From an uncultured Mailhella sp. (lineage in GTDB: Bacteria > Desulfobacterota > Desulfovibrionia > Desulfovibrionales > Desulfovibrionaceae), in NCBI RefSeq assembly GCF_944324995.1, contig NZ_CALUYL010000030.1, positions 1 through 37,354 on the forward strand: a stretch of 37,354 bases of DNA, given 5' to 3'. The notes under the pieces were generated by a model. The model ran no database searches. It was not told the DNA's origin and was given only the letters and a program-made list of their open reading frames with translations. A program made the translations under genes and the position numbers. Shown here one piece after another: positions 1-37,354 of this stretch. The stretch's first letter is position 1, and every line of letters starts with the position of its first letter.

Positions 1-380
1 GTGAGGCCCCAGTAGATGATCCAGGCGATGACGAGGTTCATGAACGGCCCGGCAAAGGCAATGATGAGCCGCTGCCAGGCGGGTCTGTTGTTCACGGCCT
101 CTTCCTGGGTGAAGCCGAGGCTTTCCACTTCGTTGCTGTACTCGCCCACGCCCGACACGTAGCCGCCGAAGGGCAGCCAGGAGAGCCGATATTCGGTTTT
201 GCCGCGCTTGAAGCTGCACAGCTTCGGCCCCATGCCGATGGAAAAGGTGATGACGCCTACCTTGAACGCGCGGAAGGCGAGAAAATGGCCGAGTTCATGA
301 AAGAAGATGAGTCCGCCGAACACCAGCACCACGGCGAGGGCGGCATCCCAGTAGGAAAGATAATGGAGTAGTGACTGCAT
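1..380 (-). CDS. rseP: RIP site-2 metalloprotease RseP, N-terminal part (runs off the window)
   Basis: Membrane-embedded zinc protease of the site-2 family, which cleaves membrane-bound substrates such as anti-sigma factors after a first periplasmic cut. Only the first 126 codons are present; the gene continues beyond base 1. The sequence shows an N-terminal hydrophobic segment carrying the zinc motif HELGH (residues 28-32), then the GGYV stretch and NRPAWQRLIIAFAGPFMN, which is the usual start of the first PDZ-preceding membrane segment of RseP. The ATG at 378-380 is preceded by GGGA about 5 nt upstream. It is the last gene of the rpsB-to-rseP cluster, 144 nt downstream of dxr, the usual neighbour order. 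The family call is secure; which anti-sigma factor it serves cannot be seen. Confidence 0.95.
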   Translation of the reverse strand, partial: MQSLLHYLSYWDAALAVVLVFGGLIFFHELGHFLAFRAFKVGVITFSIGMGPKLCSFKRGKTEYRLSWLPFGGYVSGVGEYSNEVESLGFTQEEAVNNRPAWQRLIIAFAGPFMNLVIAWIIYWGL

Positions 381-524
381 GGTTTCCCGATGGGGCGGAG
401 AGTGTCCGCTCCGTTGAGGTTGAACGGACTGCGGCGGGAGCGCAGTGCTGTTTGCGCCGCAGGCGATGTTCCGGCGCGACCGCAGGGCGGGTATGCGCCT
501 CGCTCTGCGGGGGAACGTTCGTGG

Positions 525-1781
525 TCAGGGCCGCCAGGCTTCCGCCTTGCGGCGGGTGGCGCTGTCGGTTTGTTCCACGGCCTCCACGGCGCGGGCCGCC
601 TGCGGAGCAAGGGGGCCGTCGTCGAGGTCGAAGTTCTGCCTGTCGGAGGCGTCGTCGAGCATGTCGCGCACCAGAGCCGGGATGTCGGTGAAGCCGATGT
701 CTCCGGCAAGGAAGCGCGCCACGGCCACTTCGTTGGCGGCGTTGAGCTCCACGGTGTGGCCCTGGGCCAGGGCGCGGCGCGCCAGATCGAGGCAGGGGAA
801 GAGGTCGAGACGCGGCTCCTCGAAGGTGAGGGTGCCGATTTTGGCGAGATCGAGAGGCCGGATGCCCGTGACTCTTCCGTCAGGAAGATAAGGCCAGGAA
901 AGGCAGTCGGCAATAGGCACGCGCATGTCCGGCACGGCGAAATGTCCCATGAGGGCTCCGTCGGCGAGTTCCACGAGCGAATGCACGATGGACTGCGGAT
1001 GCACCACCACCACGACGTCGCGCGCGGGCATGTGATAGAGGTGGCAAGCCTCGATGATTTCCAGCCCTTTGTTCATGAGTGTTGCGGAATCAATGGTGAT
1101 TTTTGCGCCCATGGACCAGTTGGGATGTTTGAGGGCGTCTTCGGGGCGGACGTTTTTGAGAAATGCGGCGTCTTTGGTGCGGAAGGGGCCGCCCGAAGCC
1201 GTGAGCACAAGGCGGGCGATGTCGTTTTCGCCGCGGCCGACCATGCCCTCGAACAGGGCGAAGTGTTCGGAGTCCACGGGGAGGATGACCGCACCGGTGC
1301 GGCGGCAGATGTTGCGGATGAGATCGCCCGCGAGCACCAGCGATTCCTTGTTGGCGAGGCAGATGGTCTTGCCTGCCGCGGCGGCGGCCACGGTGGCGCG
1401 CAGGCCCGCTGCGCCCACCTGGGCGGAGAGCACCATGTCCACGTCGTCGAGGGCGGCGAGGGCGGCGTAGCCTTCCTGCCCCCAGACTATTTCGGGCCGG
1501 TAGGAGGAAGGAAGCAGGGCGGCGAGGGCGTCCACGCCGTGGGGGCCGTCCTTTTCCAGCACGGCGAGGCAGGGGGGACGCCAGGCTTCCGCCTGCTTCG
1601 CGAGCAGGGCGATGTTTCTTCCTGCGGCGAGCGCGCGCACCTCGAAGCGGCCGGAGTCGCGCCAGGCGTCCAGCACGCGCAGGGTGCTGGTGCCTATGGA
1701 GCCGGTGCAGCCCATGAGGGCCACGCGGCGGGGAAAGGGCAGGGCGTCGAGTTCGCCGGGAATCTTGCTGATGTACTTCAT
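525..1781 (-). CDS. dxr: 1-deoxy-D-xylulose 5-phosphate reductoisomerase
   Basis: Cytosolic enzyme converting 1-deoxy-D-xylulose 5-phosphate to 2-C-methyl-D-erythritol 4-phosphate with NADPH, the committed step of MEP isoprenoid synthesis. The 418-residue protein has the NADPH-binding GCTGSIG loop (residues 24-30), LANKES (142-147), the metal-binding VDSEH (Asp170, Glu172), ASGGPF, a loop ending MNKGLE (Glu241), and VVHPQSIVHS near 259-268, all typical of DXR. Length is normal for the family (about 400) with roughly 20 extra N-terminal residues. The start at 1781 has no strong ribosome-binding site, so a slightly shorter form is possible. It lies between cdsA and rseP; its isoprenoid product feeds UppS in the same cluster. 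Confidence 0.97.
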   Translation of the reverse strand: MKYISKIPGELDALPFPRRVALMGCTGSIGTSTLRVLDAWRDSGRFEVRALAAGRNIALLAKQAEAWRPPCLAVLEKDGPHGVDALAALLPSSYRPEIVWGQEGYAALAALDDVDMVLSAQVGAAGLRATVAAAAAGKTICLANKESLVLAGDLIRNICRRTGAVILPVDSEHFALFEGMVGRGENDIARLVLTASGGPFRTKDAAFLKNVRPEDALKHPNWSMGAKITIDSATLMNKGLEIIEACHLYHMPARDVVVVVHPQSIVHSLVELADGALMGHFAVPDMRVPIADCLSWPYLPDGRVTGIRPLDLAKIGTLTFEEPRLDLFPCLDLARRALAQGHTVELNAANEVAVARFLAGDIGFTDIPALVRDMLDDASDRQNFDLDDGPLAPQAARAVEAVEQTDSATRRKAEAWRP

Positions 1782-1824
1782 GAAAGAGCGCTTGTTGGAA
1801 AGGTCGGCGCGGGGGGGCGCTGCC

Positions 1825-1865
1825 GAAAAAAGGGCAGGCGTTTTCCGAACGGGCCGGAAAACGCC
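1825..1865 (-). terminator. Hairpin with nearby T-tract between cdsA and dxr (attenuator candidate)
   Basis: An 11-bp perfect stem (1837-1847 with 1855-1865, GGCGTTTTCCG paired to CGGAAAACGCC, 7-nt loop) is followed on the minus strand by TGCCC and then six T. The T-run is displaced about 5 nt from the stem, so termination may be partial. Position between two genes of one cluster suits attenuation or mRNA processing. Confidence 0.45.
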
Positions 1866-1888
1866 GGAAAGAGTTGCCGTCTGCCTGA

Positions 1889-2710
1889 CTACTGGGCGGC
1901 CTGGGCGAAGAACGGATACAGGGCCGAGGCGGCGGCGTAGGTTCCCACGCAGAAGGAAATGCTGTCGAGCCTGTCGAGCACGCCGCCGTGACCGGGCAGC
2001 AGGTGGCTGGAATCCTTGACGTTGACGGCGCGCTTCAGGGCGGATTCAAAGAAGTCGCCAAGCTGCGCCATGATGCCCATGCCCGCGCCGAGGGCGGCAA
2101 AGGCCCAGAGGGGGGCGCTGCCGAGGGCGAGGCCCATGCCGCAGGCCACGACGATGGAGGCCAGAAGGCCGGCAATGGAGCCTTCCATGCTTTTCTTGGG
2201 GCTGACGCCGGGCCAGATGGGATGTTTGCCGAAGCTCACGCCGGCGAAGTAGGCGGCCATGTCGGAAGCGGCGGGCAGCAGCACGACGAAGAGCTGTTCC
2301 CAGCGGGTGAAGTGCATGGCCGGGGCGAGCAGCAGAGGAATGTAGAACACGCCGCAGATCATGACTGCGGCGCGGCGCAGCGGATCCAGCGATTTTTCGC
2401 GGCTCCATGCGACGAGGGCGTAGATGGCGGCAAGCATGGCGCACACGGCGAGCGCGGGCTCGGACGGAAGAGAGAAGGCGCTTGCGGCGAGAAAGACGAG
2501 GCCGAGCACGAGGCCGAGGATTTTCATGCCCCATCCGCCGGAGGGCTGGAACAGGAAGAGAAATTCGCCCAGCCCCACGAGGGAGAGCAGCGCGACCAGG
2601 CCGGAAACGTACCATCCGCCCATGACCCATGCCGCAATGAGCACGACGGCGAGCACGGCGGCGGTGATGAGCCGCAGGCCGAGTCCCGCGGCGCGAAACT
2701 TGTCATTCAT
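1889..2710 (-). CDS. cdsA: Phosphatidate cytidylyltransferase (CDP-diacylglycerol synthase)
   Basis: Integral inner-membrane enzyme making CDP-diacylglycerol from phosphatidate and CTP, the branch point for phospholipid head groups. The 273-residue protein is a chain of hydrophobic helices and carries the CdsA signature near the C-terminus (residues 223-250): SALKRAVNVKD, then PGHGGVLDRLDS. The open frame extends much further upstream, but MNDKFRAAG at 2710 is chosen because AAGGA lies 8 nt before it and the hydrophobic core begins right after. It overlaps the 3' end of uppS by 8 bp, so translation is probably coupled. Length is normal for the family. Confidence 0.95.
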   Translation of the reverse strand: MNDKFRAAGLGLRLITAAVLAVVLIAAWVMGGWYVSGLVALLSLVGLGEFLFLFQPSGGWGMKILGLVLGLVFLAASAFSLPSEPALAVCAMLAAIYALVAWSREKSLDPLRRAAVMICGVFYIPLLLAPAMHFTRWEQLFVVLLPAASDMAAYFAGVSFGKHPIWPGVSPKKSMEGSIAGLLASIVVACGMGLALGSAPLWAFAALGAGMGIMAQLGDFFESALKRAVNVKDSSHLLPGHGGVLDRLDSISFCVGTYAAASALYPFFAQAAQ

Positions 2711-3437
2711 AGCATTTTCCTTCTGTAGCCGAGTGGAGCTGCTCGCTGGTTCTGCCGAAGCGGCGGGTGCGTCCGGCGTAGCTGCCGAGGGCCTTGTTGA
2801 GTTCTTCCGGACCGAAGTCCGGCCAGAGCACGGGGCTGAAATAGAATTCGGCGTAGGCGCTCTGGAAGAGCAGGAAATTGCTGAGACGCTCTTCCCCGCT
2901 GGTGCGTATGACGAGATCCGGATCGGGCGTGTTCGGCGCGTAGAGGTAGGAGCGGAACGTTTCTTCGTCGAGCTCTTCGGGGCGCAGCCCGTCGGCAATG
3001 GCGCGGCGCGCGGCCTGAAGAATTTCTTCCCGGCCGGAATAGCTGATGGCCAGCGTGAACACCATGCCTCGGTTGGACGCGGTTTTTCTGAGCGCGTAGT
3101 CGAGAGCCTGACGCACGGCAAAGGGCAGATCCTTCTTGTCGCCTATGAAGTCGAGGCGGATGTCCTGCGCCATGAGTTCGGGCATCTCTTCGCGTATGAA
3201 GCGCAGAAACAGCTCGAACAGAAAGCTGACTTCCTTTTCGGGCCGCCGCCAGTTTTCCTTGGAAAAGGCGTACACGGTCACGTAGCCTATGCCCCTGTTC
3301 CGACATTCGCGCACCAGGGTACGCACGGCGTCCACGCCGGCGAGGTGTCCCTGCGAGCGGGGCAGACCGCGTTCCTTCGCCCAGCGGCCGTTTCCGTCCA
3401 TGATGACCGCAATGTGCTGCGGCAGTTGATCTTCCAT
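2703..3437 (-). CDS. uppS: Undecaprenyl diphosphate synthase (cis-prenyltransferase)
   Basis: Cytosolic enzyme that adds isopentenyl units in cis to farnesyl diphosphate to build the C55 lipid carrier for peptidoglycan and O-antigen. The 244-residue protein begins with IAVIMDGNGRWA (residues 9-20; Asp14 is the expected Mg-binding catalytic residue), has YAFSKENWRRP in the middle, and ends with the signature RTSGEERLSNFLLFQSAYAE. An in-frame upstream extension to 3521 exists but lacks family similarity, so the ATG at 3437 is preferred; its Shine-Dalgarno is weak (GGA about 8 nt upstream). It follows frr after a 123-nt gap containing a long hairpin and overlaps cdsA by 8 bp. Confidence 0.96.
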   Translation of the reverse strand: MEDQLPQHIAVIMDGNGRWAKERGLPRSQGHLAGVDAVRTLVRECRNRGIGYVTVYAFSKENWRRPEKEVSFLFELFLRFIREEMPELMAQDIRLDFIGDKKDLPFAVRQALDYALRKTASNRGMVFTLAISYSGREEILQAARRAIADGLRPEELDEETFRSYLYAPNTPDPDLVIRTSGEERLSNFLLFQSAYAEFYFSPVLWPDFGPEELNKALGSYAGRTRRFGRTSEQLHSATEGKCYE

Positions 3438-3504
3438 GCGCCATCCATGATGTCGAAAAGCCGGGCCGGACCATGCCGCCCGGCTCTTCCGCACAGGATT
3501 TCCG

Positions 3505-3560
3505 CCCGTCGAAGTCCGCACGACGCCTTGTTTTTCGATGCGTCGGCGGACTTCGTCGGG
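3505..3560 (-). repeat. Long intercistronic hairpin immediately after the frr stop codon
   Basis: Bases 3546-3560 pair with 3505-3519 (14 of 15 positions, one mismatch), then after a one-base bulge 3540-3545 pair with 3521-3526, leaving a 13-nt loop. The stem starts at the base next to the frr stop codon. No T-run follows, so it is not a standard terminator. It could stabilise or direct processing of the frr-uppS mRNA; that role is inference. Confidence 0.8.
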
Positions 3561-4121
3561 TCAGATTTCCATGATTTCCTTTTCCTTGGCCTGAGCCTTG
3601 GCGTCGGCCTTCTTCACGAAGGCGTCGGTGAGCTTCTGCACGTCGTCCATGGCCTTCTTGAGCTCGTCGGCGGAGATTTCCTTATCCTTTTCGAGCTTCT
3701 TGAGGGCGTCGTTGACGTCGCGGCGGATGTTGCGCAGCGCCACTTTGGCGTCTTCGGTGTACTTCTTGCTCACCTTGGTGAGCTCGCGGCGACGCTCTTC
3801 CGTGAGCGGCGGCACCGTGATGCGGATGATGCGGCCGTCGTTCATGGGGGTGAGGCCGAGGTCGGACTTCAGAATGGCCTTTTCCACCGGGGAGAAGGCA
3901 TTGCGGTCCCAGGGCTGAATGGTGACGGTGCGGCTGTCGGGCACGGCCACAGAGGCGAGCTGCTGAATGGGCGTGAGCGTGCCGTAGTAGTCAACCTTGA
4001 TGTTGTCCACAAGGCTCGTGGTGGCGCGGCCGGTGCGCAGTTTGCCGAAGTCGCGGTCGAGCGCGACGAGGGCCTTTTCCATGCGTTCTTCGGCGTCGAG
4101 CTGCAAGGTCTCGATATCCAT
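3561..4121 (-). CDS. frr: Ribosome recycling factor
   Basis: Cytosolic factor that, with EF-G, splits the post-termination ribosome. The 186-residue protein is of normal length (about 185) and shows the expected features: an N-terminal helix with [23 protein letters not shown] (residues about 25-47), a beta domain with [23 protein letters not shown], and a long C-terminal helical arm with [31 protein letters not shown] lies 7 nt before the ATG at 4121, inside the last codons of pyrH; one base separates the two genes. pyrH-frr is a conserved pair in most bacteria. Confidence 0.98.
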
Positions 4122-4122
4122 A

Positions 4123-4839
4123 TTATTCTCCCTTTACAATGGTGCCTGCCGCTTCGCCGCAGACAACGCGTTTGATGTGCCCGCCGAACATGCTGCACAC
4201 AATGACGGGCACGCTGTTTTCCTGCGCCAGCGTAATGGCCGTGGCGTCCATGACCTTGAGGTGGCGGCGCAGCGTCTCATCGTAGGAGAGCTGATCGAAG
4301 CGTACCGCGTCGCTGTATTTCATGGGGTCCTTGTCGTACACGCCGTCCACCTTGGTGGCCTTGATGATGGCGTCGCACTTGAGTTCCGTGCCGCGCAGGG
4401 CCGCCGCCGTGTCGGTGGTGAAATAGGGATTGCCCGTGCCCGCCGCGCAGATGATGATGCGGCCCTTTTCCATGTGGCGAATGGCGCGACGATGAATGTA
4501 GGGTTCGCAAAGCTCGCGGATGTCGATGGCCGAAAGCACGCGCGTGGGGCAGTCCATTTTTTCGAGGGCGTCCTGCACCGCCACCGCGTTCATGACGGTG
4601 GCAAGCATGCCGATGTAGTCGGCGTTGGAGCGATCCATGCCCTTGGCCGAGGTGGACAGCCCCCGGAAAATGTTGCCGCCGCCGATGACCAGCGCGAGCT
4701 GCACGCCCAGCTTGGCGACGTCGGCGATCTCCTTGCAGATGCTGTGTACGGTGTCGGGATCTATGCCGCTGCCTTTTTCACCGGCCAGAGCTTCGCCGCT
4801 CAGCTTGAGCAGCACGCGCCGGTATTTGAGTTCGCTCAT
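4123..4839 (-). CDS. pyrH: Uridylate kinase (UMP kinase)
   Basis: Hexameric bacterial UMP kinase of the amino-acid-kinase fold, phosphorylating UMP to UDP for pyrimidine nucleotide synthesis. The protein (238 residues) has LKLSGEAL near the N-terminus, [10 protein letters not shown] for phosphate binding, [20 protein letters not shown], and [12 protein letters not shown] followed by [11 protein letters not shown], all characteristic. Two in-frame ATGs exist (4845 and 4839). AGAGG abuts the first but sits 6 nt before the second, so MSELKYRR at 4839 is the likelier start. It begins 2 nt after the glycosyltransferase stop codon and is probably co-transcribed with it. Confidence 0.97.
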
Positions 4840-4841
4840 CG

Positions 4842-5672
4842 TCATCCTCTTGTGGAATCAGGGTGTCGGGAATCGTCCGCCTCGGGCAGGCCGTGATCGT
4901 AGGGCGCACCCCAGCCTCCTTCGTGAATGCGGACATATTTGAGAAACGTGTAGAACGCCGTGTGCGCGGCCATGAGAAAGCCCGCCCGGCCGTCGAGAAG
5001 GCCGAGCTTGCGCACATACATGTCGACAAAGCGCCACAGACCGTGGCCGAGGCCGACGAGCACGCCGCCCTTGCGGCCCTGCGCTTCGAGATCGCGCGCG
5101 CCGCGTTCGGCATAGTCGTTGAGCTTGTCGAGCTGATTTTGGAAGCTGCAGTAGGTGTAGTGCAGCATGTCGCCGTCGAGATCGCCCCAGGGGCCGGCGG
5201 GCACGAACTTCTGATGCGCGCCGCTGTTCTCAATGCGGATGGCGTCCGGCCGGAACAGACGGAACAGCCTGTCGGGATAGCAGCCGCCGTGCTTCAGGAA
5301 TCTGTCGAAGTACCAGGTGCGGCGGGGCATGGAAAAGGCGCTCTTGTCGCCGGGATTCTCCAGCGCGGCAAGAATGCTTTTTTTCAGCTCCGGCGAGATG
5401 ATTTCGTCGCAGTCGAGCATGAGCACCCATTCGGTGGGAGCGTTGGCGGCGAGCCAGTCGATGCCGTAGCGTATCTGCTTGGCGTTGCCCGGCCACTTGT
5501 TCTGGATGAAGATGGCCCCGTGTGCGCGGGCGATGTCTTCCGTCCTGTCGGAGCTGAAGGAATCCACAATGAGCACGCGGTCGCAGAAGGAAAGGGATTC
5601 GAGACACTTTCCCAGCAGGCGTTCGCCGTTCAGGGTAATGATGAGGGCGGTAAGTCGTACGGGAGCTTCCAT
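4842..5672 (-). CDS. Family 2 glycosyltransferase (KdtX/WaaE-like, LPS core)
   Basis: Predicted membrane-associated GT-A glycosyltransferase that moves a sugar from a nucleotide sugar to a glycan acceptor. The 276-residue protein has the family-2 start [36 protein letters not shown], the DxD-type metal site LDCDE (residues 86-90), and the later block [21 protein letters not shown] typical of the lipopolysaccharide-core glucosyltransferases related to WaaE/KdtX. It sits between tsf and pyrH, which are adjacent or nearly so in many bacteria, and begins only 22 nt after a strong terminator, so it needs read-through or a promoter overlapping the terminator. The acceptor sugar cannot be deduced. 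The fold is secure; the LPS-core role is moderately so. Confidence 0.85.
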
Positions 5673-5694
5673 GAGGCGATCCGTAAAAAGGGCA

Positions 5695-5725
5695 TAAAAA
5701 AGGGGAGAGAATGTTCTCTCCCCTT
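5695..5725 (-). terminator. Intrinsic terminator after tsf
   Basis: A 12-bp inverted repeat (AAGGGGAGAGAA at 5700-5711 with 5714-5725) is followed on the minus strand by five T (5700-5696). It closes the rpsB-tsf transcript and stands 22 nt upstream of the glycosyltransferase start. Confidence 0.9.
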
Positions 5726-5760
5726 GTATCCTGAACTCTTGTCGGATTCAAGCTCGGCAG

Positions 5761-5784
5761 CGCGACTTTTCCATAAAAGTCGCG
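5761..5784. repeat. Perfect 10-bp inverted repeat between tsf and its terminator
   Basis: CGCGACTTTT (5761-5770) and AAAAGTCGCG (5775-5784) pair perfectly around a CCAT loop. There is no T-run on either strand. It may be a 3'-end stabilising stem or a protein-binding dyad; the function is unknown. Confidence 0.7.
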
Positions 5785-5797
5785 AAGACGGGCCCGA

Positions 5798-6628
5798 TTA
5801 CGCGCCGAGCTGGATGCGGACGAACTTGCTGACCTTGATGGAGCAGCCGGCGGCCTTGGCGGTGGCCTTCAGGAGATCCTGCACGGTCATCTTGTCGTCG
5901 CGGATGTAGGGCTGATCGAGCAGGCAGACTTCCTTGCAGTACTTCTTCACGGCGCCTTCGGCGATCTTGTCGATGATCTTCTCGGGCTTGCCTTCGGCAA
6001 GGGCCTTCTGACGATACACTTCGCGTTCGCGTTCGAGCAGCGCGGGATCGAGGCTGTCGGCGTCGAGGGCGAGGGGGTTGGAAGCGGCAATCTGCATGGC
6101 CACGTTCTTGGCGAATTCGGCCACGGTGGCGTCGGCGGGCTTGTCGGTGTCCACTTCGACGAGCACGGCGAGCTTGCCGTTGGAATGCACGTAGGTGCCG
6201 ATGACGCCTTCGCCTTCAATGCTCATGCGCACGAAGCGGCCGAGCACGGTCTTTTCGCCGGTGGAGGCGGCCAGCTCGTTCATGCTGTCCTGGAAGGCGT
6301 CGAGGTTTTCGGGGTTGTTCGCGGCCACTTCCTGGGCCACGTGCTTGGCGAAGTCCTGGAACTTTTCGCCGCGGGCCACGAAGTCGGTTTCGGTCATCAC
6401 TTCAACGATGGCGGAAACCTTGCCGTCGGCGCTGGTGGCGGAGGCGATCACGCCTTCGGAGGTGGCGCGGTCGGCGCGCTTGGCGGCCTTGGACAGGCCC
6501 TTCTGACGCAGCCAGTCGAGCGCCTTTTCCACGTCGGCTTCACATTCGGTGAGAGCCTTCTTGCAATCCATCATGCCGGCGCCGGTCTTGTCGCGCAGCT
6601 CCTTCACCATGGCAGCGGTAATAGCCAT
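5798..6628 (-). CDS. tsf: Translation elongation factor Ts
   Basis: Nucleotide-exchange factor that regenerates EF-Tu-GTP in the cytosol. The 276-residue protein opens with the UBA-like domain MAITAAMVKELRDKTGAGMM followed by DCKKALTE, and has the EF-Ts signature ETDFVARGEKFQDFAKHVA and a C-terminal module with LLDQPYIRDDKMTVQDLL. The length lies within the family range (about 280). AAGGAGC precedes the ATG at 6628 by 6 nt. It follows rpsB by 27 nt, the universal rpsB-tsf pair, and both are ended by the terminator at 5695-5725. Confidence 0.98.
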   Translation of the reverse strand: MAITAAMVKELRDKTGAGMMDCKKALTECEADVEKALDWLRQKGLSKAAKRADRATSEGVIASATSADGKVSAIVEVMTETDFVARGEKFQDFAKHVAQEVAANNPENLDAFQDSMNELAASTGEKTVLGRFVRMSIEGEGVIGTYVHSNGKLAVLVEVDTDKPADATVAEFAKNVAMQIAASNPLALDADSLDPALLEREREVYRQKALAEGKPEKIIDKIAEGAVKKYCKEVCLLDQPYIRDDKMTVQDLLKATAKAAGCSIKVSKFVRIQLGA

Positions 6629-6655
6629 TGTTATGCTCCTTGCAAATAAAAGGGG

Positions 6656-7405
6656 TTATTCAGCGGCTTCGGCCGTTTCGGCGGCCTTCTGCATGGCAGC
6701 TTCGGGATCGGCCACTTCCTTGCTCTGGGCGGCGCCTTCGAGGCAGGCTTCGGCCATGGCGTTCACGAACAGCTTGATGGCGCGGATGGCGTCGTCGTTG
6801 CCGGGAATGATGTAGTCGATGACGTCGGGATCGCAGTTGGTGTCGGTGACGGCCACGATCGGGATGCCGAGCTTGCGGCATTCCTTCACGGCGATCTCTT
6901 CACGATGCGGGTCGATGATGAACACGAGCTGGGGAAGGCTGTCCATGTCCTTGATGCCGCCGAGGGTCAGATTCAGCTTGTCGAGCTCGCGCTGGAAGCT
7001 GAGGATTTCCTTCTTCTGATAGCGGTTCACGGAACCGTCGGCGAACATGGCTTCGAGCTTCTTCAGACGTTCGATGCTCTTCTGAATGGTCACGAAGTTG
7101 GTGAGGGTGCCGCCCATCCAGCGGTTGGTCACGTAGGGCTGACCGGCGCGGGAGGCTTCGGCGGCCACGGCTTCCTGAGCCTGGCGCTTGGTGCCGATGA
7201 AGAGCACCTTGCCGCCGTTGGCCACGGTTTCCACGATCTTGTCATGGGCGGTGCGGAACAGCTTCACAGTCTGCTGGAGGTCGATGATATGGATGCCGTT
7301 GCGGGCGCCGAAGATGAAGGGGCGCATCTTGGGGTTCCAGCGACGGGTCTGATGACCGAAATGCACGCCGGTTTCCAGCATCTGTTTCATGCTGACGTAA
7401 GCCAT
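6656..7405 (-). CDS. rpsB: 30S ribosomal protein S2
   Basis: Small-subunit ribosomal protein needed for S1 docking. The 249-residue protein has the S2 landmarks [20 protein letters not shown] (residues 6-25), [22 protein letters not shown], and [20 protein letters not shown] followed by GNDDAIRAI. The start at 7405 is preferred over upstream in-frame codons because AAGGAGAA stands 6 nt before it and MAYVSMKQ is the usual beginning. It is the first gene of the cluster; its promoter should lie within about 150 nt upstream. Confidence 0.98.
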
Positions 7406-8153
7406 GGTAATTCTCCTTGAGAAAAAAGGGTTTGTCTTCCACATCGACCCCTGGCCCTTCACCCGTTGACGCCCTTCGTCTCCGGGAACCCTGGCCGCTG
7501 CCGATGTGTGCATTATGTGTAACTTGTGGTGTCTATCCTATTTTTCCCTGCAAGGCAAGTGTTTTCCGGGCGGCGTGCGCGGGACATTGTCGGCGGCGGG
7601 GAAACCGGGACGGGAGAGGGGCGGCAGAGCGGGGCGGGGCTGCCCGCGGGGGATTTTTTGGCGGCAGAGGGAGCTGCGGCGGGAAAGGCGTTGCGCGGAA
7701 GAGGCGGCAGCGTGAGGCGGGCGTCGCGCTGCCTCTGCGGGCGGGGGGAGTTGTCTGAGAGGGGGCTTCTCGACCGTCAGGCACGCAAGGGAGAATACGG
7801 CAGGACTGGCCTGCGAGGGGAGACGATTCTGCGGCGGGGACGCGGAAGAGCAGTCGTCGCGCGGAGAAGAGGGGAGTTCCTTTGCGTGAGGGAGGGCGTC
7901 TGCGGGAAAAAACTCGTCTGTTGAAGGGGTGGCGCGTCCGCCCGGCGGGAGTTTTTTTGCGGAGCGGTGGGCGCGCGCGGAAGCTTTCTTTGCGGCAGAG
8001 GGGCGGGGCCATCGCTGCGGGGCGTCTTTCACGGGAATTTCGTCCGTTGGACGGGGCTCCGTCTGCTCGCGGAAGAGGCGTCCGCCGGGGGGCCGTCGTC
8101 GAAAAGGCCGTCGCCGCGACGGCTTGCCGGGAACGACTCGTGTCCGTGCGGGA
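7406..8153. other. Long GC-rich spacer upstream of rpsB
   Basis: A 748-nt stretch with no credible gene; the open frames in it are arginine/proline-rich GC artefacts. The part next to rpsB (about 7490-7560) is less GC-rich and should hold the rpsB promoter. CATAAT on the minus strand (7512-7517) is a possible -10, but no good -35 was found. From 7560 the plus strand is strongly G-rich, including a four-tract G-quadruplex-type motif at 7598-7621. Confidence 0.6.
8102..8125 (-). terminator. Probable terminator of the secreted-protein gene
   Basis: GCCGTCG (8107-8113) pairs with CGACGGC (8117-8123), extended by A-T and G-T pairs, and runs into TTTT on the minus strand (8105-8102). It lies about 30 nt after the stop codon of the gene ending at 8154. 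Confidence 0.5.
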
Positions 8154-8861
8154 TTATTTTTTTTCGGGCTTGTTGCCGCGCACGATCATGTCGGCGAAGG
8201 CGGTGGCGGTTTCCTTCACCCAGTCGAGGTGGGGTTCGGGGGCGTCGTTGCCGAGAATGGAGCTGACGGTGACGAAGAGCACGGTGTCCTTCACGGGAAC
8301 CACGGCGGTGGCCACGGCCGTGGAAAGCCAGCTCTTGGGGCCGCGTTCCATCATATTAAAGTGGATGAGACTGGTGTACAAAAAAGCGCTCGACGTGCGC
8401 ACGGAATCCACCAGCAGGGGCGTGCCCGTGGAGAGCGCGCGTTCGAGGGCCTTCTGACGGTTTTCCAGCTCCTGCGCCGGGGTGTCGGTGCGGCTGCGCG
8501 GTATGCGCGAAAAGCCGATGAAAAGTCCTTCCGTGGAGCGGGCCAGCAGCTCGGCGTCCTTCTGTTCCAGGGGGCGGTTCTGGCCTTCCAGGGCGCAGAT
8601 GAGCACCTGCCTTGTGACGGCGTCGCGGCTGCCGTAGCGGTACTGATGCGCCATGTACTGCGGCAGATACATCTTCACGAGCCGACCGTGACGCACGGCG
8701 TTTTTTTCGGTGTCGAGAAAAAGGTCGGACTCGCGATCGGTAAGTTCGGTGAAGCCGTCGGGCGCGGAAAACTTGAGGGAATCCACCCCGTCGTCGAAGG
8801 CGCGGGCGGAAAGGGGAAGGCAGAGCAGAAGCGTGAGAAGCAGGGGAAGAACTGGGCGCAT
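8154..8861 (-). CDS. Secreted or periplasmic protein of unknown function
   Basis: A 235-residue protein I do not recognise. It begins with a clear Sec signal peptide: MRP, a leucine-rich core and an SARAF cleavage region near residues 16-22, so it is exported. The mature part is a mixed alpha/beta-looking soluble domain without transmembrane helices or cysteine pairs; KFSAPDGFTELTDRESDLFLD near its start and TAVVPVKDTVLFVTVSS near its end are the most hydrophobic stretches. The start at 8861 is chosen for the AAGGAG 6 nt upstream and the signal peptide; the frame stays open further up. It is transcribed alone, divergent from the UPF0173 gene. Confidence 0.85.
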   Translation of the reverse strand: MRPVLPLLLTLLLCLPLSARAFDDGVDSLKFSAPDGFTELTDRESDLFLDTEKNAVRHGRLVKMYLPQYMAHQYRYGSRDAVTRQVLICALEGQNRPLEQKDAELLARSTEGLFIGFSRIPRSRTDTPAQELENRQKALERALSTGTPLLVDSVRTSSAFLYTSLIHFNMMERGPKSWLSTAVATAVVPVKDTVLFVTVSSILGNDAPEPHLDWVKETATAFADMIVRGNKPEKK

Positions 8862-8943
8862 GGCGAACTCCTTGCGTCGCGGCAGGGCCGCTCGAAAGCG
8901 GCGCGGCCCGGAGATGAACTCCGTGCGCTGCGAAGCCCTTCGA

Positions 8944-8972
8944 GAGTTGCCCGGCGTCGGGATTTTTGTCAA
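8944..8972 (-). promoter_or_regulatory. Possible promoter for the secreted-protein gene
   Basis: A perfect TTGACA -35 on the minus strand (8972-8967) has at 17-bp spacing only CAACTC (8949-8944), a poor -10. It is kept because of the exact -35 and its position 83 nt before the start codon. Confidence 0.25.
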
Positions 8973-8993
8973 GGCTCGGGGGCCGCTTACGGC

Positions 8994-9022
8994 TTGACCG
9001 TGAGCCGAGGTGATATTAAAAG
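8994..9022 (+). promoter_or_regulatory. Promoter candidate for the UPF0173 gene
   Basis: TTGACC (8994-8999), 17-bp spacer, TAAAAG (9017-9022), about 88 nt before the start codon. The same layout, ending TATTAAAAGGA, precedes the CDF transporter gene at 23106-23134. Confidence 0.45.
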
Positions 9023-9109
9023 GAAAAAACCGTTTCCGTCCCCTTCGTTTTTGCGGAGGAGTCCTCGGGAAGTTGCTTCTTCCCTTTCCCCCTTACCCGT
9101 GGAGGAATC

Positions 9110-9808
9110 ATGTCTCAGCTGCATATTACCTGGTATGGCCATTCCAACGTCATGCTCAGTGAAAACGGCGTGTCCGTTCTTTTCGATCCGTTTTTTGAAG
9201 GCAATCGCTTTGCGCCCGACTGGCGCGAGATTCCCCGTCCCGACATTGTGGCCCTGACGCACGATCACGGCGATCACATGGGTCAGACCGTGGAAATCGT
9301 GCGCACCACCGGAGCCATGCTGTACTGCATCGCTGACCTTGTGGGCTACTTCCGCGAACGCGGCGTGCCGGAAGGTCAGATCATCAACTACGGCATGGGC
9401 GGCAACGTGGACGGCACGCTGGAATTCAAGGGAACCAAGCTCACCATGACGCAGGCGTTCCATTCCGCGGCCATGGGCTCTCCTGTGGGCTACGTGGTGG
9501 AAATGCCGGGCGGACACACCGTGTACCACGCCGGCGACACCGGCCTGTTCGGCGACATGACGCTCATTGCCGACCGCTTCAATCTTGATCTTGCGCTGCT
9601 GCCCATCGGCGGCGTGTTCACTATGGACGGCAGGCTGGCCGCCAAGGCGGCGGGCCTGCTCGGCGCGCCCGTGGCCATGCCCATGCACTACCGCACCTTC
9701 CCGGTGCTGGCGCAGAACGCCGATCTGTTCGTGGAATCGCTGAAGGAATTTGCTCCGACCTGCCGTCCGCTGGTGATCGAGCCCAACGAGATGGTGGTGC
9801 TGGACTGA
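9110..9808 (+). CDS. UPF0173 metal-dependent hydrolase (metallo-beta-lactamase fold)
   Basis: A 232-residue cytosolic protein of the UPF0173/YtkL family, small metallo-beta-lactamase-fold hydrolases whose substrate is not generally established. It shows the family start ITWYGHSNV (residues 6-14), the metal motif THDHGDHMG (50-58: His51, His53, Asp55, His56), a later histidine AFHSA, HAGDTGLFGDM as the bridging-aspartate loop, and MPMHYRTFP near the C-terminus. GGAGG stands 5 nt before the ATG. Length is typical (about 225-235). It is monocistronic and divergent from the secreted-protein gene. No link to neighbouring functions is visible. Confidence 0.93.
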   Translation: MSQLHITWYGHSNVMLSENGVSVLFDPFFEGNRFAPDWREIPRPDIVALTHDHGDHMGQTVEIVRTTGAMLYCIADLVGYFRERGVPEGQIINYGMGGNVDGTLEFKGTKLTMTQAFHSAAMGSPVGYVVEMPGGHTVYHAGDTGLFGDMTLIADRFNLDLALLPIGGVFTMDGRLAAKAAGLLGAPVAMPMHYRTFPVLAQNADLFVESLKEFAPTCRPLVIEPNEMVVLD

Positions 9809-10748
9809 TTTCGGCACTCGGATGCCCCGTCTTCCGGGCATGCCCTCGGAGGCGGGGCCGACTCGCCTCGGCATGAGGGGCGCATCCCCTCGGCCGCGGG
9901 CGAGTCTGCGCCCGGGCGTCGGCCTTGCAAAAAAGCCGATGCCCCCGCGCAGTTTTCCTGCCTTGCTCCGTTGTCGGCAGACGCGGGCGGAAACGCCCCT
10001 CGGACGTCCGGCGTGTTGTCGGCGGGGGCCTGTCTGATCGCCCTTCGGCGGGAGCATCCTGTCCGCAGGATGTGAGCCGTTCAAAGGGGCCTTTTTTTCG
10101 CGGAGCTGCCCCGGCTTCGGAGCCTCGCAGGGCGGAGGATTTTTCGTCCCGTCGCGAGGCGCGGGCTTCCGGGAAATTTCACGACCGGCGCTTTGCGATG
10201 GCTTCGCGCAGAGCACTGCCTCTTCCCCCAGCCGGAGGGCTTCCGCGCAGGCGGGCCGCGCATCCGTCCCCGCAGGAGAGTCCGGCGGCGACGGCCCGGC
10301 GCAGGTCGTGCGCGGGCGGCGCTGAGACAGCCTTGGTGCTCCGCTCTCTGCGCTGCCTTGAGCCTCTCCCGCGTGGGATGCCCGGGCGGCGGAAGGCGCT
10401 TTCGCGCGGCGCAAATGCCCGGCGTGCGGCATCCGGCGTTCGGGCGTCAGGTGCGCTTTGCGGCGAGGCCTCATCCGCGTTTCGGGAAGAGTCGGACGCC
10501 GACGACGCAGGCGGAACGCGGGCGGCAATGTTCCTGCGCGGGCCGTGCGCGCCCCGGGCCCGGACTCCCGCAGTGCGAGGCTTCCGGCATGTGCAGGTCC
10601 GCTTCCCGGATGTCCTTCAGCGCGGAGTTTTTTCCGCCGGGGAAGAGGGGCTTTTCCCGCTTCATCATTTTTCCGAAAAGGGTTATCATGGGTCGGTTCC
10701 GCTGCGGCGTCCCGCCGCGGCCGAAGACTGACGCATGGGGAGACGCCT
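9809..10748. other. Long GC-rich spacer between the hydrolase gene and the lpt operon
   Basis: A 940-nt stretch without a credible gene: all open frames here are arginine/proline/alanine-rich and unlike any family. It contains a weak hairpin ATGCCC/GGGCAT (9822-9841) just after the hydrolase stop, and a 10-bp stem (9914-9923 with 9935-9944, one G-T pair) around an A-rich loop, neither followed by a T-run. The last 100 nt hold the probable lpt promoter. I see nothing else. Confidence 0.55.
10661..10689 (+). promoter_or_regulatory. Promoter candidate for the small-gene/lptF/lptG operon
   Basis: TATCAT (10684-10689, five of six consensus) has TTCATC at 17-bp spacing (10661-10666, three of six). 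It lies 60 nt before the first start codon, in the only AT-rich patch of this spacer. Confidence 0.35.
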
Positions 10749-10943
10749 ATGGCCACCGTTATGCAGCACGAAGAACTGATACGCCGCGCCCTTGCCTATA
10801 TTCTGGAACGCAGACGCGACTGCCCCGGCGCGGACGCCGCCGAGCTTCTGGACAGCGCCGGCGCGCGCTTCAATCTTTCGCCCCTCGATCAGGAGGCGCT
10901 GGAAAGACTGCTTTCGCTCAAGTCCGACGAGGGCGTCGCATGA
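10749..10943 (+). CDS. Small 64-residue protein, translationally coupled to lptF
   Basis: Short acidic protein beginning MATVMQHEELIRRALAYILE. It looks mainly alpha-helical: two amphipathic helices around residues 5-22 and 44-60, joined by a segment with GADAAELLDSAGARFN. It has no signal peptide, membrane helix or cysteines, and I do not recognise a family. It is judged real because GGGGAG stands 6 nt before the ATG, its stop overlaps the lptF start as ATGA, and its composition is balanced, unlike the GC artefacts around it. The coupling to lptF suggests a dosage or assembly role, or simply a leader peptide. Confidence 0.75.
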   Translation: MATVMQHEELIRRALAYILERRRDCPGADAAELLDSAGARFNLSPLDQEALERLLSLKSDEGVA

Positions 10944-12112
10944 ATCTTCTCCAGCGACGCCTGTTCCTGGAGCACGCCAAGACGTTTTTTCTGTCCATGG
11001 CCGTGCTCCTGCTGTTCATCCTCATGGGCCGCGCTCTCCAGCTGCGCGACATGCTCCTCGGTCTTGAGCTGAGCATCTGGGATACCCTGCGCCTGTTCGG
11101 ATATCTGAGCCCGTTCTTTCTGCTCATCATCTGCCCCATCGCCTGCATGCTGGCGGTTTTCCTCACCTTTTTGCGCATGAGCACAGACAGGGAACTCGTC
11201 GCCCTCAAGGCCGGCGGCGTGAGCCTGTATCAGATGCTGCCCGCGCCGCTCCTCTTTTCCGTGCTCTGCGCGCTGTTCGGCTTCTGGATTTCCGTGTACT
11301 GGCAGGCCTGGGGCATGGGACATTTTCGTTCCGAGGTGCTGGACATCGCGAGCAGCAGCGCCCGTGTGGTGGTGCAGCCCGGCGTGTTCAACAAGGACGT
11401 GCCCAACATGGTCATGTTTGCGCGCAAGGTGGATCCCGTCACCGGCACCATGGCCGGCGTGATGGTGGAAGACCGGCGCGCCGCCGACACCACCATGACC
11501 ATTCTTGCCCCCGACGGCAGCCTCGACGCCGACTACGAAAACGGCGAACTCATCTTTCTGCTCAAGAACGGCCGCAGCTACACCGAAAAGGATAATGCGC
11601 TCTCGGTCATGGGCTTTCAGGAATACGCCGTGCGCCTGAGCTTCGACTCTCTGTTCCAGGGCGTGGACATGGGCCCGGTCAAGCCCAAGGAATACACATG
11701 GGCCCGCCTCTACGACACCCAGAACGAACGCGAGCTCCAGAAGACCGATCCGCGCATGGCCCGCAAAATCGTGGTGGAACGGCACAAGCGTCACGTGTTT
11801 CCCATTGCCTGCGTGGTGCTGTGCATCTTCGTCATACCCATTGCCACGTCGTTTCAGGGCCTCAAGCAGCAGACAGGCGTGCTCATGGCGCTGCTTCTGT
11901 TCCTCGTGTATTACAGTCTGCTCATGCTGGGCATCAGTCTCGGCGAAAGCGGCGATCTTGATCCGGCCATCGGCCTGTGGGTTCCCAACGCGGTCTTTCT
12001 GCTGATGGGCCTCTACGGCCTGCGGCTCGCCGCGCAGGAACGCATGCCGCGCATCACCGAATACTGGAATTCCCGCAAGAGCCGCAAAAAGAAGAAGGGG
12101 GCCGAGGCATGA
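10940..12112 (+). CDS. lptF: LPS export ABC transporter permease LptF
   Basis: Inner-membrane half of the LptB2FG extractor that pulls lipopolysaccharide out of the membrane toward the LptC/A/D bridge. The 390-residue protein has the YjgP/YjgQ layout: three N-terminal membrane helices (about residues 12-125, including RMSTDRELVALKAGGVSLYQ, the coupling-helix region), a large periplasmic beta domain with GVFNKDVPNMVMFARKVD, and three C-terminal helices after residue 280. It ends in a lysine-rich tail. The start at 10940 overlaps the small upstream gene as ATGA, and its own stop overlaps lptG the same way, so the three genes are one coupled operon. Length is close to the family (about 365). Confidence 0.95.
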   Translation: MNLLQRRLFLEHAKTFFLSMAVLLLFILMGRALQLRDMLLGLELSIWDTLRLFGYLSPFFLLIICPIACMLAVFLTFLRMSTDRELVALKAGGVSLYQMLPAPLLFSVLCALFGFWISVYWQAWGMGHFRSEVLDIASSSARVVVQPGVFNKDVPNMVMFARKVDPVTGTMAGVMVEDRRAADTTMTILAPDGSLDADYENGELIFLLKNGRSYTEKDNALSVMGFQEYAVRLSFDSLFQGVDMGPVKPKEYTWARLYDTQNERELQKTDPRMARKIVVERHKRHVFPIACVVLCIFVIPIATSFQGLKQQTGVLMALLLFLVYYSLLMLGISLGESGDLDPAIGLWVPNAVFLLMGLYGLRLAAQERMPRITEYWNSRKSRKKKKGAEA

Positions 12113-13176
12113 GCCTGCTTTTCCGATACATCTTCCTGCGGCACGCCCGCCTGCTGCTGCTCATCATGGGCCTCGGCGTGGGCATCTACCTGCTCACCGA
12201 CATCGTGGAACGCGTGGACATCTTCATTGAAGCGGGTTCCGGCATAGGTCTGGTGCTCCAGTACTTCGGCGTTCGCCTGCCTTCCATCATCGCGCAGATC
12301 CTGCCCGCCGTGTTCCTGCTGGCCACGGTGGTCACCCTCTGCCTCATGGGCGGAAGCCGCGAACTCACGGCCCTCCACGCCGGCGGCATTTCCTTTGCCA
12401 CCGTGGCCGTCATTCTGGTCATGTGCGGCGTGTTCTGGGGCGTCGTGCAGTTCTGCTGCTCGCAGCTGCTCGCCGTGCAGGGCGAACGCTATTCCCAGCA
12501 GATATGGCAGGAAGAGGTGCGCAAGAAAAATCTCGACGATCGTACCCTCGACGACGTGTGGTTCATGGAAAACGGCTGGACCGTGTCCGTGAAAACCCTC
12601 AGAGCCGACGGCGAAGGCTCCGGCTTCTCCGCCTTCCACGTCCGTGACGGCGGCTCCGACGTGGACGTCATCGTGCGCGCCCCCCGCGTGAAGGGCAGCG
12701 AAAACGGATGGGTGGCCGCCAACGCCGTGCGCCTCTATCCCGATACCTACCAGAGAGAAAACCTTCCCCGCCTGGAACTGCCCCTGCATCAGGATCCGGA
12801 ACTCTTCTTCTCTACGGAATCCAACAACCTGCAGCAGCTCCCGCTCTGGCAGCTCGGCGACGCCATCAGCCAGCTCGGCGCGGCGGGCTCCAACGTGGAC
12901 GGCCTGCGCACCGTGTGGCACGGAAAAATCGCCTACGCCGCCTCCCTCGTGGTCATGGCCGTGCTCGGCGCTGCCATCGTGTCCCGCTTCCCCAATATCT
13001 ACATCGCCGTGGCCATCAGCATGGCGGGTACCTTCATCATGTACGCCCTCACCATGTTCGGCGAATCCCTGGGCCAGCGCGGAACCCTCCCTCCCTTCAT
13101 GGCCGCCTGGGGACCCGATACCCTCCTGCTCCTCATCGCCGTCGGCAGACTCTACCTCGTCAGCATCCGACGCTGA
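12109..13176 (+). CDS. lptG: LPS export ABC transporter permease LptG
   Basis: Partner of LptF in LptB2FG. The 355-residue protein has the same 3+3 helix plan: N-terminal helices with the typical VERVDIFIEAG, PSIIAQILPAVFLLATVVTL followed by GGSRELTALHAGGIS (the coupling region), a periplasmic domain from about residue 125 to 265 with DDVWFMENG, and C-terminal helices with TMFGESLGQRGTLPPFMAAW, the classic LptG end. The start overlaps the lptF stop as ATGA. The operon carries no lptB, lptA or lptC in this window. A strong terminator follows within 30 nt. Confidence 0.95.
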   Translation: MSLLFRYIFLRHARLLLLIMGLGVGIYLLTDIVERVDIFIEAGSGIGLVLQYFGVRLPSIIAQILPAVFLLATVVTLCLMGGSRELTALHAGGISFATVAVILVMCGVFWGVVQFCCSQLLAVQGERYSQQIWQEEVRKKNLDDRTLDDVWFMENGWTVSVKTLRADGEGSGFSAFHVRDGGSDVDVIVRAPRVKGSENGWVAANAVRLYPDTYQRENLPRLELPLHQDPELFFSTESNNLQQLPLWQLGDAISQLGAAGSNVDGLRTVWHGKIAYAASLVVMAVLGAAIVSRFPNIYIAVAISMAGTFIMYALTMFGESLGQRGTLPPFMAAWGPDTLLLLIAVGRLYLVSIRR

Positions 13177-13203
13177 CACCCACACACCATACACCGCAAC
13201 CAG

Positions 13204-13236
13204 CGCGGATCGGCTCGCCCCGGTCCGCGTTTTTTT
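13204..13236 (+). terminator. Intrinsic terminator of the lptF-lptG operon
   Basis: CGCGGATCGG (13204-13213) pairs with CCGGTCCGCG (13220-13229) with one T-G wobble around a 6-nt loop, followed at once by seven T (13230-13236). Confidence 0.93.
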
Positions 13237-13241
13237 CGCTC

Positions 13242-13295
13242 GGAAAGACAGGAAAGGCAGGAAAGGCAGGAAAGGCAGGAAAGGCAGGAAAGGCA
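13242..13295. repeat. Six tandem copies of a 9-bp unit, GGAAAGGCA
   Basis: Units start at 13242 (one change, GGAAAGACA), 13251, 13260, 13269, 13278 and 13287. A looser version of the same unit forms a tandem at 35634-35694 in front of the second repeat cluster, and a single unit is at 36105-36113. The unit length of 9 and lack of spacers rule out CRISPR. Copy number should be variable. Confidence 0.95.
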
Positions 13296-13750
13296 GGCGG
13301 GGGAAATAATTCCCCCCGCGCCCCCCTGTTTCCGCCGACGGCTTCGCCCTCGGCGGGGAGGGAGTGTGCAGGCAAAGCGAGTTGCCTATAACTGAGGCCG
13401 TGCAGAAAGGTCATGACTGCAGAGGGCGGGGTGCTTGGCGGGCGTTGTTCGGTCTGCGGACTCAGTGCAGGTGTGTCCTGTCGGACCCACCTGCGGTGGC
13501 CGACTCCTGTCCGGCCTTCGCCGGACAGTCGTGTCAAAGGAAGAGATTTCCAGATGTTTTGGAGGGAACATCGAGGCAGGTTCGCACATGCAGACCGGAA
13601 GGCCGTCTCCCAACGCTAGGGGGCCCGCGACCTGTCTTCAGACGGTCGCGCCGACGGGCATAAGCAGGCGGGATTCATTCCCGCCGTTAAACGCAATGCC
13701 CGTCGTACAAGTCCCGCAGGCCGAACGGCGTGTCTTGCGCAAACGGGACG
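13296..13750 (+). repeat. Mosaic palindromic repeat, copy 1 (palindrome, hairpin and structured module A)
   Basis: Starts with a near-palindrome (13298-13318) and a hairpin CCGCCGA/TCGGCGG, then module A from about 13428. Stems of module A: P1 13467-13473/13488-13494 plus 13475-13478/13483-13486; P2 13507-13515/13520-13528; P3 13627-13632/13644-13649 plus 13634-13636/13641-13643; P4 13652-13661/13696-13705 enclosing P5 13667-13673/13679-13685. It is homologous to 36000-36468 over about 320 nt, and its 3' half to 35813-35985. P2, P3 and P5 carry compensatory changes among copies. Candidate structured RNA or dispersed palindromic element; no protein is conserved across copies. Orientation is assigned as plus only for convenience. 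Confidence 0.8.
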
Positions 13751-13775
13751 TGGCGGACTCCGGGCGCCCGCATGC

Positions 13776-13857
13776 CGCCCCACCTGCGGTGGCCGACGCC
13801 TGTCCGGCCTGCGCCGGACAGGCGTGTCAAAGGAATAGATTTTCAGATGTTGGGGGA
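13776..13857 (+). repeat. Partial copy A' of the structured module (CCACC hairpin and P2 only)
   Basis: Directly after module A the segment from CCCACCTGCGGTGG onward recurs (compare 13487-13560). Its P2 hairpin is the best formed of the three: 13796-13808 pairs perfectly with 13813-13825 (13 bp, CTGC loop). The partner of P1 is absent, so only the alternative CCACC/GGTGG hairpin can form here. Confidence 0.8.
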
Positions 13858-14010
13858 GAAGTATCCGGCGAAAGAGGCCCGCTGATGGAGGAATGTCCGG
13901 GGACGCTGGTGGGGAAGGCAGCGCCCATAAATAAAAGTTTTAGGAAGGAGGATGGGGGTGCGGGGGAAGGAGGAAAGCCCTTTTTCAAAAGGGTTTCCTC
14001 TTTTTCCCGC
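13858..14010. repeat. 153-bp direct repeat R1 with terminal 51-nt hairpin
   Basis: Matches R2 (14129-14281) at all but about four of 153 positions, in the same orientation, 271 nt apart. The last 51 nt (13960-14010) form a long hairpin: GCGGGGGAAGGAGGAAA, one bulged G, CCCTTTT, TC loop, then the complementary arm, here with three C-to-T changes in the distal 3' arm that mostly become G-T pairs. Without a long T-run it can only be a moderately efficient bidirectional terminator. Confidence 0.95.
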
Positions 14011-14128
14011 AATCACAACTTCTTTGCGCCTGTTTTCGGCGCGGAGGTTCAAACAGCACAAAGCGCACCTCAGCGCGTTGTCAACGCTCCGGGGAGTGCG
14101 GATGACATTGGAAAATTGAAGGGAAAAG

Positions 14129-14281
14129 GAAGTATCCGGCGAAAGAGGCCCGCTGATGGAGGAATGTTCGGGGACGCTGGTGGGGAAGGCAGCGCCCATA
14201 AATAAAAGTTTTAGGAAGGAGGATGGGGGTGCGGGGGAAGGAGGAAAGCCCTTTTTCAAAAGGGTTTCCTCCTTCCCCCGC
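14129..14281. repeat. 153-bp direct repeat R2 with terminal 51-nt hairpin
   Basis: Second copy of R1. Its hairpin (14231-14281) is perfect apart from one bulged G, with about 24 base pairs. It lies between the convergent lptG and acetyltransferase genes and 27 nt downstream of the latter's stop, so it probably ends the acetyltransferase transcript. The preceding 100 nt contain ATAAATAAAAGTTTT, also present at R3. Confidence 0.95.
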
Positions 14282-14307
14282 ATCTCTCCCCCTCTCTCTC
14301 TTTCTTC

Positions 14308-14877
14308 CTAATCTTCTATTTCCGAAAACGGGGTGAAGGGCTGCGGGGGGTCGGAGGGTTCGGCGAGGCGTTTTTCCATCCAGACCATGTCGTACCAGCG
14401 GTTGAACTTGAAGCCGCAGCGGGGGAACTCGCCCACGGTATGGAAGCCCATGCGGGTATGGAAATGGATGCTGGCGAGGGTGAGGTGTTCGTCCTCCTTG
14501 GGCGGGCGGGCGATGCAGGCGTAGAGCAGCAGGATTCCCTGTTTTTGCAGCAGGGATTCAAGGCGGTTGTAGAGCATGGCTCCGAGGCCGCGGCCGCGTT
14601 CGTTCCGGGCCAGGTAGATGGAGGCTTCGGCGCACCACTGGTAGGCCTTGCGCGGGTGGAAGGCCGAGGCGTAGGCGTAGCCGAGAATGGAGCCGTTCTG
14701 TTCGGCGACGAGCCACGGATAGCGGGCGAGGGTGTGGGCGAGTCTTCCTTCAAAGTCCTGAAGGGTGGGCACATCGTACTCAAAGCTGATGGCCGTGTTC
14801 TGCACGTAGGGCGCGTAGATGTTCAGCATGGCCGGAACGTCGGCCGCGGTTGCCGTGCGGATGCGAATGTCGTTCAT
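14308..14877 (-). CDS. GNAT-family N-acetyltransferase (phosphinothricin/MnaT-like)
   Basis: Cytosolic acetyl-CoA-dependent N-acetyltransferase of the Pat/YncA subgroup, which acetylates amino-acid analogues such as phosphinothricin or methionine sulfoximine. The 189-residue protein shows the subgroup order: RIRTATAADVPAMLNIYAPY at the start, TAISFEYDVPT, WLVAEQNGSILGYAYAS, the acetyl-CoA loop RNERGRGLGA (residues 91-100), and SIHFHTRMGFHTVGEFPRCG then FKFNRWYDMVWME. The start at 14877 has AAGG about 7 nt upstream; a longer frame upstream lacks similarity. It is a single-gene unit bracketed by R2 and R3 repeats. The actual substrate is not predictable. Confidence 0.9.
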   Translation of the reverse strand: MNDIRIRTATAADVPAMLNIYAPYVQNTAISFEYDVPTLQDFEGRLAHTLARYPWLVAEQNGSILGYAYASAFHPRKAYQWCAEASIYLARNERGRGLGAMLYNRLESLLQKQGILLLYACIARPPKEDEHLTLASIHFHTRMGFHTVGEFPRCGFKFNRWYDMVWMEKRLAEPSDPPQPFTPFSEIED

Positions 14878-15188
14878 GAGAGCCTTCTGCAACGCAGTGT
14901 TTCGGAATGGGGCGTCTGACCGGAGAAGCGGCGGCCTGAGGGAAAGCGCGGAAGCTGCCTGCGCGGCTGCGGATTGATCCGGCGGGGAAGGGAAGAAGCC
15001 GGGGAGACCGCGCACTGAGGGAGGGGCTTGAACGGAGCGTTTGACGGGACGTTGCTGGAAGCGGGCCGCGACGCCTGCGCCCCAGGTACTGAAAAATAAA
15101 AAGTTTTCGGAAAGAGGATGGGGGTGCGGGGGAAGGAGAAAAGCCCTTTTTCAAAAGGGTTTTCTCCTTCCCCCGCCGAATTTCTCTC
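14878..15188. other. Spacer between lepA and the acetyltransferase gene
   Basis: 311 nt without a gene. The lepA-proximal half holds repeat R3 and its hairpin; the other half, upstream of the acetyltransferase, is GC-rich. I could not identify a convincing promoter in it. Confidence 0.6.
15091..15176 (-). repeat. Diverged copy R3 of the hairpin module; probable lepA terminator
   Basis: Shares the last ~85 nt of R1/R2 (AATAAAAAGTTTT, GAGGATGGGGGT, then the hairpin at 15126-15176). The inner stem reads GGAGAAAA/TTTTCTCC where R2 has GGAGGAAA/TTTCCTCC, a paired G-C to A-T change that keeps the helix. It ends 12 nt from the lepA stop; on the minus strand the stem is followed further down by T-rich CTTTTTATTTTTC. 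Confidence 0.85.
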
Positions 15189-17003
<1,815 letters not shown>

Positions 17004-17256
17004 GCGTCTTGGGGGTAGAAGTTGACGGCGTGTTTCACCGCAAGGAACCATGGTAGCGCGGGAGGCGTCTCTCTTCAAGGGGGCGCGTTGCCTGAGCGCG
17101 CCGTTGCCTGAGCAGCCGCCGGAGCCTCGGTGCGGAGCGAACCGGACAGGCACGACCGGGCAGTCGTGAACCGGGCCGGAGCGAGCCGGGCGGCGCGGCG
17201 AAGCTCGGCGGGAATCGGCGAGGCGGGGCAAAGAGCCGCGGAAGCTTGCCGCGCCG

Positions 17257-17946
17257 CTATTTTTGTGCGCCGAATCCGGGAATGGACAGCTTCTTTTCGA
17301 GCCTGGCGAGGAGCCAGGTGGCGGCGCTCACCATGACGAGGTAGTAGCAGGCGGCCACGAGATAGACTTCCGTGGGACGGAAGGTGCGGGAGACGAGCAC
17401 TTTGGCTTCGCCGGTGAGTTCGATGCAGGTGACGATGTACGCCAGCGAGGAATATTTGATGAGATAGATGATTTCATTGCCGCAGCCGGGCAGGGCGCGG
17501 CGCACGGCCTGGGGCACGATGACGGACCAGATGGTCTGCCACCTTGTCATGCCGAGGGCTTGCGCGGCCTTGATCTGCCCCTGCCGGATGGAAAGCAGGG
17601 CGCCGCGCACGTATTCCGACTGATAGGAGGCCGTACACACGATGAAGCCGATGAGGGCGGCGGCGTAGGGGGAAAGATAGATTTTCACGCCGGGGAGGCT
17701 GGGCAGGCCGAAATAGAGGATCATGAGCTGCACGGTGAGGGGCACGCCGCGTATGACGGCCACCACGGCGTCGGTGCCGCGGCGCATCCAGGGGGTGCCG
17801 AACACGCGCATGACGCCCATGACCACGCCGATGAAGCCCCCTATGAGCGAGGCGGGAACAATGAGCTGGAGGCTCATCATGAGGCCGCGGTCGAGGTAGG
17901 GCATGACGCGGGTGGTGAGGAAGGTGGGATCGAGAAAGTCGAACAT
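17257..17946 (-). CDS. Polar amino-acid ABC transporter permease (second permease)
   Basis: Inner-membrane subunit of a PAAT-type importer (HisM/GlnP family). The 229-residue protein has about five hydrophobic helices and the characteristic EAA-loop region [20 protein letters not shown] then [17 protein letters not shown] (about residues 126-160), which docks on the ATPase. [19 protein letters not shown] earlier is also family-typical. The start at 17946 is 2 nt after the ATPase stop, with GGAGG about 12 nt upstream. With the other permease (18758-19462) it would form a heterodimeric channel. Substrate class is inferred from the family. Confidence 0.93.
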
Positions 17947-17948
17947 GA

Positions 17949-18743
17949 TCAGTTCTGAGCCTCCGGGGCGGGTTCGGCTTCGCCGCAAAGTTCAAAGAGG
18001 CGGGTGCAGAAGTCCTGGGTGCGGGTCTGGGCTCCGGGAGCGAGCAGTTCTTCGGGGGAGCCCTGTTCGATGACTTTGCCGGCCTCCATGAAGAGGATTT
18101 CGGTAGCCACGGCGCGGGCGAATTCCATCTGATGGGTGACCATGATCATGGGCATGCCGTGGGCCGCGAGATCGCGGATGACGGTAAGCACTTCGCCCAC
18201 GAGTTCGGGATCGAGGGCGGAGGTGGGTTCGTCGAGCAGCAGAATGGTGGGATCCATGGCCAGGGCGCGGGCGATGGCGACGCGCTGCTTCTGACCGCCG
18301 GAGAGCTGGGCGGGATAGAGCTTGGCCTTGTCTTCGAGGCCCACGCGGGCGAGTTCCACGTGAGCGCGTTCGAGGGCGTCGGCGCGGCTCATGCCGCGCA
18401 CCTTGCGCAGGGCGAGGGCGACGTTGCGTTCGGCGGTGAGGTGATCGAAGAGGTTGAATTCCTGAAAGATCATGCCCACGTGCTGACGCAGGTCGTAGAG
18501 TTCTCTGGTGTTCTTGAAATCGACCTTGCGGTCGCCGAGCCAGATTTCGCCCTGATCGGGTTCGAGCAGGCAGTTGATGCACTGCAGAAAGGTGCTCTTG
18601 CCCGCGCCGGACGGGCCGATGAGCACTTTGACGTCGCCCGGACGCATGCTGATGGAGCAGTCGTCGAGGATTTTTCGTCCGGTAAGATATTTGGTGAAGT
18701 GTTCCGCGCGAAGAATGGGGGTGTCGTTCTGAGGAGCGTTCAT
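17949..18743 (-). CDS. Polar amino-acid ABC transporter ATP-binding protein
   Basis: Cytosolic ATPase of the importer (GlnQ/HisP family), 264 residues. Visible motifs: Walker A GPSGAGKST (residues 43-51), Q-loop IFQEFNLF (Gln94), ABC signature LSGGQKQR (147-154), Walker B ILLLDEPTSALD (167-178, catalytic Glu172), and the switch VTHQ (His204). MNAPQNDTP at 18743 is the start: GGGAG stands 6 nt upstream, inside the end of the first permease gene. The order permease-ATPase-permease with short gaps indicates one transcript. Confidence 0.95.
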   Translation of the reverse strand: MNAPQNDTPILRAEHFTKYLTGRKILDDCSISMRPGDVKVLIGPSGAGKSTFLQCINCLLEPDQGEIWLGDRKVDFKNTRELYDLRQHVGMIFQEFNLFDHLTAERNVALALRKVRGMSRADALERAHVELARVGLEDKAKLYPAQLSGGQKQRVAIARALAMDPTILLLDEPTSALDPELVGEVLTVIRDLAAHGMPMIMVTHQMEFARAVATEILFMEAGKVIEQGSPEELLAPGAQTRTQDFCTRLFELCGEAEPAPEAQN

Positions 18744-18757
18744 GGTGTCTCCCGGCA

Positions 18758-19462
18758 TCACATGCCGGAGTTGCTGTAGCCGGGGATGCGGGCTTTTCGT
18801 TCGAGGCGGCGGAGCAGGGTCACGCCCGCCATGGTGATGGCGAAATAGATGAGTCCGGCGGTGATGTAGAGGGGCAGGTGCTCGTAGGTGCGGGAAGCCA
18901 CGAAGTGGGTGCGCGCCATGATTTCGGGAGTGCCGAGGGCGAAGCACATGGCCGAGTCCTTGAGCAGGATGGAATATTCGTTGGACCATCCGGGAATGGA
19001 CAGTCTGAGAGCCTGAGGAAGAATGACGTGCCGGATGGTCTGGAAGTCGGTCATGCCGAGGGCGCGTCCGGCCTTGAGCTGGCCTGCGGGCAGGGACATG
19101 ATGGCCCCGCGGAATATCTGGGACTGATAGGCGGCGCTGGTCATGCCGAGCACGATGCAGGAAGCGCCTATGGTGCCGACGTCGAGACCGATGAGGCCGA
19201 ACAGGCCGTAGTAGAAGAGGAAGAGCAGGAGCAGAACGGGCACGCCGCGGAAGAACCATACATAGAAGCTGACGAGCAGGGCGGCGGGTTTGGGGGCGTA
19301 CACCTGCGCGACCGCCATGGGCACGCCGAGGCAGAAGCCCAGGGAAAGAGCTCCCGCCACCAGCACCACGGTGACCAGCGTGCCTTCAAGGATGTAGGGG
19401 AAGGCTTCGATGATGGTGGAAAGAATATGCACTGTTGAATCCGGTAGGAATGAGGAATGCAC
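18758..19462 (-). CDS. Polar amino-acid ABC transporter permease (first permease)
   Basis: Membrane subunit of the same importer, 234 residues if it begins at the GTG at 19462. It shows AFPYILEGTLVTVVLVAGAL, VWFFRGVPVLLLLFLFYYG, and the EAA loop AGQLKAGRALGMTDFQTIRH then VILPQALRLSIPGWSNE, the standard PAAT permease pattern. The start is uncertain: neither the GTG at 19462 nor the in-frame GTG at 19432 has a clear Shine-Dalgarno. A 14-bp palindrome (19467-19480) lies just upstream, and a strong terminator separates this gene from the binding-protein gene, so expression relative to the binding protein is probably reduced. Confidence 0.9.
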   Translation of the reverse strand: MHSSFLPDSTVHILSTIIEAFPYILEGTLVTVVLVAGALSLGFCLGVPMAVAQVYAPKPAALLVSFYVWFFRGVPVLLLLFLFYYGLFGLIGLDVGTIGASCIVLGMTSAAYQSQIFRGAIMSLPAGQLKAGRALGMTDFQTIRHVILPQALRLSIPGWSNEYSILLKDSAMCFALGTPEIMARTHFVASRTYEHLPLYITAGLIYFAITMAGVTLLRRLERKARIPGYSNSGM

Positions 19463-19548
19463 GCTGCGGCCGCGCGGCCGTTGAGGGACGGGGGCCCGGC
19501 ATGAGCGCGCGCCCGGCCCGGAAATCGGGCAAGGCGCGGGATGAGCAA

Positions 19549-19577
19549 TAAAAAAGGAGACCGGAAGGCCGGTCTCC
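19549..19577 (-). terminator. Strong intrinsic terminator between binding-protein and permease genes
   Basis: GGAGACCGG (19556-19564) and CCGGTCTCC (19569-19577) form a perfect 9-bp stem with a 4-nt loop. On the minus strand it runs into TTTTTTTATT (19555-19546). It starts 15 nt after the binding-protein stop codon. Confidence 0.93.
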
Positions 19578-19591
19578 CGGGACGCGGCGTA

Positions 19592-20335
19592 TTACTTGTT
19601 GGAGAGGTACTTGGCCTGAAGTTCCTTCCAGTAGGGATCGGCCTTCAGCTTGCGGTAGCCTTCGTTCACGAGGTTGAGCAGTTCCTTGTCGTCCTTGCGG
19701 ATGGCGACGGCGAAGTCGTCGTCGGGGGCGAAGGTGCCTACGATCTTGACGGGCTTGCCCTTGTTGATGGCGTCGTTGGCGGGAGCGCTGTCGAGGGCGA
19801 TGGCTTCGATGCGGCCGTTGAGCAGGTCTTCCACGGCGAGGGGCGCGGAATCGTAGAAGCGCAGTTCGTAGGAGAGCTTTTCTTCGACCTTCTTGGTTTC
19901 GAGCAGTTCATGTTCGTTGGTGCCGCGCTGCACGCCGAGCTTGGTGGGGCCGTGGATGGCCTGATCGGCGGTGAGCTTGGAATCGGCGGGAACGAGAATG
20001 ACCTTCTTGATGGAGTAGTAGGGTTCGGAGAAGGCGACCACGGCGGCGCGTTCGGGGGAAACGCTCATGCCGGAGCAGACCATGTCGATCTTCTTGTTCA
20101 TGAGGGCGGGCACGATGCCGTCCCAGTCCATGGGCTGATGCGTGACTTCAAAGCCCATGTGCTTGGCGATCCAGTCCATGGAGTCCACGTCGAAGCCGGC
20201 GGGCTTGCCGTCTTCGCCGACGTAGGCGAAGGGAGGATAGTTGGCGTCGATGCCGTTGACGTAGGTTTTCGCCTGAGCGCCGGCGGCCATGCAGAGCACG
20301 GCGAGGGCCGCAAGGAAGCAGGAAAGACGTTTCAT
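19592..20335 (-). CDS. Periplasmic amino-acid-binding protein (SBP family 3)
   Basis: Exported solute-binding protein that delivers a polar amino acid to the importer encoded downstream. The 247-residue precursor has a signal peptide (MKRLSCFLAALAVLCMAAG, cleavage near AQA at residues 20-22) and the family-3 pattern: YVNGIDANYPPFAYVGEDGK, AGFDVDSMDWIAKHMG, DWDGIVPALMNKKIDMVCSG and MSVSPERAAVVAFSEPYY in the first lobe, with the second lobe following. GAGG stands about 5 nt before the ATG at 20335. As first gene before a terminator it should be made in excess over the permeases, normal for binding proteins. The ligand cannot be read from the sequence. Confidence 0.95.
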   Translation of the reverse strand: MKRLSCFLAALAVLCMAAGAQAKTYVNGIDANYPPFAYVGEDGKPAGFDVDSMDWIAKHMGFEVTHQPMDWDGIVPALMNKKIDMVCSGMSVSPERAAVVAFSEPYYSIKKVILVPADSKLTADQAIHGPTKLGVQRGTNEHELLETKKVEEKLSYELRFYDSAPLAVEDLLNGRIEAIALDSAPANDAINKGKPVKIVGTFAPDDDFAVAIRKDDKELLNLVNEGYRKLKADPYWKELQAKYLSNK

Positions 20336-20381
20336 GTGAGCCTCACGAAAAGATTGAAAGTGATGATTTTCCCTGCGAGGG

Positions 20382-20410
20382 AATATATAGAAAAAAAGCC
20401 TGAGAGGCAA
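20382..20410 (-). promoter_or_regulatory. Promoter of the amino-acid importer operon
   Basis: On the minus strand TTGCCT (20410-20405), a 17-bp spacer and TATATT (20387-20382, five of six consensus), 46 nt before the binding-protein start codon. A small dyad TCCCT/AGGGA follows at the expected transcript start. Confidence 0.6.
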
Positions 20411-21137
20411 TACGAAGCGGGGGCGGCTTCGGGAAAAGGCGCAGGCGGGCGGGGGAATGCGGAAGCGGGGGAGGGGCGCGGCTGGGATGACCCGGAGTGT
20501 TCGGCGGCGCGGCCGGTATGGCGCAGCGGAGAAGGGCGCGGAGATTCGGGGCCGCTGGGGGATGGCGCTGCCGCGGCAAAGGCGGGGCGCTGCGTCGGAA
20601 GGGAGCGAAAGCCGGGGAATTGCGCCGGGGCTCGCCTGCGCCCGGCAAGGCGCGGAGAACCGGGGAACCTGCGCGGCGGATGTTTCGGCAGTCCGCGGAC
20701 CTGAGAATGTCGATGCCGTCGGAGGGCAGAGCGCGAGGAGTGCCCGGCAGGGACACTCCGCGGGGAAGCTCTTGTTTGCCTTGCTGCTGCCGGAGGCGTC
20801 AGGGGGCGACATTCCGGGGCATCTCCGGTCTTGGGAACATGACGCCGCGCCTTTTTTCTTCCGGCGGCGGAGCGCTTTGGCGGCAGAACATCGGCGTCGG
20901 CGAAGGGGCGGCGTTTTGCGGGCGTGAAGGCGGGTGCGGGAAGAGCGGAAATTCGGCGTCACCCGAAGCGCCGCGCCTCGGGTGGCGTTGCTGCGGAGGG
21001 GGCCGGGGGGCGTCGGGGAGGTCTCGCGGAGCATGCGCGTCGGAGGCAAAGAATCGAAGCCCTGGCGGGAGCGCGCTGCGGTGCGGGGCGCTTTTCTGCC
21101 GGACGCGCTTTGCCGGAAAGCCGCGTCCGGCAGAAGG
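20411..21137. other. GC-rich spacer between the importer promoter and the thioesterase gene
   Basis: No credible gene. The plus strand is very G-rich (for example around 20440-20480), with runs able to form G-quadruplexes. Overlapping open frames on both strands are arginine/glycine/proline-rich artefacts. I see no clear terminator for the thioesterase gene. Confidence 0.55.
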
Positions 21138-21572
21138 CTAGTCGCTTTCCGCGTCGCACTTCGTGCCGGAGAGCTTTTCCTTGATCCACTCGGGCACGGC
21201 CACGGGACGCCCTTCGCGGTTGACCACGGCGTGCAGGGTCATGCCTTCACAGAGCAGCCTGGTGCGGTCTTCGTTGTAGATTTCGTAGCGGAAGCGCACC
21301 GAGGCCCGACGCCATTCCGTGATGCGGGCGTGAATCTGCACGTGATCGTCGTAATGCGCGGGGGAACGATAGCGGCATTCCACTTCGCGCACGGGCAGCA
21401 TGAAGCCCGCTTCTTCAATCTTGCCGTAGCCGAGCCCGGCCTCACGACACATGGCCCCGCGGGCCCGTTCAAAAAAATGAATGTATTCGGCGTAATACAC
21501 TACGCCCATGGCGTCGGTTTCGCCGTAGGAAACGTAGTGGGGAAGCCAGACTTCGGCAAAGGTTTCTTCCAT
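21138..21572 (-). CDS. YbgC-like acyl-CoA thioesterase (hotdog fold)
   Basis: Cytosolic 4-hydroxybenzoyl-CoA-thioesterase-type hotdog protein of the YbgC/FadM group, hydrolysing acyl-CoA thioesters. The 144-residue protein has the family start VWLPHYVSYGETDAMGVVYY, with the catalytic Asp20 in ETDAMG and AEYIHFFERAR following, and CRYRSPAHYDDHVQIHARI in the middle. AAGGA stands 8 nt before the ATG at 21572. The frame is open far upstream without similarity. Many YbgC homologues are linked to tol-pal; no tol-pal gene is present here. It shares orientation with the dehydrogenase gene upstream, but a probable terminator separates them. Confidence 0.92.
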   Translation of the reverse strand: MEETFAEVWLPHYVSYGETDAMGVVYYAEYIHFFERARGAMCREAGLGYGKIEEAGFMLPVREVECRYRSPAHYDDHVQIHARITEWRRASVRFRYEIYNEDRTRLLCEGMTLHAVVNREGRPVAVPEWIKEKLSGTKCDAESD

Positions 21573-22003
21573 GGAAGCGTCCTTGTTTCTGGAATGATGG
21601 AAAACGTCGGCGATGACGGGAAATGTCGGCGCGGGGCGTCGGCGTTGCCTTGAGCGGCGCAGCGCGCAGAAAAGAGGAAGCGCAAAGAGCCTCGGCGCGC
21701 CGTTTGCGCCAAAGTGGCGGGAAGGCGGCCGGAGGCGTCGGCATCGAAAACGAGGGCCCGGGCCGCAGATGTTCGCCCGCAAAAGGGGAGCGTCCGCCCG
21801 AAAACGGCGGTCGTGACCGTTGCGCCCTCTGCCGCGCGGCGTCGAACGCTCAGCGTCGGCGCTTTCGCCGCACGGGGGCGTCATGGGCGCGTCATGCCGC
21901 AGACGCAGGATGCACCTTGCGGACGGGCCGGACGGCAGCCCGAAAGCGGCGCGCGACAAAAGAGCGCCCGGCCATGAGCGCTTTTTGGCCGCGCGCTCTT
22001 GAA
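21573..22003. other. Spacer between the thioesterase and dehydrogenase genes
   Basis: 431 nt, GC-rich, no gene seen. It holds the probable dehydrogenase terminator (21958-22000). I found no convincing promoter for the thioesterase. Confidence 0.5.
21958..22000 (-). terminator. Probable terminator of the dehydrogenase gene
   Basis: AAGAGCGC (21960-21967) pairs with GCGCTCTT (21993-22000), with an inner GGCC/GGCC helix (21970-21973, 21987-21990). On the minus strand the stem runs into TTTTG. It is within 10 nt of the stop codon. Confidence 0.6.
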
Positions 22004-22756
22004 CTACATGCCCTTTTTCACCAGCGGGCCGCTCGGGCACTGGCAGATGGGCATGATTTCCACGCGGTTGATGTTGATGTGCGTCGGACGATGGGTCACC
22101 CAGAACACCGTTTCGGCGATGTCCTGCGGGGTGATGGGGCTCGTGCCTTCATAGACGTTCGCGGCCTTCTGCGTGTCGCCGTGGAAGCGCACGATGGAAA
22201 ACTCGCTTTCCGCGAGGCCGGGTTCGATGTTGGTCACATGAACGTTGGTGCCGAGCAGATCGGCGCGCAGGGAGAGGCTGAACTGCTTCACGAACGCCTT
22301 GGAGCCGCAGTACACGTTGCCGCCCGCATAGGGATAGTTACCCGCTATGGAGCCGAGCATGACGATGTGACCGCGGTTGCGCGCCACCATGCCGGGCAGA
22401 ATGGCGCGCGTGGCGTAGAGCAGGCCCTTGATGTTGGTGTCGACCATGGCGTCCCAGTCGTCGAGGCTGCATTCCTGCGCCGGGTCAAGACCGAGAGCCG
22501 CGCCGGCGTTGTTGAGCAGCACGTCCACGTCGTTCCATTCGCCGGGCAGATTGCCCAGGGTTTCGGTCACGGCTTCTCTGTCGCGCATGTCGAGGGGAAG
22601 GGGCAGGAAGGCGTCGCCGAGTTCCTGATGCAGGGCGTCGAGACGTTCGACTCTGCGGCCCGTGCCGGCCACGTGCCAGCCTTCGGCGGCGAAGAGACGC
22701 GCGGTGGCCAGGCCGAAGCCCGACGTGACGCCGGTAATGAGAATGTGCTTGGGCAT
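22004..22756 (-). CDS. Short-chain dehydrogenase, YdfG-like NADP-dependent 3-hydroxy-acid dehydrogenase
   Basis: Cytosolic classical SDR oxidoreductase, probably acting on serine or 3-hydroxy acids as YdfG does. The 250-residue protein has the cofactor loop TGVTSGFG (residues 8-15), Arg34-Arg35 after the second strand (NADP preference), LLNNAGA (80-86), Ser136 in MLGSIAG, and the catalytic Tyr149-x3-Lys153 in VYCGSK. HININRVEIMPICQ near the end resembles the YdfG tail. AAGGAG stands 7 nt before the ATG at 22756. Family and fold are certain; the substrate is inferred. Confidence 0.92.
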   Translation of the reverse strand: MPKHILITGVTSGFGLATARLFAAEGWHVAGTGRRVERLDALHQELGDAFLPLPLDMRDREAVTETLGNLPGEWNDVDVLLNNAGAALGLDPAQECSLDDWDAMVDTNIKGLLYATRAILPGMVARNRGHIVMLGSIAGNYPYAGGNVYCGSKAFVKQFSLSLRADLLGTNVHVTNIEPGLAESEFSIVRFHGDTQKAANVYEGTSPITPQDIAETVFWVTHRPTHININRVEIMPICQCPSGPLVKKGM

Positions 22757-22902
22757 GGAACACTCCTTGCTGTAAATGATGAACGCCGCAACGATAGCCG
22801 TTTTGACGGGCCAAGGCAACCGGATGCGCGCCGAAGACGCATGGCTCCGGCGCGCGCCAAGGATGCAGCAGTCAGAAAGACGTTCGGCAAAAGGGAGGCG
22901 CA

Positions 22903-22926
22903 TTTTGAAACAAAAAAGTTTCAAAA
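22903..22926. repeat. Perfect 9-bp inverted repeat with homopolymer loop
   Basis: TTTTGAAAC (22903-22911), six A, GTTTCAAAA (22918-22926). It lies about 150 nt upstream of the dehydrogenase start and about 180 nt upstream of the CDF promoter. It could be a regulator site or a weak terminator hairpin; unassigned. Confidence 0.7.
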
Positions 22927-23105
22927 GAGAGACGCGGCGCGCCTTCGACAACGCAGAAGCCGGAGCGTGCTGCGTCTTTCGTCTGCATGGGCGGCGGAGA
23001 ATTTCTTTATGGGAACGACGTCCTCTTCGGGAAAAGCGTTCGCAGGAGTCCTCCGACGGAGGCAAGTTCCGCGGATTTTTTGAAAAAAAATGGGGAGGCC
23101 GGCGC

Positions 23106-23134
23106 TTGACTCAGGTTTTTCGCCTTATTAAAAG
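23106..23134 (+). promoter_or_regulatory. Promoter candidate of the CDF transporter gene
   Basis: TTGACT (23106-23111), 17-bp spacer, TAAAAG (23129-23134). The -10 departs from consensus, but the same TTGAC-N17-TAAAAGGA layout precedes the UPF0173 gene. Confidence 0.45.
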
Positions 23135-23140
23135 GATGTC

Positions 23141-23156
23141 CTGTTCTTTTGAACAG
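23141..23156. promoter_or_regulatory. Operator-like dyad CTGTTC-TTTT-GAACAG
   Basis: A perfect 6-bp dyad with a 4-nt centre, placed where the transcript should start and 30 nt before the transporter start codon. Position suits a repressor, for example a metal sensor; which one is not evident. Confidence 0.45.
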
Positions 23157-23185
23157 AGAACTTTCTATCATAAGAGATGATTTTC

Positions 23186-24682
23186 ATGGACAACAGCAAT
23201 ACCCATGATACGACGCTCGCCGATCTGGAGAGGGTCGAACAGGAAAAACTGGAACAGGAACGCCGCGCCGCCGAAGAGGCCGCGCTGGCCGATGCGGCCA
23301 AGAAGAAAGCTGCCGCCTCATCGGTGCTCTGGTCGGCGCTCTTGACGGTCATCAAGCTGGTGGCGGGCATATCCACCAACAGTCTGGGTCTTCTTTCGGA
23401 AGCGCTGCACAGCACGCTCGACTTCGTGGCCGCGGGCATCACGTGTCTTGCGGTGCGCATATCGGCGCAGCCTGCGGACGAGCGGCATCCCTACGGACAC
23501 GGCAAGGCCGAGAGTCTGGCCGCGCTCGCGGAAACCGTGCTGCTGCTCGTCACGTGCGCGTGGATCATCATCGAGGCCGTGGAGCGTCTGTTCTTTTCGG
23601 CCGGGCCGGTGGAGCCGTCGTGGTGGGCCTTTGCGGTGGTGATCATTTCTCTGGCGGTGGACATCAGTCGTTCGGCCATGCTGCGCAGGGTGGCGCGGGA
23701 ACACAAGTCGCAGGCGCTGGAGGCCGACGCCATGCACTTCACGACCGACATCTGGTCGTCGGCGGTGGTGCTTGCGGGCTTGACCTGCGTGGGACTGGCG
23801 TCGTTTGCCGAACCTGATTCCATGCTGTACCACGCGCTCACCAAGGCCGACGCCGTGGCCGCGCTGGGCGTGGCGGGCATTGTGCTCATGGTGAGCTGGA
23901 ACATGGCGCGCAACGCGGTGCTCACGCTCATGGACGGCGGCATGAGCGAACAGGCGCGTCTTGTGCGCGCGGCGCTTGCGGCCAACGCGCCCGCGTATGT
24001 TGCCCGCAGCGTGCGCGTGCGCGAAAGCGGCGCGCGGCATTTCGTGGAACTTGTGGTGTCCGTGCCTTCCGATCTGCGCGTGGACATGGCGCATGAAATT
24101 TCCACCATGCTGGAAAACGTGGTGCGCGGCGTGCTGCCCGATGCCGAAACCACGGTCCACATGGAGCCGGAAGAGGAAAACCATCGCGATTTCTACGCCA
24201 CGTCGTATCGTCTGGCGTCGCTGCACGGCCTCATGATTCACAACCTGCGCCTCGTCATGCAGGACGACGGCATGCACGTGGAAGTACACATCGAACTGCC
24301 CGACGACATGCCGCTCGCCGAAGCGCATGAAAAGGTGACGGCCTATGAAACGGATCTGCGGCGTCGCGTGGGCGCGGTGTACGTGGTTTCGCACATGGAG
24401 CCGAGGGGCGGCCGTTCGCGCTGCGACGCTCATCCCGTGAATCTGGAAGAAGTGAAGAAGGTGGTGGACAAGGCCCTTCAGGATTCTCCTCTGGGCGACG
24501 CGCATCATCTGCACGTGTACAACGGCGACGAAGGCACGACCGTGACCTTCCATTGCCGTTCCGATGCGGCCACGGTGGGCGAAGGTCACGAGCTCGCCTC
24601 GCGTCTGGAAGACGAAATCCGCGCCGGACTGCCCGGCGTGGGACAGATCGTCATTCACGTGGAACCCCGGCCTTCCAAGTAA
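23186..24682 (+). CDS. CDF-family (zinc-type) cation efflux protein with extended C-terminus
   Basis: Inner-membrane proton-coupled divalent metal exporter of the cation diffusion facilitator family. The 498-residue protein starts with a charged, probably coiled helix (residues 11-45), then six membrane helices (about 47-250). The transport site reads His75-x3-Asp79 in EALHSTLD and His184-x3-Asp188 in HFTTD, the HDHD set usual for zinc; HPYGHGKAE (101-109) is also typical. CDF proteins are mostly about 300 residues; here about 220 residues follow with three segments each ending in HxEP (VHMEP, SHMEP, IHVEP), suggesting three ferredoxin-like cytosolic domains. The ATG at 23186 is preferred over 23177 because AAGAG abuts the latter. 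Confidence 0.93.
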   Translation: MDNSNTHDTTLADLERVEQEKLEQERRAAEEAALADAAKKKAAASSVLWSALLTVIKLVAGISTNSLGLLSEALHSTLDFVAAGITCLAVRISAQPADERHPYGHGKAESLAALAETVLLLVTCAWIIIEAVERLFFSAGPVEPSWWAFAVVIISLAVDISRSAMLRRVAREHKSQALEADAMHFTTDIWSSAVVLAGLTCVGLASFAEPDSMLYHALTKADAVAALGVAGIVLMVSWNMARNAVLTLMDGGMSEQARLVRAALAANAPAYVARSVRVRESGARHFVELVVSVPSDLRVDMAHEISTMLENVVRGVLPDAETTVHMEPEEENHRDFYATSYRLASLHGLMIHNLRLVMQDDGMHVEVHIELPDDMPLAEAHEKVTAYETDLRRRVGAVYVVSHMEPRGGRSRCDAHPVNLEEVKKVVDKALQDSPLGDAHHLHVYNGDEGTTVTFHCRSDAATVGEGHELASRLEDEIRAGLPGVGQIVIHVEPRPSK

Positions 24683-24689
24683 CTCGCCC

Positions 24690-25562
24690 GTGTCCTTTCT
24701 TGCGCAACATGTCAGGGGGCCGTATCTCGGCGTGCTCATGCTGCTGGTGTCCATCACCTCCACGCAGCTCGGCACGTCCGAGGCCAAGTTCCTCATGATG
24801 AAGGTGGGGCCGGAAGTCACGGTAGCGCTGCGCCTTGCCTGCGCCACGCTGCTGCTTTTTGCGGGGCTGCGGCCCTGGCGTCACATGCCGCGCAGGCAGG
24901 AGTGGAAAAGCGTGCTCGTGTACGGCGTGGCCATTGTGTTCATGAACGGCTGTTTCTATCAGGCCATTGCCCGCATTCCGCAGGGCGTGGCCGTGGCCGT
25001 GGAGTTTTCCGGGCCGCTGATGGTGGCCGTGTGCGCGTCGCGCCGCTGGACGGACTTTCTCGGCGTGGTGCTTGCCGTGGCCGGACTGCTGCTCATTCTG
25101 CCGTGGTCGGGGCTCGATGCGGGGATAGACCCGGCGGGCATTGCCTTTGCGCTGGCTGCGGCCGCGGGCTGGGCGGGATACATCGTGTTCGGCCGCCGCG
25201 CGGGCGTGGGCGGCGTGAGCGTGGCCGCGTGGGGCATGCTGGCGGCCACGGTGGTGGCCGTGCCCTGGGCGGTGCTGGCGGAAGGCACGCTTCTTTTTCA
25301 GCCCGACGTCATTGTCGACGTGCTGCCCTTGGCGTTTGCGGTGGGCTTTCTGGCCTCGGCGCTGCCCTACGGTCTGGAGATCGTGGCGCTGCGCATCGTG
25401 CCGCCGCAGGCCTACGGCGTGCTCATGAGCCTGGAACCGGCCGCCGCCGCGCTGTTCGGATTCCTCATTCTCGGCGAGGTGCTTTCGGGGCGGCAGTGGT
25501 GCGCGCTGGCGCTCATCATTGCGGCGTCGCTGCTCGTGATGCGCAACGCGAAAAGTTCCTGA
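24690..25562 (+). CDS. RhtA-like EamA/DMT exporter (threonine/homoserine type)
   Basis: Inner-membrane drug/metabolite transporter with ten predicted helices. The 290-residue sequence resembles E. coli RhtA closely in several blocks: VALRLACATLLLFAGLRPWR, YGVAIVFMNGCFYQAIARIP then QGVAVAVEFSGPL, ASALPYGLEIVALRIVP and GVLMSLEPAAAALFGFLILG. RhtA exports homoserine, threonine and some amino-acid analogues, so amino-acid export is the likely role here. The GTG at 24690 starts 7 nt after the CDF stop codon; its Shine-Dalgarno is weak, so expression probably depends on coupling to the CDF gene. The exact start is uncertain; the family is not. Confidence 0.9.
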   Translation: MSFLAQHVRGPYLGVLMLLVSITSTQLGTSEAKFLMMKVGPEVTVALRLACATLLLFAGLRPWRHMPRRQEWKSVLVYGVAIVFMNGCFYQAIARIPQGVAVAVEFSGPLMVAVCASRRWTDFLGVVLAVAGLLLILPWSGLDAGIDPAGIAFALAAAAGWAGYIVFGRRAGVGGVSVAAWGMLAATVVAVPWAVLAEGTLLFQPDVIVDVLPLAFAVGFLASALPYGLEIVALRIVPPQAYGVLMSLEPAAAALFGFLILGEVLSGRQWCALALIIAASLLVMRNAKSS

Positions 25563-25810
25563 ACAGGCCGCAATTCTGCTCGCCGGATGCCTGCCGCGTG
25601 GCTGCGGAGTCCTTCGGCGTTTTTCCGTGTTTTGGGGAGCGGCGGGCCGCCTTTGGTCCGCCGCTTCTGCATGTTCTGCCCTTCGTCTTCCGTGATGCCC
25701 GGCCCCTGCGCCTGGTCATGTTCCGGCGTGCCGTGGCCCCGCTGCTCATTTTTCGGTGGTGGGGCGGGCTTTCGACCGATTTTCCTTCGCCTTTCCCTTC
25801 CCCATGTTTC

Positions 25811-25835
25811 GCCCCGGGCCTCCGGGGCTTTTTTT
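25811..25835 (+). terminator. Intrinsic terminator of the CDF-exporter transcript
   Basis: GCCCCGG (25811-25817) and CCGGGGC (25822-25828) form a perfect stem with a 4-nt loop, directly followed by seven T (25829-25835). Confidence 0.9.
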
Positions 25836-26311
25836 GTCCGCGAGCCCGGACGCGGGGCCTGGTGAGGGGAAAGGGCTGAAGCGGAGTGCGGAACGCGAGG
25901 AAAAAAGGAAACTTTCGGAACCGGAGCGCGGGGAAAATCCGGGGTGAGCAGAACTGCTGCCCCTGTCAGCTCGAATGCGCAGCGAAGCCGAGTCCGGCCG
26001 GACGTGGCAAATTCCAGCCCGCGCACGTTGCCGAGTCCCTGCGCGGGGACTTTCCGGGCAGCAAGAGGCAGAGGACGGGGCGGATTTCAGGGCAGGGCGG
26101 AGTCTGAGGGCCGGGCGCGCTCTCGGCGCGCGGGACCGGAGTGCGGATCGGAGCGGGCGTTCCGGGTGCTTCGCTTCCCTTCGGCGCGGCTTCTCGCGGG
26201 GCTTCCTTTTGTCCTGCAAAGCGCTGCCGCAGCGGGTGGCCCTTGCCCGGGGGGATTTTTGTTGCATCGTCGCCAAGAGCCACGCGTCCGGCCCGGCGCA
26301 GGCGCAGGACC

Positions 26312-26347
26312 AAAAAAGAAGGCCGACCCCGAAAAAGGGATCGGCCT
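26312..26347 (-). terminator. Intrinsic terminator of glpQ
   Basis: AGGCCGA (26320-26326) pairs with TCGGCCT (26341-26347), continued by CCC/GGG after one mismatch. On the minus strand it is followed by TC and six T. Confidence 0.9.
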
Positions 26348-26415
26348 GCGAGTCATGGCTTTATCCGCCGGAAGCGCGGGGAGTGTGCGCTGTCCGTTGG
26401 GCGTCGGCGAATGAT

Positions 26416-27444
26416 TCAGCGAAGGTTGTTGGCCTTGAGGTATTCCACCAGCAGGTCCGGGAAGTCGGAGAACATGCCGTCCACCTTGAGCTTCTTGAAG
26501 GACACGTCGAGCACTTCGTTGAAGTCCTTGAAGCCCTTGGGCAGGGAATCCTTGCGCAGCGTCCAGGAATGCAGCTTCATGCCGTTCTGACGGGCCAGAT
26601 CGCCGAGGTTGGACAGCGTGTAGCTCTTGCCGTCGGCCGTGGGCACGGCGAGCAGATTGAAGTTCGGCGCGTAGATGGTGGCGTACTTGGACACTTCCTT
26701 GATGCCTTCAGGCGTGGTCAGCCACTTGTGACGGGCCTTGTCGTCCTTGGCGCCCTGGCCGCCCGCGGTGACCAGCATGCAGAGCTGTCCCTTCCAGCCG
26801 AGCTCGCGGGCGCGGATCACGGCCTCATAGTCGAAGATTTGCAGAATGGCCTTGCTGTCCGGGGTGTTGTAGCCGAACTTCGTCATGGTGTCGATGGTGG
26901 CCTTGAGGATGTCGAGACCCTGATTCATGAAGAAATCGGGTTCCTTCACTTCCACGTACACGCCCACGTTGCGGCCCGTGGACTTGTTCAGGCCCTGCAC
27001 CTGATAGAATTCCTCTTCCAGGGAGGGAATCTGATAGCCGATGGGCGAATCGGGGAAGCGGCCGGGGAACACGGCCTTGCCGGTCTTGGGATCAAAGCGT
27101 TCGGTCACGCGCAGGGTGCGCAGTTCGTCGTAGGTGAAGTCGGAAGAGTAGTAGCGTCCGTTCTTGCGATGGCGATCGGGAAACTTCTTGGCCACGTCGG
27201 TGGTGGTGTCCACGAGAATGTCGTGCATGACCATGAGCTTGCCGTCCTTGGTCATGACGACGTCCTGTTCCACGTAGTCCACGCCCATGGCGTAGGCCAT
27301 GGCCTTGGCGGGCAGGGTGTGCTCGGGCAGATAGCCGCTCGCGCCGCGATGCGCCGCCACGTCGGGCCGGTAGTCGGCGGCGACGGCGGTAAGAGGCAGC
27401 AGAAGAGTCAGGGCGAGGGCCTGGGCAAGAAGCGCTTTTCGCAT
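26416..27444 (-). CDS. glpQ: Periplasmic glycerophosphodiester phosphodiesterase
   Basis: Exported enzyme hydrolysing glycerophosphodiesters (deacylated phospholipids) to glycerol 3-phosphate and an alcohol. The 342-residue precursor has a signal peptide (MRKALLAQALALTLLLPLTA, cleavage after VAA near residue 23) and the GDPD catalytic set: HRGASGYLPEHT (His32), EQD (Glu59, Asp61) and HD (His74). The C-terminal part contains LHSWTLRKDSLP and KVDGMFSDFPDL, typical of the GlpQ branch. AGGAG stands 7 nt before the ATG at 27444. Length matches GlpQ (about 350). No glpT or other glycerol gene is adjacent. Confidence 0.95.
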   Translation of the reverse strand: MRKALLAQALALTLLLPLTAVAADYRPDVAAHRGASGYLPEHTLPAKAMAYAMGVDYVEQDVVMTKDGKLMVMHDILVDTTTDVAKKFPDRHRKNGRYYSSDFTYDELRTLRVTERFDPKTGKAVFPGRFPDSPIGYQIPSLEEEFYQVQGLNKSTGRNVGVYVEVKEPDFFMNQGLDILKATIDTMTKFGYNTPDSKAILQIFDYEAVIRARELGWKGQLCMLVTAGGQGAKDDKARHKWLTTPEGIKEVSKYATIYAPNFNLLAVPTADGKSYTLSNLGDLARQNGMKLHSWTLRKDSLPKGFKDFNEVLDVSFKKLKVDGMFSDFPDLLVEYLKANNLR

Positions 27445-28086
27445 GAATGCTACTCCTGAAAGAGGGTGAACCGGGCGCGCGGCGCGTGATTGCGCATGCC
27501 GGATTGAGTTCCCCATATCATGTTGCGCGGGTTTCGTCCAGACGAGGGGCGCAATCTTTTTGTGAAGCCTCTGCAACAAGGGCATTTTGTACTGATTCAA
27601 AAAGGGGTTGGAGGCAAAAAAAAGAGACCGTGTGCGTCGGTTCCGCAGCCTCGCGGCTCGGTGGTGCGGAAAAATGCATGCCGCTGGTCTTCGCCGGGGC
27701 AGAAGGCGCGGAGGCAGGGCGGTCGCGAACAGGCGGCGACGCGGGAGAAGGGCGCGGCGTGATAGCGCGAACAGGCAAAAGGCGGCGTGAGAGCACAGAG
27801 GGCAACGGCGGGCAAAAGGCGCGGCAGGCGTTTTCTTTGTCGGGGTCAACGCGCAGCGCGTGCAGAGGCGACGATCCCTCTCCAGAACGCGCCGCAGCGG
27901 TCGGTTGCGCGCGGCGGAGGAAGGTGCGACGCAGCCGAAGGCGACGGCCAGGGCGGACGCAGGACGCCGGATCCCGGTCGAATCCCGGCCGGAGCGCAGC
28001 GGAAGCCCCGGAAGCGGGGTTCCGGAAGCCGGCTCCGCATCTGTGGGCGGGGAAAAATCCGCGCCGGAAGCGGGCCCCCGCGCTTG
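27445..28086. other. GC-rich spacer between glpQ and the Ehr-like operon
   Basis: 642 nt without a credible gene. The part nearest glpQ is less GC-rich and should hold its promoter, but no convincing -35/-10 pair was found. Next to the operon end a short CCG/CGG stem runs into ATTTTT on the minus strand (28059-28054), a weak candidate terminator for the Ehr-like operon. Confidence 0.5.
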
Positions 28087-28893
28087 CTACCTGACCATGC
28101 GCTTTTTCCATGCCACGGAAAGAATGCCGTCGAGAATGGTCCAGGGGTTGGGCGGGCAGCCCGGCACATAGACGTCCACCGAGCCCTCGGGCAGCACGGC
28201 ATCCACGCCTCCGCACCCTTCGCGGCTCTTGCAGAACACGCCGCCGGAAATGGCGCACACGCCCACGGCAATGACGATTTTCGGTTCGGGCACGGCTTCC
28301 CAGGTGTCGAGCAGGGCCTGACGCATGTTTTCCGTCACCGGGCCGGTGACGAGAATGCCGTCGGCGTGACGGGGAGAGGCCGCGTACTCGATGCCGAAAC
28401 GGCCGAGATCGTACACGAGCGTGCCGAGCACGTTGACGTCGGCCTCGCAGGCCATGCAGCCGCCCGCGCTCACTTCGCGCAGCTTGAGCGAGCGGGAAAA
28501 CATGGACAGATCGCGCTTCTGTTCTCCCCGCGCCTGCCGGATGCCGGGCTGATCGACGCCCTCGCCGGCGGCGGGACCGCGCACGATGAGCGCCTCGCGG
28601 CTGTAGGCGGCCAGCCGGTGCTCATGGGTGAAGATGATCTTGTGCTCCGGGCACGCCGATTCGCAGGCGCGGCAGAACAGGCATCGGCCCATGTCGATTT
28701 CCGGGCCGGAAGCGGCAAGACGCACGGCTCCCGTGGGGCAGGCGGCCAGACAGGCGCGGCTTTCGCAGCCCTTGCAGGATGTGGCCGTAATCGAGGGGAG
28801 TCCGGCAAAGCGCGGACTGATGGCGGGCGACACAAAAGGATAGTTCAGCGTGCGGAAGCCCTGATGCAGGCGTTCCCTGATGATGTTCAACAT
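28087..28893 (-). CDS. Ehr-like complex: two-cluster ferredoxin fused to NuoB/HyfI-like small subunit
   Basis: Electron-entry subunit of the membrane complex, on the cytoplasmic side. The 268-residue protein fuses two modules that are separate in E. coli hydrogenase 4 (HyfH and HyfI). Residues 40-81 form a 2[4Fe-4S] ferredoxin: Cys40, 43, 48, 52 (CKGCESRACLAACP) and Cys71, 74, 77, 81 (CLFCRACESACP). Residues 130-268 are NuoB-like, with Cys146, Cys149 (GGCMACE), Cys213 (GVCAISGG) and Cys246 (GCPPNPW) available for the N2-type proximal cluster. All three clusters thus look intact, unlike the active site of the partner large subunit. AAGGA stands 8 nt before the ATG. It is the last gene of the operon. 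Confidence 0.9.
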   Translation of the reverse strand: MLNIIRERLHQGFRTLNYPFVSPAISPRFAGLPSITATSCKGCESRACLAACPTGAVRLAASGPEIDMGRCLFCRACESACPEHKIIFTHEHRLAAYSREALIVRGPAAGEGVDQPGIRQARGEQKRDLSMFSRSLKLREVSAGGCMACEADVNVLGTLVYDLGRFGIEYAASPRHADGILVTGPVTENMRQALLDTWEAVPEPKIVIAVGVCAISGGVFCKSREGCGGVDAVLPEGSVDVYVPGCPPNPWTILDGILSVAWKKRMVR

Positions 28894-28902
28894 GGCGTTT
28901 CC

Positions 28903-30393
28903 TTACAGATCGTGCCCGCAGTAGGACAGGTTGAAGCTCTTGTTGCACAGCGGAAAGTCGGAAATCTGCTCGCCGCGCAGGGCCATGGCAAGACCCGTCC
29001 AGTTGTGGAAGGACGGATCCACAATCTTGTAGGCGAGCCAGTCGCCGTTTTCCGCGGTAACGCCCACGTGGCACACTTCGCCGCGCCAGCCTTCCACCTG
29101 CGCCACCGCAAGCCGCGACGCGGGCATGGCGGGCAGCGAAACGCGGCACGGCTCCTCGCCGCACGAAAAGCCGAGCTGCATGAGATCGGTTTCGGCCGAG
29201 GCCGCGGAATCGTTCAGTTCGTCGCTGCGCAGAAGCGTGCGGGCCAGCACGTCGCCGGTGGTGCGCATGCGCTTGTGCAGCGCGCCGTTGTCGAGATCGC
29301 AGAGCGGCCAGTCCATGCGCGCGTCCACGGACACGCCGCAGGCGCGAGCCGCCATGCCCACGAGGCCGAGCGCGCGGGCGTCTTCAAACGACACCTTGCC
29401 CGTGTCCGTGAGTCTTGCAAGCACGCTTGAGGTTTCCAGCATCACGTCCACCGAGGCGCGCGCGTCGCGATAGGCCGCCCGCAGCTTCGTGATGAGCGAG
29501 CGGCAAAGCTCGGCGTCGGCGTCCCACTTCACCCCGCCGGGGCAGAGCAGGTTGCGCCCGAAGCGGCTGCCGCAAAGCTCCGCCGTGATGTTGAGAAAGT
29601 CGCCGGTAATGCGTCCGTTCCATGCCGAGGTGGGCAGAAAGCCCGTATCGCCGCCGATGGCTCCGAGATCGCGGGTGTGATTGGCCAGGCGTTCGAGCTC
29701 CAGCGCCAGACGCCGCAGAAGATGCGCCCGGTTCGTGATCTTCACCCCGCAAAGCCGCTCCAGCACCGTGCAGTACGCCGTGGCGTGCCCCACGGCCGTG
29801 TCTCCAGCAATGTTTTCCATGAGCGGCAGCACGAGCTTCGCCGGAGAGTGAAGAATGAGATGTTCCGCGTCGCGATGCTGAAAGCCGAGCTCGATTTCCA
29901 GATGCATCACGTTTTCGCCGTAGCACTGAAAGCGGAAATGTCCGGGTTCGATGACGCCCGCATGCACGGGGCCCACGGCCACTTCATGCACTTCGGCGCC
30001 TTCCACGCGGTAGTAGTCGGTCTGGGCGGGGCCGGGGCGCGACGAGCGCGGCCCGTTTTCCTGCGGGCGGAAGCGCACGGGCTTGAGCCACGGGTGTCCT
30101 TTGGGTTCGATGCCCCAGGTCTCGAAGAGCTCGCGTTCAAAAAGATGCGCCTGCGGGCAGTGCGGCGTGAGCGCGTCGTAGGCGCGGCCCGGGCGGGCGC
30201 GCATGGCGTCGAGCAGACGGGCCGAGGCGTCGGCAAGAATGCACAGAACTTCCGTGCCCTTGGGATCGGGCACGCCGAAAAACGCCAGCAGACGCCAGCC
30301 TTTGCGGCAGCGCTCCGAGACCGAGGCGCAAAGCGCGTCCATGTCGATGACGGGAAGGTCGTTCCAGGCGATGGATTCTCTGTAGTTGAACAT
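28903..30393 (-). CDS. Ehr-like complex: NuoCD/HyfG-like large subunit without NiFe ligands
   Basis: Cytoplasmic catalytic-type subunit of the membrane complex, 496 residues. Residues 1-125 are NuoC-like (ERELFETWGIEPKGHPWLKP) and the rest NuoD/hydrogenase-large-subunit-like (ELGFQHRDAEHLI, DLGAIGGDTGF, EGWRGEV, VDPSFHNW). In [NiFe] hydrogenases four cysteines bind the metals, in RxCGxC and DPCxxC. Here the first site reads ENIAGDTAVGH (Ala196, Thr199) and the last NLSYCGHD (Ser490, Gly493), so all four are replaced and no NiFe centre can form. This is the defining trait of Ehr complexes, which are thought to link ferredoxin or another reductant to ion pumping by an unknown reaction. The start overlaps the preceding gene as TGATG. 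Confidence 0.93.
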   Translation of the reverse strand: MFNYRESIAWNDLPVIDMDALCASVSERCRKGWRLLAFFGVPDPKGTEVLCILADASARLLDAMRARPGRAYDALTPHCPQAHLFERELFETWGIEPKGHPWLKPVRFRPQENGPRSSRPGPAQTDYYRVEGAEVHEVAVGPVHAGVIEPGHFRFQCYGENVMHLEIELGFQHRDAEHLILHSPAKLVLPLMENIAGDTAVGHATAYCTVLERLCGVKITNRAHLLRRLALELERLANHTRDLGAIGGDTGFLPTSAWNGRITGDFLNITAELCGSRFGRNLLCPGGVKWDADAELCRSLITKLRAAYRDARASVDVMLETSSVLARLTDTGKVSFEDARALGLVGMAARACGVSVDARMDWPLCDLDNGALHKRMRTTGDVLARTLLRSDELNDSAASAETDLMQLGFSCGEEPCRVSLPAMPASRLAVAQVEGWRGEVCHVGVTAENGDWLAYKIVDPSFHNWTGLAMALRGEQISDFPLCNKSFNLSYCGHDL

Positions 30394-31895
30394 CAGGCCC
30401 CCAGAAGCGCGGCGGCGCGGTTGAGCGTTTCCACAAGCCAGTCGGGCACGGCGAGGCCGAGGCCGAGAGCCATGAGGCACAGCGCGGCGGGCGGCAGCAC
30501 GCTGAACAGGGATTCGTGGTAGTCCCTGGGCACGTCGTGCGGGGGCGTGCCCTGCGCCATGCGCAGCACGGGAATGGACATGCCGATGAAAATGACGGCG
30601 AGCGCGGCGAGATACACGAGGGCCACGGCGAGTCCGGCATGGGCGAAGAGGCCCTTCAGAATGATGAATTCGCTGACGAACAGGCCGAAGGGCGGCGAAC
30701 CCACGATGGCGAGAAAACCTGCCGTCCAGAGTGCGCCGGAGAGGGGCATGTCCTGTCTGAGGCCGCGCACGTCGTAGCTCGACAGGGAATGGTAGCGGGT
30801 AAGAATGTTGCCCGCCACGAGAAAGAGCATGCACTTGGTGAGGGAGTGACACACGGCGTGGAGCATGCCGCCGAACAGGGCGCTGCCGCCCACGCCGAAG
30901 GCCAGGGCGAGAATGCCCATGTGTTCCACGCTGGAGTAGGCGAGCAGGCGCTTGTAGTGGCCCTGACCCACGATGAACACCGCGGCGGTGATCATGGAGA
31001 GCAGGCCGAAGAACACGAGCAGCTTGCCGCTGAACTCGCCGAGGCCCGCGGCCTGCATGATCTGATGCCCGCGCAGAATGCCGAGCAGGGCGCAGTTGAG
31101 CAGCGCGCCGGAAAGCAGGCCCGACACCATGGAGGGCGCCTGACTGTGGGCGTCCGGCAGCCAGGTGTGCAGGGGAGCGAGGCCCATTTTGGTGCCGTAG
31201 CCCACGAGCAGGAAGATGAAGGCGGCCTTGAGCCAGAGCACGCGATCCGTGCCCTCGATGCCGCGGGCGCTCGCCATGAAGGCGGAAAGCTGATCCATGC
31301 CTTCGACGGCGGGCGCGGCGGGATTGTGGAAGGCCACGCTCATGAGAATGTTGCCGAGCAGCGCAAGGGCGATGCCCACCGAGCAGATCATGAGATATTT
31401 CCAGGTGGCTTCCATGGAGCTCTGATGCCGGTGAAAATAGATGAGCGGCGCGCTGGCGAGGGTGGTGAGCTCGATGCCGACCCAGAGCGCGCCGAGATTG
31501 GCGGTGGTGGTGACGAGGGTCATGGCGGCCACGAAGAAGCACAGGCAGGAGAGGAAGCGCGTTTCCGGGGCGTTGGTGAAGAGCTGGCCTTTCTGGATGT
31601 CGCGCTTGACGTGTTTTTTGTCTTCGTCGCGCAGGTAGCCCACGGCATAGAAGGAGGCCGCGGTGAAGAGCACGGCGGCGAGCAGGAGAAAGACCGTGCC
31701 GAGCATGTCGGGCTGAAGCAGTCCGAAGAGGGCCGAGGGATGTTTGCCGTCAAGCAGTTCGCGCAGGGTGAGCGAGGCGAGGGTCAGATGCGCGACGGCG
31801 GTGACCGCGAGCAGACCGCGGCGGGGCCACGACCCGGGAATGAGCATGAGAAGTCCGGCCAGAAGCGGGACGAGAAGGAGCAGGGCGAGAATCAT
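30393..31895 (-). CDS. Ehr-like complex: HyfF/NuoN-like antiporter subunit
   Basis: Membrane subunit homologous to Mrp-antiporter-like subunits of complex I and hydrogenase 4, 500 residues (HyfF about 526), about 13-14 helices. The sequence shows the central Proton_antipo_M region with WVGIELTTLASAPLIYFHRH (the conserved Glu on helix 5), GYGTKMGLAPLHTWLPDAHS (the conserved Lys and loop), YKRLLAYSSVEHMGILALAF, and HSLTKCMLFLVAGNI. It therefore probably carries a proton or sodium half-channel. It starts 1 nt after the HyfE-like stop codon and overlaps the large-subunit gene, so expression is tightly coupled. Confidence 0.93.
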   Translation of the reverse strand: MILALLLLVPLLAGLLMLIPGSWPRRGLLAVTAVAHLTLASLTLRELLDGKHPSALFGLLQPDMLGTVFLLLAAVLFTAASFYAVGYLRDEDKKHVKRDIQKGQLFTNAPETRFLSCLCFFVAAMTLVTTTANLGALWVGIELTTLASAPLIYFHRHQSSMEATWKYLMICSVGIALALLGNILMSVAFHNPAAPAVEGMDQLSAFMASARGIEGTDRVLWLKAAFIFLLVGYGTKMGLAPLHTWLPDAHSQAPSMVSGLLSGALLNCALLGILRGHQIMQAAGLGEFSGKLLVFFGLLSMITAAVFIVGQGHYKRLLAYSSVEHMGILALAFGVGGSALFGGMLHAVCHSLTKCMLFLVAGNILTRYHSLSSYDVRGLRQDMPLSGALWTAGFLAIVGSPPFGLFVSEFIILKGLFAHAGLAVALVYLAALAVIFIGMSIPVLRMAQGTPPHDVPRDYHESLFSVLPPAALCLMALGLGLAVPDWLVETLNRAAALLGA

Positions 31896-31896
31896 G

Positions 31897-32541
31897 TCAG
31901 TCTCTCAGGTTGCGGAAGCGCGCCACGTCGATGGAATCGAAGGCGCTGCTGATGTGGTTGATGGCGATGGCCATGACGAACACGGCGGCGAAGACGTCGA
32001 GCAGGATGCTGAGTTCAAACCAGACCGAGCCTTCGGTCATGAGGGGAATGCCGAGAATGAAGATGCCGTTTTCCACCACGAGGTAGCCCGTGACCTGAGC
32101 GAGCGCCTTGGCGCAGCCCACCACGAGGATGAGGCCGCAGAAAAGCGTGGTGAGGGCCACGGGAAAGAGCAGCGGCGGAAAAAGATCGACCACGGCCGGA
32201 ATGCGTCCTTCGAGCCAGAGGGAGAAGGCGAGACCGGCCAGCCCGGCGGCCATGGGATACATGCGTCCGAGTCTGGGGCGCACCATGGGTTCGATGCCGA
32301 GCTTGTGGCACACGTGCCGGAGAAAGACGGGGAAGCCCACGCCCTTGAGGGCGAACACCGCCGCGGCAAGGAAGACGTGTTCGGCGTCGAGGGCTCCGTT
32401 CACGGGCAGGAGCAGCAGCGCGGCGAGCAGTACGCCCTGCACGGCGGAAAGGCGTATGAGCATGAGGATGCGGCCCGACCAGAGCATGATGAGGTCGGTG
32501 ATGAGCAGCAGCAGAATGACGAACTGGAAGAGCGAGGACAT
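31897..32541 (-). CDS. Ehr-like complex: HyfE-like (NuoK-containing) membrane subunit
   Basis: Small membrane protein of 214 residues (E. coli HyfE 216) with about six to seven helices. Its second half resembles NuoK: GYLVVENGIFILGIPLMTEG, which carries the buried glutamate of the ion path, then LSILLDVFAAVFVMAIAINH. The N-terminal half has LIRLSAVQGVLLAALLLLP. It would sit between the HyfC-like and antiporter subunits as part of the proton-translocating arm. It starts 3 nt after the HyfC-like stop codon. Confidence 0.9.
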   Translation of the reverse strand: MSSLFQFVILLLLITDLIMLWSGRILMLIRLSAVQGVLLAALLLLPVNGALDAEHVFLAAAVFALKGVGFPVFLRHVCHKLGIEPMVRPRLGRMYPMAAGLAGLAFSLWLEGRIPAVVDLFPPLLFPVALTTLFCGLILVVGCAKALAQVTGYLVVENGIFILGIPLMTEGSVWFELSILLDVFAAVFVMAIAINHISSAFDSIDVARFRNLRD

Positions 32542-32544
32542 AGG

Positions 32545-33474
32545 CTACCGAACCAGAGTCAGAATGAGAACGAAGGCGGCGACGGAGCCGGCGAGACCGA
32601 TGAGCGCGGGCACGACGTGCATGCGCAGGCGCGCCATGACGGATTCGATGACGCCCACGGCGCACGCGGCAAGGAAGAGTCCGAGCAGGGAGCAGAGCGT
32701 GTGCGCCCAGACGGGCATGACCGGAATGACGAGTCCCGTGAGCAGCGAGGAGAACAGGCACAGCTTGATGGCGGAACCGTAGAGCACGAAGGCGAGGTTG
32801 GGCCCGGAGTGATCGAGCACCATGACTTCGTGGATCATGGTGAGTTCAAGGTGCGTGGTGGGATCGTCCACGGGAATGCGGCAGTTTTCCACGAGCAGGA
32901 GCACGCCCGTCACGAAGATGAGCATGACAAGTTCCGGTCGGCCGCTGAGCCAGGCCTGCGGGGCGAAGCCGTTGAAGAGGGTGGAGAGGGAGAGTTCCTT
33001 CTGCACGCCGAGGCTCTCCGCGGCGGTGACGATGGCGAGCAGCGCGAGAAAGAGCACGGGTTCGGCGAGCGCGCCGAACAGAGCTTCGCGGCTTGCGCCC
33101 ATGCCCTCGAAGGGAGACCCTGTGTCGAGGGCGGCGAGAATGGTGGCAAAGCGGCCCATGCCGAGCAGATAGGCGCAGAGGATGAAGTCGCCCTGGAAGG
33201 CGAAGGGGGAGGGCACGCCGCCGAGGGGAATCAGGGCAAGCGCGGCTGCGGAGGAAGCCAGCGCCACGGCGGGGCCTGCAACGAACACCCAGGTGGTGCC
33301 GTTGCCGAGCACTTCGCCTTTGCGGATGAGCTTGGCGAGGTCGTAGTAGAGCTGGAGCAGGGGCTTGCCGCGTCTTCCGGCAAACTTGGCCTTCACGCGG
33401 TTGACGATGCCGAGAGCAAGCGGCGCAAGAAGAAGCGCGAGCGCCAGTTCGGCGAGATAGAGCCAGAGGTTCAT
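32545..33474 (-). CDS. Ehr-like complex: HyfC/NuoH-like membrane anchor
   Basis: Membrane subunit homologous to NuoH/HycD/HyfC, 309 residues, about eight helices, linking the peripheral arm to the ion-pumping arm. Visible landmarks: FAGRRGKPLLQLYYDLAKLI (residues 31-50), GSPFEGMGASREALFGALAE (119-138), and the acidic quinone-chamber-like loop with ENCRIPVDDPTTHLELTMIH then EVMVLDHSGP (196-225), diagnostic of the family. The ATG overlaps the stop of the upstream HyfB-like gene by one base (TAATG). Confidence 0.95.
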   Translation of the reverse strand: MNLWLYLAELALALLLAPLALGIVNRVKAKFAGRRGKPLLQLYYDLAKLIRKGEVLGNGTTWVFVAGPAVALASSAAALALIPLGGVPSPFAFQGDFILCAYLLGMGRFATILAALDTGSPFEGMGASREALFGALAEPVLFLALLAIVTAAESLGVQKELSLSTLFNGFAPQAWLSGRPELVMLIFVTGVLLLVENCRIPVDDPTTHLELTMIHEVMVLDHSGPNLAFVLYGSAIKLCLFSSLLTGLVIPVMPVWAHTLCSLLGLFLAACAVGVIESVMARLRMHVVPALIGLAGSVAAFVLILTLVR

Positions 33475-35489
33475 TATGCTATCCCCCAGATGAGAAGCGC
33501 CACCAGCGTGACGAGGATGTAGAGAATATACATGTTGACCCGGCCGTTCTGGAGAATCTTGAGGGTGTTGCAGGCGCGTTCGGTCCACTGGAAAATGGGC
33601 GTGTAGAAGCGGCTGCGCACCACGTCCGGGGCGTCCGCGTCGAGGGAGACGGGCGCGGGGAAGAAGCCTTCGGGCTTTTGCGCGGACACGGTGGTGCCCA
33701 TGACGGCGCCGAAGATGCGGGCGGCGGGCTCCACGAAGGAGGCGGGGGTGTACTGAATGCGGGGCGTGCCGTACTGGTAGCCGCATCCCCACACCGGGCC
33801 GCGTCTGACGCCGCGCCTTGCGAGCAGCGCCCGGCGCACGAGAAGCAGAAGGAGCACGAGCCCAAGGGCCGCGCCGCCGAACAGGGAGATTTTGCCGAGC
33901 AGCGTTTCCGTGGCGTCGATGACATCTGCGGCGGGCTGAATGAGGCCCGCGTGCATGACGGGAATGAAGTCCAGCGTGGGCTGAATCATGCTGAAGGCCC
34001 AGGGGGCGAACAGTCCGCCGAGAACGCAGGCGGCCGCGGGAAGGCAGAGGGGCAGGAGCAGACGATTTTCCGGCGCGTGCAGGTGTGCGGCCGCTTCGGA
34101 ACGGGGCTGCCCGAGGAAGGTCATGCCGTAGGCCTTGGCGTACACGGCGGCGGCAAGGCCGCTGGTGAGCATGAGGCCTGTGAGACAGGCGAGCATGGCG
34201 ATTTTCTGTTCCATGCCGGGCAGTTCAAGGGAACGGAGCATGGAGAGGGAGAGCACGAATTCACCGGCAAAGCCGTTGAAGGGGGGCAGGCAGGCAATGG
34301 AAGCCGCGCCGAGGGCGAAGAGCGCGCCGAGCATGGGCATGCGCTGCTGCACGCCGCCGAGGGCGGTCATGTTCACCGTGCCTGCGGCGTGGAGCACTTC
34401 GCCCGCGCACAGGAAAAGCAGGCCCTTGAAGGCGGAGTGGTTGAGCATGTGGAAGAGGCATCCGGCAAAGCCGAGGGCGGCGGCCCAGGCGCTGCCGCTG
34501 TGTATGCCCACAAGCCCTATGCCTGCGCCCATGACCATGAGGCCCATGTTTTCCACGCTGGAATAGGCGAGCAGACGCTTGAGATTGCTCTGCCCGAGAG
34601 CTTTCAGAATGCCCATGAGAGCGGTGAAAATGCCCACGGCCATGAGCAGCCAGCCCCACCAGCCGGGCAGGGACTGCGCCGGGCCGAAGAAGTCGAAGGA
34701 GCGGATGATGCCGTAAAGCCCGGCGTTGAGCATAGCGCCGGAGAGCAGGGCGGAAACGTGACTCGGCGCGGCGGGATGGGCTTCGGGAAGCCAGACGTGC
34801 AGAGGCGCAAGACCGGCCTTGGCGCCGAAGCCGAAGAGCGCCAGCAGAAACAGCGCGGTGACGTGCGCGGGAGCCTTGGCGGCCATGACGGCGAACAGCG
34901 TGGAGCCGCTCTGCTGCCAGAGCAGAGCGAAAAAGGCGATGAGCAGCACCGCGCCGAGATGCGCGGCCACCAGATAGACCCAGGAGGCGTCCTGCACCTG
35001 ACTGTCGCGGTCGTTGAAGTCGATGAGGAAGAACGGAGAGAGCGACATGATCTCCCACGAGAGCATGAAGAAAAGAGCGTCCCGTGCGGTCATCACGCAG
35101 GTCATGCCGAGCAGCAGAAGCAGATAGAAGAGCCAATGCGCGCCGAGATTGTGCTCGGCCGGATCGCTGTGCCGCAGCGAAATGCACCCGGAAAGCGCGC
35201 AGGTGAAGCCCAGCGCAAACACGGGCAGCAGAAAGAGACGGGAGAGCGGGTCCAGCCCGAACGCAAACGCGCCGAACGGAAGCCCCCAGGGGAGCATGAA
35301 GCTCTCCGCGCTGCTCCAGCCGCCGGAAAAAAGACCGTACGTGCCGAGCATGCAGGCCGCAGCCGCACAGGCCGGACCAATGAAGTTGGCGGTCCTGTTC
35401 GTGCCCGCGCTCACCGGACGCAGCGCAATAGCGCCCGTAAGCAGCGCCCCCGCCGCCATGAGCAGAAGTGCCAGAAGAAACGTTTCCAT
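33474..35489 (-). CDS. Ehr-like complex: HyfB/HycC-like antiporter subunit
   Basis: Large membrane subunit of 671 residues (E. coli HyfB 672), about 16 helices, an antiporter-like ion pump. It shows FFMLSWEIMSLSPFFLIDFN with the helix-5 glutamate, FGFGAKAGLAPLHVWLPEAH with the conserved lysine, LLAYSSVENMGLMVMGAGIG, HMLNHSAFKGLLFLCAG, and the HycC/HyfB-specific tail with GPVWGCGYQYGTPRIQYTPA near residue 585. The start at 35489 has GGGGAA upstream; an open extension to 35630 lacks similarity. It is the first gene of the operon. Compared with E. coli hyf, no separate hyfA or hyfD is present, so this complex has two antiporter-type subunits instead of three. Confidence 0.94.
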   Translation of the reverse strand: METFLLALLLMAAGALLTGAIALRPVSAGTNRTANFIGPACAAAACMLGTYGLFSGGWSSAESFMLPWGLPFGAFAFGLDPLSRLFLLPVFALGFTCALSGCISLRHSDPAEHNLGAHWLFYLLLLLGMTCVMTARDALFFMLSWEIMSLSPFFLIDFNDRDSQVQDASWVYLVAAHLGAVLLIAFFALLWQQSGSTLFAVMAAKAPAHVTALFLLALFGFGAKAGLAPLHVWLPEAHPAAPSHVSALLSGAMLNAGLYGIIRSFDFFGPAQSLPGWWGWLLMAVGIFTALMGILKALGQSNLKRLLAYSSVENMGLMVMGAGIGLVGIHSGSAWAAALGFAGCLFHMLNHSAFKGLLFLCAGEVLHAAGTVNMTALGGVQQRMPMLGALFALGAASIACLPPFNGFAGEFVLSLSMLRSLELPGMEQKIAMLACLTGLMLTSGLAAAVYAKAYGMTFLGQPRSEAAAHLHAPENRLLLPLCLPAAACVLGGLFAPWAFSMIQPTLDFIPVMHAGLIQPAADVIDATETLLGKISLFGGAALGLVLLLLLVRRALLARRGVRRGPVWGCGYQYGTPRIQYTPASFVEPAARIFGAVMGTTVSAQKPEGFFPAPVSLDADAPDVVRSRFYTPIFQWTERACNTLKILQNGRVNMYILYILVTLVALLIWGIA

Positions 35490-35633
35490 AAATTCCCCGA
35501 GTCTGAACGTGTGCGCCCCGCATGAATAAAGACGCAAAGGCGGCCAAACGTTAGACCCGTTGCCCCGAAAACGCAATACACCAGACCGCCCCATTCCTAA
35601 AAAAACGCACGCCCCAGCACTTTTCAGCAAATG

Positions 35634-35694
35634 GGAAAGGCTGAAAGGCAGAAAAGGCAGGAAGAGAGGAAAGGCAGAAAAGGCAGGAAAGGCA
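35634..35694. repeat. Degenerate tandem of a GGAAAGGCA-type unit
   Basis: About six to seven units varying between GGAAAGGCA, GAAAAGGCA and GGAAGAGA, directly in front of mosaic copy 2. It is the diverged counterpart of the exact tandem at 13242-13295, which stands in the same place relative to copy 1. Confidence 0.9.
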
Positions 35695-35985
35695 TGCGGG
35701 GGAAATAATTCCCCCCGCGCCCCCCTGATTCTGCCTCCCGGCTTCGCCGGATCGGCAGGACAGGGGGAACGGGAAAATTACGCCCGAAGCGAAGGGCGAA
35801 GGGGGGAGTGCCTGCCGGAAGGCCGTCTTTCAACGCACTGGGGCCCCGGGCGACGTCAGGAGCCCGGCCGACGGCAGGCAAGTAGCCGGAACTCACTTCC
35901 GGCGTTAAACGCAGCCGCCGTCGTACAAGTTCCGCAGCCTGTACAGTGTGTCTTGCTCAAACGGGCCTGCGTGTTCTTCGGGGGA
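35695..35985 (+). repeat. Mosaic palindromic repeat, copy 2 (with truncated module C)
   Basis: Holds the GGGGGAAATAATTCCCCCC palindrome (35698-35717), hairpin CTGCC-CCGGC/GCCGG-GGCAG, the segment GAACGGGAAAATTACGCC shared with copy 3, then module C (35813-35985), which lacks P1 and P2. C has P3 as CCGGGC/GCCCGG (35846-35851, 35862-35867), P4 as CGACGGC/GCCGTCG (35869-35875, 35917-35923), and P5 as GCCGGAA/TTCCGGC (35885-35891, 35897-35903). Each stem differs from copy 1 on both arms yet still pairs. GTTAAACGCA after P5 is unchanged from copy 1. Confidence 0.8.
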
Positions 35986-35999
35986 CTGCAAGGTCAGAA

Positions 36000-36468
36000 A
36001 TAATTCCCCCCGCGCCCCCCTGTTTCTGCCTCCCGGCTTCGCCGGTTCGGCAGGGCGGGGTGAACGGGAAGATTATGCCGAAGCCAAGGGCAAGGGGGGC
36101 GTTTGGAAAGGCAGCGGCTGCGGATGCCGGGGTGCTTGGCAGGCGCTGTTCGGGCTGCGGACGCAGTGCAGGTGTGTCCTTACGGACCCACCTGCGGTGG
36201 CCGACTCCTGTCCGACAAATGTCGGACAGTCGTGAGTAAGGAAGGATTTCCAGATGTTTTGGGGAGGGAACGCCGAGGGTAAGTTCGCAGATGCAGACCG
36301 GAAAACGTTTTTTCAACGCTTGGGGGCCCGCGACCTGCCTTCAGGCGGTCGCGCCGACGGGCATAAGCAGTCGGGATTCACTCCCGCCGTAAACGCAATG
36401 CCCGTCGTGCAAGTGACGCAGCTCGTACAGCGTGTCTTGCGCAAACGGGACTGCGTGTTCTTTGGGCG
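36000..36468 (+). repeat. Mosaic palindromic repeat, copy 3 (with full module B)
   Basis: Begins AATAATTCCCCCCGCG (the left arm of the palindrome is missing), followed by the CTGCC...GGCAG hairpin, GAACGGGAAGATTATGCC, and one GGAAAGGCA unit (36105-36113). Module B from about 36130 matches module A over about 320 nt. Stems: P1 36168-36174/36189-36195; P2 36208-36216/36221-36229 (CTGTCCGAC/GTCGGACAG); P3 36330-36335/36347-36352 plus GCC/GGC (36337-36339, 36344-36346); P4 36355-36364/36398-36407; P5 36372-36376/36382-36386. Confidence 0.8.
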
Positions 36469-36486
36469 TCTGCGGGAAAAGCGGAG

Positions 36487-36516
36487 AAAAAAAATCGGGG
36501 GGAAGGTTCCCCCCGA
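36487..36516 (-). terminator. Intrinsic terminator of the rhodanese gene
   Basis: TCGGGGGGAA (36495-36504) and TTCCCCCCGA (36507-36516) pair perfectly around GG. On the minus strand eight T follow (36494-36487). It lies 36 nt after the stop codon. Confidence 0.93.
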
Positions 36517-36552
36517 CGGAATTGTTGCGGAACTATGAGTTCTGCACGAAGG

Positions 36553-36954
36553 TTATCTGTAGAAGCGCGGCGCGCCGGAGCTGTAGTCGGTATAGCCGGT
36601 GAGGTACCACACCTGATCGGTGGAACGGCCCTGTTCACGCAGAATCTTGAAGGCGATGGAGGCGCGATGGCCGGAACGGCAGATGATGAGCATGGGTTTG
36701 CCTTCCGGCACTTCCTGAATGCGGGAGACGAGCTCTTCCACGGGAATGTTGATGGCGCCTTTGACGTGGCCGTCGTGGAATTCCGCCTCGGTTCTCACGT
36801 CGAGAACCACGAGATTGTTGCCGAGGTCATTCATAAGTTCCGTGGTCTGGGCCGGGGTGAGGCTGCCGGACTGGGGAAGATCGGCGGCAAAGCAGGGGGA
36901 GACGAGAAGCGTGACGGCGAGAAGAAGCGCGGCGCCGAAGCGGGCAAGTTTCAT
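36553..36954 (-). CDS. Periplasmic single-domain rhodanese (sulfurtransferase)
   Basis: Exported rhodanese-fold protein that transfers sulfane sulfur through a cysteine persulfide. The 133-residue precursor has a signal peptide (residues 1 to about 23, core ARFGAALLLAVTLLVSP, cleavage CFA-AD) and one rhodanese domain: NNLVVLDVRTEAEFHDGHV, GAINIPVEEL, the active-site loop CRSGHRA with Cys92 (residues 92-98), and LTGYTDYSSG. AAGGAGG stands 5 nt before the ATG. It is a single-gene unit with its own terminator. Periplasmic rhodaneses are common where reduced or polysulfide sulfur is handled, in line with a sulfidogen, but no partner gene is visible. Confidence 0.93.
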   Translation of the reverse strand: MKLARFGAALLLAVTLLVSPCFAADLPQSGSLTPAQTTELMNDLGNNLVVLDVRTEAEFHDGHVKGAINIPVEELVSRIQEVPEGKPMLIICRSGHRASIAFKILREQGRSTDQVWYLTGYTDYSSGAPRFYR

Positions 36955-37354
36955 GGTTCCTCCTTGAAGACAGCGGAGCTGTTCCTGTAACGTCTTGAGG
37001 TTGCAGTGTTTTTGTCGGCAGAATGTTCGCCGATGGCCGAGAATCCTCTATGCCGGACTTTTTTGCGATACGCAAGAGGACCGGCAGGGGATTTGAGCTG
37101 TGTCGTGCCTGCAATCCTTGCGGCATGCGGAATTTCAGCAATGTAACATTTTCTTTCCGAGCTTTTTCCCGCCGCAAAAGGCCGCGGCCTCCCTCATGTT
37201 GCCGCGTTTTGACGGACGAATGCAGGATGGGAGCGCCGGGGAGACGAGTGTGGCGGCGTGAGACGGGCGTTTTGAGAGGAGAAAAGAACATCGGGAACGA
37301 CGTTTTCCTGTCTTCATCACGCCCCAGGCATTATTTCTCCGGCGGCCTTTCCCG
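36955..37354. other. Region upstream of the rhodanese gene to the window end
   Basis: 400 nt with no credible gene. It holds a possible rhodanese promoter (37047-37075) and a near-palindromic AATGTAACATT at 37140-37150 of unknown meaning. The final 200 nt show nothing recognisable. Confidence 0.5.
37047..37075 (-). promoter_or_regulatory. Promoter candidate of the rhodanese gene with overlapping dyad
   Basis: On the minus strand TTGCGT (37075-37070), 17-bp spacer, CATAGA (37052-37047), 92 nt before the start codon. The -35 is part of the dyad TTGCG-TAT-CGCAA, which could be a regulator site. Confidence 0.35.

Follow-up and report, generated by a model that had tools for sequence, protein, structure and literature searches.

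Introduction

Neisserial mosaic elements, ERIC and MITEs are intergenic, folded, non-coding and repeated, and the small interspersed repeats found in bacterial genomes are commonly ascribed to mobile passengers. In the excerpts of the published account used here, the BOX elements of streptococci are modular composites with variable tandem internal units, which are intergenic and folded, show few current insertions, are enriched between convergent genes, occur in excess on the leading strand, and have proliferated across the whole chromosome (PMC3049150). The same excerpts put the leading-strand share of pneumococcal repeat families at 61-63% (PMC3049150). REP sequences and BIMEs are described, in the part of the source drawn on, as short GTAG-headed hairpins with many extragenic copies, grouped in mosaics (PMC2817692).

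The window analysed here is a whole contig (C30, 37,354 nucleotides) of a 2.92 Mb Mailhella genome (G000; Desulfovibrionaceae). A first-pass annotation made from its sequence had described three repeat modules, A, B and C, as sharing order and orientation. We found that A and B were composites of two separable units of ~165 nt, named X and Y, and that C held the Y half only. Upstream of X and Y lay a minisatellite (module M) and then a hairpin module (P), and at site A a further repeat (R) followed downstream.

In organisation, these elements resembled BOX as excerpted. They too were composite, intergenic, folded, enriched at convergent gene ends, biased to the leading strand and poor in insertions, and they formed tandem P-Y units (~294 bp) and P-X-Y mixtures. 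They differed from the excerpted BOX in belonging to another phylum, in occupying one domain instead of the whole chromosome, and in a leading share of 29/38 and 17/17 in two genomes against 61-63%; moreover, covariation across species was shown pair by pair for the Mailhella elements. The likeness to REP lay in the GYAG-headed core hairpin of Y, which resembled the REP heads of the excerpt (PMC2817692). The REP criterion is a GT(A/G)G head plus a palindrome, whereas the head of Y is GYAG and its core sits inside a 165-nt multi-helix module. REPs alternate within a BIME, whereas the modules of the Mailhella composites were mostly in one orientation, with exceptions. X and Y also shared the intergenic, folded, non-coding and repeated character of neisserial mosaic elements, ERIC and MITEs, as these are generally described and as they appear in the excerpts of PMC3049150. 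They differed in being GC-rich (cross-species Y matches, n=112, had a GC content of 0.48-0.73, whereas MITEs are AT-rich) and in that no clean empty site with a target duplication was seen in four places. No description of these elements was found in the literature searched. To our knowledge, BOX- or BIME-type repeats offer no counterpart to this joint occurrence of deep covariation, constraint on diverged copies, one-arm confinement and replication polarity. We see in the elements a known kind of repeat, modular, folded and intergenic like BOX and BIME, and on our best reading they form a new family with its own combination of traits.

Modules of the window

Covariance models of Y (R1) and X (R2) matched G000 at 58 and 45 places, on 12 and 11 of its 44 contigs respectively, counts that contain weak and partial matches and fragments. 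The 12 Y-bearing contigs totalled 525,640 of 2,916,202 bases. The modules at the two sites of the window are listed in Table 1. Module R contained a long hairpin around CCCTTTTTCAAAAGGG. The first-pass annotation had allowed for a known RNA class or a coding gene, and neither was found: no family of Rfam 15 reached its gathering threshold across the whole window, with only two matches at E <= 1 over 13200-13900, both far under gathering scores, and 0 of 43 G000 composites overlapped a gene predicted by a home-made gene finder.

Table 1. Features at sites A and B of the window (positions in the window)
Feature	Position	Strand	Evidence and remarks
Intrinsic-terminator-like hairpin, between lptF/G-like gene (11977-13176) and site A element	13202-13231	+	Weak alone: shuffled regions average 1.2 such sites
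Module M, site A, minisatellite of ~9-nt units (GGAAAGGCA), leads into the element	13242-13299	+	Sequence
Module P, site A, hairpin GCGGGGGAAATAATTCCCCCCGC plus a second one that can form many alternative stems	13301-13357	+	Repeat comparison, HMM
Module X, site A	13414-13575	+	R2, 187 bits; cross-species pairs
Module Y, site A	13586-13752	+	R1, 162 bits; cross-species pairs
Y core hairpin, site A: GCAG head, GCGGGA/TCCCGC stem, TTCAT loop, CGTTAA tail	13664-13690	+	Fits core motif pattern
Second X, partial, site A	13779-13851	+	R2 / repeat comparison
Module R, two copies (13858-14011, 14129-14282), 3' side of site A composite; part recurs at 15099-15176	13858-14282	+	Repeat comparison
Module M, site B	35643-35699	+	Sequence
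Module P, copy 1, site B	35700-35760	+	Repeat comparison
Module Y, copy 1, site B (module C of the first-pass annotation)	35806-35970	+	R1, 185 bits
Module P, copy 2, site B	35995-36060	+	Repeat comparison
Module X, site B	36115-36283	+	R2, 176 bits
Module Y, copy 2, site B	36289-36454	+	R1, 158 bits

Covariation and constraint in X and Y

It had been proposed from the three modules that paired changes keep the stems while loops and linkers stay fixed. The quoted stems were present: P2 was CTGTCCGGC/GCCGGACAG at 13507-13528 (A) and CTGTCCGAC/GTCGGACAG at 36208-36229 (B), the P3 inner stem was GTC-TTCA-GAC at 13634-13643 (A) and GCC-TTCA-GGC at 36337-36346 (B), and P5 was GGCGGGA/TCCCGCC at 13668-13685 (A) and GCCGGAA/TTCCGGC at 35885-35903 (C). 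Not every stem was intact, in that the last stem of B had one broken pair (GTCGGGA/TCCCGCC). The unpaired stretches GYAG, TTCAC, CGTTAARCG and CAAGY...GCAG were largely fixed across species while the stems varied. Within the window, B had lost a T of GTTAAACGCA, and the hairpin loop of C was CTCAC.

Covariation scores lay above those of shuffled and slid controls, both within the genome and across species. Within G000, the score of Y (37 copies) was 0.196 versus a shuffled mean of 0.126, and that of X (31 copies) was 0.142 versus 0.088; none of 500 shuffles reached either, and slid structures gave at most 0.054 and 0.036 respectively. Few pairs varied inside G000 alone, and the pairs of Y changed on both sides showed no excess (7 versus 7.0 in shuffles, with 350 of 500 reaching this), so that three copies, or even one genome, were insufficient to settle the fold. 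The cross-species alignment of Y, made without structure from 46 sequences of G000 and seven other Mailhella genomes, had 19 of 34 pairs changed on both sides and 89% of cells pairing, and scored 0.307 versus 0.121 shuffled (slides <=0.103). The outer P3 helix of Y was paired in just 77% of cells, as the interior of one variant is arranged differently. For X, 44 sequences from G000 and five other genomes were aligned. Helix 2, the central hairpin, was paired in 99.2% of cells and had compensated changes at 6 of its 12 pairs, and the T.G at its base persisted in 43 of 44 sequences; helices 1 and 3 were paired in 74% and 71% of cells. The cross-species score of X was 0.326 versus 0.178 shuffled, with slides at <=0.123 over Y and X. 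Two counts for X were not above shuffles, namely pairs changed on both sides (15 versus 14.0; 164 of 500 reached this) and further pair types (24 versus 30.3; 500 of 500). A parsimony count of pair switches was inflated by the exchange of whole hairpins. Judged from these alignments, X and Y carry, on their sense strand, a fold kept by compensatory change. Since relatives keep the fold as the letters change, it is probably useful.

One allele of the outer P3 arm of Y in two other species, G008 and G010 (GCGAGGGCC/GGCCCGAGTC), had apparent tandem G.A mismatches in place of pairs, and the short P2 allele of the own species had a similar GA/GA step. The loci concerned were L175:132-297, L128:12249-12410, and 35806-35970 of the window.

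Constraint was measured on 24 independent close Y pairs (<=4% different) from G000 and G264, the latter a complete single-contig genome of 3.17 Mb classed as the same species, with conserved columns defined from 50 sequences of other species. The close pairs had 9 differences in 1263 conserved positions versus 61 in 1929 elsewhere (Fisher p 1e-6). Recently diverged Y copies differed less at sites conserved elsewhere, and Y copies therefore appear to be under selection after divergence. The same test was weak for X (p 0.009 with 13 pairs, nothing with 5 pairs). Selection on a fold, as put forward in the first-pass annotation, was supported by cross-species covariation together with the constraint in recent Y copies.

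Wobble pairs were counted in the strict stems of the own species. Y had G.T 43 versus A.C 22, after 10 of its 36 pairs had been omitted beforehand as weak or constant wobbles, and X had G.T 77 versus A.C 5, with 7 of its 37 pairs omitted on the same grounds and 52 of the 77 G.T cells coming from one constant pair. Unpaired sites leaned the opposite way (C>T 54/1405, G>A 70/1496). In the strict Y stems of other species, G.T and A.C were about equal (P2 4:3, outer P3 7:5, inner P3 0:1), which speaks against our best reading. The wobble pattern moderately favoured the sense strand as the folded strand.

Confinement to one chromosomal domain

In G264, the 69 Y matches spanned 199-732 kb and the 32 X matches 222-784 kb. 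No match of either kind was found outside 585 kb (18%) of one chromosome arm, in searches that scored 150 first-look candidates out of 2205 and 150 out of 1931, so that weak matches elsewhere can be missed. Whole-genome model searches scored 150 of ~1900-2200 such candidates per genome, and 49 each in a survey of 17 other Mailhella genomes, of which 4 had no Y match and several had just one to four, a scarcity that counts against our best reading. The R1 matches in G017, of the same genus, and in G033, of another genus, were mostly weak. GC skew in G264 switched from plus to minus within 20-80 kb and back within 1.4-1.8 Mb, positions that place the domain on one replichore. A terminus macrodomain spanning both arms was rejected because the elements of G264 were on one arm only, ~120-760 kb from the skew switch in 20-80 kb.

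The element-bearing stretches of G008 were collinear with 150-680 kb of G264. Among the G008 Y matches listed, 40 of 41 lay on C27:705-980 kb or C28:237-434 kb; the other, a weak match (C27:94,789, 32 bits), was outside the domain and counts against confinement. At ~390-400 kb of C28 (L128, L129), the GC skew changed sign abruptly and neighbouring stretches had widely separated counterparts in G264, a pattern suggestive of a rearrangement or a mis-join.

The stretches of G264 examined for other features came to 790 kb, of which 450,000 bases were inside the domain and 340,000 outside. Module P gave 81 HMM hits in the examined domain stretches and 0 in the others. Module R occurred at 21 domain places and at one further place (797.6 kb), often beside composites; 16 of these 22 were on the minus strand and 6 on the plus strand. 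The coding fraction, by a simple gene finder, was 0.66 in the domain (23 stretches) versus 0.76 outside (17 stretches).

P-Y units also formed tandem arrays of 2-4 with ~294 bp spacing in G264 (for example C1:198994-199745, 323029-324079 and 361263-362015). No three-unit P-Y run was seen in the draft G000 at the places compared with G264; several G000 contigs end inside repeats, so array length in drafts is unreliable.

Module content of shared sites

Of 31 orthologous places in G000 and G264, 24 differed in module content, 6 lacked modules in one genome and 1 was the same; some of the 24 may be artefacts, because synteny blocks sometimes broke off within an element, but the two window sites were clear. 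Site A was P-X-Y-x in one genome and P-Y-x in the other, and site B was P-Y-P-X-Y versus P-Y-P-Y-P-Y. Four places were aligned base by base: two had deletion remnants in G000, one showed a tandem-unit difference, and at the fourth (C24:3063-3471) gain and loss were indistinguishable. No clean target duplication was found among these four, C24:3063-3471 being ambiguous. Whole-hairpin variants were common to several copies, and modules were exchanged between sites.

In three other species, 59 of 74 element clusters were mappable, and 33 of the 59 lay within 1 kb of a G264 element site (G008 7/19, G010 9/18, G015 17/22), compared with 24% of domain positions, an expectation that would rise somewhat from intergenic placement alone. 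As read from these comparisons, many sites are old, and the modules at them are duplicated, lost and exchanged between strains. This modest sharing of sites counts against our best reading.

Orientation and gene context

Orientation followed replication more than the neighbouring genes. In G264, the sense strand was on the leading side in 29 of 38 composites, compared with 126 of 284 predicted domain genes (p 1e-4), and four of five further X matches outside the examined stretches were on the same strand. The 19 clusters in the examined stretches of G008 comprised 17 leading, 0 lagging and 2 mixed, calls that rest on the skew signs of sampled stretches, including the odd switch on C28. In G000, orientation agreed with local skew at 31 of 41. 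Between tandem genes, the elements of G264 ran with the genes in 9 cases and against them in 9; those of G000 ran 10 with and 4 against, which counts against a replication-driven reading. Convergent gene ends were preferred (16 of 38 composites versus 32 of 178), a preference that would also come from tolerance of passengers.

Because orientation tracked replication more than genes, we infer that the fold most probably works at the level of DNA, and X and Y probably act through the single-stranded sense strand. On this arm, we take the sense strand to be the lagging-strand template, from the skew and by the usual convention; it would be exposed as a single strand when the fork passes, and hairpins such as the GYAG-headed Y core would then be bound by a protein. 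The reading we tentatively favour is that modules M, P, Y, X and R form a fold-selected repeat family of the gut genus Mailhella, and that this set, which occupies a single ~0.6 Mb domain on one replichore and is polarised with replication, would mark or organise that domain through DNA-level action of its sense strand, while recombination between copies would keep reshuffling modules without moving the sites. In a more specific form, which we consider unlikely as it stands, single-stranded hairpins of the lagging-strand template on one arm would be read by a protein whose task is to organise, replicate or segregate the ~0.6 Mb domain, and this polar marking would be kept across species as modules are exchanged. 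With covariation, constraint, old sites, one-arm confinement and polarity together in one family, a chromosomal role becomes testable.

It is possible, with considerable doubt, that X and Y instead function as RNA, being transcribed mostly as 3' tails of the gene whose stop codon they adjoin, in which the fold sets 3' ends, protects the mRNA, or binds a protein or other RNAs. Compensatory change beside fixed loops and the own-species wobble excess on the sense strand agree with this, as does the gene context: at 16 of 25 G264 sites with a co-directional upstream gene (by our reading), the element, starting with module M, begins directly at the stop codon; a simple scan called a terminator separating the two at 2 of these 25, two more being visible by eye; and the upstream gene was co-directional at 29 of 39 G000 sites. 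Against it, the site A element is preceded by the terminator-like hairpin, with no sigma-70-like promoter found at 13100-14000, site B is antisense to both neighbouring genes, and the even split between tandem genes in G264 weakens a sense-strand 3'UTR as the sole explanation. An RNA function also leaves one-arm confinement and replication polarity unexplained. Of the structured RNA family that the first-pass annotation had suggested, the selected fold held up; a discrete RNA was unsupported, given the missing promoter, the hairpin at site A, the antisense position of site B and the replication-linked orientation.

The core hairpin and mobility

The core of Y consists of a GYAG head (GTAG and GCAG both occur), a 6-7 bp stem and a TTCAY loop. 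Of the 297 genomes examined in the order, 12 had the motif GYAG-stem-TTCAY-stem-CGTYAA; they belonged to 5 of 55 genera, all in one family, and the reversed control motif was present in none of the 297. Genera differed in their core stems, most of the pairing being retained (GCGCAA/TTGCGC in G033, GCGGGA/TCCCGC in G025), and G017 of the own genus had CCGCAA/TTGCGG. G033 carried 236 core copies, and in G033 and G025 the hairpins were scattered across many contigs or throughout the chromosome.

These hairpins bear on whether the elements are relics of mobility, that is, non-autonomous elements akin to REP/IS200 that travelled at the fork in the form of folded single-stranded DNA, with the fold selected for mobility and the present copies being passengers. 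The GYAG head of Y, the 236 copies in G033 and the others across five genera, replication polarity, and the preference for convergent gene ends would fit such an origin. So would the Y1 transposases of Mailhella genomes: G000 had four Y1 matches, of which two were intact and, by our reading, IS200-like. In the REP/RAYT arrangement, a RAYT is flanked by two inverted REPs; Y1_Tnp searches of G000 and six relatives found no RAYT, no core hairpin was present in the ~1.5-kb flanks examined around the Y1 genes of G000, and the Y1 search gave no match in G033 and a fragment in G025. The RAYT hypothesis was therefore not supported by these searches; the REP/RAYT link mentioned at the outset drew some support from the GYAG-headed hairpin of Y and none from the transposase searches. 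The constraint on recent Y copies, the confinement to one domain, and the four places aligned base by base, where deletion remnants, a tandem-unit difference and one gain or loss were seen, also speak against the mobile origin, and we regard it as doubtful. Other mobile sources were searched for. A link to a reverse transcriptase (retron, group II intron) was rejected, no RVT_1 being found in G000. A phage or plasmid origin was rejected, 13400-13770 having no blastn match among 50,697 records of phages and 72,556 of plasmids, as was a viral origin, the exact pattern being absent from viral contigs.

That stems are kept paired and hairpin variants spread without selection, by palindrome correction through template switching plus gene conversion, would suit the whole-hairpin variants common to copies, the exchange of modules between sites and the few pairs varying inside one genome, but is very unlikely, since unpaired stretches have for the most part stayed the same between species, recent copies are constrained where other species are conserved, and mismatches and wobbles such as the T.G of the X central hairpin persist uncorrected.

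Apart from the domain-marking role that we tentatively favour, two folds of ~165 nt that match no Rfam family, and a REP-like hairpin in five genera without a known transposase, are of use in their own right. Short repeats of G025 and G033 had no match in plasmids, nor that of G033 in phages; they are built on the same GYAG-TTCAY hairpin with different stems (L066, L079 and L097 in G025; L094 and L095 in G033).
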